Of a stretch of 64,000 nucleotides of DNA, positions 1-64,000 are shown in pieces. Numbering within the stretch: position 1 is the first letter of the stretch; each line of letters starts with the position of its first letter. The position numbers were made by a program, and so were the translations under genes. Below the pieces are notes generated by a model. The model was not told the DNA's origin. It saw only the letters and a list, made by a program, of their open reading frames with translations, and made no database searches. Origin of the DNA: Planctomycetota bacterium (GTDB taxonomy: Bacteria > Planctomycetota > Planctomycetia > Planctomycetales > Planctomycetaceae); contig QQVO01000012.1 in NCBI GenBank assembly GCA_003388505.1, forward strand, positions 186,001 to 250,000, written 5' to 3'.

Positions 1-1
1 C

Positions 2-547
2 CAGGTCGTCACCGGGCTCAGCCTGTTTCTCTCGCTGACGGTGATGTGGCCGGTCTGGGAATCGGCGTGGGAACAGGGCATTCAACCGTATACGGAGGGC
101 GTCTATGCGGATGAAGCGGCCCGTGCCGAGGCGTTCGAAACGGCGGTCGAACGTTCGCTCGAGCCGATCCGCCGTTTCATGAGCGCGCAAATCGAACTGG
201 CGGGAAACGAGGCGGCGATCGATCTGTTTGTCGATTACCGGCATCCGGACGGCGTCGCGGAAGCAGGCTACCCGCAGTATTACGAGGACGTTCCGATCAC
301 GGTGCTGCTGCCGGCCTACGTGCTGAGTGAATTGAAGACGGCGTTCCTGATCGGCTTTCAGATCTATCTGCCGTTTGTGGTGATCGACCTGGTCATCGCA
401 TCCCTGTTGACGGGGTTGGGGCTGGTCAACGTGGCCCCGGCGACGGTCGCCCTCCCCTGCAAACTGCTGCTGTTCGTGCTCGTCGACGGGTGGTTTCTGA
501 TCGTGGAACTGCTCCTCAACAGCGTCGGACCGATTGCCACCGGATGA
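2..547 (+). CDS. fliP: Flagellar export-gate protein FliP (5' end outside window)
   Basis: FliP is an inner-membrane subunit of the flagellar type III export gate, forming the pore with FliQ and FliR. The frame is open from base 2, so the N-terminal part lies outside the window. What remains holds the periplasmic segment (QPLREFM-like SLEPIRRFM), the family signature LLPAYVLSELKTAFLIGFQI, and two C-terminal helices ending KLLLFVLVDGWFLIVE, which match FliP closely. It ends 72 bp before fliQ, and fliR and flhB follow, the standard gate-gene order. The T3SS homologue SctR is the alternative, but the order fliPQR-flhB and the absence of injectisome genes favour the flagellar protein. Confidence 0.93.
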   Translation, partial: QVVTGLSLFLSLTVMWPVWESAWEQGIQPYTEGVYADEAARAEAFETAVERSLEPIRRFMSAQIELAGNEAAIDLFVDYRHPDGVAEAGYPQYYEDVPITVLLPAYVLSELKTAFLIGFQIYLPFVVIDLVIASLLTGLGLVNVAPATVALPCKLLLFVLVDGWFLIVELLLNSVGPIATG

Positions 548-619
548 CGATCCGTCCGCCGGGAGCACAGTTCCTCGATCCCTGTACCGCCTCGAACTCG
601 CGACAGGTCGCAAGACGCA

Positions 620-886
620 ATGGATATTGAATTCGCCTCGGGACTGACTCATTCGGCGCTCGTGTTGGCGCTGACGCTGCTCGCACCAGTGCTGGCTTGC
701 GTCTTCGTGGGGGCGCTGGCGACCGGCCTGATGCAGGCGGTGACCCAGATTCAGGATCAGTCGTTGAGCGTCGTCCCCCGAATCGCCATCGGCGTTCTCG
801 TGCTGTTGATGCTTCTGCCGTGGATGCTCGACCAGATCTCCGTCTACACGGTCGATTTGTATCGATCGATCCAGATTGGTCCGTAG
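620..886 (+). CDS. fliQ: Flagellar export-gate protein FliQ
   Basis: This is a small inner-membrane subunit of the flagellar type III export gate. The 88-residue length is typical of FliQ. Two hydrophobic helices (about residues 13-37 and 54-73) flank the loop GLMQAVTQIQDQSLS, the recognisable FliQ core that packs around the FliP/FliR pore. The gene lies between fliP and fliR in the usual order. No clear Shine-Dalgarno sequence precedes the ATG, which is common in this window. Confidence 0.95.
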   Translation: MDIEFASGLTHSALVLALTLLAPVLACVFVGALATGLMQAVTQIQDQSLSVVPRIAIGVLVLLMLLPWMLDQISVYTVDLYRSIQIGP

Positions 887-966
887 TGCCCTGTCAGGGC
901 TTTTATTTCCGGGTTGGTTGGACTGTCCATCCGCACGAAGCCCGTTCTGCGATTCTCCGGCGTCTC

Positions 967-1791
967 ATGAGTGCAGAACTCGCCGATCAACTGGCATTCC
1001 GGATCGCGGCGCTTGCCGCCGAGTGGGGGCTGGGGTGGATGGTTCTGGCTGCGGTGCGGTGGCTGGGACTGCTGCTGACGCTTCCAGCGCTGGCGCCCTC
1101 CGGCGTGACGCTTCGGATGCGGGTTCTGCTCGCGATTCTATTGGCCGGCCTGGTGCTGCCCGTGATTTCCCGAACGCCGGGCCCTCCGCCGGACGGCTGG
1201 CTTGAACTGGCCGGGCTGGCCGTCGCGGAATTCCTGCTGGGAGGGGCGATCGGGTTCGGCATGCGAATTGTGCTGGGCGCGGCTCAATTGGCCGGTGAAC
1301 TGATCGATCATCAGGCCGGGCTGGCGATATCGCAGGTGTTTCATCCGGCCGTTGAAGGGGGCGTGACCGTATCGGGGCAATTCCTCGGTTGGGTCGCCGT
1401 CGTTGCCTTCCTGCTGTTGCCGCCGATGGGCGGAGATCTGTGGTTGACCGCGGCGATGCTCGAACTCTTCGAAACGGTTCCGATTGGCGCAATCGGCTCT
1501 CCCGGCTCACCGGTCGACCTGTTGATCGTATTGACGCAGCAATCGTTGACGCTGGCGGTTCGAGTGGCGGCTCCCGTGCTCGGGGTGATGTTTCTCGTGA
1601 CGACGGCTGTTTCGTGGCTGGAGCGCAATTCGGCGGGAGTCCCGGCGGCTCCCATGTTTGGAAGCCTGCGAATCGCCGTTTGTCTGGCAGTCATCCTGAC
1701 GACGCTTCCCGGCATGACGAGCGGTCTGGTCGACTCGTTTCACGTGCTGCTGGAGTCCGTGCCGGGAATGGTCGCCGGGTGGGAGGGATAA
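967..1791 (+). CDS. fliR: Flagellar export-gate protein FliR
   Basis: FliR completes the FliP-FliQ-FliR export pore in the inner membrane. The protein is 274 residues with six or so hydrophobic helices, and the middle carries the family-like stretch AAQLAGELIDHQAGLAIS followed by a conserved VSGQFL segment. The reading frame is open further upstream into fliQ, but the ATG at 967 (MSAELADQLAF) gives the normal N-terminus and the expected length (about 260 residues), so the upstream part is treated as non-coding. flhB starts 6 bp after its stop, indicating a tight operon. Confidence 0.92.
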   Translation: MSAELADQLAFRIAALAAEWGLGWMVLAAVRWLGLLLTLPALAPSGVTLRMRVLLAILLAGLVLPVISRTPGPPPDGWLELAGLAVAEFLLGGAIGFGMRIVLGAAQLAGELIDHQAGLAISQVFHPAVEGGVTVSGQFLGWVAVVAFLLLPPMGGDLWLTAAMLELFETVPIGAIGSPGSPVDLLIVLTQQSLTLAVRVAAPVLGVMFLVTTAVSWLERNSAGVPAAPMFGSLRIAVCLAVILTTLPGMTSGLVDSFHVLLESVPGMVAGWEG

Positions 1792-1797
1792 GCGCGA

Positions 1798-2580
1798 ATG
1801 GCCTTCTCAGACGCCGACGATCGCACGAACGCCCCGTCACCGCGCCGCCTGGAAGAGGCGCGGAACGCGGGACAGGTTCCCCGCAGCATTCCGTTCACAT
1901 CGGCGGCCGTGTTGCTGGCTGCGAGTCTGACGTTCTGGATTCTCGGTCCGAACCTGTGGGCGGCCGGCCGGGAGTTGTTCAACACGACACTGGCTGCGAC
2001 GAGTATACGGTTTGATGCTCAGCGTCCTGCCGAAACGATCCAGATCCTGGAAGGCTCGATTGACGCACTCTCGATCGGAGCTGCGGGCGTGCTGTTTGTC
2101 GTGGTGCTCTCGGCCGTCGCCGCCAACGTGGTTCAGTTCGGCTTTCGTGTCACTCCGAGCGTGGTTTCCCCGGATCTGGGGCGAATCCATCCGGCGACGG
2201 GGATTCGGAGAGTCCTTTCCGGCGGATGGTGGCGGGCCGCGCAGTTCCTCGTGCGACTTGTGGCGGTCGCGCTGATCACCGGTTCGTGCATCGCGGCCAT
2301 CGGGCCCGAACTTGCGAGGTTGCCTTCCGCGTCAGAAGCGACTTTGCCGGACTTTTTCGGAGCGGCCGTCCTCGGACTGACTCTCAAGCTGTCAATCGGT
2401 TTCCTTGGACTGGCGGCGATCGACGTGTCGTACCACCGATGGCGTTATCGCCGGCAACTCAGCATGAGTCCGGAGGAGGCCCGCGACGAGGCGCGACACT
2501 CCGCGCGAGGTCGCGGGTTCCGAGGGCTTTCCTCGTCCGGAAGGGAACACGCGGAACAGGTCCGGCCGGTTCATGAATGA
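1798..2580 (+). CDS. flhB: FlhB membrane domain only; C-terminal autocleavage domain missing
   Basis: FlhB normally has about 350-380 residues: four membrane helices, then a cytoplasmic domain that self-cleaves at NPTH and switches export specificity. Here the N-terminal basic segment (SPRRLEEARNAGQVPRS) and the membrane part are intact through YHRWRYRRQLSMSPEEARDEAR, near residue 231. The sequence then turns into a low-complexity tail and stops at residue 260. No NPTH or other FlhB-C sequence was found in any frame between 2490 and 3070. The gene is therefore truncated, a decaying gene, or has its C-terminal domain encoded elsewhere. flhA, the usual next gene, is absent. A sequencing frameshift alone would not explain the loss, since no frame restores homology. 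Confidence 0.82.
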   Translation: MAFSDADDRTNAPSPRRLEEARNAGQVPRSIPFTSAAVLLAASLTFWILGPNLWAAGRELFNTTLAATSIRFDAQRPAETIQILEGSIDALSIGAAGVLFVVVLSAVAANVVQFGFRVTPSVVSPDLGRIHPATGIRRVLSGGWWRAAQFLVRLVAVALITGSCIAAIGPELARLPSASEATLPDFFGAAVLGLTLKLSIGFLGLAAIDVSYHRWRYRRQLSMSPEEARDEARHSARGRGFRGLSSSGREHAEQVRPVHE

Positions 2581-3009
2581 CGGCGAGCGCAACCGGGTAT
2601 TCGCGATTGATTCGATCGAAAGGCGATCGCTTGGTGTTGGTTGCTCTCTGCGCCGTTGCCGGCGGCGAGTCGCGCAGGCCGGCTGAACCCCGGTCTGGCG
2701 AACCGTGTCGTTATCGGGAACGCACCGATTTCCAGCGATGGTTGTCCACGGCTTGCAGCCGCATCCCCTGATTCAATACAGTCTTGTGTCGAGTGGGTGG
2801 AATCAGCCCCGCGACAGCGCGAGGTCGCAAAGTGTTTTCTGAGAGTCGGATTGGATTTCATTGAGCCACGATCAGTCTCTTTCGATCCGAAGAATTCGGG
2901 TGGTCTTCGACAGGCCTGTTGATGCCTGCGGCGAGAGGGTTGGGGCCCCGCCTCGATGGCGGGCTTGTTCGAATGCCGCGAAATCTGGAACCTGAGTCCC
3001 ATGCAGCAC
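2581..3009. other. Gene-free stretch between flhB and the tRNA-tuf operon
   Basis: Several open frames cross these bases on both strands, but none gives a recognisable protein. They share the composition expected of chance frames in GC-rich DNA. No remnant of the FlhB C-terminal domain or of flhA was seen. The stretch ends at the promoter of the tRNA cluster. Confidence 0.6.
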
Positions 3010-3037
3010 TTGAGAGCGAACGGTCGGCTGCTATACT
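3010..3037 (+). promoter_or_regulatory. Sigma70-type promoter of the tRNA-tuf operon
   Basis: TTGAGA (3010-3015) and TATACT (3032-3037) are separated by 16 bp; each matches consensus at 5 of 6 positions. The predicted start, near 3044, is about 25 bp upstream of the first tRNA, a short leader typical of stable-RNA operons. Confidence 0.65.
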
Positions 3038-3067
3038 TCGCAGCTTGTTGTTGCGCCGTCCGCCGTC

Positions 3068-3140
<73 letters not shown>

Positions 3141-3170
3141 TTCCAGCGGCTGGTCCCACACTGTCAGGAC

Positions 3171-3252
<82 letters not shown>

Positions 3253-3359
3253 ATCACAGGATTTGCAAATAACAAGAGCCAGATGACGAATGGGGATTTC
3301 CACATTCGAGGTTTGTCGGAGTTGCGATACTTGAGTCTCGGCATCCGGTGTTTCACCCT

Positions 3360-3430
<71 letters not shown>

Positions 3431-3487
3431 TTGTGAGCGAAGAGTCTAAAGGCGTGTGAATACGACGTGGGACTTCTCGTTCATGCT

Positions 3488-3560
<73 letters not shown>

Positions 3561-3704
3561 TTCGGGGTCTCCCGGAGCCGACAGGTGGGACAGGTTGATC
3601 CGCTTTTCGGCGTCGGCTGTTTCGGTTTGGATTGTTACGCGGCTGCGTAGGCCGTTTCGGATTTCGTACTCAGGAGTTCACTGGGGAGAGTTGGAGCAAT
3701 ACCC

Positions 3705-4901
3705 ATGGCGAAGGAAGTCTTTGAACGCAAGAAGCCGCACGTCAACGTTGGGACGATCGGCCACATTGACCACGGCAAGACCACGCTGACCGCCGCGCTG
3801 CTGGCGGTGCAGCAGGAAAAAGGGCTCGCGAAATTCAAGAGCTACGCAGACATCGCAAAAGGCGGCACCGTTCGCGATGAAACGAAGACCGTCACGATCG
3901 CCGTATCTCACGTCGAGTACGAATCGGAGACGCGGCACTACGCTCACATCGACTGTCCCGGCCACGCCGACTACATCAAGAACATGATCACTGGCGCCGC
4001 CCAGATGGACGGCGCGATCCTGGTCGTCTCCGCTTACGACGGCGCCATGCCGCAGACGCGGGAACACATCCTGCTCGCCCGTCAGGTGAACGTGCCTGCC
4101 CTGGTTGTGTTTCTTAACAAGTGCGACCTGGTCGACGACGAGGAACTGCTCGAACTTGTTGAAATGGACGTGCGCGACCTGCTGAGCAAGTACGATTTTC
4201 CGGGAGACGACGTCTCGGTGATCCGCGGCAACGCCAAGGGTGCGCTGGACAATCCCGGGGATCCGGAAGCCAACAAGTGCATCGGCGAGTTGATGGACGC
4301 GCTCGACTCCGACATCCCCGAGCCGGCCCGCGAGCAGGACAAGCCGTTCCTGATGGCGATCGAAGACGTGTTCTCGATCGAAGGTCGCGGAACGGTCGTC
4401 ACCGGTCGAATCGAGCGGGGCACCGTGAAGGTCGGGGAGAAAGTGCAGATCATCGGTCTCAAGGATACGCAGGAAACCACCTGCACCGGCGTCGAGATGT
4501 TCAACAAGACTCTCGATACCGGAATGGCGGGAGACAACGTGGGCATCCTGCTCCGCGGTACGAAGAAAGATGAAGTCGAGCGCGGTCAGGTGCTGGCTCA
4601 CCCCGGTACGATCAACCCGCACACGAAGTTCGAGGCCGAAGTCTACGTGTTGAGCAAGGACGAGGGCGGCCGCAAGACGCCGTTCTTCAGCGGCTACAGG
4701 CCGCAGTTTTACTTCCGGACGACCGACGTGACCGGAGCGGTGAACCTGCTTGACGGCGCGGAGATGTGCATGCCGGGCGACAGCGTGAAGCTGGAGGTCG
4801 ACCTCGGCAAGCCGATCGCGATGGACGAGGGCAGCCGTTTCGCCATTCGCGAAGGGGGGCGAACGGTCGGCTCGGGTGTTGTGACCAAGATTCTGCAGTA
4901 G
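3705..4901 (+). CDS. tuf: Elongation factor Tu
   Basis: EF-Tu is the GTPase that delivers aminoacyl-tRNA to the ribosome. The protein has 398 residues, the usual length. The P-loop GHIDHGKT is at residues 19-26, DCPGH at 83-87 and NKCD near 138, followed by complete beta-barrel domains 2 and 3 ending in VVTKILQ. The unusual feature is switch I: where almost all EF-Tu proteins read ARGITINTSHVEY, this one reads [13 protein letters not shown] (residues 60-72). The Mg-coordinating threonine is kept, but the preceding Arg-Gly is replaced. The gene follows four tRNAs in the same order as E. coli tufB, so co-transcription and tRNA processing from one precursor are likely. Confidence 0.98.
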
Positions 4902-5156
4902 TGCCCTGCACGTGCTGCGTTTTCGGGTTGGCTGGGCCGCAGGCCGGTTCGACCTGCGAGCGCTTGGATCGGCAGGTCAATCGTTTGAGATGTTGATTCG
5001 TCACGGGTCGAGCCGACGGGTGCCTGGTTCGTCGGGCTCGGCCGTTTTTGCGACCGACCGTTGCCGTGGGGCATCGGCGATGGTGCGTCCCTGCAGGCGA
5101 AACCGCCGGCCGTCCCGCATGCAACGTGTGGGCGGTGAATTGAGGGGGTAGGAAAA

Positions 5157-5312
5157 ATGCCTCGTGAGTACGTCTGGCTGGAGTGTACAGAGTGTAACAG
5201 CCGTAACTATCGCACACCGAAGGAAATGCGGGGCACGGACCGGCTGGAGTTGAAGAAGTTCTGCCGTACGGAGCGGCGCCACACCGTTCATAAGGAATCG
5301 CGCAAGAAGTAG
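5157..5312 (+). CDS. rpmG: 50S ribosomal protein L33
   Basis: L33 is a small protein of the large subunit near the E site. The 51-residue reading frame reads [19 protein letters not shown] and ends [12 protein letters not shown], a clear L33. Only part of the zinc-ribbon pattern is present: C10 and C13 are there, with a single later cysteine at residue 36, so full four-cysteine zinc binding is doubtful. It sits between tuf and tRNA-Trp/secE, its normal place in many bacteria. The purine-rich TGAGGGGGTAGGAAAA precedes the ATG and contains a usable ribosome-binding site. Confidence 0.95.
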
Positions 5313-5353
5313 TTGAGAGTTCAGTGGCGAGAGTTGAGAGTGACGAGACTCTC
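5312..5353. repeat. Degenerate heptamer array (GTTGAGA-like)
   Basis: Six consecutive 7-bp units stay in register: GTTGAGA, GTTCAGT, GGCGAGA, GTTGAGA, GTGACGA, GACTCTC. The last units begin to run into a complementary CTCTCC-rich stretch (to about 5380). The array starts at the last base of the rpmG stop codon and ends about 30 bp before tRNA-Trp. Confidence 0.55.
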
Positions 5354-5384
5354 CGCTCCAGGCGCCGGGCTCTCCACTCTTCCA

Positions 5385-5457
<73 letters not shown>

Positions 5458-5538
5458 TTTGCGCCGGCGGCACGGACACGATTTCGGAATGGCTCGGGCC
5501 GCATCAATTCCCAAACAGGATTTTTGGGCGTAACACAC

Positions 5539-6027
5539 ATGTCACGCGGCAAAGAGGAGACGACGTTCCTCGCCAATCTGTTTTCCGCTGAAATGTACAA
5601 GCGGAATCAGGGGCGACTGGTCCGCAGGCTGACCGCAATCGCAGTCGCGGGGACGTTGTTGATCGGTTGCTGGGTGATGTCGAATACCAACGCGATCGTC
5701 GAAGCGGGGCGGTCGGTCCAGCTCGGCGTGCCGGCGGCGCTCGCCGTGTTGAGTCTCTGGTTTTCGTTCCGACTGATCAATTATCCAAGGTTCGCCAACT
5801 TCCTGATCTCTGTTGAAGCGGAGATGGACAAGGTCTCCTGGGCCGATCAGAGTTACCTGGTCCGGGCGACGGGCGTGGTGATTTCCGCCATGTTTTTTCT
5901 GGGAGCCGTGCTCTGGACGTACGACTTCCTCTGGTTTCGGTTGTTCAGCGCGATTCACATCCTCGACGCAGAGGCGTTGCAGGGCACCGAGGGAATGGAC
6001 GGCGACGTTCCGGACGACGGCGGATGA
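5539..6027 (+). CDS. secE: Preprotein translocase subunit SecE, three-helix form
   Basis: SecE clamps SecY in the inner-membrane translocon. The C-terminal part has the diagnostic amphipathic helix and membrane segment (EAEMDKVSWADQSYLVRATG, then a hydrophobic helix near residues 111-131). Many bacterial SecE proteins have only this single helix in about 60 residues. This one has 162 residues with two more hydrophobic helices before it (about residues 31-50 and 62-78), as in E. coli SecE, and a short acidic tail. The frame is open further upstream through tRNA-Trp, so the ATG at 5539 was chosen because it avoids overlapping the tRNA. nusG follows. Confidence 0.93.
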   Translation: MSRGKEETTFLANLFSAEMYKRNQGRLVRRLTAIAVAGTLLIGCWVMSNTNAIVEAGRSVQLGVPAALAVLSLWFSFRLINYPRFANFLISVEAEMDKVSWADQSYLVRATGVVISAMFFLGAVLWTYDFLWFRLFSAIHILDAEALQGTEGMDGDVPDDGG

Positions 6028-6164
6028 GGAGTACGGGCCGGTTTCAGCGGTACGGCGCGCCGGTCGATCGAAGCGGCGGTGCGCCTCACCGAAGTTGACA
6101 GACAGGACCACGAAATGTCGGCGATTGGGCGCCGGCAAACTTGCAAACATCGAATCGATTCCCG

Positions 6165-6764
6165 ATGATGACGAGTTCCGCAATGGACGAGCAGGCTGCC
6201 GGCCAAGACTCTGCGTTTGAAGAGGGCATGCAATGGTATGTGCTCAAGGTGCAGAGCAACCGCGAGAAGTCCATCCGTGAATCGCTCCTGAAGCGAATCA
6301 AGCGGGAAGGGCTGGAGCAGCACTTCGGGGAAATCGTGATTCCCACGGAGAAAGTCGTCGAGACCAAGGGGGGGAAGAAGCGCGTTCGGGAGCAGAAGTT
6401 GTTTCCCGGGTACATGATGATCCAGATGGAACTGACGGATGAGTCGTGGTACCTGGTGCGGGACACGAGCGGCGTAGGTGACTTCACCGGGGCGGCCGGA
6501 AAGCCGAGCCCGATGGAAGAGTCGGAAGTCAACCGCATGCTCGGGCGGGCGGAAGAGGGGGAGGAAGAGAAGCCCGCCCAGCCGGTCGTCAAGTTCACCG
6601 TCGAGGTCGGAGATACGGTCAAGGTCAAGGAGGGGGCCTTCGAGAGCTTCGAAGGGTCGGTCGATTCACTGGATGAGACGAGCGGCAAAGTGAAGGTGAT
6701 GATCGAGATCTTCGGCCGTTCAACCGAAGTCGAACTCGAGCACTGGCAAGTGGAAAAGTTGTAA
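6165..6764 (+). CDS. nusG: Transcription termination/antitermination factor NusG
   Basis: NusG binds RNA polymerase and links it to Rho or the ribosome. The NGN domain starts at [15 protein letters not shown] and continues through [13 protein letters not shown] and [18 protein letters not shown] domain closes the protein ([19 protein letters not shown]). A short Glu-rich linker (EEGEEEKP) sits between them. The start is uncertain: ATGs at 6165, 6168 and 6183 and a TTG at 6141 are all in frame, and none has a clear ribosome-binding site. It lies between secE and rplK as in most bacteria. Confidence 0.95.
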
Positions 6765-6919
6765 GAGCCCGTTGGCTCAGGCGGTCGGGCTGGACGGCTC
6801 TCACGGAGGCACGGCGGTGGGGGAGGCAGTCCCTCCGGTCTGGCAGGGGGGCTTGCGAATGCTGTGCGTTGCGGTGGATTGAATCATTCGTGGTGATCGG
6901 TTGAGGGAAAGACGGACGG

Positions 6920-7345
6920 ATGGCCAAGCAGGTTGTGGCGGAAGTGAAGGTTCAGATTCCGGCGGGGCAGGCGACTCCCGCGCCGCCGGTCGGTACGTCG
7001 CTGGGTCCACACGGCGTGAACATTGGGCAGTTCGTTCAGCAATTCAACGACCAGACCCGGCAATTGAACGGGACCATCGTTCCGGCGCTGATCACCATCT
7101 ACAACGACCGATCGTTTGACTTCGTCGTCAAGAGTCCCCCCGCCGCCGTACTGCTCAAGCAGGCGGCTCAGATCGCGAAAGGCGCCCAGAACGCAAAGAC
7201 GGAACGCGTGGGGACCGTTACGCGAGCCCAACTCATGGAGATTGTGGAGACGAAGCGGGAAGATCTGAACGCGACGGACCCCGATCAGGCCGTCAAGATC
7301 ATCGCCGGGACCGCCCGCAGCATGGGCATTGAAGTCATCGACTGA
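6920..7345 (+). CDS. rplK: 50S ribosomal protein L11
   Basis: L11 forms the GTPase-associated centre with 23S rRNA and L10/L12. The 141-residue length is standard. The N-terminal domain shows the proline-rich [20 protein letters not shown] that binds factors and thiostrepton. The C-terminal rRNA-binding domain ends [14 protein letters not shown]. It is followed at 50 bp by rplA, so the classical L11-L1 pair is kept. Confidence 0.98.
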
Positions 7346-7395
7346 CCCGCTCAATCAAAACCATCGGTCGGAACACAGCAGGAAACGTAGTTGCC

Positions 7396-8103
7396 ATGGC
7401 TCAGAAATCAAAACGCCGTCGGGCGATCGAGGAGAAATTGGGCGCTCTCTCTCCGGCCAGCGTCCCGGAGGCGGTCAACGCCCTGAAAGGTCTGGAAGGC
7501 GACCTGCCGAAGGGTGTTTCGGCGACCGGTTTCGACCAGACCGTCGAGATTGCCGTCCGACTTGGCGTCGACCCGAAGCAGGCGGACCAGATCGTGCGCG
7601 GTTCGATCGTGCTCCCACACGGGATCGGAAAAACGCAGCGCGTGCTCGTTTTCTGTCAGGGGCCGAATGTCGAGGTGGCGCAAGAGGCGGGAGCCGATCA
7701 TGCGGGAGGCAAGGAACTCGCCGACAAGATCAAGGACGGCTGGATGGAGTTCGACGTCGCCATCGCCACGCCGGACATGATGTCGGTCGTGGGCCCGCTC
7801 GGCCGCGTGCTCGGGCCCCGGGGCCTGATGCCCTCGCCGAAGGCCGGCACCGTGACGCAGGACGTCGCCGCGGCGGTCAGGGACTACAAGGCGGGGAAGG
7901 TCGAATTCCGAAACGACTCGGCCGGCATCGTGCATTGCGTTGTGGGCAAAATGTCGTTCGAGGCCGGACAGCTCACTGAGAACGTCGAGGCCTTTCTGAA
8001 TTACATTCGCAGCCTGAGGCCGACGGCCGCCAAGGGCGTTTACATCCGCAGCATCGCGCTGTCGGCGACGCAGTTGCCCGGCATACCGATCATCGCGGCT
8101 TGA
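7396..8103 (+). CDS. rplA: 50S ribosomal protein L1
   Basis: L1 forms the mobile stalk at the E site and in many bacteria represses its own mRNA. The protein is 235 residues with the family signature [19 protein letters not shown] near the middle and the characteristic [18 protein letters not shown] segment. The ATG at 7396 gives the usual N-terminus ([14 protein letters not shown]). The L11-L1 mRNA leader was not seen to carry an obvious L1-binding mimic. Confidence 0.98.
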
Positions 8104-8155
8104 GTCGCGACGCCGCCCGACTGAATGACCAGGAATTGACGCGGGGCAGAAAGTC

Positions 8156-8692
8156 ATGAGTAAAGTCGTCAAGGAAATGATTGTCGACCGGATTCGCGAG
8201 CGGCTGGGCGACTGCCGCGACGTGCTGGTCGTCGATGTGTCCGCGTTGGACGCCAACACGAACAACAAGCTTCGCGCGGCGCTCCGCGAGAAGGGCATCG
8301 ACGTGCTCCAGGTGAAAAACTCCCTCGCCCGCCGGGCGCTGGAGGATGCCGGGGTCTCGTCGATGGGCGACGTCCTGGAGGGGCCTTCCGCTTTGGCCTG
8401 GGGCAGCGAAGACATTGTCGCGCTGTCCAAGGAGATCACCCGTTGGACCAAAGAGCTCGACAAGTTCGAGGTCAAGGGCGGTGCGGTTGAAGGCGAGGTC
8501 GTGGACGCCGATGGCGTTCGAGAACTGAGCAAGAGCCCCGGACGCCTGGAGCTGATCGGACAGATTGTCGGCCTAGCCCTCAGCCCTGGAGCCCAGATCG
8601 TCGGTGCCTTGCTGGGCCCGGGGTCCACGGTGGTGGGCCAACTGGAAGTGATCGCCGACAAAGAGGAAGACGGAGAGGGAGGCGGCGATTGA
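8156..8692 (+). CDS. rplJ: 50S ribosomal protein L10
   Basis: L10 anchors the L7/L12 dimers to 23S rRNA. Its 178 residues begin [19 protein letters not shown] and contain the rRNA-binding part [14 protein letters not shown]. The C-terminal helix that carries the L12 dimers is followed by an acidic tail, EEDGEGGGD. It sits between rplA and rplL in canonical order. Confidence 0.96.
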
Positions 8693-8817
8693 CCCCGCTC
8701 GCCGGAGGTCGAGGCACGCATCGACTCACCATAAGAGCGACTTGAAACAACACGTGAAGGCCGAGGCGGACCCGCCAGCCCGCAACGGCACTGACCCGGA
8801 TTGAAGGGAGAAGCATC

Positions 8818-9237
8818 ATGGCGACTGCTGAGGCGACCACGCGCGAGTTCGACGACAGCACCAAGGAACTCGGCGATAAACTCGTTGGATTGACACTGCT
8901 GCAGGCCAAGGCGCTGGCCGACTACATGAAAGAGGTTCACGGGATCGAGCCGGCCAGCGGCGGCGCCGTGATGATGGCTGCACCGTCGGGAGACGACGGC
9001 GGGGGCGGGGGCGGAGCCGCCGAGCAAACCGAATTCGATGTCGTCCTCAACGGTTTCGGCGACAACAAGATTGCCGTCATCAAGGCGGTCCGCAGCATCA
9101 CCGGCCTGGGCCTGAAAGAGGCCAAGGAACTGGTGGAAAGCGCTCCCAAGCCGGTCAAGGAGGGACTGCCGAAGGAAGAGGCCGAGGCGCTCAAGAAAGA
9201 GCTGTCCGACGCCGGCGCCGAAGTCGAAATCAAATAG
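8818..9237 (+). CDS. rplL: 50S ribosomal protein L7/L12
   Basis: L7/L12 is the multi-copy stalk protein that recruits translation factors. The N-terminal dimerisation region (residues about 10-40), a flexible linker with a Gly run (GGGGGG), and the C-terminal domain ending [13 protein letters not shown] are all present. The C-terminal signature KTAVIKAVR...[16 protein letters not shown] is recognisable. The 139-residue protein is a little longer than usual because of the N-terminal segment. A good ribosome-binding site, GAAGGGAG (8803-8810), precedes the ATG. Confidence 0.98.
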
Positions 9238-9280
9238 GTTTCGACTTGGACAGGCCGGGAATGTGGGGATTCGGGTGGAG

Positions 9281-9323
9281 TTCAGCAAGCTGCGGGAAAA
9301 ACTTGACTCGTGGGCTTGCTGAA
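9281..9323 (+). promoter_or_regulatory. Hairpin between rplL and rpoB (possible attenuator)
   Basis: TTCAGCAAGC (9281-9290) is exactly complementary to GCTTGCTGAA (9314-9323), giving a 10-bp stem with a 23-nt loop that starts 43 bp after the rplL stop. Only three T residues follow, so it is not a strong intrinsic terminator. In E. coli the same interval holds an attenuator and an RNase III site. A weak promoter-like CATAAT lies at about 9338-9343. Confidence 0.4.
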
Positions 9324-9833
9324 TTTCGCGCAGTCAACATAATTCGGCGTGGAGAGCGGTGCGCGATCTGCAGGGGGTGCAGCGTCGGTCGGAGATGCGT
9401 TCGCGTGCTGAACGGGTGAGAGGGTTTCGTCTTTTCCGCTGTGTGTTCGGGTTCGGAATGTTGCGGAGCAGTCCGGACAACGTGCTTGCGGGGATCGACC
9501 GGAGCCTCTCATCGTTCCGTTGCTGAACCGGAAGGTGGCCGGATTGTACGAGACGCGAAGGCGTGTTCGCATTCAAGGCGGTCTCCCCGCGGCGGGAGAT
9601 GATTCAGGAGGTCGCCTTGCGCGCATCTCGTCCGGGGGCGGGTCTGTGCTTCTCCACGCGTCTTTCGGGGTCGGGATGCCTGCGCGTTGTCGCGCCCTTG
9701 TTGATCGCGGCATTCCGTTTCGTCTCCGCCTGCTCCCCGGCCGGGGTCAGGTTGCGATCAACACCGCGAGTCGGTGCGGCCGGCGCGACGGGGAATGGCG
9801 TCTGCCGCAGTTGTCAGGCCTACAGGGGGATTC
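9324..9833. other. Long rplL-rpoB spacer without a recognised gene
   Basis: About 510 bp between the rplL hairpin and rpoB. An open frame joins rpoB upstream from 9774, and another runs 9520-9921, but neither adds recognisable protein sequence. The spacer is much longer than others in this operon and may hold the rpoBC promoter or leader; no strong promoter match was found. Confidence 0.5.
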
Positions 9834-12800
9834 ATGCCAATCACTTCCAAGAGAACGATCGAATTCGAAGAGGTCCGCAACTTTGGCACCATTCAGAACG
9901 AATTCGAACTGTCGGATCTGACGCAGATTCAGACCGATTGTTACACGCGCTTTCTGCAGGTTGAAAAGCGGCCCGACGCGCGAACCAACCAGGGTCTGGA
10001 AGAGATCCTGCGCGAGGTGTTTCCCGTCGAGAGCTATGACGGCCAGTTTCGGCTGGAGTACGTGAAGTACGAACTTGGCAAGCCGCGCTATACGGCCGAC
10101 GAGTGCCGGCAGCTTCGCTTGACCTACGGCAGGCCGTTTCGCGTCTGGCTCAAGCTGGTCAAGGAAGAACCGATCGAGGAAGAGGTTTACCTGGGCGACA
10201 TGCCGATCATGCTCGGCGGCGGGGAGTTCATCATCAACGGCGCTGAACGCGTTGTGGTGAGCCAGCTCCACCGTTCTCCCGGCGTGGACTTTATGGTCAC
10301 CATCGAGGCGGGGGATCGAAAAACGTTCTCCTGCCGCGTCATCCCCGAGCGGGGAAGCTGGATTGAATTGGCGGTGAGCAAGAAGGAGGCGCTGGGAGTC
10401 CGCATCGATCAGAGCGGGAAGTTCTCCGCAATGACGCTGCTCCGCGCCATGGAGCCCGATTACTCGACCGACAACGCGCTGCTCAGGCTGTTTTACGACG
10501 TCCAGACGGCGAAGATCCCCAAGTCGGGCGGGGAGGACGCGGTCAAGGACAAATTCGCCGCAGAGGATGTCGTGTACCCCGCCGGCCACGAGCGGTGCGG
10601 CGAAATCATCGTCGAGTGTTGTCACAAGATCGGCTCCGCCGCCGCCAAGGAGATCGCGGAATCCGGCCTGAAGTCGGTCGACGTGATCGACAAGCCGGCC
10701 GACGATCTGATCCTCAACAGCGTGCTCGAGGATCGCACGGGCAGCCACGAAGAGGCGCTGCTGAAGATCTATCAGCGGTTGCGGCCCGGCAATCCGCCGC
10801 AACTCGAGAAGGCGATCGATCTGTTCAAAGAGAAGTTCTTCGACGTCAATCGCTACCGGCTGGGCCGCGTGGGCCGCTTCCGGATCAACCGCAAGTTCAA
10901 CCAGAACGTGCCGGACGATGCAATGACGCTTCGTTCCGAGGACTTCGTCAACGCCATCCGGTATCTGGTCAGGCTTCGCGTCGGCGACCCGTCCGCCCAC
11001 GTCGACGACATCGACAATCTTGGCAACCGGCGGCTGCGGACGATCGACGAACTGGCGTGCGACGAAATCCGGAAGGGATTCCTCAAGTTGCGGAGGACCG
11101 TCCAGGAGCGGATGAGCCTCAAGGACGTCGAGGAGATGACTCCGCGCACGCTCGTGAACCCCAAGAGCGTTTCCGCCGCCATCGAATTCTTCTTCGGCCG
11201 CAGCGAACTGTCCCAGGTCGTCGACCAGACCAACCCGCTGTCAATGCTGACGCACGAACGGCGGCTCAGTGCGCTTGGCCCGGGGGGCCTCAATCGCAAG
11301 CGGGCCGGGTTTGAAGTGCGCGACGTCCACATCTCCCACTACGGCCGCATCTGCCCCATCGAGACGCCGGAAGGGACGAACATCGGGCTGATCTCCTCGC
11401 TGAGCATCTTTGCGAAAGTCGACGACTACGGCTTTCTCATCACGCCCTACCGCAAGGTGAACAAGGGCAAGATCTCCGACGAGGTCCAGTGGCTTCGCGC
11501 GGATGAAGAATCGGAAGTGCATGTTGCGCCCGCCGACACGCCTGTCGAAAAAGGCAAGATCGTCGACGAACGCGTGTTGAGTCGCTATCGGAACGACGTC
11601 CACTGGGTTCCGGCCGAAGAAATCGAATACATCGACGTCGCTCCCTGCCAGATGGTGGGCATTTCGGCCGGGCTGATTCCATTCCTGGAACACGACGACG
11701 CCAACCGGGCGTTGATGGGCTCCAACATGCAGCGCCAGGCCGTGCCGCTGCTGGTCACCGAACCGCCGCTGGTCGGGACCGGAATGGAAGACGAGGTGCC
11801 GAAGTTTTCGGGAATGCTCCCTCGCGCCGAGCGCGCGGGAAAGGTGACCTACGTCGACGCCGACCGCATCGAGATCGACGGCAAGCGGTATCCTCTCCGC
11901 AAGTTCACCGGCCTCAATGAGCGGACGTGCCTCAACCAGAAGCCGCTCGTCACGATGGGACAGCGCGTGAAGCGCGGCGAGTTGCTCGCCGACAGCGCCG
12001 CAACCAAAACGGGCGTACTTTCCCTGGGCCGCAACGTGCTCGTGGCGTTCATGTCCTGGGAAGGTTTCAACTTCGAAGACGCGATCATTCTCTCGGAGCG
12101 GCTCGTCAAGGACGATGTGTTTACGTCGATCCACATCGACGAGTTCGACATCGAAATCCGCGAGACGAAGCTGGGCCGCGAGGAGTTCACGCGCGACATT
12201 CCCAACGTCAGCGAAAAGGCGCTCCGCCACCTCGATGAACACGGCATCGTCAGCGTCGGCACCCGCGTCGGTCCGGGCGACATTCTGGTCGGCAAGGTGA
12301 CGCCCAAGGCCAAAGCGGAATTGACCCCGGAAGAGAAGCTGCTGCACGCCATCTTCGGCAAGGCGGGCGAGGATGTGAAAAACGAATCGCTGGAAGTGCC
12401 GAGCGGCATCGAAGGCATCGTGATCCATACGGAACGGTTCGCCCGGCGGATGAGCCTGACCGACGTCGAACGCAAGCAGTTCGACCAGGAGGTCAAACAG
12501 GCCGAGCAGGAGGGGCATGCAAAGATCGCCGCCCGGTTCAAGGAGTTCCTTGCCGAACTGGAACGCGTGCTGAGCCGCCACCTCATCGACGACGACGGAC
12601 GCGAGATCCGCAACATCGAGGACGACAAGTTCGTCGCCGGATACGCCCGTGACTTCGAGCAGCATTTCGACCAGATCGACCTCCGCAGCCCGCAGAAACA
12701 GGCCGACGCCAAGAAGTTGATGCGCGACGAGTGGCCGCTCGTCGAGGACGTCATCGACGAAGTCGACCTCGCCGTCAACAGCATGAAACGGGGCGAGGAA

Positions 12801-13550
12801 CTGCCCAACGGCGTGCTGCAGATGGTGAAGGTCTACGTGGCCTCGAAGCGGCCGATCTCGGTCGGCGACAAAATGGCCGGCCGGCACGGAAACAAAGGTG
12901 TGATCTCCAAGGTGCTGCCGGAAGAGGACATGCCTTACCTCGAAGACGGCACGCCGGTGGACATCATTCTGAACCCGCTCGGCGTTCCCAGCCGGATGAA
13001 CGTCGGACAGATTCTGGAGACGCACCTGGGCTGGGCGGCGGCCCGGTTGGGATTCCGGTCAATCTGCCCGGTGTTCGACGGCTGCACCGAAGAGGAAATG
13101 CGGCAGTCGCTCGTCGACGCCGGCCTGCCGGAAGACGGTAAGGTCACCCTGTACGACGGCCGCTACGGAGTGCAACTCGAACAGCAGGTGACGGTCGGCA
13201 TGATCTACATGCTCAAGCTGCATCACCTGGTGGAAGACAAGGTTCATGCCCGCGCGACCGGTCCGTATTCGTTGATTACCCAACAGCCTCTCGGCGGGAA
13301 AGCCCGCTTCGGCGGCCAGCGGTTCGGAGAAATGGAAGTCTGGGCGCTGGAAGCGTACGGAGCGGCCTACATTCTCCAGGAACTTCTCACGGTCAAGAGC
13401 GACGACGTCGAAGGCCGGACGAAGATTTACGAGTCGATGGTCAAAGGCGAGAACACGCTCGAAGCCGGAACGCCCGCCAGCTTCGACGTGCTCATGAACG
13501 AAATTCGCGGGCTCTGCCTGAACCTGCAGCTTGAAAAGGCGAAGACCTGA
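9834..13550 (+). CDS. rpoB: RNA polymerase subunit beta
   Basis: This is the beta subunit of RNA polymerase, 1238 residues. Landmarks in order are the N-terminal lobe, the rifampicin region ([21 protein letters not shown]464 onward), [11 protein letters not shown]-like and [13 protein letters not shown], and the active-site [12 protein letters not shown] with K1013. The C-terminal clamp segment includes [18 protein letters not shown]. The frame is open 20 codons further upstream, but [11 protein letters not shown] at 9834 is the natural start. In the rifampicin pocket the positions equal to E. coli F514 and M515 are both Val, while those equal to D516, H526 and S531 are unchanged. Confidence 0.98.
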
Positions 13551-13637
13551 CCCGACGGTTCAGCCGGCTGACAACCCGCGGCCGGCTGACTCCCGAGTCC
13601 CCTCCCTCATCCGTCAGTTCCCTTCGAGGAGCAAACC

Positions 13638-17954
<4,317 letters not shown>

Positions 17955-18024
17955 CGGCAAACTCGCAATCGGATCACCAGCCGGAGGGGGACCGACGGAC
18001 GACCGGACCAGTCCGGCCGGCCCC

Positions 18025-18053
18025 TTGACGCGAAAAAACGACGGGGATAAAGT
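18025..18053 (+). promoter_or_regulatory. Sigma70-type promoter of the str operon
   Basis: TTGACG (18025-18030, 5 of 6) and TAAAGT (18048-18053, 4 of 6) are 17 bp apart. An A-rich stretch lies in the spacer. The predicted start lies about 70 bp before rpsL, between the rpoC stop and rpsL. Confidence 0.6.
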
Positions 18054-18129
18054 CTCCGATTCCAATAGTTTGGGGAGATTTGGCCGAGACGAGGCCTGAT
18101 CCCTGTTCATCGTCAGGTAAATCGAGTCG

Positions 18130-18501
18130 ATGCCCACAATCAACCAGTTGATCCGCAAACCGCGGAAGAAACAGTCGAGCAAGACGAAAACGCCTCTGCT
18201 GGAGGGCTGTCCGCAGAAGCGCGGCGTCTGTCTGCAGGTGCGGACGATGACGCCCAAGAAGCCGAACTCGGCGTTGCGGAAGATCGCCCGCGTGCGACTC
18301 TCAAACGGCAAGGAGTTGACGGCCTACATCCCCGGAGAAGGCCACAACCTGCAGGAGCACTCGATTGTGCTCGTGCGCGGCGGCCGTGTCCGCGACCTTC
18401 CGGGTGTTCGATACAAAGTGATTCGCGGAGTGCTGGACACGCTTGGCGTGGACAAGCGACGCCAGGCCCGCTCCCGTTACGGGGCCAAGCGGCCGAAGTA
18501 G
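18130..18501 (+). CDS. rpsL: 30S ribosomal protein S12
   Basis: S12 lies at the decoding centre. The 123-residue protein has the conserved [11 protein letters not shown] loop and [14 protein letters not shown], with the lysines that contact 16S rRNA and determine streptomycin response unchanged. It is first of the str operon (rpsL-rpsG-fusA). The start [15 protein letters not shown] is canonical. Confidence 0.98.
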
Positions 18502-18625
18502 CACACGCTCGCTTCACTCGTTGACCGCGCTTGCAGGCGGTGTCGCCGTCAGCCGCTCGCGTGTCTTGTTCTGACAGGCCGTTTTTACCAGAAACAATCG
18601 AGAGTCTCGGGAAGAGTCGCCGGAT

Positions 18626-19099
18626 ATGCCACGGAAATTCACCGCCAGTGCAGCGCAGTTGAAGCCGGATCCGAGATATGGATCGAAGTTGGCGTCGAAG
18701 TTTATCAATTGCCTGATGAATGACGGCAAAAAGAGCGTTGCGATGCGGGCGTTCTACGAAGCGCTCGACATCGTCGGTGACAAAGTCTCCGACGCGAGCC
18801 CGATCGAAGTCTTCGAACAGGCGATTGCAAACGTCAAGCCCGACATCGAAGTCCGATCGAAGCGGGTGGGCGGTGCAACCTACCAGGTGCCGACTCCTGT
18901 CAATCAGAAGCGGCAGCAAGCGCTGTCCATCCGGTGGATCCTCGTGGCCGTGCGAGGACGCAAGGGGCGACCGGTTGCCCAGTCTCTCGCAGAGGAGATC
19001 CTGGCCGCCTATCGCCGGGAAGGTTCGGCGGTGACGACCCGCGAAAACGTCCACAAAATGGCCGAAGCCAACAAGGCCTTTGCGCATTTCGCGTATTGA
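18626..19099 (+). CDS. rpsG: 30S ribosomal protein S7
   Basis: S7 nucleates assembly of the 30S head. The 157 residues are of standard length. [20 protein letters not shown] and the [17 protein letters not shown] segment, including the beta-hairpin that reaches the E site, are clear. It is the second gene of the str operon. Confidence 0.98.
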
Positions 19100-19246
19100 T
19101 GCCGCCGGTCCGGCGAGTGTGCGCCGATCGAGAGAACACTCGGCGGCGACGACGGGCGGCCGATCGTCGATTCTTCCGGTGGGGCCGGACGGTCGGGCCG
19201 TCGGAGAGTCATCCCAGGCCTGTTGGATTTGCCATGAGACCCAACG

Positions 19247-21337
<2,091 letters not shown>

Positions 21338-21432
21338 CCCGCCGCTCGGCCCGACCGGCCGGCGAGCGTTCATCGTCCCCGGATGTCGGCGGAAAAATGC
21401 TCGCGGAGAGGGAATTCGGTGTCGCCAATTCG

Positions 21433-21461
21433 TTGACATGAACGCTGCCCCTCATTAGCAT
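21433..21461 (+). promoter_or_regulatory. Sigma70-type promoter of the S10 operon
   Basis: A perfect TTGACA (21433-21438) is followed after 17 bp by TAGCAT (21456-21461, 4 of 6). It lies about 165 bp before rpsJ, in the 289-bp fusA-rpsJ gap, leaving room for a leader that could carry autoregulation by L4. No leader hairpin was worked out. Confidence 0.6.
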
Positions 21462-21626
21462 TCCGGGTTTCCAGCATTTGAGCGGCGTCTGCCGGGCAGT
21501 CGCCGAATCGGCGCAACCTCATCAATGCTGGGCTGTTCCAGTGATGCAGGCCGGGGGGAAGTCACCGCGGCGATTGCAGGAGCGGCCGGTGTCGAGGTCG
21601 CGCGGCCAATTTGAGGATGTGGGCAG

Positions 21627-21944
21627 GTGGCAGGCAACGAGCGTATTCGCATCCGGATGGAAGCCTACGATCACACGGTCCTGGACCAGTCGGCGACGGA
21701 CATCGTCGACACGGCCAAGCGGACCGGAGCGGTCGTGCATGGCCCGATCCCTCTGCCGACGCGAATCGAACGGTACACGGTCTTACGCAGTCCGCATATT
21801 GACAAGAAGTCTCGCGAGCAGTTCGAAATTCGAACGCACAAGCGGGTCGTAGATATCCTGCAGCCGACAGGCAAGACAATCGACGCGTTGAACAAACTGT
21901 CGCTTCCCGCGGGAGTCGACATCAAGATCAAGGCGTCCGCCTGA
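21627..21944 (+). CDS. rpsJ: 30S ribosomal protein S10
   Basis: S10 belongs to the 30S head and also to NusB-linked antitermination. The protein has 105 residues and starts from GTG at 21627. [20 protein letters not shown] and [19 protein letters not shown] are diagnostic, and [13 protein letters not shown] follows. First gene of the S10 operon. Confidence 0.98.
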
Positions 21945-22089
21945 CGGTCCAGTCGCGGCATGCGGTTGCTCTGCGCGTCGCGCAGGTCTCGGCAAGCTGT
22001 GTTCCGGCTTGCCGGTTTACAGGGGACATGTTCACGGCAACCGCGTCGGGGTTGTCGGGTCAGGTACTGGGAAGTGGTGAGGCGGTTTC

Positions 22090-22836
22090 ATGCCGGTTGG
22101 ACTGCTCGGTCGAAAAGTCGGAATGACCCAGGTGTACGGCGAGGACGGGGTGATTATCCCGGTCACGGTCGTCGAGGCTGGTCCGTGCACGGTGTTGCAG
22201 GTCCGGACCAGCGATCGCGATGGCTATGAAGCGGTGCAGATTGGATACGACGACAAGCTGAGCGAGGCCGACAAGAAGCGCAGTGCGGAGGAGAGGAACC
22301 GGGCCCGCGCGACGCGCGCCCAGCGGGGCCAGGTTGTTCAGCTCAGCAGCAAGCGCCAAAAGCGCTTGAAGGCGTCGGGAGTGGAGCCACTGCCGAAGGC
22401 CGACTGTGAGCCGAAGCGGTTTATTCGGGAGTTCCGGACGAACGGCGAAGATCACGGTTGTTCCGTGGGCGACGTGTTGACGGCCGGCGTGTTTGCGGAT
22501 GTGAATTTCGTCGATGTGATCGGGACCAGCAAAGGGCGGGGAACGGCCGGCGTGATGAAGCGGCATAACTTCGCCGGCCAGCGGGCCAGTCACGGCGTTA
22601 AGAAGGTGCACCGTCATCCGGGCGGAATCGGCGCGCACGCCTCGAATCTCGGCTGCTCGGGCGGCATCAAGAAGGGCAAGCGGATGGCCGGGCAGTACGG
22701 CAACGCGCGTTGCACTGTGCGGCACCTGCGGGTCGTTCGGGTCGACGAAGAGAACAACATGATTCTCGTCAAGGGGGCGATTCCGGGCCCGAACGGCGGG
22801 TTTGTGGTGGTTCGCAAGACCAATAAGGCGAAGTAA
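22090..22836 (+). CDS. rplC: 50S ribosomal protein L3
   Basis: L3 is an early assembly protein whose loop reaches the peptidyl transferase centre. Its 248 residues begin MPVGLLGRKVGMTQVYGEDG. The long internal extension holds GVMKRHNFAGQRASHGVKKV and the family motif GNARCTVRHLRVV. The protein is longer than the usual ~210 residues, mainly through an Arg/Lys-rich insertion near residues 57-95. Confidence 0.97.
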   Translation: MPVGLLGRKVGMTQVYGEDGVIIPVTVVEAGPCTVLQVRTSDRDGYEAVQIGYDDKLSEADKKRSAEERNRARATRAQRGQVVQLSSKRQKRLKASGVEPLPKADCEPKRFIREFRTNGEDHGCSVGDVLTAGVFADVNFVDVIGTSKGRGTAGVMKRHNFAGQRASHGVKKVHRHPGGIGAHASNLGCSGGIKKGKRMAGQYGNARCTVRHLRVVRVDEENNMILVKGAIPGPNGGFVVVRKTNKAK

Positions 22837-22903
22837 GAGTCACTGTCGAATGCCGCTCCGTGGGCGGTAGGCCAAGGGGCGGCAGGCAAGAAATCAGTGC
22901 CGG

Positions 22904-23536
22904 GTGGCAGAGATGATATCCGTTCCAGTTCGCAACATGTCGGGTGGTGAAGTCGGAACTTACGATTTCGACCCGGCCGACCTTGCGCCGGGCGTCAATA
23001 AGCAGTTGTTGCACGACGTCGTTGTGATGTACGAGGCCAACCGGCGCGTCGGCACGTCGGCCACGAAGTCGCGCGGGATGGTCGCCGGCAACAAACAGAA
23101 GATGTACCGCCAGAAGGGGACCGGTCGCGCCAGGGCCGGTGGAAGGCGGTCGCCGGTGCGCGTCGGTGGTGGTCACACGTTCGCCAAGACTCCCAAGGAT
23201 TGGAGTTACCGGCTGCCGAAGAAGGCGGTCCGCCTTGCGGTGCGGATGGCGCTGCTCAGCAAGTTTCAGGACGGCGAGGCGATTGTCATTGATGGCCTCG
23301 CGGTCGACGAGCCGAAAACTCGCGTCATCGCCGCGATGCTCAAGTCTCTGGGCGTCAATCGGGAATCCTGCCTGCTGACGATTCATGAGGCGGACGAGAA
23401 GATCTGGCGTTCTTCGCGGAATCTTCCCGATCTGCGCGTCTCGCCCTGCCGCGAGCTGAACGCCTACGATCTGTTGCGTCAAAGGCGGTTGCTGATTACC
23501 CGCGAAGCAATCGATCAGTTGAGGGGAGGGAAGTAG
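22904..23536 (+). CDS. rplD: 50S ribosomal protein L4
   Basis: L4 lines the exit tunnel and in gamma-proteobacteria represses the S10 operon. The tunnel loop KMYRQKGTGRARAGGRRSP is intact, followed by the globular domain. The GTG at 22904 gives 210 residues; an in-frame ATG at 22913 would give 207. rplW follows 5 bp after its stop. Confidence 0.97.
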   Translation: MAEMISVPVRNMSGGEVGTYDFDPADLAPGVNKQLLHDVVVMYEANRRVGTSATKSRGMVAGNKQKMYRQKGTGRARAGGRRSPVRVGGGHTFAKTPKDWSYRLPKKAVRLAVRMALLSKFQDGEAIVIDGLAVDEPKTRVIAAMLKSLGVNRESCLLTIHEADEKIWRSSRNLPDLRVSPCRELNAYDLLRQRRLLITREAIDQLRGGK

Positions 23537-23541
23537 CAGTC

Positions 23542-23850
23542 ATGGGCGGCTCAAGTGGATCAACCCGGGAGTTGGCGCCGCATCAAGTGGTCGTGAGGCC
23601 GCTGGTGACGGAAAAGGGGACGTTCCAGTCGGAGCGTCACAACGCGTACACGTTCGAGGTGAGTCCGCAGGCGACCAAGACTGAGATTCGAAGGGCGGTT
23701 GAGGACTTGTGGGACGTGCGGGTTGTCGCCGTGCGGACGCAGAATCGCAAGGGGAAGCCGCGTCGGACGCGCTTCAAGGTCGGCCACACAAAGGATTGGA
23801 AGAAGGCGGTCGTTCAACTCCACGAGGAAGACCGCATTGCCTTCTTCTAG
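23542..23850 (+). CDS. rplW: 50S ribosomal protein L23
   Basis: L23 lies at the tunnel exit and docks trigger factor, SRP and SecY. The protein has 102 residues; VVRPLVTEKGTFQSERHNAYTF and a basic RKGKPRRTRFKVG loop identify it. About ten residues precede the usual N-terminus. Confidence 0.97.
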   Translation: MGGSSGSTRELAPHQVVVRPLVTEKGTFQSERHNAYTFEVSPQATKTEIRRAVEDLWDVRVVAVRTQNRKGKPRRTRFKVGHTKDWKKAVVQLHEEDRIAFF

Positions 23851-23952
23851 TCGTTTGTCCATTGAAGACAAAGCCCTGACAAAGCCTGGAGCGCGCTGTC
23901 GACTTGTGAGCGCTCAACTGAGAAGACACGGAAACTTCACGGACCTGGTGAC

Positions 23953-24810
23953 ATGGGACTGCGATTCTACAAACCGGTAACGCCCGGCCGCCGCTCTGCG
24001 TCGGTCAGCGACTTCGCCGAGATCACCGATCGCAAGAAGCGTCGGGAGAAGCGGCTGACGGTCCGTCTGAAGAAGAAGGGCGGCCGCAACAACCAGGGGA
24101 AGGTGACCGTTCGCCATCGGGGGGGAGGCCACAAGGCGCAGTACCGGATTATCGACTTCAAGCGAAACAAAGACGGCGTTCCGGCGAAGGTGGCGTATGT
24201 CGAGTACGACCCGAATCGCTCGGCGCGGATCGCCCTGCTCCACTACGCCGATGGCGAGAAGCGGTACATCCTCGCGCCGAACGGCCTGCAGGCCGGCGAC
24301 ACGGTCCTCAGCGGGCCGGAGGCGGAGCCCGCCGTCGGCAACTGTCTGCCGTTGGCGAATATTCCGCCCGGCATGGAGATTCACAATATCGAAATGCAGC
24401 CCGGCAGCGGAGGGCAGTTGTGTCGCAGCGCAGGCGTTGCCGCGACAATGAACGCCCGCAGCAAGGGCTGGGCGCAGATTACGTTGCCGTCCGGCGAGAT
24501 TCGTCGCTTGCACGCCAACTGTCGCGCCACGATCGGCCAGATCGGCAACCTTGACCATCAGAACGTGAAGCTTGGAAAGGCCGGCCGGAAGCGGTGGATG
24601 GGCCGCAGGCCGCACGTTCGCGGCGTCGCCATGAATCCGATCGCCCATCCCATGGGGGGCGGCGAGGGCCGTTCGGCCGGCGGGAGGCACCCGTGCAGTC
24701 CCACCGGCAAACCGGCCAAAGGCGGCAAGACCCGCAAACGGCGAAAGGCGTCGTCGAAGGCGATCATCCGCCGTCGGCGAACACGTCGGCACGGACAATT
24801 GAAGACATAG
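23953..24810 (+). CDS. rplB: 50S ribosomal protein L2
   Basis: L2 is a core protein needed for subunit joining and peptidyl transfer. The protein has 285 residues with [16 protein letters not shown] at the N-terminus. The C-terminal conserved part [20 protein letters not shown] contains the functionally important histidine. It is preceded by a 102-bp gap after rplW. Confidence 0.98.
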
Positions 24811-24886
24811 AGCGCCCTCGCCGCCGAAAAGCGGCAAGGGGCGATACGAATGGAAATCCCGCGAGAGAACTTCGGAACAAAGCGTT

Positions 24887-25156
24887 ATGGGACGTTCGCT
24901 GAAAAAGGGGCCTTACGTCGATGAGAAGCTTCTCAAGAAAATCGAGAAGCTGGAGGCGGCAGGTCGTAAGGAACCGATCAAAACCTGGGCGCGCCGGTCG
25001 ACGATTTCGCCCGAGTTCATTGGCCATACGTTTCTCGTCCACAACGGACGCGCCCACATGAACGTTTACGTCACAGAGGAAATGATCGGTCACAAGCTCG
25101 GCGAATTCGCGCCCACGCGGACTTTTCGCGGGCACGGGTCAAAAGGTTCGCGTTAG
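24887..25156 (+). CDS. rpsS: 30S ribosomal protein S19
   Basis: S19 forms part of the 30S head with S13. The protein has 89 residues; [20 protein letters not shown] and [21 protein letters not shown] are diagnostic. The C-terminus [11 protein letters not shown] is complete. Confidence 0.98.
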
Positions 25157-25252
25157 TCCGCAGTCCTCCGGCGTCAGTCGGTTTCTGCTGCGTAAGGAGT
25201 TTTGTTGTTCCGGATGGAGGCATCGCCGACATCCGTTGTAAGGACGGTCATC

Positions 25253-25597
25253 ATGGCCCTGGTCAAAGCGACACATCGATTTGCTCGGATCTCCGCCACC
25301 AAGGTGCGGCCGTTCGCCGATTTGATTCGCGGGATGTCGGTCGAAGAGGGATTGAACGCCCTCCGGTATCAACCGAACCGGGGAGCGCGGATGCTGGAGA
25401 AGGTTCTGCAGAGTGCCGCCGCCAACGCGGAAGACCGCGGCGCCCGAAACATCGAACGGTTGACGATTACAGACGCCCGTGTCGACGGCGGCCCGGCGTT
25501 CAAACGAATCCGCCCCCGGGCCCGCGGGATGGCCTTCCCCATCCGGCGGCGATTCGCACATATTCACGTCGGCATTCAAGTGCCGGAAATTGGTTGA
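25253..25597 (+). CDS. rplV: 50S ribosomal protein L22
   Basis: L22 binds several 23S rRNA domains and has a hairpin in the exit tunnel. The frame is open 17 codons upstream, but MALVKATHRFARISATKVR at 25253 is the family start, giving 114 residues. The tunnel hairpin region FKRIRPRARGMAFPIRRR is intact. rpsC starts 25 bp after its stop. Confidence 0.96.
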   Translation: MALVKATHRFARISATKVRPFADLIRGMSVEEGLNALRYQPNRGARMLEKVLQSAAANAEDRGARNIERLTITDARVDGGPAFKRIRPRARGMAFPIRRRFAHIHVGIQVPEIG

Positions 25598-25622
25598 GAG
25601 CCTGACAGAGAGGATGGCGACG

Positions 25623-26682
<1,060 letters not shown>

Positions 26683-26752
26683 TCCGGCGGGAACCGTTGG
26701 GGGAAGACGGCCGGGCGCATTCGATTCGGCGAAACAGACACGGACAGGCGAG

Positions 26753-26956
26753 ATGAGTCACGCGAGTGAATTCCGCGAAATGAACGAGGAGCAGCTTGAG
26801 TTCGCGCTCAAGGAGTCGCAGCAGGAGTTGTTCCGGCTGCGGTTCCAGGCGTCGACCGAAAAGCTTGACGCGCCGAGCAACCTCCGAAAACTCCGGCGCG
26901 AGATCGCGCGAATCAAGACGATCCAACGCGAACGGGAAGACTACGGGGAAGAGTGA
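26753..26956 (+). CDS. rpmC: 50S ribosomal protein L29
   Basis: L29 is a small helical protein at the tunnel exit. The protein has 67 residues, with EFREMNEEQLEFALKESQQE and the signature LRKLRREIARIKTIQRER. It lies between rplP and rpsQ as usual. Confidence 0.97.
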   Translation: MSHASEFREMNEEQLEFALKESQQELFRLRFQASTEKLDAPSNLRKLRREIARIKTIQREREDYGEE

Positions 26957-27027
26957 GACGAAGTCGTCACGGTCCTCGCACCCCACGATGCGGGAGGCCG
27001 AAGTCCTCAGCAAGTTAACAGGCCACG

Positions 27028-27438
27028 ATGCGAACGAAATTGACCGGCACAGTTGTCAGCGATAAGGCGAACAAGACGCGGCGCGTCTCGGTGTCGCGCC
27101 AGTACCGGCACGCGAAGTACGGAAAATTCGTCCGGGGCCGGACGATCTGTCACGTGCACGACGAGAACAACGAGTCGAAAGAAGGGGATCGCGTCGAGAT
27201 TGTAGAATCTCGCCCCAGGTCGCGGACGAAGCGCTGGGAACTGGTTCGCATTCTGGACGCCGCAGACCAGATCGCCGTCGAGGCGGCGAAGGCCCAGGCC
27301 GCGGCCGACGCCGAAATTGAAGCCGCCGCTGCCGGGACCGAAAAGCAACAGGCCCAGGCTGAACCGGCCGGCGAAGAATCGCAAGCGAACGAAGAAGCAA
27401 ACGACGAACCGGAAACAAGAGACGAAACGGAAGCCTGA
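27028..27438 (+). CDS. rpsQ: 30S ribosomal protein S17 with acidic C-terminal extension
   Basis: S17 binds 16S rRNA early in assembly. The first ~82 residues are a complete S17 (TKLTGTVVSDKANKTRRVSV, KYGKFVRGRTICHVHDE, EIVESRPRSRTKRWELV). After that comes a tail of about 50 residues rich in Ala, Glu and Gln with no S17 counterpart, ending DEPETRDETEA. Ordinary S17 proteins have about 85 residues. The tail is strongly acidic, unlike most ribosomal protein tails. Confidence 0.95.
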   Translation: MRTKLTGTVVSDKANKTRRVSVSRQYRHAKYGKFVRGRTICHVHDENNESKEGDRVEIVESRPRSRTKRWELVRILDAADQIAVEAAKAQAAADAEIEAAAAGTEKQQAQAEPAGEESQANEEANDEPETRDETEA

Positions 27439-27480
27439 TCGCCGACTCGTCGTCGGCAGCCGGACCGTGATGGTGGCGCC

Positions 27481-27855
27481 ATGATTCAGATGCAGACAAT
27501 CCTTGATGTGGCGGACAACTCCGGCGCGAAGACCGCGCGGTGTATCCGCGTTCTGGGGGGGACCGGGCGGCGCAGCGCGAACCTCGGCGACATTGTCGTC
27601 GTAAGCATTCAGAAATCGATTCCCGGCGCGCCCGAGCCTGTTCGGTCGGGAAAAGTCACGCGGGGCGTGATCGTCCGCTGCAAGAAAGCGACCCGTCGAA
27701 CCGACGGGAGCTACGTGCGGTTCGACCGCAACGCAATCGTCCTTGTGGACGGAGAAGGCGAGCCGCGCGGCACCCGGATTTTCGGCGCCGTGGCCCGCGA
27801 ACTTCGCGAGCGGCGGTTCATGAAGATCGTCAGTCTGGCGAGTGAGGTGGTTTGA
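27481..27855 (+). CDS. rplN: 50S ribosomal protein L14
   Basis: L14 lies at the subunit interface and is the docking site of the silencing factor RsfS. The protein has 124 residues; [20 protein letters not shown] and the [20 protein letters not shown] end are diagnostic. rplX starts 3 bp after its stop. Confidence 0.98.
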
Positions 27856-27858
27856 AGC

Positions 27859-28236
27859 ATGAAGATCAAGAAAGGCGATCTCGTCAAAATCATCTCGGGG
27901 CGCATCGCCGCCGAGACTCCGCCCGTCGAGCAGAGCCCCCGCCGCGTCACCGAGGTTCTCGACGGCGGCAGGAAGGTGGTCGTCGAGGGCGTGAATCTGG
28001 TCTACAAGCATGTCCGGCGGGGACATCCCAAGAGTCCCCAGGGAGGGCGGTTGCGGCTTGAAATGCCGATCTCCAGTTCGAACGTCATGTACTACTGCCA
28101 GGAGTGCGGCCGACTCGCACGAATCGGATATCGATTTACCGACGACGGCGCCAAAGAGCGTTTCTGCAAGAACAAGGAATGCGGAAAGTCGGCCGGCGTC
28201 GTCAGTCCGCCCAGAAAGAAGCCGGTCACCGCCTGA
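27859..28236 (+). CDS. rplX: 50S ribosomal protein L24, zinc-ribbon form
   Basis: L24 starts 50S assembly near the tunnel exit. The KOW motif (KIKKGDLVKIISGR) and the central VNLVYKHVRRGHPKSPQGG are clear. The C-terminal part reads YYCQECGRLARIGYRF and then FCKNKECGKS, so there are two cysteine pairs (CxxC and CxxxxC) that could bind zinc. Many L24 proteins lack these cysteines. 125 residues, slightly longer than usual through the C-terminal basic tail. Confidence 0.96.
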   Translation: MKIKKGDLVKIISGRIAAETPPVEQSPRRVTEVLDGGRKVVVEGVNLVYKHVRRGHPKSPQGGRLRLEMPISSSNVMYYCQECGRLARIGYRFTDDGAKERFCKNKECGKSAGVVSPPRKKPVTA

Positions 28237-28325
28237 ATCGGACGCGGTCAAATTCGTACAGGCCCCGGCGAAGAGCGCCGCGGCCTCTCACTGAAACAGT
28301 CAGACCCTTTAAGCGCAGCACCACC

Positions 28326-28877
28326 ATGGCCAGGCTGCTGGATCAATACCGACAGGAAATACTGCCCCGGCTTGCGAAGGAACTCGGCGAAGAGAATCCG
28401 CTCGCACTGCCGCAACTTTCGAAGATCGTCGTCAGCATGGGGGTTGGCCGGTCCATCCAGGATCAGAAGATCCTCGGGGACGCGACCGAAACGTTGTCGA
28501 TCATCACCGGGCAGAAACCGTACGTCACCCGGGCCAGGCGTTCGATCGCCCAGTTCAAGCTGCGCGAGGGAATGCCGATCGGGTGCGCCGTCACCTTGCG
28601 CGGCCGGCGGATGTACGAATTTCTTGACCGGCTCATCACGCTCGTCCTCCCGCGCGTTCGCGACTTCCGCGGGCTGAATCCCAACGCCTTTGATGGAAAC
28701 GGGAACTACAGCCTTGGGTTGAGCGAGCAGATGGTGTTTCCCGAGATCAACCCCGACAAAGTCAAACACGTCCACGGCATGAACATCGCCGTCGTCACCA
28801 CGACGTCCGAAGACGACCACGGCCGGTTGTTGCTTCGCGAGTTCGGCATGCCGTTTCAGAAAGAACTTTCGGCATAG
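28326..28877 (+). CDS. rplE: 50S ribosomal protein L5
   Basis: L5 binds 5S rRNA and contacts the 30S head. The frame is open upstream into rplX, but MARLLDQYRQEILPRLAKEL at 28326 is the natural start, giving 183 residues. KPYVTRARRSIAQFKLREGM and RDFRGLNPNAFDGNGNYSLG are diagnostic. Confidence 0.97.
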   Translation: MARLLDQYRQEILPRLAKELGEENPLALPQLSKIVVSMGVGRSIQDQKILGDATETLSIITGQKPYVTRARRSIAQFKLREGMPIGCAVTLRGRRMYEFLDRLITLVLPRVRDFRGLNPNAFDGNGNYSLGLSEQMVFPEINPDKVKHVHGMNIAVVTTTSEDDHGRLLLREFGMPFQKELSA

Positions 28878-28946
28878 CCGCGTGCGTTCCACCGCGGCGA
28901 CGCAGTCCGCCACGTTACGAGAACAGAGTTTTGCGAGAACGGCCCG

Positions 28947-29132
28947 ATGGCAAGTAAGTCAAAAATCGCGAAAGCGAATCGAACTCCGAAATTCAGCACG
29001 CGCCAGGAACGCCGCTGTAAGTTGTGCGGCCGGCCGCGGGCCGTGTATCGCAAGTTCACCGTCTGCCGCATCTGCTTCCGCGATCTCTGCCTGGACGGCC
29101 TGGTCCCCGGCGCAAAAAAGGCGAGCTGGTAG
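28947..29132 (+). CDS. rpsN: 30S ribosomal protein S14, zinc-binding type Z
   Basis: S14 is part of the 30S head. This 61-residue version is the short zinc form: cysteines occur as CKLCGRP and CRICFRD (CxxC...CxxC). The longer 100-residue zinc-free type is not present in this operon. The C-terminus [11 protein letters not shown] is complete. Confidence 0.97.
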
Positions 29133-29201
29133 GCCCGCGCCCCGATTCAACCGAGAACGGAGAGTTTGACGAATGACGATTGAAGTCCGAGGTCGCCGGC
29201 C

Positions 29202-29597
29202 ATGATGACCGATCCGATTGCCGACATGCTGACCCGCATTCGCAACGCCCTGCAGATTGAGCGGCCGTTTGTGGATATCCCGGCGTCCGGCACCAAGATC
29301 GGCGTTGCCGAGGCCCTGCAGCGTGAAGGTTTCATCTGGGACTTCGAAGTAATCGAAGAACCCCCGCAAAACACCCTCCGCGTCAACCTCAAATACGGTC
29401 CCAACGGGGAACGTGTCATTCAACACCTGCGGCGGGTCAGCAAACCGGGACGCCGAGTGTACGCGGGCGTCAAAGACACGCCTACGGTCCGGCAAGGGCT
29501 CGGCGTGTGCATCATGTCGACCAACCAGGGCGTCCTCAGCAACCGGGAAGCGAAAGCGAATAACGTCGGCGGAGAGATCCTTTGTGAAGTGTGGTGA
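29202..29597 (+). CDS. rpsH: 30S ribosomal protein S8
   Basis: S8 binds helix 21 of 16S rRNA and in E. coli represses the spc operon. The 131 residues include MTDPIADMLTRIRNA at the start and the end VGGEILCEVW. Two adjacent ATGs (29202 and 29205) are both possible starts. Confidence 0.98.
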   Translation: MMTDPIADMLTRIRNALQIERPFVDIPASGTKIGVAEALQREGFIWDFEVIEEPPQNTLRVNLKYGPNGERVIQHLRRVSKPGRRVYAGVKDTPTVRQGLGVCIMSTNQGVLSNREAKANNVGGEILCEVW

Positions 29598-29659
29598 TCG
29601 TTCGGCGAGGCGTCTGCTCGCCGGAGAACGATGGCCCGAAAAACCGCATCCAGCAAGTC

Positions 29660-30208
29660 ATGTCAAGAATTGGCAAACAACCGATCCCCATCGCCTCCGG
29701 CGTGGACGTGGCCGTTGAGAACGGGACGATCCGCGTGAAGGGCCCGCAAGGGGAGTTGTCCTTCACGCATCACCCGAAAGTCAGCGTTTCGGTCGATGAG
29801 CAAGACAAGAGCGTTCGCGTCGAGCGGCCCAACGACCAGCGGGAAACCCGCGCGTTGCACGGACTGACCCGCGCCCTCATCGCCAACATGGTGCAGGGCG
29901 TGCAGACCCCCTACGTCAAAAAGCTGGAAATCGAAGGGGTCGGATACCAGGCCAGCCTCAACGGCAAGGAACTCGCCCTCCAGGTCGGTTACGCCAATAC
30001 AATACGTCTCCAGGTTCCCGATCTGGTCGACTGTGAACTGCCGTCCGCCACGCAGATCGTCGTAAAGAGCATCGATAAACACGCTGTCGGGCAATTCGCC
30101 GCCAACATCCGGCAGGTCAGGCCGGTCGAACCGTATAAGGGAAAAGGCATCCGCTACTCCGACGAGCGCGTCCGCCGCAAGGCCGGCAAGGCGTTCGCAG
30201 GCGGCTGA
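29660..30208 (+). CDS. rplF: 50S ribosomal protein L6
   Basis: L6 lies next to the sarcin-ricin loop. [19 protein letters not shown] at 29660 is the normal start (182 residues); the frame is open upstream across the rpsH stop but is not L6-like there. The C-terminal signature [20 protein letters not shown] is intact. Confidence 0.97.
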
Positions 30209-30267
30209 TAGGGAACCGGGCGGCCGGAAACTGCGGCCTCGCGATCAGGACAGGCACAACCCGAACC

Positions 30268-30627
30268 ATGAAACTCCAGAAGCGAATCTCGAAACAACGG
30301 GAGCGGCGACGATACCGCGTCCGAAATCGTGCGCGAAAAATCGCACGGCCGCGGCTGTCGGTATTTCGCAGCAACAAACACATTTCCGCCCAGATCATCG
30401 ACGACACCGCGGGCAAAACGCTCGTTTCCGCCAGCAGCATGGAAGCGGACCTGGCCGGCGCCACCGGCGGCAACACCGCTGCCGCGGCCAAGATCGGAGA
30501 GGCGATCGGCAAGCGGGCCCTCGACGCCGGCATCAAGGATGTCGCGTTCGACCGGGGCGAATATAGATTTCACGGCCGCGTTGCGGCGCTCGCGGAGGCC
30601 GCTCGCAAGGCCGGCCTCTCATTTTGA
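30268..30627 (+). CDS. rplR: 50S ribosomal protein L18
   Basis: L18 binds 5S rRNA. The protein has 119 residues: a basic N-terminus ([20 protein letters not shown]), [16 protein letters not shown], and the end [20 protein letters not shown]. It is followed by rpsE after 93 bp. Confidence 0.97.
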
Positions 30628-30720
30628 CCACGAAACCCGATTTCAGCCTGAGATTTCCGCAGCAGCGACGAATCCCTGTTACTTGCGCCGCGCGGCGGCA
30701 AAGCATCGGAGAATTGATCA

Positions 30721-31200
30721 GTGTCCAGTGATTCCACCGGGTCATCGCCCGAACGCGTCGTCCAGATCCGTCGCTGCGCGTGCGTCGTCAAAGGCGGCCG
30801 GCGTTTCAGTTTCGCCGCTCTCGTCGTGCAGGGCAATGAAAACGGCCGCGTCGGATTCGGCTACGGAAAAGCCAAGGAGGTTCCGGCGGCCGTCGAAAAG
30901 GCGCGTTCCCAATCGTCACGTCGCCAGAAATCGGTTCCTCTCGAAGGGACGACGATCCCGCACCGGGTGGTCGGCCGTTACGGCGCCGCCAAGGTCTTGC
31001 TGCTGCCCGCCAGTCCGGGAACCGGCATCATCGCCGGCGCCACCGTGCGGGCCGTTGTGGAGTCGGCGGGAATCAAGGACATTCTCACCAAGAGCCGCGG
31101 GTCCAACAATCCCGTGAATCTTGTCAAAGCCACCATGAACGCGCTGAGCAATCTGCGGACTCGAGAAGACGTAGCGCGCTTGCGGGGAGTCGAGGTCTGA
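30721..31200 (+). CDS. rpsE: 30S ribosomal protein S5
   Basis: S5 helps decoding accuracy at the mRNA entry. The protein has 159 residues from a GTG start. The dsRBD-like N-terminal part ([20 protein letters not shown]) and [16 protein letters not shown] are diagnostic. Its stop codon shares one base with the rplO start (TGATG), so rpmD (L30), which normally lies between them, is absent. Confidence 0.97.
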
Positions 31201-31649
31201 TGATTATCAACGACGTGCATCAGGGTGTTCACACCCGCAAGAAGCGCAAACGCGTCGGACGCGGGACCGGCTCGGGACGCGGAAAAACCTGCGGACGCGG
31301 CCACAAGGGCGCCGGCAGCCGCAGCGGTTTTTCCCGACGCAGAGGCTTCATCGGCGGCCAGATGCCCCTGGCGCGGTTGATCGCGAAACGCGGATTTAAT
31401 AATAACCAGTTTGCCACAAAGGTCCTTGAGATCAATGTGGACGCCCTGGACCGGAAATTCGACGACGGCAGCGAGGTCACCCCCGATACGCTCAAGGAGT
31501 CCGGGTTGGCCAAAGGCCGCTTCGACGTCATCAAGATCCTCGGCAACGGCGAGTTATCCAAGAAATTAAGCGTTCGCGTCCACCGGGTCTCGAAGTCGGC
31601 CGAGGCAAAGATTGCCGCCGCCGGCGGAAGCGTCGAGAAACTTGTTTGA
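31200..31649 (+). CDS. rplO: 50S ribosomal protein L15
   Basis: L15 is a late assembly protein of the 50S. The protein has 149 residues: the Gly/Arg-rich N-terminus RKRVGRGTGSGRGKTCGRGH and the RRGFIGGQMPLARLIAKRGF motif are clear. The ATG overlaps the rpsE stop by one base, which suggests translational coupling. Confidence 0.97.
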   Translation: MIINDVHQGVHTRKKRKRVGRGTGSGRGKTCGRGHKGAGSRSGFSRRRGFIGGQMPLARLIAKRGFNNNQFATKVLEINVDALDRKFDDGSEVTPDTLKESGLAKGRFDVIKILGNGELSKKLSVRVHRVSKSAEAKIAAAGGSVEKLV

Positions 31650-31794
31650 CGCGAAGTCAGTACGGTCGGCTTTGCGAAACGGAGTTCGTCAACACCATAC
31701 CGGTCTTGTTCGCGGCCCCCGGCGAAGTCGACGCCACAGCGCTTCGATCTTCGCCTTCCCGTGCAGGACGTCCGGGGCGTAAGGACTGCGGAAC

Positions 31795-33192
31795 ATGCTC
31801 TCAAGATTCCTCTCGATCATCCGCATCCCGGAACTGCGGCAGAAGATCCTGCTGACGCTGCTGTTGCTCGGCGTCTACCGGATGGGGTTCGCGATCCCGC
31901 TCCCCTTCGTCGACCAGGCCCAGTTCGCCAGCGTCGTCGAGAAACTCGGGCAGCAGCAGGGCAGCTTCAGCCAGATCATGCAGGTCGTCGCCCTTTTCTC
32001 CGCTTCCCAACTCGGGAACGCCACGATCTTCGGCCTGGGGATCATGCCCTACATCTCCGCCTCGATCATCTTCCAGTTGCTGGGCACGGTCTATCCGCCG
32101 CTCGAGCAATTGCAGAAGGAGGGCGAAGCCGGCCGCAAGAAAATCAACGAATATACGCGCTACGCCACCGTCGTGATCTGCCTGTTCCAGAGCTACTTCT
32201 GGATCCGCATGCTGCGCGGCGGGCTGGGAACCGGGGAAGCCGGGCTCATCCTGCCCGACTACGACACCTTCTGGTATCACATCGTCGGGACCGTCACGAT
32301 GACGACCGGCACGATTCTGCTCATGTGGATCGGCGAGCAGATCGACGAATACGGGATCGGCAACGGCATCAGCCTGCTCATCATGGCGGGGATTCTCGCG
32401 CAGATGCCCAGCGCCGGATGGTCTCTGCTCAGTCCCGCGATCACCGAAAACGGCTTCGACATCAGCCTGGGCAGCGAAGCGGGTATCGACAAACTCCTGC
32501 TCCTGGCGTTCCTGTTCGTGATGGTCGTGGTGGCCGTCGTGGCGATCACCCATGCGCAGCGGCGAATCCCGATCCAGAGCGCAAAACACGTCCGCGGGCG
32601 AAGAGTGCTCGGCGGTCAGCGGCAGTTTCTCCCCCTCCGAGTCAACCAGGCCGGCGTCATGCCGATCATCTTTGCATCCAGTCTGCTGATGTTCCCCATG
32701 TTCGGCTTCGCCTGGCTGGCGCGAACGTTCGCCGACAGCAATCAGGAATGGCTCACCAGTTCGCTGAACACGCTCCAGGGGGTCTTCAGCGGCTCCGGTC
32801 GCGGCTACATTTACAACCTTTGCTACGTGGGACTGATCTATTTCTTCTGCTACTTCTGGACCGCCATCACCTTCAATCCCAAGGACATGGCCGACAACCT
32901 CAAGGACTACGGGAGCTTCGTTCCCGGTTACCGTCCCGGCGCGCGCACCGCCGAGTACCTCGAGAATGTGATGACCCGCATTACCTATGTCGGGGCCGGG
33001 TTTCTGGCGATTGTCGCGATCATCCCCACGATCATTTCGACCAGCATGGGGGTTTCCTTCCTGATCGCGAGTTTTTACGGCGGGACAGGGTTGCTGATCG
33101 TCGTCTCGGTGGCGCTCGACCTGGTGCAGAAAATCGACAGCCACCTCGTCATGCGGAACAAGCCGGGCCTGCTCGAAACGGAAACTCGCTGA
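31795..33192 (+). CDS. secY: Preprotein translocase subunit SecY
   Basis: SecY forms the protein-conducting channel in the inner membrane together with the SecE encoded upstream. The 465 residues give ten hydrophobic helices. LGIMPYISASIIFQLL (plug/TM2 region), the cytoplasmic loop QRRIPIQSAKHVRGRR that contacts the ribosome and SecA, and the end RPGARTAEYLENVMTRITYVGA are diagnostic. It follows rplO by 145 bp and ends the spc operon with map. Confidence 0.98.
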   Translation: MLSRFLSIIRIPELRQKILLTLLLLGVYRMGFAIPLPFVDQAQFASVVEKLGQQQGSFSQIMQVVALFSASQLGNATIFGLGIMPYISASIIFQLLGTVYPPLEQLQKEGEAGRKKINEYTRYATVVICLFQSYFWIRMLRGGLGTGEAGLILPDYDTFWYHIVGTVTMTTGTILLMWIGEQIDEYGIGNGISLLIMAGILAQMPSAGWSLLSPAITENGFDISLGSEAGIDKLLLLAFLFVMVVVAVVAITHAQRRIPIQSAKHVRGRRVLGGQRQFLPLRVNQAGVMPIIFASSLLMFPMFGFAWLARTFADSNQEWLTSSLNTLQGVFSGSGRGYIYNLCYVGLIYFFCYFWTAITFNPKDMADNLKDYGSFVPGYRPGARTAEYLENVMTRITYVGAGFLAIVAIIPTIISTSMGVSFLIASFYGGTGLLIVVSVALDLVQKIDSHLVMRNKPGLLETETR

Positions 33193-33242
33193 CGGACCTT
33201 GCGGGCAGGGTTCGCCTCGGGGTCAAGACTCCTCTGACTGCT

Positions 33243-34022
33243 GTGATCACTCTCAAGAGCCGCCGTGAAATCGGGTTGATGCGGGCGGCGGGCGAGGTTG
33301 TCGCGGCCGCTCATCGTGCCGCACGAGAGATGCTCGTTCCCGGCGTTTCGACGGCCGAGATCGACGCCGCCGTCGATCGAGTCTTCCAGCAACACAACGC
33401 CACGCCCCTCTTCAAAGGCTTTCCGGGCAAAGTTCCGTTCCCGGCCGCGACCTGCATCAGCATCAATCACGAAATCGTCCATGGCATCCCCACCGAGAGC
33501 AGGCGGATCGAAGAGGGCGACATCGTCAGCATCGACACCGGCTGCCGGATCAAAGGCTGGTGCGGCGACGCGGCCTGGACCTACGCGGTCGGAGAAATCG
33601 ATGACGAAAAGCGACACCTGATGGCGGCCGGGGAACGAATCCTGGAGATCGCCGTCGAGGCGTTCGGCTGCGAGAAACACTGGTCGGCCGTGGCCGGCAG
33701 GATGATGCAGGAAGCGAAGAGGGCCGGGGTCAGCCTGGTCGAGCAGTTCGTTGGTCACGGCATCGGCCGCGAAATGCACGAGCCTCCCCAGGTTCCAAAC
33801 TACACCAACGCCGTGATGAGGAAAGAAGACTTTGAACTTCGGCCGGGCCTGGTGCTGGCGATCGAGCCGATGGTCAATGCGGGAACTGCCGAAACCAGGA
33901 TTCTCGCCGATCACTGGACCGCGGTCACCGCCGATGGACGGCCCAGTGTGCATTTTGAACACACCGTGGCGCTCACCGCCGACGGTCCCGTCCGTCTGAC
34001 CGCAGGGGTCGGCGAAACGTGA
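33243..34022 (+). CDS. map: Methionine aminopeptidase, type I
   Basis: MetAP removes the initiator methionine from nascent proteins. The 259 residues start from GTG at 33243 (MITLKSRREIGLMRAAG). All five metal ligands are visible: D98, D109, H172, E208 and E239, with the substrate-binding H80 in NHEIVHG. The frame is open far upstream through secY, but that part is a shadow. secY and map are adjacent; adk, which often sits between them, is missing. Confidence 0.96.
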   Translation: MITLKSRREIGLMRAAGEVVAAAHRAAREMLVPGVSTAEIDAAVDRVFQQHNATPLFKGFPGKVPFPAATCISINHEIVHGIPTESRRIEEGDIVSIDTGCRIKGWCGDAAWTYAVGEIDDEKRHLMAAGERILEIAVEAFGCEKHWSAVAGRMMQEAKRAGVSLVEQFVGHGIGREMHEPPQVPNYTNAVMRKEDFELRPGLVLAIEPMVNAGTAETRILADHWTAVTADGRPSVHFEHTVALTADGPVRLTAGVGET

Positions 34023-34092
34023 ATTCGGCCCCGTCGCGATCGCAGCACCGCCTCCCCGTCAGGATTTCGGCACAAAATTCGCCCCGCATGCT

Positions 34093-34122
34093 TGTCTCCC
34101 TCGTCGATCTCCCGCTATACTC
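34093..34122 (+). promoter_or_regulatory. Sigma70-type promoter of the rpmJ-rpsMK-rpoA-rplQ operon
   Basis: TTGTCT (34093-34098, 4 of 6) and TATACT (34117-34122, 5 of 6) are 18 bp apart, in the 312-bp gap between map and rpmJ. It would give the alpha operon its own transcript. Confidence 0.55.
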
Positions 34123-34197
34123 GCCGAAATCTACGCTCCGGCGCGCAGGGACCGGTCTCGCGGCGACCCGGCAGGTTCGTTTCTAGAGCGCGGCCCG

Positions 34198-34338
34198 ATG
34201 AGCGAGTTCTGGTACGCAAGATTGGCCGGCCGTGATTCGGCCACGGATGCGGCAGATCAATTGGTCGAGTTCAACAGACAAAAACGGCAGTTGCCCGCCC
34301 GTGCATCTCTGCCGAGACGACGGAATCGTTACACATGA
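34198..34338 (+). CDS. Possible 46-residue protein overlapping rpmJ start
   Basis: The frame starts at ATG 34198 ([15 protein letters not shown]) and ends TGA 34336-34338, sharing ATGA with the rpmJ start codon. It lies downstream of the alpha-operon promoter, where infA is often found, but the sequence is not IF-1. The C-terminal half is basic ([15 protein letters not shown]). It may be a leader peptide coupling translation into rpmJ, or chance. No homologue is recognised. Confidence 0.35.
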
Positions 34339-34451
34339 AGGTTCGCAGCAGCGTCAAGCGAATTTGCGAGAACTGTAAGCTCGTCCGCCGAAAAGGACGC
34401 GTCTACGTGATCTGTTCCGCGAATCCTCGCCATAAGCAACGACAGGGATAA
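34335..34451 (+). CDS. rpmJ: 50S ribosomal protein L36
   Basis: L36 is the smallest ribosomal protein and usually binds zinc. The 38-residue sequence [19 protein letters not shown], then [16 protein letters not shown], is a clear L36 with the zinc set C11, C14, C27 and H32. It starts the alpha operon ahead of rpsM, its normal position. Confidence 0.96.
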
Positions 34452-34528
34452 CTGAGCCCCTTCGTCGAACATCAATGGACGGCCCGCCCGGGTCGTCGAA
34501 TCCCGGATTCTCAAGCGGAGACTGATCC

Positions 34529-34915
34529 GTGCCGCGTGTACTCGGAGTGGACATTCCGAACGAAAAGCCGACCTATGTGTCGTTGCAGTATCTGCACGGC
34601 ATCGGTCGCACAACCGCCATCGAAGTCTGCAACCGGCTCGCCCTTCCGGTCGAGCGGCGGGCCCGCGAACTCAGCGACGACGACATTCAGCGGATCAACA
34701 CGCTGCTGGACAACGAGTTCGTCGTCGAGGGGCAGTTGCGACGGCAGACGCAGGAAAACATCACCCGGCTGCGGAACATTCAATGTTACCGCGGCATTCG
34801 TCACCGTCGCGGGTTGCCGGTGCGCGGCCAGCGGACACGAACCAACGCGCGCGGCCGAAAAGGACCAAAGAAGACCGTCGCCGGCAAGAAGGGCGTCAAG
34901 GAGATGCGCCACTAG
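34529..34915 (+). CDS. rpsM: 30S ribosomal protein S13
   Basis: S13 contacts the P-site tRNA and the 50S subunit. The 128 residues start from GTG. MPRVLGVDIPNEKPTYVSLQ and the C-terminal RGLPVRGQRTRTNARGRKG are diagnostic; the basic tail is complete. Confidence 0.97.
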   Translation: MPRVLGVDIPNEKPTYVSLQYLHGIGRTTAIEVCNRLALPVERRARELSDDDIQRINTLLDNEFVVEGQLRRQTQENITRLRNIQCYRGIRHRRGLPVRGQRTRTNARGRKGPKKTVAGKKGVKEMRH

Positions 34916-35079
34916 TCGGTTGGCTTTATAGACTTTCGGGTTGTGTGGTTCTCGAGGGAGTACGAATCCCGCACGGTCTCGTGCGAATGACCAATCAGGC
35001 CAACCCGATGGCAGGGCATTAAGCGGCGGCGTTCGATTTCAGCAGAATTTTGCAGGTCGATTCAGGGGGAGTGCATTCC

Positions 35080-35463
35080 GTGGCGAAACCAGCCAGAAAA
35101 AAGCGGGCCAGGCGCAACGTCAACCGGGCGATTGCGCACATCAAGGCCACGTTCAACAACACCACCGTTACGATCACCGACACCAACGGTGACGTCTTGT
35201 GCTGGGCGACGTCCGGCACCAGTGGATTCAAGGGATCTCGCAAGAGCACGCCCTTTGCAGCCCAGCGGGCGGCGGAAATCTGCGCCGACCGGGCCAAGAA
35301 GTTCGGAGTCAAGGAACTTGAGGTCCGCGTCAAAGGCCCCGGTTCGGGACGGGAGAGCGCCATCACCGGACTCCAGGTGCACGGCATTTCGATCAAAAGC
35401 ATCGAAGACGTCACACCGCTGCCCCACAACGGATGTCGTCCCCGCAAACGACGCCGCGTTTGA
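35080..35463 (+). CDS. rpsK: 30S ribosomal protein S11
   Basis: S11 lies on the 30S platform. GTG at 35080 ([17 protein letters not shown]) is preceded by GGGGGA with good spacing, so it is preferred to the upstream in-frame TTG at 35050. [18 protein letters not shown] and the end [15 protein letters not shown] are diagnostic. rpsD, often between rpsK and rpoA, is absent. Confidence 0.96.
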
Positions 35464-35535
35464 AATCTCCCCCAGATCGCACTCCTCCCCGACTCCGAGC
35501 CGTCCTTGCGGCTCACGACTTAAGGAGACTCGCCC

Positions 35536-36543
35536 ATGCGGATTCGCTGGCGCAACCTCGAACTTCCCAGTCGGATCATTGCCGAGAGAGACGCCGAGGC
35601 CAATCACGGAACATTCATCGCCGAACCGTTCGAACGCGGCTTCGGCCACACCATCGCCAACAGCCTCAGGAGGATTCTGCTCTCCAGCCTGGAAGGGGCC
35701 GCCGTCACGCGCGCCAGGATTCACGGCGTGCAACATGAATTCACAACCATCCCCGGCGTCGTTGAGGATGTCACCGACATCTGCCTCAACCTCAAGTCGC
35801 TTGTCGTCAAGAACCACAGCACCGCCACCAAGACGCTGCGGATCGAAAAGCATCAGCGCGGAGTGGTCACCGGCGCCGACGTCGTCACCGACGATCAGGT
35901 CGAGGTGATCAACAAGGATCTCATCATCGCCACGATGACCGACGATGTGCCCCTCAGCATGGAACTGACCGTGGAGAACGGGCGCGGTTTCGTGCCGGCC
36001 ACCGAACAGTACGATGAAATGGCCGAGGTCGGCGTGATTCCGCTCGATGCGGCGTTTTCGCCCGTTTCCCGTGTCTACTACAAGGTCGAAGACACCCGCG
36101 TCGGGCAACGCACCAACTACGACAAACTGACGCTCGACATCTGGACCAACGGCACCATCTCGCCCGAAATGGCGCTGGTGGAGGCCGCGAAGATCCTCCG
36201 CAAGCACCTCAATCCCTTCATCAACTTCCGCGAACCAGGCCCGGAACTGGCGCCGGAGGCCGGCCTCCGCGGCATGCTCGAGGCGACCGGTTACTCGCCC
36301 ATCGACCTGGAACTCGAAGAGAAGCTCAACATGAGCCTCGCCGAACTCAATCTCTCGGTCCGGGCGACGAACTGTCTCGAATCCGAGGGGATCAACACCG
36401 TGCGAGATCTGGTCACCCGCGGCGAGGACCAGTTGCTTCAGGTGCGGAACTTCGGCGAAACAACCCTGGTCGAGGTTCGGGAGCAGCTTTCCAGCATCGG
36501 ACTTCGCCTGGGGATGAAGATCCCGCAGACTTCCGGCGCCTGA
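35536..36543 (+). CDS. rpoA: RNA polymerase subunit alpha
   Basis: The alpha subunit starts core assembly and contacts UP elements and activators. The protein has 335 residues. The N-terminal domain shows [20 protein letters not shown], and the C-terminal domain shows [22 protein letters not shown]. Both domains are complete, separated by a linker near residues 228-250. It follows rpsK and precedes rplQ. Confidence 0.98.
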
Positions 36544-36594
36544 TCGTTACCTGCAAGGCCCGGATCAGAAACACTACGACGGATATTCAGGACG

Positions 36595-37320
36595 ATGAGA
36601 CACCGACTGCGCGGACGAAAACTGGGCCGTTCGCATTCGCACCGCAAGGCGATGCTGAACAACATGGCCGCCAGCCTGATTCGCACCGTGCGAATCGATG
36701 AGGACGATCCGGGGCGTCCCAGGACGCCCGGACGGATCGTCACCACGGTTCCCAAGGCCAAGGAACTGCGGCCGATGGTCGAGAAGCTGATCACTCTGGC
36801 GAAGAAAGCCCGCCCCCACGAGGAGCGGGCCGAAGAGTTCGCCACCACGGCGGAGAGAAACACCAGCGAATGGAAGTCCTGGCGCGAGTCGGACCAGTGG
36901 CAGCAGTGGGCCGCGGCGCGAGCGCCCGCGGTCGCTGCACGCCGTCGCGCATTTTCCATCTTGCGCGACGACGAAGCGGTTGATATCCTTTTCGACGAAC
37001 TGGCCGATCGATTCATCGATCGTCCCGGCGGTTACACGCGGATCGTGAGAATCGCCGCTCGGCGATTGGGAGACGCCGGGGAGCAGGCGTTGATCGAATT
37101 CGTCGGCGAGCGCGATCGCGTCCGCCGGCAAAGTGCGGCCCCCGCTGTTGTTCCCACGTCAGCGGATGAGAGTGAAGAGGAACCGGCTGCGGAGGATCAG
37201 GCTGCGGCCGACGATAACGAGGAAATGTCCCGGGACGAGACCGCACCCGAAGCCGAATCCGCCGAAGAAGGAGCGGTTGCAGAGTCTGCGGACGAGGAAA
37301 CGGAAGAGACAAAGGACTGA
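36595..37320 (+). CDS. rplQ: 50S ribosomal protein L17 with two insertions and an acidic tail
   Basis: L17 lies near the tunnel exit and usually has about 120-130 residues. Here there are 241. The core is recognisable in pieces: [20 protein letters not shown] (1-20), [21 protein letters not shown] (about 50-70), [20 protein letters not shown] (117-136) and GGYTRIVRI (145-153). Between these lie an insertion near 34-49 and a larger one near 72-115 containing four Trp residues. A strongly acidic tail runs from about 185 to the end. The extra segments are probably surface exposed (inference). Confidence 0.94.
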
Positions 37321-37446
37321 ACGTCGCTCGCGCAGCGGTGAGGATCCTCGCCGCCGCACTGCCGGCTGAGGATTTCGGCGTCTGTTCGCAGAAGGCCCCT
37401 GGCAACGCCGATACATTTCCACCCTCCTGCGATAAAGGAAGCTCGC

Positions 37447-38046
37447 ATGAGTGGACCCGCCCACGGCCCGTTCGATTTCTCACAGGCCATGCAGAGGCTC
37501 TGCGTCGATCTCACCGATCGCGTCGAGGAACTGCTGCACGTCGACATGTCCCGCGTCGCCGTCTCGTTCGCCCAGACCAGGCGCCGCGTGCTCCATGGAC
37601 TGCAGGCGAAGCTGACGCCCATGCGCTTTGAAGGCGGCGCCCTGACCACCATGCGTGACGGACGAACCTGGACCTGTCAGCGGCTGTATCACGACCAGCG
37701 CGAGATGCTCTACATCCTCACCTTCTATCTCCCGCGGTTCCTCGACCATTCGTTTCGCGAGAAGATGATCACCATCACTCACGAACTGCTGCACATCAGC
37801 CCCAATTTCGACGGCGACCTGCGGCGGTTCGGAGGCCGCTGCTACATGCACTCCGCCAGCCAGAAGGACTTTGACCGGACCGCGGAACGTCTGGCCCGCG
37901 ATTACCTCGCTCAGCGCCCGGACCGGGAACTGTACCGGTTCCTCGAATCCAGCTTTAACGAACTCGTCGAGCGGCACGGCGGCGTCGTCGGTCTGCAGGT
38001 GCCCGTTCCCAAGCTGATCCCCGTCAGCGACGCCCGCAGCGCGTGA
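37447..38046 (+). CDS. Putative zinc metallopeptidase (HELLH protein)
   Basis: The protein has 199 residues with no signal peptide. The helix MITITHELLHISPNFDGDLR carries HELLH at 112-116, a classical HExxH zinc site, followed by FDGDLRRFGGRCYMHS with H135 as a possible third ligand. The pattern resembles the putative metallopeptidase family that includes PF18894, but exact assignment needs a profile search. It lies 126 bp after rplQ on the same strand, so it may be read from the alpha operon. Substrate unknown. Confidence 0.7.
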   Translation: MSGPAHGPFDFSQAMQRLCVDLTDRVEELLHVDMSRVAVSFAQTRRRVLHGLQAKLTPMRFEGGALTTMRDGRTWTCQRLYHDQREMLYILTFYLPRFLDHSFREKMITITHELLHISPNFDGDLRRFGGRCYMHSASQKDFDRTAERLARDYLAQRPDRELYRFLESSFNELVERHGGVVGLQVPVPKLIPVSDARSA

Positions 38047-38128
38047 TTGCGTCGGCGAACCGCAACGTCACTCCAATCGCGGCATTCGTCCGCCCTGAGA
38101 ATGCGTTTCTGCTCGCCAGTTGCGTTCG

Positions 38129-38160
38129 AATCGCTGGCGGCTTTGCGCCTTCGCGTGAAA
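38129..38160. repeat. Degenerate octamer array (GCGAAGGC-like, minus orientation)
   Basis: Read on the minus strand the bases form 8-bp units GCGAAGGC, GCAAAGCC, GCCAGCGA. It lies in the gap between the metallopeptidase gene and the STN protein and resembles the other octamer arrays of this window, but only about three units are seen. Confidence 0.4.
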
Positions 38161-38239
38161 CCCTCTCGAGCCCCTTTCGGCGACGCATCTCATAACGGAT
38201 CTCGCCGCGCACCACGCTTTCGGTCTATCATGGCAGCCA

Positions 38240-39391
38240 ATGACATTCCTCCGACCGATCATTGGCGCTGCGAGCATGCTCGCTTTCGCCGTCGCGGCGG
38301 CGACCGGCGACGACGTCACGCTCAAGACCGGAACCGCGTTCCGCAACGAACTCCGCAAACCGATCGCGATCGACCGCGACGACGCGGAACTTCGTCCCCT
38401 GCTCCATCGGCTGCGGGCAGATCGCGAGATCGCGTTGCTCCTCGATCGGCGAATCGACCCGTCGCGAGAGTTTGATATTCATCTGGCTCCCGTTCGGCTT
38501 CACTCGGCGCTCGAGGCGATCGCCGAACAGGCTGACGTCGGAGTATCGATCGTCGGAAGCACGGTTTATTTCGGTCCCCATGAGGCCGCTGGAGCGCTCC
38601 GGACCGTGATCGCCCTCAGAGAGTCCGAACTGGAGCAGTTCTCCGAACGCCTCGGTCGGCGCGAGTTCGAATTGACGCGCACGTCGACCGTCCGCTGGTC
38701 CGATCTCGCGCGTCCGGCAGACCTCATCCGGCAGACCGGCGAAAAGGTCTCGCTCTCCGTAGAAGATCTTGACCAGATTCCTCACGACCTCTGGGCCGCC
38801 GGGGAAATGGCGGGCGTCACGCCGGTCGAAGCGCTCTCGCTGCTGCTGATCCAGTTTGATCTCACTTTCGAATGGACCGGACCGGCCACGGGAGTCCGCA
38901 TCATCCCCTTGCCGCGACAGGTCGGGATCACCCGCGTCCACACCGTCCGCGGGGTTGAGGTCGACGAAGCGCTCGAGCGGATTCGCGACCGATTCCCGGA
39001 AATGTCCATCGAGCGGGAGGGCGCAGAACTCCGGGTCGACGGCACCGTTGAACAACACGAGCAGATCGCCGTGCTGGCGCGAGGCGGAAACCCGGACGCC
39101 GAGCAGGACGACGCGGTCGACTTCGGACCGCTCGGGCGTCGCAGGTTCACCTTCAAGGTGCTCCGCCAGCCTGCTGGAGCCGTCCTCAAGACGCTCGAAG
39201 TCAACGGACTCGACCTGGTCTACGACCTCGAAAGCTTCACTGCCGCTGGAATCGACCTGAATCAGAAGATTTCATTCGACCTCAACCAGGCGACGCCCGA
39301 CGAACTCTTCAGCCGGATCTGCGCACCGCTCAACCTTGAATACGAAATCGACGGCGAGACGATCACCCTCAGTCCGTCGTCGAAGAAATAA
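38240..39391 (+). CDS. Secreted protein with STN-like repeats
   Basis: The 383 residues begin with a signal peptide-like segment (FLRPIIGAASMLAFAVAAATG, cleavage near 22). Three segments resemble the secretin/TonB short N-terminal fold: about 88-113 (ALEAIAEQADVGVSIVGSTV), about 197-220 (ALSLLLIQFDLTFEWTGP), and the C-terminus (SRICAPLNLEYEIDGETITL). The same type of repeat occurs in many planctomycete exported proteins. No secretin barrel domain follows, so a periplasmic binding role is more likely than a channel. The function is unknown; confidence in the repeat call is moderate. Confidence 0.6.
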   Translation: MTFLRPIIGAASMLAFAVAAATGDDVTLKTGTAFRNELRKPIAIDRDDAELRPLLHRLRADREIALLLDRRIDPSREFDIHLAPVRLHSALEAIAEQADVGVSIVGSTVYFGPHEAAGALRTVIALRESELEQFSERLGRREFELTRTSTVRWSDLARPADLIRQTGEKVSLSVEDLDQIPHDLWAAGEMAGVTPVEALSLLLIQFDLTFEWTGPATGVRIIPLPRQVGITRVHTVRGVEVDEALERIRDRFPEMSIEREGAELRVDGTVEQHEQIAVLARGGNPDAEQDDAVDFGPLGRRRFTFKVLRQPAGAVLKTLEVNGLDLVYDLESFTAAGIDLNQKISFDLNQATPDELFSRICAPLNLEYEIDGETITLSPSSKK

Positions 39392-39465
39392 CCCGCAGGG
39401 CCGGGTCTCCCGGCCGAAATCGCCACGAAGCAGCCGTCGCCCGCCGGTCCCATCGCCAGGGTCGA

Positions 39466-40857
39466 CTACAGGATTGCCCGGATCGGTCCGCCGCGCGAGA
39501 TCGGATGGGCGCGGTCGGTGATGTCGTAGACGGGCGTGTGCGGATCGTAACCGAGCGCATGGAAAATCGTCGCCGTCACGTCTTCCGGGGCGACCGCGTC
39601 CTGCTTCGGATACGCCGCCTGTTCATCGCTGACGCCGTACACCACCCCGCCCTGAATTCCGCCCCCCGCCAGAGCGATTGAGAACACGTGTCCCCAATGG
39701 TCGCGCCCCGCGCGCCCGTTGAACCTGGGCGTCCGACCGAATTCCGAGAGCACGGCGACGACGGTCTCGTCCAGCAGTCCCCGGTCTTCCAGATCACCCA
39801 ACAGCGCGGTCAGGGCCTGATCCAGCGGCGGAACCAGCACGTCCTTCAGGCGGTTCGTCTCGTCCGCGTGACTGTCCCAGCAGGGATTGGCAGCCGGTTC
39901 ATCCGGTCCCCGAAACCAGTTGACCTGCACGAATTCCACGCCCGACTCGACCAACCGGCGGGACAACAGTACGCTCTGGCCGAACTGACTCCGGCCGTAG
40001 CGGTCGCGGGTCGCATCGGCTTCCTGTTTCAGGTCGAACGCCGCCCGCGCCTGGCTGGTGCTCAAGAGATCGAAAGCCCGCCGCTGCTGACCCGCATACG
40101 TTGCCAGCGAATTGTCTCGTTCCACGTCCTGCAATCGCGATTCGATTGCCTCCAGCAGCGTCCTTCGCTCGCTCATGCGTCCCGTCGAAACGTCGGCAGA
40201 CAACCGAAACTGCGGGACGTCGAAGTCGGGCGAAGCCGGCTCGCAATTGAACAGCCACGGGTCGGCGGCGTGTCCCAGCCAGCCCGAGTCCTGACCGGGC
40301 CAGATCGAACCGTCCGTGTTGAAAATGTGCATCGGCAGCCGAACAGCCGGTGGCAACAGATGCGGTCCCGCAGCGAGGGACTGCACGACGGCCCCCATCG
40401 TCGGCCAGTCGTTGGGCGGACCGGGATTGACGTTCTCCTGCTGCTTCGGAATGTGGGGCACTCCAGTCATCATGTAATAGCCCGACGACGAGTGCGCATT
40501 GTCGCCCGTCACGACGGCCCGCAGAACAGCCAGTTTGTCCATCATCCCCGCCGTCTGAGGCATCAACTCAGAAATCTGCACGCCCGGCAGGTTCGTCGCG
40601 ATCGGCCCGAAGGCCCCTCGAATCTCTTCCGGAGCAGACGGTTTCGGATCCCAGGTGGAATGCTGCGGCGGCCCCCCCAACAGAAACAGAACGATGCACC
40701 GTTTGGCCCGTCCGCCGCTCGTGCGGGCCGCGGCTTCCGCTCCCTTCAGCCCAGGTGGCAATGCCAGACCAAGCGCAGACAGGCTTCCCGCAGACAGAAA
40801 CGCACGTCGCGGAAGGTCGTCGCACAACCGGGCCGAATTGTCGCACAAAGAAAGCAT
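39466..40857 (-). CDS. DUF1501 family protein with Tat signal
   Basis: The protein has 463 residues on the minus strand. The N-terminus carries a twin-arginine motif (LPRRAFLSAGSLSALGLAL, RR at 17-18), so export folded through Tat is expected. The alkaline phosphatase-like fold of DUF1501 is visible in FLLGGPPQHSTWDPKPSAP, DNAHSSSGYYMMTG and VAVLSEFGRTPRFNGRAGRDHWG. In planctomycetes the family usually pairs with DUF1549/DUF1553 proteins; no such partner is near here. The start at 40857 is preferred to 40896 because it keeps the Tat signal near the N-terminus. Substrate unknown. Confidence 0.88.
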   Translation of the reverse strand: MLSLCDNSARLCDDLPRRAFLSAGSLSALGLALPPGLKGAEAAARTSGGRAKRCIVLFLLGGPPQHSTWDPKPSAPEEIRGAFGPIATNLPGVQISELMPQTAGMMDKLAVLRAVVTGDNAHSSSGYYMMTGVPHIPKQQENVNPGPPNDWPTMGAVVQSLAAGPHLLPPAVRLPMHIFNTDGSIWPGQDSGWLGHAADPWLFNCEPASPDFDVPQFRLSADVSTGRMSERRTLLEAIESRLQDVERDNSLATYAGQQRRAFDLLSTSQARAAFDLKQEADATRDRYGRSQFGQSVLLSRRLVESGVEFVQVNWFRGPDEPAANPCWDSHADETNRLKDVLVPPLDQALTALLGDLEDRGLLDETVVAVLSEFGRTPRFNGRAGRDHWGHVFSIALAGGGIQGGVVYGVSDEQAAYPKQDAVAPEDVTATIFHALGYDPHTPVYDITDRAHPISRGGPIRAIL

Positions 40858-40978
40858 GGTGTTCGTAAACTTCTGCAAGTCAAAACCGGCGGGCACTTGC
40901 CAGTCAACATATTCTCCCGCGCTGATGCGTCGAATTCAAGATCGGACACGCGCGCTGGACGGCGTGAGTCAGACCAGC

Positions 40979-41938
40979 TTACCAGTACTTCTCAAAATGC
41001 AGATTGCCCGGACGATCTCTCTCATCGATCCGAAAACCGCGATTCTCCAGCACCTCGACCATCCCCCGCGGCGTCGGATAGCGATCGTCGCCTGCCCTGG
41101 TGCGATGCGGCGCTCCAATCATTGAGGGGTTGCCGCACAGAAAAACATGCGTCCGTTCCGGCTCGAGAGGAAACCCCGCCTCCCGCTCGAAATCGCCCGA
41201 ATCGAAGTAGTCCTGCAGGTACCTCTTGCCGACGTATCCCACGGCCGACGGATCGACGTTTTCCGGTTCGCGGGTTGTCAGCATCAGATAGCGAAAACCG
41301 TCGTATCGGCTTTCCAGTTCCCCGAAGGCCTTCGCGTAAGCCAGATCGCGGCGATGCCGCACGCATGTAACAACCGCCACCCTGCCTGTGTGCCCGCCCG
41401 CAAGCAACTGCGCAACCATGCCGGTGTGCGGCGCTTCGCCCGTTCCGGTCGCTGCCAACACCACGTTGTCTCCCGGAGCCACCGGTTCAAGCGTGTAATG
41501 GCCGGTGACCTTGTCTCCCATAAACAACCGGTCTCCGGCTGAGAGTTGAAACAGCCGCGGCGTGAGGCTGGGCGGATGAATGTCGCTCCGCTGCACGAGG
41601 GCGATGTAGAACTCCGCGAAAGGCGTCTCTGACGGAGGCAGGAGATCCCCCGCGTCATCCAACATCGGACAGGAAAAAGAGTAAGCCCTCCGGACGAGCT
41701 TTTCCGCGTCACGAGGCCGTGCCAATTCATGTTCGGATCCGTCGATCGCTTCTTCCCAGTGGCCCAGTCCCAACACGGTATACTGTCCCGGCTCGAATCC
41801 GGGCATGCCGGAATCCGGGTCAATGCGCAGGATCCGCAGGTCGGAATGGACGTCGACAACCGAGTTCACGGTCGCGTTATAGTGCTGTTCGCGAAGCAAC
41901 GCGGCATCCGCCGCAGAGAGGGTAGGTCGATCGGCCAT
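40979..41938 (-). CDS. fpr: Ferredoxin--NADP reductase
   Basis: This is a flavoprotein that exchanges electrons between NADP(H) and ferredoxin or flavodoxin. The protein has 319 residues. The FAD site RAYS is at 84-87, in RRAYSFSCP; the NADP site is [10 protein letters not shown] near 165-174; the C-terminal aromatic end is FEKYW, typical of bacterial Fpr. It is transcribed away from ppa, with starts about 95 bp apart, so the two share a promoter region. An Fpr-type rather than plant-type reductase is likely from the sequence. Confidence 0.92.
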
Positions 41939-42033
41939 GCATGCTCCGATTGCGTTCAGATTGTGTTGTCGCCAGAATCGGCCCGAATCGTAGACAGTTT
42001 TCCTGGCGCTGTAGATCGCGGGAGCCGACCGAC

Positions 42034-42582
42034 ATGACTCACCCCTGGCATGACATCACCCCAGGTGAAAAGCTCCCCGGCGAATTCGTCGCCGTCATTG
42101 AGATCCCGATGGGGTCCAACGTCAAATACGAGTTGCATAAACAGACCGGCATGCTCAAGCTCGACCGAATGCTTTATTCGGCCGTCTATTATCCGGCGAA
42201 CTACGGTTTCATTCCTCAAACATTCGCCGAAGACGACGATCCGCTCGATGTGCTCGTCCTCTGCCAGGAGGCCGTTGCGCCGCTGACGCTGGTCGAAGCG
42301 CGGGCCATCGGACTGATGACCATGGTCGATGTCGGCAAGAAGGACCACAAGATCCTTGCAGTCGCCACGCATGATCCGGAATACAACTCGTTCCACGACT
42401 TCTCTGAACTCCCTCCGCACCGCCTGATGATGGTGCGCCGCTTCTTTCAGGACTACAAACAGTTGGAGGGCCTGGCAGTCGAAGTCGATGAATTCCAGGC
42501 CCGCGAAGCCTGCCTGCCTGTCATCGAGCAGGCGCTGGAGCGCTACAGCGCACACCGCCGCCGCGGCCTGCTGCCCACTTGA
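42034..42582 (+). CDS. ppa: Inorganic pyrophosphatase
   Basis: Family I soluble pyrophosphatase that hydrolyses PPi to phosphate. The protein has 182 residues. The signature DDDPLD is at 67-72, with the metal-binding aspartates. [15 protein letters not shown] and [16 protein letters not shown] are diagnostic. The frame is open 31 codons upstream, but [15 protein letters not shown] at 42034 fits the family start. It shares a divergent promoter region with fpr. A PPi-type phosphofructokinase gene lies 3 kb away. Confidence 0.96.
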
Positions 42583-42733
42583 GCGGTCCGACTCGCCTGG
42601 GTCGCTGATAGCGCTTTGCAAATCAGTATTGGCGATCTGTCTCGCGGATTCTCGTCCTCGACAGTCCAAACACCGCTCGGCGCGGACACATGGTAGAGCA
42701 ATTCGCTCTAACCCGGACTATTCATCAAGAATT

Positions 42734-42860
42734 TCACCATAGAGACACAGAGTACACGAAGAAATAGACTTACGGCGAAATGCCTGGCGGAGCAAGCCCG
42801 ACACGGTGTATTTCGTGGAACTCAACGTCAAACTTCTCCGTGTCTCCGCGCCTCCGTGGT
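42734..42860. repeat. Paired inverted octamer arrays
   Basis: Left arm, plus strand, 42734-42765: TCACCATA, GAGACACA, GAGTACAC, GAAGAAAT. Right arm, minus strand, 42829-42860: ACCACGGA, GGCGCGGA, GACACGGA, GAAGTTTG. The arms are related, inverted and 63 bp apart. They fill the 290-bp convergent gap between ppa and mutM, which holds no gene. Confidence 0.6.
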
Positions 42861-42872
42861 GAATAATCCGGT

Positions 42873-43724
42873 TTAGCGCCGCGGCGCGCGCTGGCAGATC
42901 GGGCAACAAAACGTCGAACGCTGCGCCTGGACGAACCGCCGGATCGTCCCCCGCCGGCAGGCCGGGCACCGCTGGCCTTCCCGCGCGTAAACGCGATGTT
43001 CGTTCTGGTACCGGCCGTTCCGGTTGAGCGCGTTCCGATATGTCCCATCTGAAAGCGTCGAGCCCTCATAGCGAATCGCCGTCGCCAGCACCGTCTGCGT
43101 CGCCTCACGCAACTTTCGGATCTGATTCCGAGAGAGATCGCCGGCGCAACGCTCAGGGTGAATCCGCGCCACGTGCAGAATCTCGCTGGCATAAAGATTC
43201 CCCACGCCGGCGATCCACTTCTGGTCGAGCAGCGCGACCTTGATCGCCCGCTGTGTTCGCCCGCAGCGCTCCTCCCACTCATCGAGCGAGCACGTCAGCG
43301 CGTCCGGACCGATCACATCCGGCCCCAGTCGTGACGCAAACTGCTGCGGATCGTACAGCCGGACGGTCCCCAGTCCCCGCCGGTCCCAGAACCAGAGTGA
43401 CTCGTAGTCGCCCTTCCCATTCAGCAGCCACTCCAGCCTCAAGTGTTCCTTCGTCGGCGGGTCGGCCAGCAGCACGAGTCCCGTCATACGCGGTTCGATG
43501 GCCATCACGTCACCCGAGTCGAATTTCAGCAGCACCCGTTTCGCCAGTCGTTCGACGGTCGTAATCACGCATCCCCGCGTTCGCGACCGCAACTGGCGAA
43601 ACCCCGGCTGAATCAGGATCGGCTTGCGACGGCATCGCGGACGGACGACGTCGGCGACGCGTCGCCCCACCACGTGCGGCCGAATCCCACGCACCATCGT
43701 TTCAACTTCCGGCAGTTCGGGCAT
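42873..43724 (-). CDS. mutM: Formamidopyrimidine-DNA glycosylase
   Basis: MutM (Fpg) removes oxidised purines such as 8-oxoguanine and cleaves the abasic site. The protein has 283 residues and begins [20 protein letters not shown], so the catalytic P2-E3 end is present after methionine removal. The C-terminal zinc finger reads [12 protein letters not shown] and then CCPICQRA (CxxC...CxxC). The NLYASEILH helix-two-turn-helix region is intact. It is convergent with ppa. Confidence 0.96.
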
Positions 43725-43824
43725 CGGTCAATCGGACGCTGAGGGCACAAGCTTCATAAATCGCCGCTCCTCGCTGGTCAGAGTTTCTCGAACGCCAGGT
43801 CTGAAATGGCGATCCGCGAGTCGG

Positions 43825-44862
43825 TCATCCGCCGGTGAACTCATTGCCCACCTTTCGCGCCCGTTCCGGCTTGTCAAGATTCACGCCGAGCGCGACCCCC
43901 ACCTCCACGAGCAGATTCCACCCCGCCGCCATCTGGACGAAAGGCGCCAGGTCGGCCGCATCCTCAACCTGAATCGTCGAAAATCGCGTCGGCCGGGACG
44001 AGATCTCCACCACCGTGAGTCCCACCCCCTGCTCCAGCACCTCGGCGAACTTGTCTTCGGAACCGGGATAAGGGTCGATCCAGATCACAACATCCCCGCC
44101 GTTCATCACTTCTTCTACGCCGTGGACTGCATACGTTCCCTCGAGGTAGTCAGCCGGCTTTCGAGTGATCTCGTTCGTCTTCAACGTCAACTCTTCGGCG
44201 ACGCCGTTGTTGCGGCCCGCCCAGTAGATCGTCCCGGCCTCGGCGATCCGTTTGACAAGTTCCGGATCGATCTCCACCGCCAGTGCTTCGTCGACCTGAT
44301 CGGCCAGGCCGGCAAGTCGCGGCCCCACGGCGTCCCCCCCCGTCGCCAAATCCAGCAGTGCGCGATAAAACAGCGCTTGCTCGACGACACTCTTGGTCGC
44401 CGCCACCGCTCCCTCCTCCCCGCACTCCAGCACGTAGCCTCGCGTTGCCAGAGATTCCAGCCGCGTGTCGGGGAATGCCGTCAGCGAGTACCGGTGCTGA
44501 TGTCCGGTCTGTTTGAGCCTGTCAAACAGTCCGATCACCTCAGCGGTGCGGCCGGAGTTCGACAACGCAAAGACCGCCCAGTCTGTCAGGTCATACTCCT
44601 GCGCTTGCAACCCCGCTTCCGTGTGCAACTCGATCGGCAACCCGAGCCGTCGAGCATGAGTGATCGCGCTCTTGGCCGGAAAGATCCGGCTCGATCCCTC
44701 CCCGGTCATCATCAGCCGGCCGACGTCTCGAATCTCCGCCGCCGTTTCCGCCATCCGGTCACAGTCAAACGCCCGGATAATCTCCGGCACAGCGAGCATG
44801 TCGCGGACCAGGCCGAACTTCGTGTGCGTTTCAATCATTGTGGTTGCCTTATCAGCGATCAC
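43825..44862 (-). CDS. SIS domain sugar-phosphate isomerase/deaminase-like protein
   Basis: The protein has 345 residues and two SIS folds like the isomerase half of GlmS. LMMTGEGSSRIFPAKSA and ALSNSGRTAEVIGLFDR form the first sugar-phosphate site; EGAVAATKSVVEQAL matches the GlmS VASTKAFT motif; the second fold includes TIYWAGRNNGVAEEL and TYAVHGVEEVMNGGD, where GlmS has ELKHG. No glutaminase domain is present, so it is not a GlmS. AgaS- or fructoselysine-deglycase-like enzymes are candidates; the substrate is unknown. An alternative start is the ATG at codon 9. Confidence 0.8.
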   Translation of the reverse strand: MIADKATTMIETHTKFGLVRDMLAVPEIIRAFDCDRMAETAAEIRDVGRLMMTGEGSSRIFPAKSAITHARRLGLPIELHTEAGLQAQEYDLTDWAVFALSNSGRTAEVIGLFDRLKQTGHQHRYSLTAFPDTRLESLATRGYVLECGEEGAVAATKSVVEQALFYRALLDLATGGDAVGPRLAGLADQVDEALAVEIDPELVKRIAEAGTIYWAGRNNGVAEELTLKTNEITRKPADYLEGTYAVHGVEEVMNGGDVVIWIDPYPGSEDKFAEVLEQGVGLTVVEISSRPTRFSTIQVEDAADLAPFVQMAAGWNLLVEVGVALGVNLDKPERARKVGNEFTGG

Positions 44863-44889
44863 CGCTCCATCTAAACAGCCGTCGGCTCA

Positions 44890-45153
44890 TCATTTGCCGC
44901 TTACGCCCATCCGCCGTTCTTCAGCAACGCGCACGACATCGGCGCGAAACCGGTCAAACTCATCCACCTCGTAGATGTTTGACTTTCCGGCCTTAAGCTG
45001 CTGTAAGCCGGTCAGTAACTTGTCTTCCAGTTCGTGGCGTTCTTGCAGCAAGCGCAGTGCGGTGTCGAGCACTTCATCGCGACTGCTGAATCGCCCGGAG
45101 CGATACAGAGAGTCGACGAGTGATTCAATTTCCGGGTTGAGCGACAACGGCAT
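44890..45153 (-). CDS. Orphan ribbon-helix-helix (ParD-like) antitoxin-type protein
   Basis: The protein has 87 residues from ATG at 45153 (MPLSLNPEIESLVDSLYRSG). SGRFSSRDEVLDTALRLLQER matches the ParD/CopG ribbon-helix-helix fold. The C-terminal part (LTGLQQLKAGKSNIYEVDEF) is the toxin-binding type of tail. A ParE toxin gene would be expected directly downstream, but only 27 bp separate it from the SIS gene, and no toxin frame was seen on either side. It may be a solitary regulator or the remnant of a toxin-antitoxin pair. Confidence 0.75.
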   Translation of the reverse strand: MPLSLNPEIESLVDSLYRSGRFSSRDEVLDTALRLLQERHELEDKLLTGLQQLKAGKSNIYEVDEFDRFRADVVRVAEERRMGVSGK

Positions 45154-45212
45154 GGCAGGTTGACCTCCGCTGAGTCGTTCACGACTCGTGCGTCTGCAAC
45201 GTTGAACTGAGG

Positions 45213-45276
45213 GGGTGCCACTGGCTCTGCCAGTGCGAAACACAGAAGACGTCAGTCCTGCGATGGACTGGCACCC
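45213..45276. repeat. Three-way-junction element with GGGTGC/GCACCC ends
   Basis: The outer stem GGGTGC (45213-45218)/GCACCC (45271-45276) directly borders hairpin 1, CACTGG-CTCTG-CCAGTG (45219-45235), and hairpin 2, CAGTCC-TGCGAT-GGACTG (45253-45270). All three stems are perfect 6-bp helices; a 17-nt linker separates the hairpins. The element lies between the RHH gene and pfp. It has the shape of a REP-type or small mobile element. Confidence 0.6.
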
Positions 45277-45318
45277 AACCGATCAGTTCAGGATCGGAAA
45301 CGCCTTGTTCAATCGGTA

Positions 45319-46527
45319 TTATACCCGCGCCCGCTTGATCTTCAGGTTCGCATACTCCGGCAACTCCCCCACCAGCGGACGCACGTACTTCAGAAATTCC
45401 GGCGTCACGTCCATCCCGCCGTCCGCAATGTACTCGTCGGGCATGGGCCGCTCCTTGTTCGCCACTTCGCCCAGCGGGATCGTTCCAAACTCGGCCTTAT
45501 ACTGTTTTCCACGTCCCCTCTCGATCGTAACCATCACGCCGCCGTGGCCCTTCACAGCCAGCTTGACCGCCTGACGACCGCAGGCATACGCCTCCTTGAT
45601 GTCGAGTCTCACAGCGCGGTCGGCCGCACACATCTGCAGCGACTCCGTCACCTGAAACTCGCCCCGCCAGCCGAATTCGTCGGAGATGATCCGATGCAGA
45701 ATCATCGCCGCGCTCGCCCCTCCCATCGCGCCGAACTCCACGTTCTGAAAGTTGTCCGTCGTCGACGATGCGCTCACCGGCGAACCGTCGGGGTTCGTGA
45801 TCCCCTCGCCGCAGACGATCGAAACGAAGCCGTGTTCTTCCTGCGCCTCCTTCACGGCCGCCAGAAACCGGTCGCGCATAAAGGGCCGTTCCGGCAGCAG
45901 GATGACGTGCGGCGCCGTCAGCGACTTCGACCGGGCGCATGCCGCCGCTGCCGGCAGCCATCCGGCGCTCCGGCCGACCGTCTGAAAAACCACGAACTGA
46001 TCGACCCGCTGCATGTCCCGCGCCAACAATCCCGCCTGCAGCACGCTCAGCGCGACGTATCGCGCCGCACTCGGGTAACCCGGTGTGTGGTCGACGCCGA
46101 ACAGGTCGTTGTCGACCGTCTTCGGCACGCCCACCCCCGTCATCTCCCAGCCGTGCTCCGCCGCGTATTCGACGATCCGATGAATCGTGTCCATCGTATC
46201 GTTGCCGCCCACCATGAAGAAAAACCGGATGTCGTACTTCTTGAGCTGATCGAGAATCGGAGCAAAATGCTCGTCCGCCAGCTTGAGCCGGGATGAACCG
46301 AGCGCGCTGCTCGGCGTGCTCCGTAGCGCCTTCAGCGTCTCTTCCTTTTCTTTGCCGAGGTCGAGCAGGAAGTCCTCCAGCACTCCCTGAATCCCGAACC
46401 GCATGCCGAAAATACGGCCGATTTTCCTGGAACGGCTGGCGGCATCGACCACGCCGGCCAGCGATGAGTTGATCACAGTCGTCGGTCCGCCGGACTGTCC
46501 GACGATCGCATTTCCAGTTGCAGGCAT
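45319..46527 (-). CDS. pfp: PPi-type 6-phosphofructokinase
   Basis: This enzyme phosphorylates fructose 6-phosphate. The protein has 402 residues. GGND is at 107-110, where ATP-dependent enzymes have GGDG; the Asp in place of the second Gly, with PKTVDND at 135-141 (Lys in place of Gly), is the signature of PPi-dependent enzymes. DQFVVFQTVGRSAGWLP carries the usual substrate residues. The PPi use is inferred from these residues, not proven. Use of PPi would make the reaction reversible and tie it to the pool controlled by the nearby pyrophosphatase. Confidence 0.88.
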   Translation of the reverse strand: MPATGNAIVGQSGGPTTVINSSLAGVVDAASRSRKIGRIFGMRFGIQGVLEDFLLDLGKEKEETLKALRSTPSSALGSSRLKLADEHFAPILDQLKKYDIRFFFMVGGNDTMDTIHRIVEYAAEHGWEMTGVGVPKTVDNDLFGVDHTPGYPSAARYVALSVLQAGLLARDMQRVDQFVVFQTVGRSAGWLPAAAACARSKSLTAPHVILLPERPFMRDRFLAAVKEAQEEHGFVSIVCGEGITNPDGSPVSASSTTDNFQNVEFGAMGGASAAMILHRIISDEFGWRGEFQVTESLQMCAADRAVRLDIKEAYACGRQAVKLAVKGHGGVMVTIERGRGKQYKAEFGTIPLGEVANKERPMPDEYIADGGMDVTPEFLKYVRPLVGELPEYANLKIKRARV

Positions 46528-46533
46528 GTGTGA

Positions 46534-46575
46534 GTTGTCAGTAATCGGTTGTCGGTTTTCAGTTGTCGGTCGACG
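46534..46575. repeat. Degenerate heptamer array (GTTGTCR-like)
   Basis: Six 7-bp units in strict register: GTTGTCA, GTAATCG, GTTGTCG, GTTTTCA, GTTGTCG, GTCGACG. It lies just upstream of the pfp start (pfp is on the minus strand), in the 99-bp gap to the GATase-like gene. Confidence 0.6.
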
Positions 46576-46626
46576 GGAGTTTCAACAAGTTGCGAACGGA
46601 TGAAGTCGTCATTCGAAATTCGACGT

Positions 46627-47379
46627 TCACCCCGGCCCCGCCGCCCACGCCACAAGTTGCCGCAGAAACCGGGCGTAGTCGCTCCCGACTTCCACTTCGG
46701 CCACACCGGGTAATTCAGCCGTTACGCGGTCCGGGCCCCAGTCAACCAGCGGCCCCACCCAATGCGGCGCGACGTCGGTCATCAGCGCAGCCGTGCGACC
46801 CGATCCATGCTGATCCACAACGAGCAGCGGGTCCGAACCTTCCGGAGACAGCTCAACCCCGCCGCCCCGAAGTTCCGCCCGGTAGTGTTCGGCCGTCAAC
46901 ACGATCGTCGCGGACGACCTGGCGGTCGTGCGATTCAGGCCCCCGATCAACGGCGGCCTCTCAGTCCAGGGCAATCCGTCACTGATTGCGTGAGGCTCCG
47001 TTGACCGCACGAAGACCGGGTGATCGCAGTTCAATCGGTCGTCCGTCTTCGCGATATCGACAGGCAGAATGCCGCTAATCGGTGTCCCGTCCCAATCGCC
47101 TCCCAGACCGTGAAACGACTCCCAGCCGCCAATCATCAGCAGACCTGCACCGGACGCCACATGTTGGACGATCCTCTCCTGCAGTTCTTCGCTGGCGCAT
47201 GCCGCAGGGTAGTCGCTGAATATGAACAGCGAACGGACCTGTTCCAGATGCCCCGGCGTCAGCCGCTCGTCGCTCGCGACATATTCGAACTCACAGCCCC
47301 ACAGCCTCATCAGCCCGGCCAGATACGCGGCGGCCGTGTCGAGCGTGGTGTCGCCCATGTAGAGGATCGAACCGGACAT
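46627..47379 (-). CDS. Putative glutamine amidotransferase-fold protein (PF07090-like)
   Basis: The protein has 250 residues, no signal peptide. LYMGDTTLDTAAAYLAGLMR at the start, LFIFSDYPAACASEELQERI and GAGLLMIGGWESFHGLGGDW match the putative GATase family found in planctomycetes. At the expected nucleophile elbow the sequence is GGWESF, with Trp where an active amidotransferase has Cys, so glutaminase activity is doubtful. It may be a binding or structural version of the fold. Function unknown. Confidence 0.75.
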   Translation of the reverse strand: MSGSILYMGDTTLDTAAAYLAGLMRLWGCEFEYVASDERLTPGHLEQVRSLFIFSDYPAACASEELQERIVQHVASGAGLLMIGGWESFHGLGGDWDGTPISGILPVDIAKTDDRLNCDHPVFVRSTEPHAISDGLPWTERPPLIGGLNRTTARSSATIVLTAEHYRAELRGGGVELSPEGSDPLLVVDQHGSGRTAALMTDVAPHWVGPLVDWGPDRVTAELPGVAEVEVGSDYARFLRQLVAWAAGPG

Positions 47380-47641
47380 GGGCGTAATCTATCGCGGCGC
47401 CCGCTCCGCCGCCACAGACCGCTTCGCACTCCTGCTACTGACCAGATTGCATGCTGTTGCGGCGTGAATGTATCTTAACCGTCGGGGGCCGTTCTTGGAT
47501 CAGATCCCACACCTCCTCCAGGCGTGTTCTCCTCCCGCACGACTCGGCCGAACATACCTCGAATTTCTCCGCATCGTATTGTTGTATCTCAGTGTCAGCG
47601 TGCCCATCCGGATATTCACCCAGACTGACGGCGATCCATTC

Positions 47642-48535
47642 ATGTACCGATCAATCCTTGCTGCCCTCGCGGCGATCTCTCTCTTGCTTCCGGGATGGCA
47701 TCCCGCCGACGCACAATGGAACTACCCCGTCGACGTCGCCGCGGCCGAGGACGGCACCATCTACATCGCCGATCTGCGCCTCCCCGGCATCTGGACGCTC
47801 AAAGACGGCCAGACGGAGGTCTTCGTCCAGGCCTCCAAGAAGTTTCGCACGCCGCTGAACGCCATCCGCTGCCTCCGCATCAACGGCGACGGCTTGCTCC
47901 ACACCGGCGACTCCGCGGCTCGCGAAGTCTTTTCCGTCAACGCAGAAGGCGGACTCACGCAATTGACAGCCCCGACAGCAGTGCTCGACGAAACCGTCCT
48001 CTCCGAAGACCTCGAGTTCACGCCCGACAACTTCGGCCTGATCGGCATTCCGATGGACATGGCGTTCGGCAGCAAAGGCGAAATGTACGTTTCCGACACG
48101 GAGTTGCAGCGGGTCTGGAAGGTCCCCGCCGGCGGAGGCGAGCCGGAAGAAGTGCTGCTTGTCAACGGTCCAAGGGGCCTGGCCGTCGATGACGACGACA
48201 ACCTCTGGGTCCTCTCCCTGCAGGCGCCGCAACTCCAGAAGGTCTCGCCCGACGGCGAAGTGGAGGAACTCATCAGCGAACTCACCTTCGAGTTCCCCCA
48301 CCAAATCGAGTTGCGGGGCGACGGAACGGCCGTCGTATCCGACGGATACGCCAAGGCGATCTGGAATGTGGCGGCCGACGGCAAAGTCGAAAAGTGGATC
48401 AGCGGCGAACCGCTCGACAATCCCGTGGGAATCACCTTCCAGGGAGAGAACCTTCTGATCATCGATCCCCGCGCAAATGCCCTGTTCTCCGCAGCGCCGG
48501 ATGGTACACTGACAAAGGTCTATCCAACCGACTGA
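47642..48535 (+). CDS. Secreted NHL/SMP-30-like beta-propeller protein
   Basis: The protein has 297 residues with a signal peptide (SILAALAAISLLLPGWHPADAQ, cleavage near 26). The rest is made of propeller-type repeats such as PVDVAAAEDGTIYIADLRLP, PMDMAFGSKGEMYVSDTELQ and GPRGLAVDDDDNLWVLSLQ. The ATG at 47642 was chosen because it puts the signal peptide at the N-terminus; the frame is open further upstream. A small exported protein follows 2 bp after the stop, so they form an operon. Ligand unknown. Confidence 0.8.
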   Translation: MYRSILAALAAISLLLPGWHPADAQWNYPVDVAAAEDGTIYIADLRLPGIWTLKDGQTEVFVQASKKFRTPLNAIRCLRINGDGLLHTGDSAAREVFSVNAEGGLTQLTAPTAVLDETVLSEDLEFTPDNFGLIGIPMDMAFGSKGEMYVSDTELQRVWKVPAGGGEPEEVLLVNGPRGLAVDDDDNLWVLSLQAPQLQKVSPDGEVEELISELTFEFPHQIELRGDGTAVVSDGYAKAIWNVAADGKVEKWISGEPLDNPVGITFQGENLLIIDPRANALFSAAPDGTLTKVYPTD

Positions 48536-48537
48536 AA

Positions 48538-48978
48538 ATGCCGAACACGTCGTGCGTATTTCTTGAGAGGCTTCACCGCATACAACTGTGGTGCCCGGTG
48601 CGCGCTGGCGTGGGATGGGCCGCCCTCCTGTTCGTTTTGACCTCCTCCCAGTCCGCACTCGCGACTTGTGGCGATTACCTGCAGCACGCCGGTCTGTCGC
48701 CAGCAGCAGATTCAACCGTTGCGCTCACCGGCGACAACAAACCGGTGACGACTCCCGCGCCCGTGGCCCCCTGTCACGGTCCGCACTGTCGGAATTCTTC
48801 GTCTCCTCCGGGAGCGCCCGCTGCACCGCTCGAATGGCGGTCCACCGCCGAGCAGGCGCTGGTCTCGCTCAACGGCGCCTCCGACGACAGCACCGCTCAT
48901 GGCCGTCTCCCGGAGTCCGACCGAACCGCTCGCGACGGCTACCCTCGGGCGATTGAGCGCCCGCCCCGCGCCGGCTGA
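48538..48978 (+). CDS. Small exported protein with CHGPHC motif
   Basis: The protein has 146 residues. A hydrophobic segment near residues 23-41 (WAALLFVLTSSQSALA) looks like a signal peptide with an extended N-terminus. The mature start is ATCGDYLQHAGLSP, and PCHGPHCRNSSSPPGAPA lies in the middle; Cys and His in CHGPHC could bind metal or heme-like ligands (inference). The rest is low-complexity. It lies 2 bp after the propeller gene and upstream of the pentaheme cytochrome, which suggests a shared envelope role. No function is recognised. Confidence 0.65.
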   Translation: MPNTSCVFLERLHRIQLWCPVRAGVGWAALLFVLTSSQSALATCGDYLQHAGLSPAADSTVALTGDNKPVTTPAPVAPCHGPHCRNSSSPPGAPAAPLEWRSTAEQALVSLNGASDDSTAHGRLPESDRTARDGYPRAIERPPRAG

Positions 48979-49225
48979 CATCGCTGTGGCTCGCGCGCAT
49001 GTTCATCGCGAGCCCGCTCAACGTCCGCATTTCCGACGCGCCGCCGGCCCACAGCCTGCTTCAGGCCGTTGCTCGAAACGCCGCCGGCATTTGCGGAGTC
49101 CGGTCAACCGGTTCCGAGAACATCACAGCTTCGGAATTCGTCCGCGTCATCATTCGTTCCCTTTCTTGCGCGCATTCGAGTTCCCCCAGCCTCCATGTTC
49201 TCTCCTGCCAAGGAGATCGCGTCCC

Positions 49226-52129
49226 ATGACGCCCGCTCATCACCCCACACCGCCGACGAAGCGCCCTGCGCTCGCCGTCGGACCGAAGTTGCGAAAACTC
49301 CTCTACGTCGTCTTCGCCCTGTTCGCGCTGCTCTTTGCCAACTCGGCCTACCTCGCGACGATCACGTTTCTGGAATGGTTGACCGGGAACACCTATCAGA
49401 ACTTCGTCTACCTCTCGATGGTGCTCGCCCATCTCGTGCTGGGCCTGCTGCTGATCGTCCCGTTCCTCGTGTTCGCCCTGCTGCACATGCGCAACACCTC
49501 AAAGCGGCGAAACCGGCGCGCCGTCAAGGTCGGCTATGCGCTGCTGGTCGCTTCGGTCGTGCTGCTGCTCACGGGACTGATGCTGTTCCGCATCGAAGGG
49601 TTCTTCGATCTCAAACAGCCCACCGCGCGCAGCGTCGTCTACTGGCTGCACGTCGGCAGTCCCCTGGCAGCGGTCTGGCTCTACCTCCTGCACCGCCTCG
49701 CCGGTCCCCGCATCAAGTGGAAGGCCGGGCTCGCCTACGTCGGCGCGGTCGCCGCAACCGTGCTCGTCATGGCCTCCCTGCACACGCAGGATCCCCGCGA
49801 GTGGCACGTCGAAGGGCCGAAAGAGGGAGAAAAATACTTTGAACCCTCTCTGGCGCGCACGGCCACCGGCAACTTTATCAGCGAAGACGCCCTGATGATG
49901 GACGACTATTGCCGCAAATGTCACCCCGACGTCCACCAGCGCTGGGAACAGAGCGTCCATCGCTTCAGCTCCTTCAACAACCCGGCCTATCTTCCCTCCG
50001 TCCGCGAAACCAGAAGGGTCGCGCTCCAGCGCGACGGCAATGTCCAGGCGTCGCGCTGGTGCGCCGGCTGTCACGATCCGGTCCCCTTCTTCAGCGGCGC
50101 GTTCGACGACCCGCAATTCGACGACGTCCACCATCCCACGGCCCACGCAGGAATCACCTGCACCGTCTGCCACGCCGTCACGCACGTGAACAGCAATCGC
50201 GGCAACGCCGACTTCACCATCGAAGAGCCGCTCCACTATCCCTTCGCCTACAGCGACAACGAGATCCTCCAGTGGGTCAACAACCAGCTTGTGAAAGCCA
50301 AGCCCGAGCTGCACCGCAAAACGTTCCTCAAGCCTGAGATTCACCACTCCGCCGAATTCTGTTCGACCTGCCACAAGGTGCACCTCCCCTTCGCACTCAA
50401 CCACTACAAGGAATTCCTCCGAGGCCAGAACCACTACGACTCCTGGCTGCTCTCCGGAGTCTCCGGCCACGGGACGCGCAGCTTCTACTATCCCCCCTCC
50501 GCCCAGACGAACTGCAACGGCTGCCACATGCCGTTGAAACCATCCGACGACTTTGGCGCAAAAATCTTCGACGACTCGGGGCAACTCACCGTCCACGACC
50601 ACACCTTCCCCGCCGCCAACACCGGCATCGCCTGGCTGATGAACCGCCCCGAGGCGCTCGCTGCACACAAGGAGATCCTCGAAGACTGCATGCGGGTCGA
50701 CATCTTCGGCGTCAAGGAAGGGGGCGGCGTCGACGGCGAGTTCCACGCCCCGCTCCGGCCGCAACTCCCCCTTCTCCGGCCGGGAGAGAGCTACCTCCTG
50801 GAAACGGTGATCCGGACGCTCAAGCTCGGTCACCACTTCACCCAGGGCACCGTCGACTCGAACGAAATCTGGATGGACGTCACCGTTCGCAGCGGGGACC
50901 GCGTTATCGGCCGCAGCGGCGCTCTCGACGACGAAAAAGAAGTCGACCGTTGGGCGCACTTCGTCAACGTCTTCATGCTCGATGAGAACGGCAATCGCAT
51001 CAGTCGCCGCAACCCGCAGGACATCCGCGTCCCGCTCTACAACCACCAGATTCCCCCCGGCGCGGGACAGGTCGTCCATTACGAACTGCACTTGCCCGAC
51101 GACCTGACCGACCACGTCACCATCGAAGTCAAACTCCAGTACCGCAAGTTCGACAAGGAATACATGGACTTCGTGATCGATGCTCTCAAAGAGGGTGACC
51201 CGCCGGTCCGCGGCCATGTCCCCGGCGAGCCCTATCGCAACCCGCTGCCGATCGTCACGTTGGCGACCGACGTACTGACGTTGCCCGTCTCGGGTGTCGC
51301 AGCCGAACTCCCCGATCAGCCGCCCCGGGACATCCCCGCCTGGCAGCGCTGGAACGACTACGGCATCGGCCTGTTTCTCGAGGGCAAGGCCGAGTTGAGA
51401 CAGGCCGCCGACGCCTTCTCCGAAGTCGAACGTCTCGGCCGCTACGACGGTCCGCTCAACCTCGCGCGCGTCCTCTTGCGCGAAGGACGAATCGACGAAG
51501 CGGTCGACGCCGTCAATCGCGCGGCCCAATACGAGGATCCCGCCGCCCCCCCCTGGACCCTGGCGGTTCTGGCCGGTGAAGCCAATCGTCAGCAGGGACG
51601 GTTGGTGGAAGCCGAGGAGAATTTCCGCGGCGCCCTGGAAATGCAGGATCCCGCCCGCATGTTCGATTTCAGCCGCGACTATGTCGTGCGGAACGAACTC
51701 GGTTCAACACTCTTCGATCGGGCCCGCGCGGTCCGCTCGGAGAGCCGCGAGGACGAACGGGTATCGCTCCTCAAACAGGCGATCGAAACCTTCGAGCGCA
51801 CCCTGGAGACCGACTCCGAAAACGTCACCGCCCACTACAACCTCGCCCTGCTCAACCAGCAACTGGAACAGATCTACCAGTCGCGCGGCGACGAACCGGC
51901 GGCCGACCGGTACGGCGAGGCCGCCGCACGGCACCGGGAACTGCACCAGCGCTACAAACCCGACGACAACATCACCGAACGCGCCATTCCCCTGGCCCGC
52001 CGCCGCTACCCAGCCGCCAATCACGCCGCAGAAGCGCTCGTCATCTACCCCCTGCAGCGCCCAGGCGCCCCGGGACTACCAGAAGACGTCCAGCAACCTG
52101 ACAATGTAACCCAGGTCACCCCCCACTGA
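49226..52129 (+). CDS. Membrane pentaheme c-type cytochrome fused to TPR domain
   Basis: The protein has 967 residues. Five hydrophobic helices lie at about 22-49, 61-88, 103-121, 136-156 and 166-184. Then come five CxxCH heme sites: CRKCH 229-233, CAGCH 279-283, CTVCH 312-316, CSTCH 379-383 and CNGCH 430-434. A beta-rich region follows, then tetratricopeptide-like repeats at about 700-910. AAGGAG (49210-49215) is a good ribosome-binding site; the frame is open further upstream but without homology. The heme arrangement resembles cytochrome c554-type modules. It probably moves electrons at the outer face of the inner membrane (inference). The CRTAC1 gene follows at 60 bp. Confidence 0.88.
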   Translation: MTPAHHPTPPTKRPALAVGPKLRKLLYVVFALFALLFANSAYLATITFLEWLTGNTYQNFVYLSMVLAHLVLGLLLIVPFLVFALLHMRNTSKRRNRRAVKVGYALLVASVVLLLTGLMLFRIEGFFDLKQPTARSVVYWLHVGSPLAAVWLYLLHRLAGPRIKWKAGLAYVGAVAATVLVMASLHTQDPREWHVEGPKEGEKYFEPSLARTATGNFISEDALMMDDYCRKCHPDVHQRWEQSVHRFSSFNNPAYLPSVRETRRVALQRDGNVQASRWCAGCHDPVPFFSGAFDDPQFDDVHHPTAHAGITCTVCHAVTHVNSNRGNADFTIEEPLHYPFAYSDNEILQWVNNQLVKAKPELHRKTFLKPEIHHSAEFCSTCHKVHLPFALNHYKEFLRGQNHYDSWLLSGVSGHGTRSFYYPPSAQTNCNGCHMPLKPSDDFGAKIFDDSGQLTVHDHTFPAANTGIAWLMNRPEALAAHKEILEDCMRVDIFGVKEGGGVDGEFHAPLRPQLPLLRPGESYLLETVIRTLKLGHHFTQGTVDSNEIWMDVTVRSGDRVIGRSGALDDEKEVDRWAHFVNVFMLDENGNRISRRNPQDIRVPLYNHQIPPGAGQVVHYELHLPDDLTDHVTIEVKLQYRKFDKEYMDFVIDALKEGDPPVRGHVPGEPYRNPLPIVTLATDVLTLPVSGVAAELPDQPPRDIPAWQRWNDYGIGLFLEGKAELRQAADAFSEVERLGRYDGPLNLARVLLREGRIDEAVDAVNRAAQYEDPAAPPWTLAVLAGEANRQQGRLVEAEENFRGALEMQDPARMFDFSRDYVVRNELGSTLFDRARAVRSESREDERVSLLKQAIETFERTLETDSENVTAHYNLALLNQQLEQIYQSRGDEPAADRYGEAAARHRELHQRYKPDDNITERAIPLARRRYPAANHAAEALVIYPLQRPGAPGLPEDVQQPDNVTQVTPH

Positions 52130-52156
52130 TCTCAAAATCCTCCACCCTCCACAAAC

Positions 52157-52191
52157 AGCCAACAGCCATTAGCCAATAGCCAAGAGCCATG
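52157..52191. repeat. Heptamer array (AGCCAAT-like) running into a start codon
   Basis: Five units in register: AGCCAAC, AGCCATT, AGCCAAT, AGCCAAG, AGCCATG. The last unit contains the ATG (52189-52191) of the CRTAC1 gene, so the array occupies the place of the ribosome-binding site. Confidence 0.65.
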
Positions 52192-54111
52192 CGTGACAAC
52201 GCCCAAAACAATCCTCCCGTCGACGACATCCCCGAAGAGGAACAACGCGACGACACGATCATCGCCAAGGCGGTCGCAGCGTCACTCGTCGTGATCGGCT
52301 GTGTCGCGGCGCTTGTCGCACTCGGAGTGCTCGGCGTCTACCTGGCCGGATTCTGGGAGCAGGAAGACGCTATTGCCGAGACCGCGCCGGTCGAATTGCC
52401 TCAGGTCCGCGAACTCCCCACCGTCGAGCCCCCCAACATCCCGCTAGCCGACGTGACGGAATCGGCCGGCATCGATTTCGTCCACGAAAACGGCGCCGCC
52501 GGCGAAAAGCTGCTCCCCGAAACAATGGGCGGAGGCTGCGCCTTCTTCGACTACGACACCGATGGCGACCAGGACATCCTCTTCGTCAACTCCAGCGACT
52601 GGCCGTGGAACGAGTCTGCTGAGCCCGCCGCAACCATGGCCTTGTACGCCAATGACAAATCGGGCCAATTCACCAATGTCACGGAGCAGGCAGGACTCGC
52701 CGTCTCGATGTACGGCCAGGGCTGCGCCGTCGGCGACTACGACAACGACGGCGATCCCGACCTGTTCCTGAGCGGCTGTGCCTACAATGAGAACGCCGCC
52801 GACCCCGACTCGCAAACGACCGGCCCCCATCGACTCTTTCGTAATGACGACGGGCGCTTCACCGACGTCACGACCGAAACAGCCGCATCCGGCCGCCCCG
52901 GCGATTGGGGGTCAAGCTGCGGCTGGTTCGATTACGACAACGACGGCGACCTCGACCTCTGGATCTGCAATTACGTCGTCTGGTCGCGCGAGTTCGACCT
53001 CGCCCAGGCGTTTCAACTCGTCGGCGTCGGCCGCGCCTACGGGCGCCCGCAGAACTTCCCGGGAACCTCCTCCCAGCTTCTGCGCAACGACGGAGACGCC
53101 GGCTTCACCGATGTCTCAGAGGAAGCCGGAATCCAGGTCACCAACCGCCTCAGTGGCGAACTGATGGGCAAGTCCCTCGGGCTCTCGTTCGCCGATTTCG
53201 ACGGCGACGGTTGGCTCGACGTCATCGTCGCCAACGATACGGTCCAGAATTTCCTGTTCCACAATCAGCGGGATGGAACCTTCCAGGAAACAGCCGCCTC
53301 CGCCGGCGTCGCCTTCGACATCAACGGCGCCGCGCGCGGCGCAATGGGCGTCGACGCCGGGTGTCCCCGCAACGGCAACGACGCCTTCGCCGTCGCCATC
53401 GGCAATTTCTCAAACGAGATGACCGCGTTCTACGTCTCCTTCCCCGGCATGCTCCAGTTCTCCGACGAAGCGATCGCCAACGGTCTCGGTCCCAACACCC
53501 GGCTGCAGTTGACCTTCGGCGTCTTCTTCTTCGATGCCGACCTCGACGGACGCCTTGACTTCTTCGCGGCGAACGGTCACCTCGAAGAAGACATCGCCCT
53601 CGTGCAGGCCAGCCAGACCTACGAACAATCGCCCCAACTCTTCTGGAACGCCGGGCCCGAGAGCCGCACCGAGTTCATTCCGCTCACCGCAAAGCAATGC
53701 GGCGTCGATTTCTTCGAGCCGCTCGTCGGTCGCGGCGCAGCCTTCGCCGACATCGACGCAGACGGCGATCTTGACGTCCTCATCGCCACAACCGGCGCGC
53801 GGCCCCGCTTGCTGCGAAACGACCAAGCCCTTGACCATCATTGGCTGCGGCTGCAACTCGTCGGCAACGGGACGACCGTCAATCTCGACGCCGTCGGCGC
53901 CCGCGTTGACCTTCACGCCGGCAAAGAGCGGCAGACTCGCTTCGTTGCCAGAACCCGTGGTTACCTCTCACAATCAGAGTCAATCATCACCTTCGGCCTC
54001 GGCGACACACAATCAATCGACCGCATCGACATCACCTGGCCCGACGGCTCCCAACAAACAATCGAGTCACCGCAGATCGATCAACAACACGAAATCAAAC
54101 AAGACTCCTAG
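52189..54111 (+). CDS. CRTAC1-like FG-GAP/ASPIC-UnbV protein, membrane anchored
   Basis: The protein has 640 residues. One membrane helix at about 26-54 anchors it; the rest should face the periplasm. Calcium-type FG-GAP loops are at 121-129, 183-191, 248-256, 336-344, 449-457 and 521-529, all with the DxDxDGxxD pattern. The C-terminal ASPIC/UnbV domain is at about 567-636 (AVGARVDLHAGKERQTRFVA, DRIDITWPDGS). Such proteins often accompany TPR and multiheme proteins in planctomycetes (family knowledge). It follows the pentaheme gene by 60 bp and is probably co-transcribed. Its role is unknown. Confidence 0.9.
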   Translation: MRDNAQNNPPVDDIPEEEQRDDTIIAKAVAASLVVIGCVAALVALGVLGVYLAGFWEQEDAIAETAPVELPQVRELPTVEPPNIPLADVTESAGIDFVHENGAAGEKLLPETMGGGCAFFDYDTDGDQDILFVNSSDWPWNESAEPAATMALYANDKSGQFTNVTEQAGLAVSMYGQGCAVGDYDNDGDPDLFLSGCAYNENAADPDSQTTGPHRLFRNDDGRFTDVTTETAASGRPGDWGSSCGWFDYDNDGDLDLWICNYVVWSREFDLAQAFQLVGVGRAYGRPQNFPGTSSQLLRNDGDAGFTDVSEEAGIQVTNRLSGELMGKSLGLSFADFDGDGWLDVIVANDTVQNFLFHNQRDGTFQETAASAGVAFDINGAARGAMGVDAGCPRNGNDAFAVAIGNFSNEMTAFYVSFPGMLQFSDEAIANGLGPNTRLQLTFGVFFFDADLDGRLDFFAANGHLEEDIALVQASQTYEQSPQLFWNAGPESRTEFIPLTAKQCGVDFFEPLVGRGAAFADIDADGDLDVLIATTGARPRLLRNDQALDHHWLRLQLVGNGTTVNLDAVGARVDLHAGKERQTRFVARTRGYLSQSESIITFGLGDTQSIDRIDITWPDGSQQTIESPQIDQQHEIKQDS

Positions 54112-54150
54112 TGCCTCCCCTCCACCGCACAGTTGCCCTATTCTGTCTGA

Positions 54151-54633
54151 ATGGACGCCGTGAATGGAGTTCTCGTGACACCCTCGATTGCGGATCATTC
54201 TGTGGGGCGGAAACGGTTGCGACTTGTAGCGTCGGCGATGTGTCTCGTCGGTGGCGGAGCGGGTTGGGCTATAGCAGTGTGCCTGTACCTCTACGCGCGT
54301 CGCGAAGAACCTTGGATGGCGTATCGAAACTGGGGAGGTGGCAGTCTCGTTCCGATCATGATCGGGTGGGCGGCAGTCACTGCTGCAATGGTAAGCGCAG
54401 TGCGTCTGTCTGCCCTCACGCCTGAGCGGCCGCTGTATGGCATGATTGTGGGAGTCGTTGCTGGCTTCTTGGTTCCACCTCAAGTTGACATGTCGCCGAG
54501 CATCCGCAGGCACCTGATTGAAACTCAACTCTTGTACGAGTTTGACAAGATCGCTCTCTCAATCGCATGTATCGCGATTGGAACGTCAATTGGTGTGCTC
54601 ATCGCACGACGCCGGCCTATCGCTCCGACCTGA
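54151..54633 (+). CDS. Hypothetical membrane protein
   Basis: The protein has 160 residues with about four hydrophobic helices (about 27-48, 65-84, 95-110 and 134-152). It begins 40 bp after the CRTAC1 gene. No family is recognised. The base composition looks lower in GC than neighbouring genes, and codon use is less biased, so it could be a later arrival; this is by eye only. The frame is plausible but unproven. Confidence 0.5.
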   Translation: MDAVNGVLVTPSIADHSVGRKRLRLVASAMCLVGGGAGWAIAVCLYLYARREEPWMAYRNWGGGSLVPIMIGWAAVTAAMVSAVRLSALTPERPLYGMIVGVVAGFLVPPQVDMSPSIRRHLIETQLLYEFDKIALSIACIAIGTSIGVLIARRRPIAPT

Positions 54634-54704
54634 TATTCAACAAGGTTCCGAAGCAATGTCTGGCATTCCTGCGGGCTCGCCCCGAGTTCCCTCGTTCACC
54701 CCCT

Positions 54705-54730
54705 CGTTCCCAAACTTCCGTTTGGGAACG
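54705..54730. repeat. Perfect 11-bp hairpin CGTTCCCAAAC
   Basis: CGTTCCCAAAC (54705-54715) is exactly complementary to GTTTGGGAACG (54720-54730), with loop TTCC. A related half, CTTCCCAAACAG, occurs near 54762. It lies in the 327-bp gap before the batA-like gene, which holds no recognised gene. No T-run follows, so it is not a typical terminator. Confidence 0.65.
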
Positions 54731-54860
54731 CTTCCGCAAGAGTTTCAGTACAATAACGCTCCTTCCCAAACAGAAACCTGCACCCCACCTGAACAACATT
54801 GAATCGAGCCGATCGCCGCCACCCACCATTTGCCTCTATACATAACCCGTCAACCAGTTT

Positions 54861-54932
54861 CCCTTTGTGCCCTTCGTGCCTTCGTGGTTCACAAGAATCA
54901 CGTCGACTCAGCTTCCGTGCATTCCGTGGTTC
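54861..54932. repeat. Octamer arrays in tandem (minus orientation)
   Basis: Read on the minus strand, 54861-54890 gives GAACCACG, AAGGCACG, AAGGGCAC; 54911-54932 gives GAACCACG, GAATGCAC, GGAAGC. The two copies are in the same orientation, 20 bp apart, and end 28 bp before the batA-like gene. Confidence 0.55.
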
Positions 54933-54960
54933 CCACCACATGACCCCTGCGTAGACCCCG

Positions 54961-57264
54961 ATGTCCTTCGGTTTGCTCAACGGTCTGATGTTGCTCGGTC
55001 TGGCGGCCGTCGCCCTGCCGGTCATCGTGCATCTGATCAGCAAACGGAAGTTCGATGTCGTCCAGTGGGGGGCGATGCAGTTCCTCGAACTCGGCCGCCG
55101 CACCCGCCGGCGCATACGCATCGAAGAATTGCTGCTTATGCTGCTGCGGATCGGCATGCTGGCCGTGCTGGTGTTCGCCCTCGCCCGGCCGTGGGCACAA
55201 GGGGGTTGGCTAAGCAGCTTCTCGAGCAGCACCAAGCGCGACGTTGTGTTCGTCATCGACGGCTCCTACAGCATGGGCTGGGAAGGCAAGGCCGTCACGC
55301 CGCATGCGGCCGCCATCCAATGGGCGCACGAACTGCTCGCCGGCTTCCGTGGGGGAGACACCGTCGCTCTCCTCGATGCCCGCGACGCCGTGCGAACGGT
55401 GATCGACTCCCCCACCTCCGACTTTGCGACCGTACGAGAAAAACTCGATGAACTGCCCGATCCCTCAGGGTCGTCCGATCTCGCCGCCGCCTCGACCGAA
55501 GCGGTCAAAATCCTGAGCCGGACGACAAATCTCACCCGGCATGTAATCGTCCTGACCGACGGCCAGTCCCTCCCCTGGCAACCCGGCAACGAAGCCGCCT
55601 GGATCAGGCTCGACGACCTCCGCACCGAGCCCTCGGTCAAGCCGCAGATCTGGGTCGTCGACGTCGCCGGCCGGGACACCCGGAACCTCGATAACTTCTC
55701 GGTCGACCGCATCGAACTCTCGCGGGAAATGACCGTGCCCGACTTTCCCATCCGCATTCGCACCTCGGTGCATCAGTCCGGCGGGGTCGCCACGCGCCGC
55801 CGCGTCTCGCTGGAAGTCAACGGGCAGAGGCTCGACGAGAAGACCTTGCAGATCAACGTTCCCGCGAACGGCAGCACGCCGGTCGAATTTGAACATCGCT
55901 TCCCCACGGTCGGCTCGTATGTCGTCAGCGTCGTTCTCGATCCGGACAACCTGCCCGGCGACAATCGCGCGGACGCCGCCGTCGTCGTCCAGGACGGCGT
56001 CCCGGTCCTGCTCGTCGACGGCGACCCCCAACTCGACCCCGTCCAGAGCGAGACGTTCTTCGTCAAGGCGGGACTCACTCCGCTCGGCAACCGCAGCCCC
56101 TGGGTCTCCGCCCGCGTCGTCGACCATCGGGACTTTGACGCCGCCGATCTCGAAGGCCGGTCCGTCGTGTTCCTCTGCAACGTTCCCGACATCGACGAGG
56201 CGCAACAGGCGGCCCTGGAGGACTTCGTCGGCCACGGAGGAGGACTCGTCTTCGCACCGGGCGACCGCGTCAATCAGGCATCGTACAACAGCATGCACAA
56301 CGCCGCCGAAGGGCTGCTGCCGCTCAAGCTTGTCGAGACCGACACCGAAGAAGCACACACCCTCCGCCCCATCAATGTCGACAGCGAAAGCTTGCAAGCC
56401 CTCTGGTTGTCCGGATTTCGCACCGAGTCGGGCATCGACTTCGTCCGCTCCCGGTTCGCAACCTGGTGGCGGCTCGACGCCACGGCCGCGCCGCCCGCTC
56501 CGGACGGAGAGTCCGCCATCGAAGGCGCCACCGGCGTCGATGCGCTCTCCGGCCTCCGAGAATACGGCCCGCCCGTCATTCAGGCCCGTCTCGAAACCGG
56601 GGATCCGCTCGTCGTCGCCCGCCAATACGGAGCCGGAATGATCGTTCAACTCGCCGTTCCGCTCGATGCCGACTGGAGCACCCTCCCCTCGCGGAACGAT
56701 TTTGTCCCGTTCCTCCACGAGTTGGTTTTCCGGCTGGCGGGCCAGTCCTCCGGACGCAACGTCGAAATCGGCATGCCGCTGCAGCTTGAGATCACATCAG
56801 AAGAGACCGCCCAACAATGGAGTTTCACCGGCCCCGGCGACCGGCACTACGACGCCAGGCCGGCCGGCGACGACCAGCGCCCGCTGGCCGAACTGCCCCG
56901 CACCGATCTCGCCGGCGTCTACCGCGCGCATCCCCAAGGCGATGAAAACCGCGAGGAATTCTTCGTCGTCAATTTCGACCGCTCCGAATCCGATCTCGCG
57001 CCGCTGGAACAACTCGACCGTCAGCAACTGGCCGGCGAAGACCGTATTACCTTTGTCGACACGGTCGACGAATTCATGGAAGCGACGCGCGGCGAAGCGT
57101 CCCGCACGGAACTCTGGTGGCTGCTGATGCTCGCCGTGCTCGGCATCCTCGTCTTCGAAGTCGTCATGACCCGCCGTCTGGTGCAGGGCGGCCACGAATC
57201 GCTCGAAGCCCAGCCACCCCCGAACCCCTCCAATTCCGCGACAACCACGCGCCAAACAACCTGA
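54961..57264 (+). CDS. BatA-like protein with VWA domain
   Basis: The protein has 767 residues. The N-terminal BatA module (MSFGLLNGLMLLGLAAVALP to about 80) has two membrane helices. A von Willebrand A domain follows, with MIDAS DGSYS at 100-104. After that comes a GATase-like or Ig-like region, and a last membrane helix at about 718-737 (TELWWLLMLAVLGILVFEVV). This layout is common in planctomycete BatA homologues, often next to MoxR and DUF58 genes, which are not present here. It probably acts in envelope protein assembly (inference). Confidence 0.85.
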   Translation: MSFGLLNGLMLLGLAAVALPVIVHLISKRKFDVVQWGAMQFLELGRRTRRRIRIEELLLMLLRIGMLAVLVFALARPWAQGGWLSSFSSSTKRDVVFVIDGSYSMGWEGKAVTPHAAAIQWAHELLAGFRGGDTVALLDARDAVRTVIDSPTSDFATVREKLDELPDPSGSSDLAAASTEAVKILSRTTNLTRHVIVLTDGQSLPWQPGNEAAWIRLDDLRTEPSVKPQIWVVDVAGRDTRNLDNFSVDRIELSREMTVPDFPIRIRTSVHQSGGVATRRRVSLEVNGQRLDEKTLQINVPANGSTPVEFEHRFPTVGSYVVSVVLDPDNLPGDNRADAAVVVQDGVPVLLVDGDPQLDPVQSETFFVKAGLTPLGNRSPWVSARVVDHRDFDAADLEGRSVVFLCNVPDIDEAQQAALEDFVGHGGGLVFAPGDRVNQASYNSMHNAAEGLLPLKLVETDTEEAHTLRPINVDSESLQALWLSGFRTESGIDFVRSRFATWWRLDATAAPPAPDGESAIEGATGVDALSGLREYGPPVIQARLETGDPLVVARQYGAGMIVQLAVPLDADWSTLPSRNDFVPFLHELVFRLAGQSSGRNVEIGMPLQLEITSEETAQQWSFTGPGDRHYDARPAGDDQRPLAELPRTDLAGVYRAHPQGDENREEFFVVNFDRSESDLAPLEQLDRQQLAGEDRITFVDTVDEFMEATRGEASRTELWWLLMLAVLGILVFEVVMTRRLVQGGHESLEAQPPPNPSNSATTTRQTT

Positions 57265-57277
57265 TTGCCGTTAGCCC

Positions 57278-57296
57278 TGTCGTTTACACACATCTT
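57278..57296 (-). repeat. AAGATGTGYGTAAACGACA motif, copy 1
   Basis: On the minus strand this reads AAGATGTGTGTAAACGACA. It matches 59378-59396 on the plus strand at 18 of 19 positions. Both copies lie in gaps, one on each side of the peptide transporter gene. Confidence 0.5.
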
Positions 57297-57337
57297 TCGA
57301 TCCCCGATTGAGTGATTCTTCGAGAGATTCGAATGGA

Positions 57338-57495
57338 ACGCGGATGACCACGGATTGGACCGATTTTCGCTGATCGCTTTCTGCGGAGTGCAGAGCATTT
57401 ACGCCTGGATCGATGCGGTCTCGTCGCTGCCATCTCTTGAAGAAACTCCTCGCAAAATCCGTGCTCATCCGCCAAATCCGCGAAAATCCGTGTCC
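57338..57495. repeat. Paired inverted 10-bp arrays (CGGAT family)
   Basis: Left arm, plus strand, 57341-57380: CGGATGACCA, CGGATTGGAC, CGATTTTCGC, TGATCGCTTT, exact 10-bp spacing. Right arm, minus orientation: ATCCG at 57457, 57467, 57476 and 57486, spacing 10, 9 and 10 bp. The arms face each other over about 75 bp. They lie in the 478-bp gap between the batA-like gene and the transporter, where no gene was recognised. Confidence 0.55.
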
Positions 57496-57742
57496 TATTC
57501 GAGAATCCCCTGGACCCGGTTTCTCGGCGCCAGGCCCCGGCCGAGTTGTGTGTAACTGACAGCCCTCCAGGCGCGTTCTTCGTGCAGATTCGCACGAAAC
57601 CCCGCGGGATCCGTGCTTCCGCAAGAACCGCTCGACGGAAAAAATCTGAATCGACGAACCACGACACTCCACGGCGCTACGGCCTTCTGGTAGCGTCCAG
57701 CGTCCCCAATGAGGATCTCCGGCCGTCGAGGAACCGCCGCTG

Positions 57743-59146
57743 ATGTCGAACACCAGGTATCTGACCGCTCCCCCGCCCGGCGAAACCAAGATGCCCGGCG
57801 GGATCCCGTACATCGTCGGCAACGAGGCCGCCGAACGGTTCAGTTACTACGGCATGAACGCCATTCTCTTCGTGTTCATGACCCAACACCTGGTCATCGG
57901 CCTGAGTGATTCCGGCGCCGCCCGGCACATGTCGGACGCCGAAGCCACCACCTGGGTGCACAACTTCAAGGCGGCCGCGTATTTCTTCCCCATCGTGGGG
58001 GCCGTCATTTCGGACTGGCTGCTCGGCAAGTACTGGACGATTCTCTCCCTCTCGCTTGTCTACTGCCTGGGACACGCGACGCTCGCACTGCTGGACATTC
58101 CAACCGGCGTTTCAGGCGAGGACATCCTGTTGATTGGACTCGTGTTGATCGCCGTCGGCTCCGGCGGCATCAAGCCGTGCGTGTCGGCGCACGTCGGAGA
58201 CCAGTTCGGGGCCGGGAATCAACACCTGCTGCCGCGCGTCTTCATGTGGTTCTATTTCTCGATCAACCTCGGCGCGGCAACGTCGATGATTGTCACTCCC
58301 CGGCTGCTCCGAAACTTCGGCCCCGGCGTCGCGTTCGGAGTTCCGGGAGTGTTGATGGCGCTGGCGACGTTCGTGTTCTGGCTCGGCCGGAATCGCTTTG
58401 TCCACGTCCCTCCGGCCAGGCGCCGGTTCTTCGATGAAACCTTCAGCGCTGGCGGCTTACGCGCGATGGGCAGCCTGATCCCCCTCTACCTGTTCGTGGC
58501 AATGTTCTGGGCCCTGTTCGATCAGACCGCCTCCCGCTGGGTCGGGCAGGCGGTCCACATGGACCGTGTCGTGCTCGGGTTCGAGTTCCTCCCGGCGGAA
58601 ATCCAGTCGCTCAATGCGATCCTCGTGATGATTCTGATACCGGTCTTCTCTCACTTTCTGTATCCGCTGCTCGGCCGATTCTTCGAGGTCACGCCCCTCA
58701 GAAAGATCGGCATCGGGCTGTTCCTCACGGTTCCGGCCTTCGCACTCCCCGCCTGGATCCAGATGCGGATTGACGCCGGCGGAACGCCCACCGTCCTCTG
58801 GCAGTTCTTCGCCTATGTCATCATGACCTGCGCAGAAGTGATGGTCTCCATCACGGCCCTTGAATTCTCGTACACCCAGGCCCCGCCCCGGATGAAGTCG
58901 CTCATCATGGGGCTCTACCTGTTGTCTGTGGCCTTGGGCAACACCTTCGCCGCAAGGGTCAACGCCTATATCGAATCCCAGAGTCAGCGGGGCGTGCAGT
59001 TGCTGGAGGGAGCCGCCTACTACTGGTTCTTTACCGGCTGCATCCTCGTCACCGCCGTCCTGTTCCTCTTCTGGTCTCCCTTCTATCGCGGAGAGACGTA
59101 CCTCCAATCCTCCGAAACCGTGGGCGAAGAAACGGGAACGGAGTAG
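57743..59146 (+). CDS. POT family peptide transporter
   Basis: This is a proton-coupled oligopeptide transporter of the POT/PTR branch of the major facilitator superfamily. The protein has 467 residues and about 12 hydrophobic helices. The ExxER motif [12 protein letters not shown] (E28, E31, R32) and [17 protein letters not shown] identify the family, as does the later [10 protein letters not shown]-like [13 protein letters not shown]. Start [20 protein letters not shown] is preceded by GAGG. It stands alone between two repeat-rich gaps. Confidence 0.93.
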
Positions 59147-59225
59147 AACAGATCGCCCTGTGATGTGCCCGCGTCGAGCGTCAGCGTGACCGGGGCTTCC
59201 TTCGCCTCACTCAGTCCAGTAGCGA

Positions 59226-59331
59226 GTAGGCCGGATCAAGGAGCGCAGCGACGCCGCTCCGGCAGTGTCGGGATTCCGGTGACGAGTCGATAATGTCCTG
59301 CCGGAACTGCGCTGCGCTTGGTCCGGCCTAC
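59226..59331. repeat. REP/BIME-like inverted pair
   Basis: Unit A (59226-59264) begins GTAGGCCGGATCAAG and ends TCCGGCA. Unit B (59299-59331) is inverted: on the minus strand it begins GTAGGCCGGACCAAG and ends TTCCGGCA. Each unit can form a hairpin through GCCGGA/TCCGGC. The pair is flanked by a direct repeat, CTCAGTCCAG (59210-59219 and 59352-59361). Confidence 0.7.
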
Positions 59332-59377
59332 AGCTACAGCGCTTCGCTTCGCTCAGTCCAGCCCCGGCCACCTGGAT

Positions 59378-59396
59378 AAGATGTGCGTAAACGACA
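59378..59396 (+). repeat. AAGATGTGYGTAAACGACA motif, copy 2
   Basis: AAGATGTGCGTAAACGACA, one mismatch to copy 1 at 57278-57296. A related TAACGACAACCCTTCCAAGG at about 62196 extends the likeness downstream of this copy. Confidence 0.5.
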
Positions 59397-59939
59397 ACTT
59401 TCCAAGGCCGTGGCCCCAATCCCGGCCTGCCTCCCCGGATCGTCAAGAGGTTCGCGCCCGAAAGCAAGATCTCACATTTGAGGACCACCAAAAGATGAGA
59501 AGCCGGCAGGAACAAAGTCCAGCCGGCTTCTGCGGGGAGTGTGGGAGGTGGGTCTTTGGCGGGAATTTGGCCCTTTCTCAAGGGGCCGGAAGGGTAACCT
59601 CTCTCTGTGTCTGTGGCGGGGTTTTGATTCCCCTGGTGCTCTCTCTTTCACCGTCAGAAAGATAAAGCAGTTGGCGCGCCAATCGGCCGCAATGTCCTCA
59701 CTCAACCAACGTCCAGTCACTGCAACCAACCACAGGCGCATGAGTTGCGCCCATTCCTGCCCGCCGCCGCTTTTTTCTCCTGCCGGGTCTTCAGCCCCGC
59801 ACGTTGTAGATTCTGCAATCCGATCGGCGCTCGATTGAAAATTCGACGACCTGCGCGATCTTGTCGAATCGATTCTCCATCGACTACAAACCCGCCCCCC
59901 CCCCGCCCCCGAAGTCGATCGACGTCACAAGGATGTGCC
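59397..59939. other. Gene-free stretch with hairpins before the DUF1573 gene
   Basis: Part of the 793-bp gap after the transporter. AGAAGCCGGC (59498-59507) pairs exactly with GCCGGCTTCT (59522-59531), loop 14 nt. GGCCCTTTCTCAAGGGGCC near 59571 forms another small stem. The open frames present do not resemble proteins; the one entering the DUF1573 gene from 59745 is Pro/Arg-rich and not homologous. Confidence 0.5.
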
Positions 59940-60755
59940 ATGTCTCGTGTTCTGCCGTTCGCGCGCGTTTTCGCCGCCTGTTGTCCGCTGCTGGCGGCTT
60001 TCGCGGCTCAGCTCTCCAATATCGAGCCGACGCAGGTGACCGAAGCGGCCCCGCTCTCGCCGCTCGTCTTCCGCCAGTACGCCGTCAATCTGCGGGAAGT
60101 GCCGCCCCAGCCCACGTTTCAGGCTCACTTCGACTTCATGAACCGCGGCGATCATCCGGTCAGAATCACCAACCTCGATCCAAGCTGCGGTTGCCTGAGA
60201 CCGGTCCTGCACGGGGACAAAACCGAATACGAACCCGGGGAAACCGGCCGCTTCTATGTGACCATGCACACCGCCAACGTCGCTCCCGGTCCGCACGGCT
60301 ACAGCGTCGACGTCGAATACTCCGGCCGCGAGCAACACACAGAGTCCCTCGCCTTCCGCATCACGCTGCCGCAGAAAAAGCTCAGCGTCGAACCGGCCGA
60401 GGTGTTCTTCTACCAGCTCTCCGGAGAAGCGGGCGAGCAGACGATCCACGTCACCGACTACCGCGGCGGACGGCCGCTGAACGTCACCGCCGCGCACTGC
60501 GATTCAGAAGTCGTGACGGTTGAGATTCTCCCCGCCGGGCAGGACGACGACGGCAACCCCCGCGTCCCCCTGCGGATTTCCGTCCCGGAAGGCGTCCCGC
60601 CCGGCCGGCAGACGGCGCTCGTCAAAATCGAGACCGACGACCCGGAGTTTCGCCGCGTGTACGCCGCCGTCCTCGTCGAAGGCCCCGCGATCACGCCGGT
60701 CGGATTCGAAAGCGAAAAACTCCCGACGCCGATTCCACCGGAGGGCGGCCGGTAA
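59940..60755 (+). CDS. Exported DUF1573 protein
   Basis: The protein has 271 residues with a signal peptide (SRVLPFARVFAACCPLLAAF). The DUF1573 signature is clear in AHFDFMNRGDHPVRITNLDP and SCGCLRP near residues 60-87; this is an Ig-like ASPM/SPD-2/Hydin-type fold. A second similar domain follows (RITLPQKKLSVEPAEVFFYQ). The start at 59940 was chosen because the upstream frame is low-complexity. It converges on plsY with only 5 bp between stops. Confidence 0.85.
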   Translation: MSRVLPFARVFAACCPLLAAFAAQLSNIEPTQVTEAAPLSPLVFRQYAVNLREVPPQPTFQAHFDFMNRGDHPVRITNLDPSCGCLRPVLHGDKTEYEPGETGRFYVTMHTANVAPGPHGYSVDVEYSGREQHTESLAFRITLPQKKLSVEPAEVFFYQLSGEAGEQTIHVTDYRGGRPLNVTAAHCDSEVVTVEILPAGQDDDGNPRVPLRISVPEGVPPGRQTALVKIETDDPEFRRVYAAVLVEGPAITPVGFESEKLPTPIPPEGGR

Positions 60756-60760
60756 CAGCC

Positions 60761-61453
60761 TCATCCTTCCGCCGGTGGCTCTTCCGCCGTAGCGGAGGGT
60801 TGTGCAGCGGAAGAGCGCCCCAGCTTCGCTTCCTCCCCCCGCCACAGCCGGACGATGTTCGCTCGGTGCCGCACGATGATCAGCACCGGGACCGCCAGGC
60901 TGAAGGCGGCCAGGCTCCAGTGCGCCGCTGAGAACGGGTTGGGGGCCAGCATCACCAGTTGCACCCCCGCAAACACGATCGCCGCGAGAATTGAACTGGC
61001 CGAAACGTAACGCGTCGCCGCAAACGTCGCCGCGAAGGCCAGAAACGCCGCAAGCGTCGGCCAGGGCGCAAGCACGCACACCACCCCCAGCGCCGTCGCC
61101 ACTCCTTTGCCGCCGCGAAATCCGAGCCAGCACGGGAACATGTGCCCGCAAACGGCCGCCAGTCCGCAGCCCACCCGCAGGTGATCGATCGCTGCATCGC
61201 CCCGCGCAAGCAGCAGCGGCGGCAGAATCAGCACCGGCAGTAGCCCTTTTAGCGCGTCCAGCGCGAGCACCAGCCCGCCCCACTTCATCCCCAGCGTCCG
61301 CGCGATGTTCGTCGCGCCGATGTTCCGGCTGCCGTGCTCCCTCGGATCGATCCCCGCCGCGCATCGCGCCACGAACAACCCGAACGGAATGCTCCCCGAA
61401 AGGTAGCCCGCCAGCAATGCCAGCGGCGCAGCCAGCGACAGTTCAAGCTCCAA
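60761..61453 (-). CDS. plsY: Acyl phosphate:glycerol-3-phosphate acyltransferase PlsY
   Basis: PlsY makes lysophosphatidic acid from acyl phosphate in the inner membrane, the first step of phospholipid synthesis. The protein has 230 residues and about five hydrophobic helices. The three family motifs are visible: GYLSGSIPFG and HGSRNIGATNIARTLG, then GHMFPCWLGFRGGKGVAT, and the RYVSASSI segment. The C-terminal tail is Ala/Glu-rich; its DNA holds a 10-bp inverted repeat, GCTCTTCCGC/GCGGAAGAGC (60778-60816), that might act as a terminator for the convergent pair. Confidence 0.95.
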   Translation of the reverse strand: MELELSLAAPLALLAGYLSGSIPFGLFVARCAAGIDPREHGSRNIGATNIARTLGMKWGGLVLALDALKGLLPVLILPPLLLARGDAAIDHLRVGCGLAAVCGHMFPCWLGFRGGKGVATALGVVCVLAPWPTLAAFLAFAATFAATRYVSASSILAAIVFAGVQLVMLAPNPFSAAHWSLAAFSLAVPVLIIVRHRANIVRLWRGEEAKLGRSSAAQPSATAEEPPAEG

Positions 61454-62303
61454 GTGACGACCCTCACAGCACGGCGCAGGCGATCCAAATCAGCGTCTCA
61501 CCCTAGCACCGCTGGCCGGGGAAATCAAAATCGACGCTGCCACCGCTTCCCACAATCCCTCTAGCCGCGACCCGGAGGGGAGCGTTCCGCCTCGAAGGCA
61601 ACCTGTACACCGGCATTCCAAGGCCTTGCCATGACCCACATTTTTCGATCAGTGAACGACCACCGAAGACACGGAAGCCACAGATGATGGCCGGAAAGAA
61701 CTCAATGTAGCCGACTCGCTCCACCGAGTCGGATGTCCACGACACGGAATCTGCTGCCCACGAAATCTGCGCCCCACACGAAGATTCTTCCCGTTGGTAG
61801 CACGGAAACAGGCCACAAAGAAACCCGGCGCGGGCCGTACGCACAACCCAACCGAAATCGAATTGGCCGGCAGCGGCGAAGCCGCGCAAGCATGTAGCCG
61901 TGAGCGCAAGCTCATGGCTTCTGAGCCCCCCGTGAATCTGCGAGCCGCGAATGCGGCGGCAGCAACCTTCCGACCGGAACAGGCCTGTGAATCCGCGATT
62001 CGTGGAGTCTTCATTGTCCGAGACATGCCGCCCATCGCTGGTGAACCACGACGACACAAAGGACACCAAGCCAACCGTCGAGGTCAGTCCTCGAACCTGT
62101 CGGCCATTGGAATTCCCGTCTCTGACTCTTCTTGGTGCTCTTTGTGCCTTTGTGGTTGTCCAAATCGACCACCCGAATGCCAACTGAATTTTGGGTAACG
62201 ACAACCCTTCCAAGGCCGGTCCACAACCGTATCCCGCCGCCGATCACGAAACACGGCGAACTTGCCCAGGCAGCGGGCATCAGCCCGCGCATCGCATTCA
62301 AAG
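61454..62303. other. Repeat-rich gap between plsY and nrdR
   Basis: No convincing gene in about 850 bp; open frames on both strands lack any recognisable domain. It holds an octamer array at 61658-61681 (GACCACCG, AAGACACG, GAAGCCAC). An 8-bp hairpin lies at 61711-61732 (CCGACTCG/CGAGTCGG). A 10-bp GNRA-type hairpin lies at 61896-61919 (AGCCGTGAGC-GCAA-GCTCATGGCT). The paired octamer arrays at 62043-62160 are listed separately. Confidence 0.55.
62043..62160. repeat. Paired inverted octamer arrays
   Basis: Left arm, plus strand, 62043-62070: GAACCACG, ACGACACA, AAGGACAC, CAAG. Right arm, minus orientation, 62131-62160: ACAACCAC, AAAGGCAC, AAAGAGCA, CCAAG. The arms are 60 bp apart, the same design as at 42734-42860. 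Confidence 0.6.
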
Positions 62304-62780
62304 CTACTTCACCCGGCGGCGCGTCGCGCGCCGCTGCCGCAGCATCGGCTGCAACTCTTCGACGAAATCATTCACGTCCTGAAATTCCCGGTAGACCGAA
62401 GCGAACCGGACGTACGCCACCTGGTCGAGCTGATGCAGCGCGGCGATCACTTTTTCCCCGATCTCCCGCGAGGGAACCTCCCGTTCGAAATTCTCGTAAA
62501 CGTCGCATTCGATGTCGCTGATGATGGTCTCGATCTGGTCGGGACTGATCGGCCGTTTATAGCACGCCTTTTCGATGCCCGATCGAATCTTCTCCCGGTC
62601 GAACGGGATTCGCGTGCCGTCTTTCTTGATCACCTTCAGCGGCGATTCCTCGATCTTTTCGTAAGTCGTAAACCGGCGATCGCAGGAAAGACACTGCCGG
62701 CGGCGGCGGATCACGAACTCCTCGCTGCCGCGCGAGTCGACAACCTTCGTCTCGCCCTGACGGCAGATCGGGCACTTCAT
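62304..62780 (-). CDS. nrdR: Transcriptional repressor NrdR
   Basis: NrdR represses ribonucleotide reductase genes in response to nucleotide binding. The protein has 158 residues. The N-terminal zinc ribbon is C3, C6, C30 and C33 ([27 protein letters not shown]). The ATP cone follows at about 49-139 ([20 protein letters not shown]). It is a single gene; no nrd gene is in the window. The C-terminus is basic ([11 protein letters not shown]). Confidence 0.97.
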
Positions 62781-62816
62781 CGGACACGCTCCGCGAAGTC
62801 GGCGGGCCGGCGGACG

Positions 62817-63998
62817 CTACTCATCAGCCGGGTCTCCCACGGAGAGGCACAGCAGCGTGTCTTCGTTGCGGACAAACAATCGTCCTCCGGCAAGCGCCGA
62901 AAGCGCCCGCACCGTCCCGCTCAGCACCTTGGCCCGCGCCAACGGCTGAAACGCCTCGGAACTCAGTTTGGCCAGCACGAGTTCGCCGTCGGTCTTCGTG
63001 ATGAGCAGCTTGCCGTCCGCCTTGATCAGGGTGGCGTATCCGAACCCCGGTTCCGTCCACAGCACCTGCTGCGTGCGCGGATCAAAGCATTTCAGGTCGG
63101 CCGGCGGGATGTCCTGTCGGCCGTCCACACCGTACAGCAACCCCTCGTGCTCGATGCAGGTCGTGTACTGGCTCGACATGATGTCGTTGCTCGACCACAC
63201 CGATTCGACGGAGTCCGACCCGACCTCCGCATACACCGCGCCGATGCCGTAGCTCGCCGAGACAAACAGATGCCCGTCGAAGACGATCGGATTCGCGGCC
63301 GTTACTGTCGGTCCGCGCAGCCCGAACGGAAACTCGAATCGAACGTCGCCGTTCTGCGGATCCAGTGAGACGCACTTCATGCGGGTCAGCGCGATGAGAT
63401 GCCGCACACCGTCGACATCCGCCAGAATCGGCGAAGAATAGCTGGCCCCGTCGGCGACCGACTTCCAGACCACTTCCCCGCTTTCCAGATCGAAAGCCAC
63501 CATGCCCGCGCCGGCCTCGCGTCCGCCGACGTTTACGAACACCTTGCCGTCGTCCACGAGCGGACTGCACGCCATTCCGAAAAACCCTTCGCGGGCGTCG
63601 AACTCGTCGCGAATGTTATGCGACCAGGCAGGCTCGCCGCTGTCCAGCTTCCGGCAAATCAGCGAGCCGGACGGACCGAGCGTAATCACCCGGCCGTCGG
63701 AAATCGTCGGCACCGCCAGCGGTCCGTCGTCGCGGCCGTATTGCGGCTGAAAACGCGTGGGACTCCCCTCTTCCCACAAGACCTCGCCGGTCGCCGGATC
63801 GAGCGCATCAAGCCGCTCGACGTCCCCTTCCCGATGAAAAATCAGCGCCCGCTCGCCCTCCACCGCCGCGCCGGCAAACCCCCGCCCCACCGGCCGCCGC
63901 CACACCTCCGCCGGCCCATTCTCGGGCCAGTCATCGGCCAGACGCTCGTCGCTGGCGATTCCGTTCCGCTCAGGCCCCAGAATCTGCGGCCAATCGCC
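62817..63998 (-). CDS. PQQ-like beta-propeller protein (5' end outside window)
   Basis: The frame is open to the window edge, so the N-terminus is missing; at least 393 residues are present. It starts DWPQILGPERNGIASDERLA, the typical opening of planctomycete PQQ-like proteins, and continues with WD-like propeller repeats such as GDVERLDALDPATGEVLWEE, GMVAFDLESGEVVWKSVADG and LKCFDPRTQQVLWTEPGFGY. It is likely exported. No PQQ-binding or dehydrogenase residues were identified. It lies 36 bp upstream of nrdR on the same strand. Confidence 0.85.
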   Translation of the reverse strand, partial: GDWPQILGPERNGIASDERLADDWPENGPAEVWRRPVGRGFAGAAVEGERALIFHREGDVERLDALDPATGEVLWEEGSPTRFQPQYGRDDGPLAVPTISDGRVITLGPSGSLICRKLDSGEPAWSHNIRDEFDAREGFFGMACSPLVDDGKVFVNVGGREAGAGMVAFDLESGEVVWKSVADGASYSSPILADVDGVRHLIALTRMKCVSLDPQNGDVRFEFPFGLRGPTVTAANPIVFDGHLFVSASYGIGAVYAEVGSDSVESVWSSNDIMSSQYTTCIEHEGLLYGVDGRQDIPPADLKCFDPRTQQVLWTEPGFGYATLIKADGKLLITKTDGELVLAKLSSEAFQPLARAKVLSGTVRALSALAGGRLFVRNEDTLLCLSVGDPADE

Positions 63999-64000
63999 GG

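Follow-up and report, generated by a model that had tools for sequence, protein, structure and literature searches.

A probable decayed REPIN with a GTGC foot downstream of a planctomycete pfk gene, and its candidate RAYT

The window analysed here is a 64,000-nucleotide stretch (positions 186,001 to 250,000 of contig QQVO01000012.1, assembly GCA_003388505.1) of the 6.78-Mb genome of a member of the Planctomycetaceae. Between the leftwards-transcribed phosphofructokinase gene (pfk) and the gene that directly follows it in relatives lie a ParD-like antitoxin gene, beside which no toxin gene was recognised, and a short element whose outer arm starts approximately 11 nt, and whose core approximately 42 nt, past the pfk stop codon. 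The features are as follows.

45319–46527, minus strand: phosphofructokinase gene, pfk (Pfam PF00365)
44890–45153, minus strand: ParD-like antitoxin gene, flanking the element on the side away from pfk (Pfam PF03693)
43825–44862, minus strand: gene directly after pfk in relatives (gene order)
45185–45307, plus strand: whole element copy including its outer arms, a probable decayed REPIN (96 identical columns when aligned with the 135-bp consensus)
45185–45212, plus strand: left outer arm, diverged; consensus CTAGTGGCTCATCCAGGCTGAATTGAC (consensus alignment)
45215–45218, plus strand: 5′ foot (tag) of the left REP, GTGC
45219–45235, plus strand: left REP hairpin (hairpin 1), CACTGGC-TCT-GCCAGTG, intact (fold, genome-wide matches)
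45236–45265, plus strand: inter-REP spacer, consensus CGAACCAGAAAGGACGTCTACTCCGCGATG; CAGTCC-containing subtype
45266–45276, minus strand: right REP remnant after a 12-bp deletion (CACTGGCAAAGCCAGTGGCACCC to GACTGGCACCC; copy alignment)
45271–45274: inverted foot of the right REP, GCAC
45253–45270, plus strand: second hairpin (hairpin 2), CAGTCC-TGCGAT-GGACTG, private to this copy
45277–45307, plus strand: right outer arm, diverged; consensus AACCCGTCAATTCAGGATTGAACAACCACTAG (consensus alignment)

The first-pass annotation described the core as three perfect 6-bp stems meeting in a compact three-way junction. All three stems are present and perfectly paired, and both hairpins abut the outer stem (GGGTGC/GCACCC, 45213–45218 with 45271–45276) without a gap; the length given holds for the outer stem and hairpin 2, and hairpin 1 has 7 bp. 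The 17 nt separating the hairpins are unpaired or nearly so. The folding energy is lower than that of all 200 dinucleotide shuffles, and the z-scores are modest, at −2.86 (RNA with flanks) and −3.00 (DNA). For the intact copy L026, from another part of the genome, the z-score is −8.05 and the fold is one long hairpin.

A single occurrence lacking covariation had been named as the outcome that would speak against the element, and single it is not. The sequence GTGCCACTGGCTNNGCCAGTG occurs once within the window (0.02 expected) and has 99 matches at up to two mismatches in the whole genome, compared with 2 for a reversed-pattern control. Each REP consists of a GTGC foot and a CACTGGC-TNN-GCCAGTG stem, and most matches form inverted pairs 51 bp apart that share an oriented 30-nt spacer and arms extending ~28–31 bp outside the REPs. 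The unit is thus an inverted doublet at fixed spacing within ~135 bp, with ends CTAGTGG...CCACTAG at which conservation falls sharply to background, the flanks being unrelated. Of 83 collected copies, 71 could be aligned with 85 or more matching columns, 70 of these being distinct, so the genome holds about 70 or more copies; this is a lower bound because a second stem form, CACTGGCG-TTC-CGCCAGTG, escaped the REP search and was recovered through the outer arms. All but one of 64 examined copies lie outside coding segments, as called by a simple codon-usage score, whereas 64% of random positions fall inside them.

The window copy is damaged. Relative to the consensus it lacks 12 bp of its right REP, a deletion visible in the alignment that could have run between two TGGCA repeats, and with half of this REP lost the copy is probably inactive. 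Hairpin 2 arises from this deletion together with one substitution (CACTGG to GACTGG), and is found in none of the 82 other collected copies; the CAGTCC of the spacer is common to one other copy (L050, at C19:100233). The compact three-way junction is therefore the 'clover' of a decayed REPIN with one arm rebuilt, and is partly a by-product of the 12-base deletion. The rebuilt arm probably arose by chance, and selection for an arm seen in one copy is conceivable.

The interval downstream of pfk is variable among relatives. In most of them the gap between pfk and the homologue of the 43825–44862 gene is about 15–271 nt, and in one it is 417 nt; among the relatives examined, neither parD nor a REPIN of the window type was found directly after pfk, parD being present there in the host genome only. 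One relative (G024, locus L217) has a different GTGC-tagged REPIN at this position, CACGGCTC-TGT-GAGCCGTG, a hint that the interval may receive such elements repeatedly. In another (G015) the hairpin at this place is degenerate, and a single degenerate REP occupies the 417-nt gap (L208). The empty sites suggested as a check exist at the level of gene order and not of bases. In the one same-genus pair compared for REPIN copies (G007 and G060) the flanks are too diverged for a comparison of DNA. An intergenic hairpin between the co-oriented pfk and parD could also serve the host, stabilising the 3′ end of the pfk mRNA or separating pfk from parD transcription, functions of a kind that has been hypothesised for REPs (PMC3733652). 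Such a role, which is compatible with a REPIN origin, is improbable given that the gap in relatives holds different hairpins or none and that half of the right REP is deleted.

The first-pass annotation also entertained a structured RNA, which here would place a conserved RNA, or a riboregulator, at the pfk 3′ end. The stable fold and the position just past the stop codon agree with this reading, but an Rfam search of the element returned no family and only two sub-threshold chance matches, the second hairpin occurs in one copy, and the element is missing after the orthologous pfk genes of relatives. Nor is there a convincing excess of compensatory change in the stems of the 70 distinct copies: double changes number 10 in the outer arms (9.8 in shuffled alignments), 6 in the terminal repeat (3.2 shuffled), 2 in the left REP (0.5 shuffled, with 51 of 500 shuffles reaching 2 and pairing slightly above all shuffles) and 0 in the right REP. 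This lack of covariation among copies fits decaying DNA and not a conserved RNA, and we regard the RNA reading as very improbable. The compensatory changes that had been proposed as a check are confined to comparisons of cognate REPs across RAYT lineages.

The Y1/RAYT-type transposase that was to be looked for is present. The host genome contains ten Y1_Tnp loci, one of which (C13:100890–101486) has the REPs of the element on both sides, at 100834 (+) and 101502 (−). Its product, P0001, matches the NCBIfam REP-associated tyrosine transposase model NF047646 (87.9 bits; cut-off 80) and has the motifs PEHLH (HUH), WQEG (WQ) and YIHENP (Y---NP). Its predicted structure (pLDDT 89) has a Y1 fold and is most similar in the PDB to 4ER8, the structure of a RAYT in complex with a REP hairpin (E = 8e-8). 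Because it is bracketed by the same REPs, this RAYT is likely to be the mobiliser of the host REPINs. A second RAYT relative, truncated, is found next to a degenerate REP where contig C22 breaks off.

The reading of the first-pass 'mobile REP-type unit' as a non-autonomous REPIN, now decayed, whose copying most likely depends on one RAYT encoded elsewhere in the genome, is strongly favoured (probability about 0.92) because of the copy number, sharp ends and intergenic location of the copies, the bracketing of the RAYT, the co-divergence of RAYTs and REPs described below, and the predicted RAYT fold. Under this reading the RAYT, a TnpA_REP-like Y1 HUH tyrosine transposase, would recognise two inverted REPs in single-stranded DNA, for example on the lagging-strand template, where the element could fold either as a clover (an outer stem and two REP hairpins) or as a long hairpin. 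The protein would recognise GTGC as the 5′ foot and CACTGGC as the stem, its tyrosine would cut and join the element DNA, and a copy would be inserted between genes with no target duplication. We infer the cutting, the mobility and the use of the foot as a guide, the mobility from the anatomy of the copies.

The outer arms complicate this picture. The C13 locus lacks the 28-bp arms of the 135-bp element, and the exact mobilised unit is uncertain for this reason. Together with the sharp 135-bp ends bearing inverted arms, and with ends common to the near-identical copies L236, L237, L239, L240 and L248, this would suit a MITE of a conventional terminal-inverted-repeat transposon, in which the CTAGTGG arms are the ends, the REPIN is carried inside and the RAYT explains the core only. 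However, no pair of outer-arm matches on the same contig is spaced like an autonomous element, no target duplication is apparent by eye, and the REPINs of three relatives (G021, G036 and G076) mostly extend no further than the REPs and have no such arms; a MITE is thus unlikely. In one other relative (G007, L127–L131), REPINs of the CACTGGC type appear nested in a longer inverted element with ends GGGTGGCACTGGT.

The first-pass statement that similar sequences occur in other planctomycetes is borne out for the host's own family, where the REP (at most one mismatch) is present in 30 of 60 other sampled members. It is nearly absent from the rest of the phylum: at the same tolerance 3 of 38 genomes from other families of the class carry it, and an exact search across 199 planctomycete genomes met it in a single genome beyond the family. 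In five other genera (G017, G024, G025, G050 and G057) this REP also brackets RAYTs that share 61% or more identity with P0001, while the hairpins around RAYTs of greater distance are mostly different ones with a GTGC or GTGG foot. Among the loci examined in six REP-rich relatives (G030, G021, G042, G036, G023 and G044), no Y1 gene bracketed by the GTGC-CACTGGC REP was found, which may reflect loss, assembly gaps or incomplete sampling of loci. The position of the catalytic tyrosine (Y150 of P0001) is occupied by aspartate in the RAYTs L098 (G017) and L179 (Aeoliella straminimaris), whose sequences suggest that they are inactive though still bracketed by intact REPs.

Across 85 Planctomycetota RAYT records (a few of which are the same genome entered through two collections), inverted hairpin pairs flank 61 loci, compared with 3 of 90 control placements, with no preselection of the foot; pairing flanks across two different RAYT loci gives 32 matches in 255 cases. 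The foot at the 61 paired loci is GTGC in 32–35 and GTGG in 15–16 (about 50 together). Stems differ between RAYT lineages (e.g. CACTGCTGG, of a class other than CACTGGC) while the foot is nearly constant. Mapped onto a 43-RAYT tree, the ten stem classes can be explained by 9 changes, the fewest possible, and 2000 shuffles give at least 19; since tips were chosen for a GTG[CG]-type foot, the tree tests the sorting of stems and not the foot. Several alignment columns are candidates for a residue that tracks the fourth base of the foot, all confounded by phylogeny.

In features and build the system resembles known ones. Like the REPINs and RAYTs of Pseudomonas fluorescens (PMC3116915), it comprises inverted REP doublets at fixed spacing that are mostly intergenic and have a cognate RAYT, and the clover fold proposed there matches the three-stem form of the window element, although the host foot is GTGC and the host REPs lie 28–31 bp inside conserved outer arms. 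It shares with the E. coli REP/TnpA_REP REPtron (PDB 4ER8; PMC8266576) the Y1 HUH fold, inverted REPs bracketing the gene and a tetranucleotide 5′ of the hairpin, but the E. coli foot is GTAG, E. coli REPs need a bulge whereas the host stem is perfect, and P0001 is 19% identical to the E. coli protein in a structural alignment. IS200/IS605 elements (IS608, ISDra2) have a related transposase fold and hairpins inside the element ends; the host element, in contrast, is non-autonomous, its hairpins are inverted rather than on the same strand, and it is no insertion sequence.

The foot is the main difference. Tagged palindromes in opposite orientation and associated with RAYTs make up the GTAG and CGTC super-families, which PMC3733652 reports also for Planctomycetes, with a GTGG variant recorded for O. 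terrae; GTGC is not named in its main text. In PMC6006769, GT[AG]G is the canonical foot, and some subclasses have atypical structures. The host foot is none of GTAG, GTGG and CGTC and lies outside these published tags. A search of main texts in the literature did not find the REP string described as a planctomycete repeat, the 11 texts with a match appearing unrelated, which is a faint sign of novelty; two papers bring RAYTs and planctomycetes together.

Tentatively, these REPs and RAYTs may form a distinct Planctomycetota REPtron class, in which a GTG[CG] foot would act as guide, the stem would be specific to the RAYT lineage, and foot and stem would be read separately; the host REPIN would then have grown to a unit of 135 bp whose hairpins are subterminal, close to the layout of IS200-like elements. 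Such a class would imply cleavage at dinucleotides other than CT, and for GTGC the published guide model would give GC or GA. Taken singly, the window copy is ordinary. Behind it stands a collection of about 40 RAYTs and their cognate REPs from one phylum, with a near-constant foot and at least 10 stem classes tracking the protein tree, so that recognition of REPs by RAYTs, studied so far in a few Gammaproteobacteria, is now directly testable across the stems and feet of different lineages.

Elsewhere in the window, a coding motif of the D-x-D-x-D-G-D kind is repeated at 52535–53777 (direct repeat family D1), and these are possibly calcium-binding repeats.
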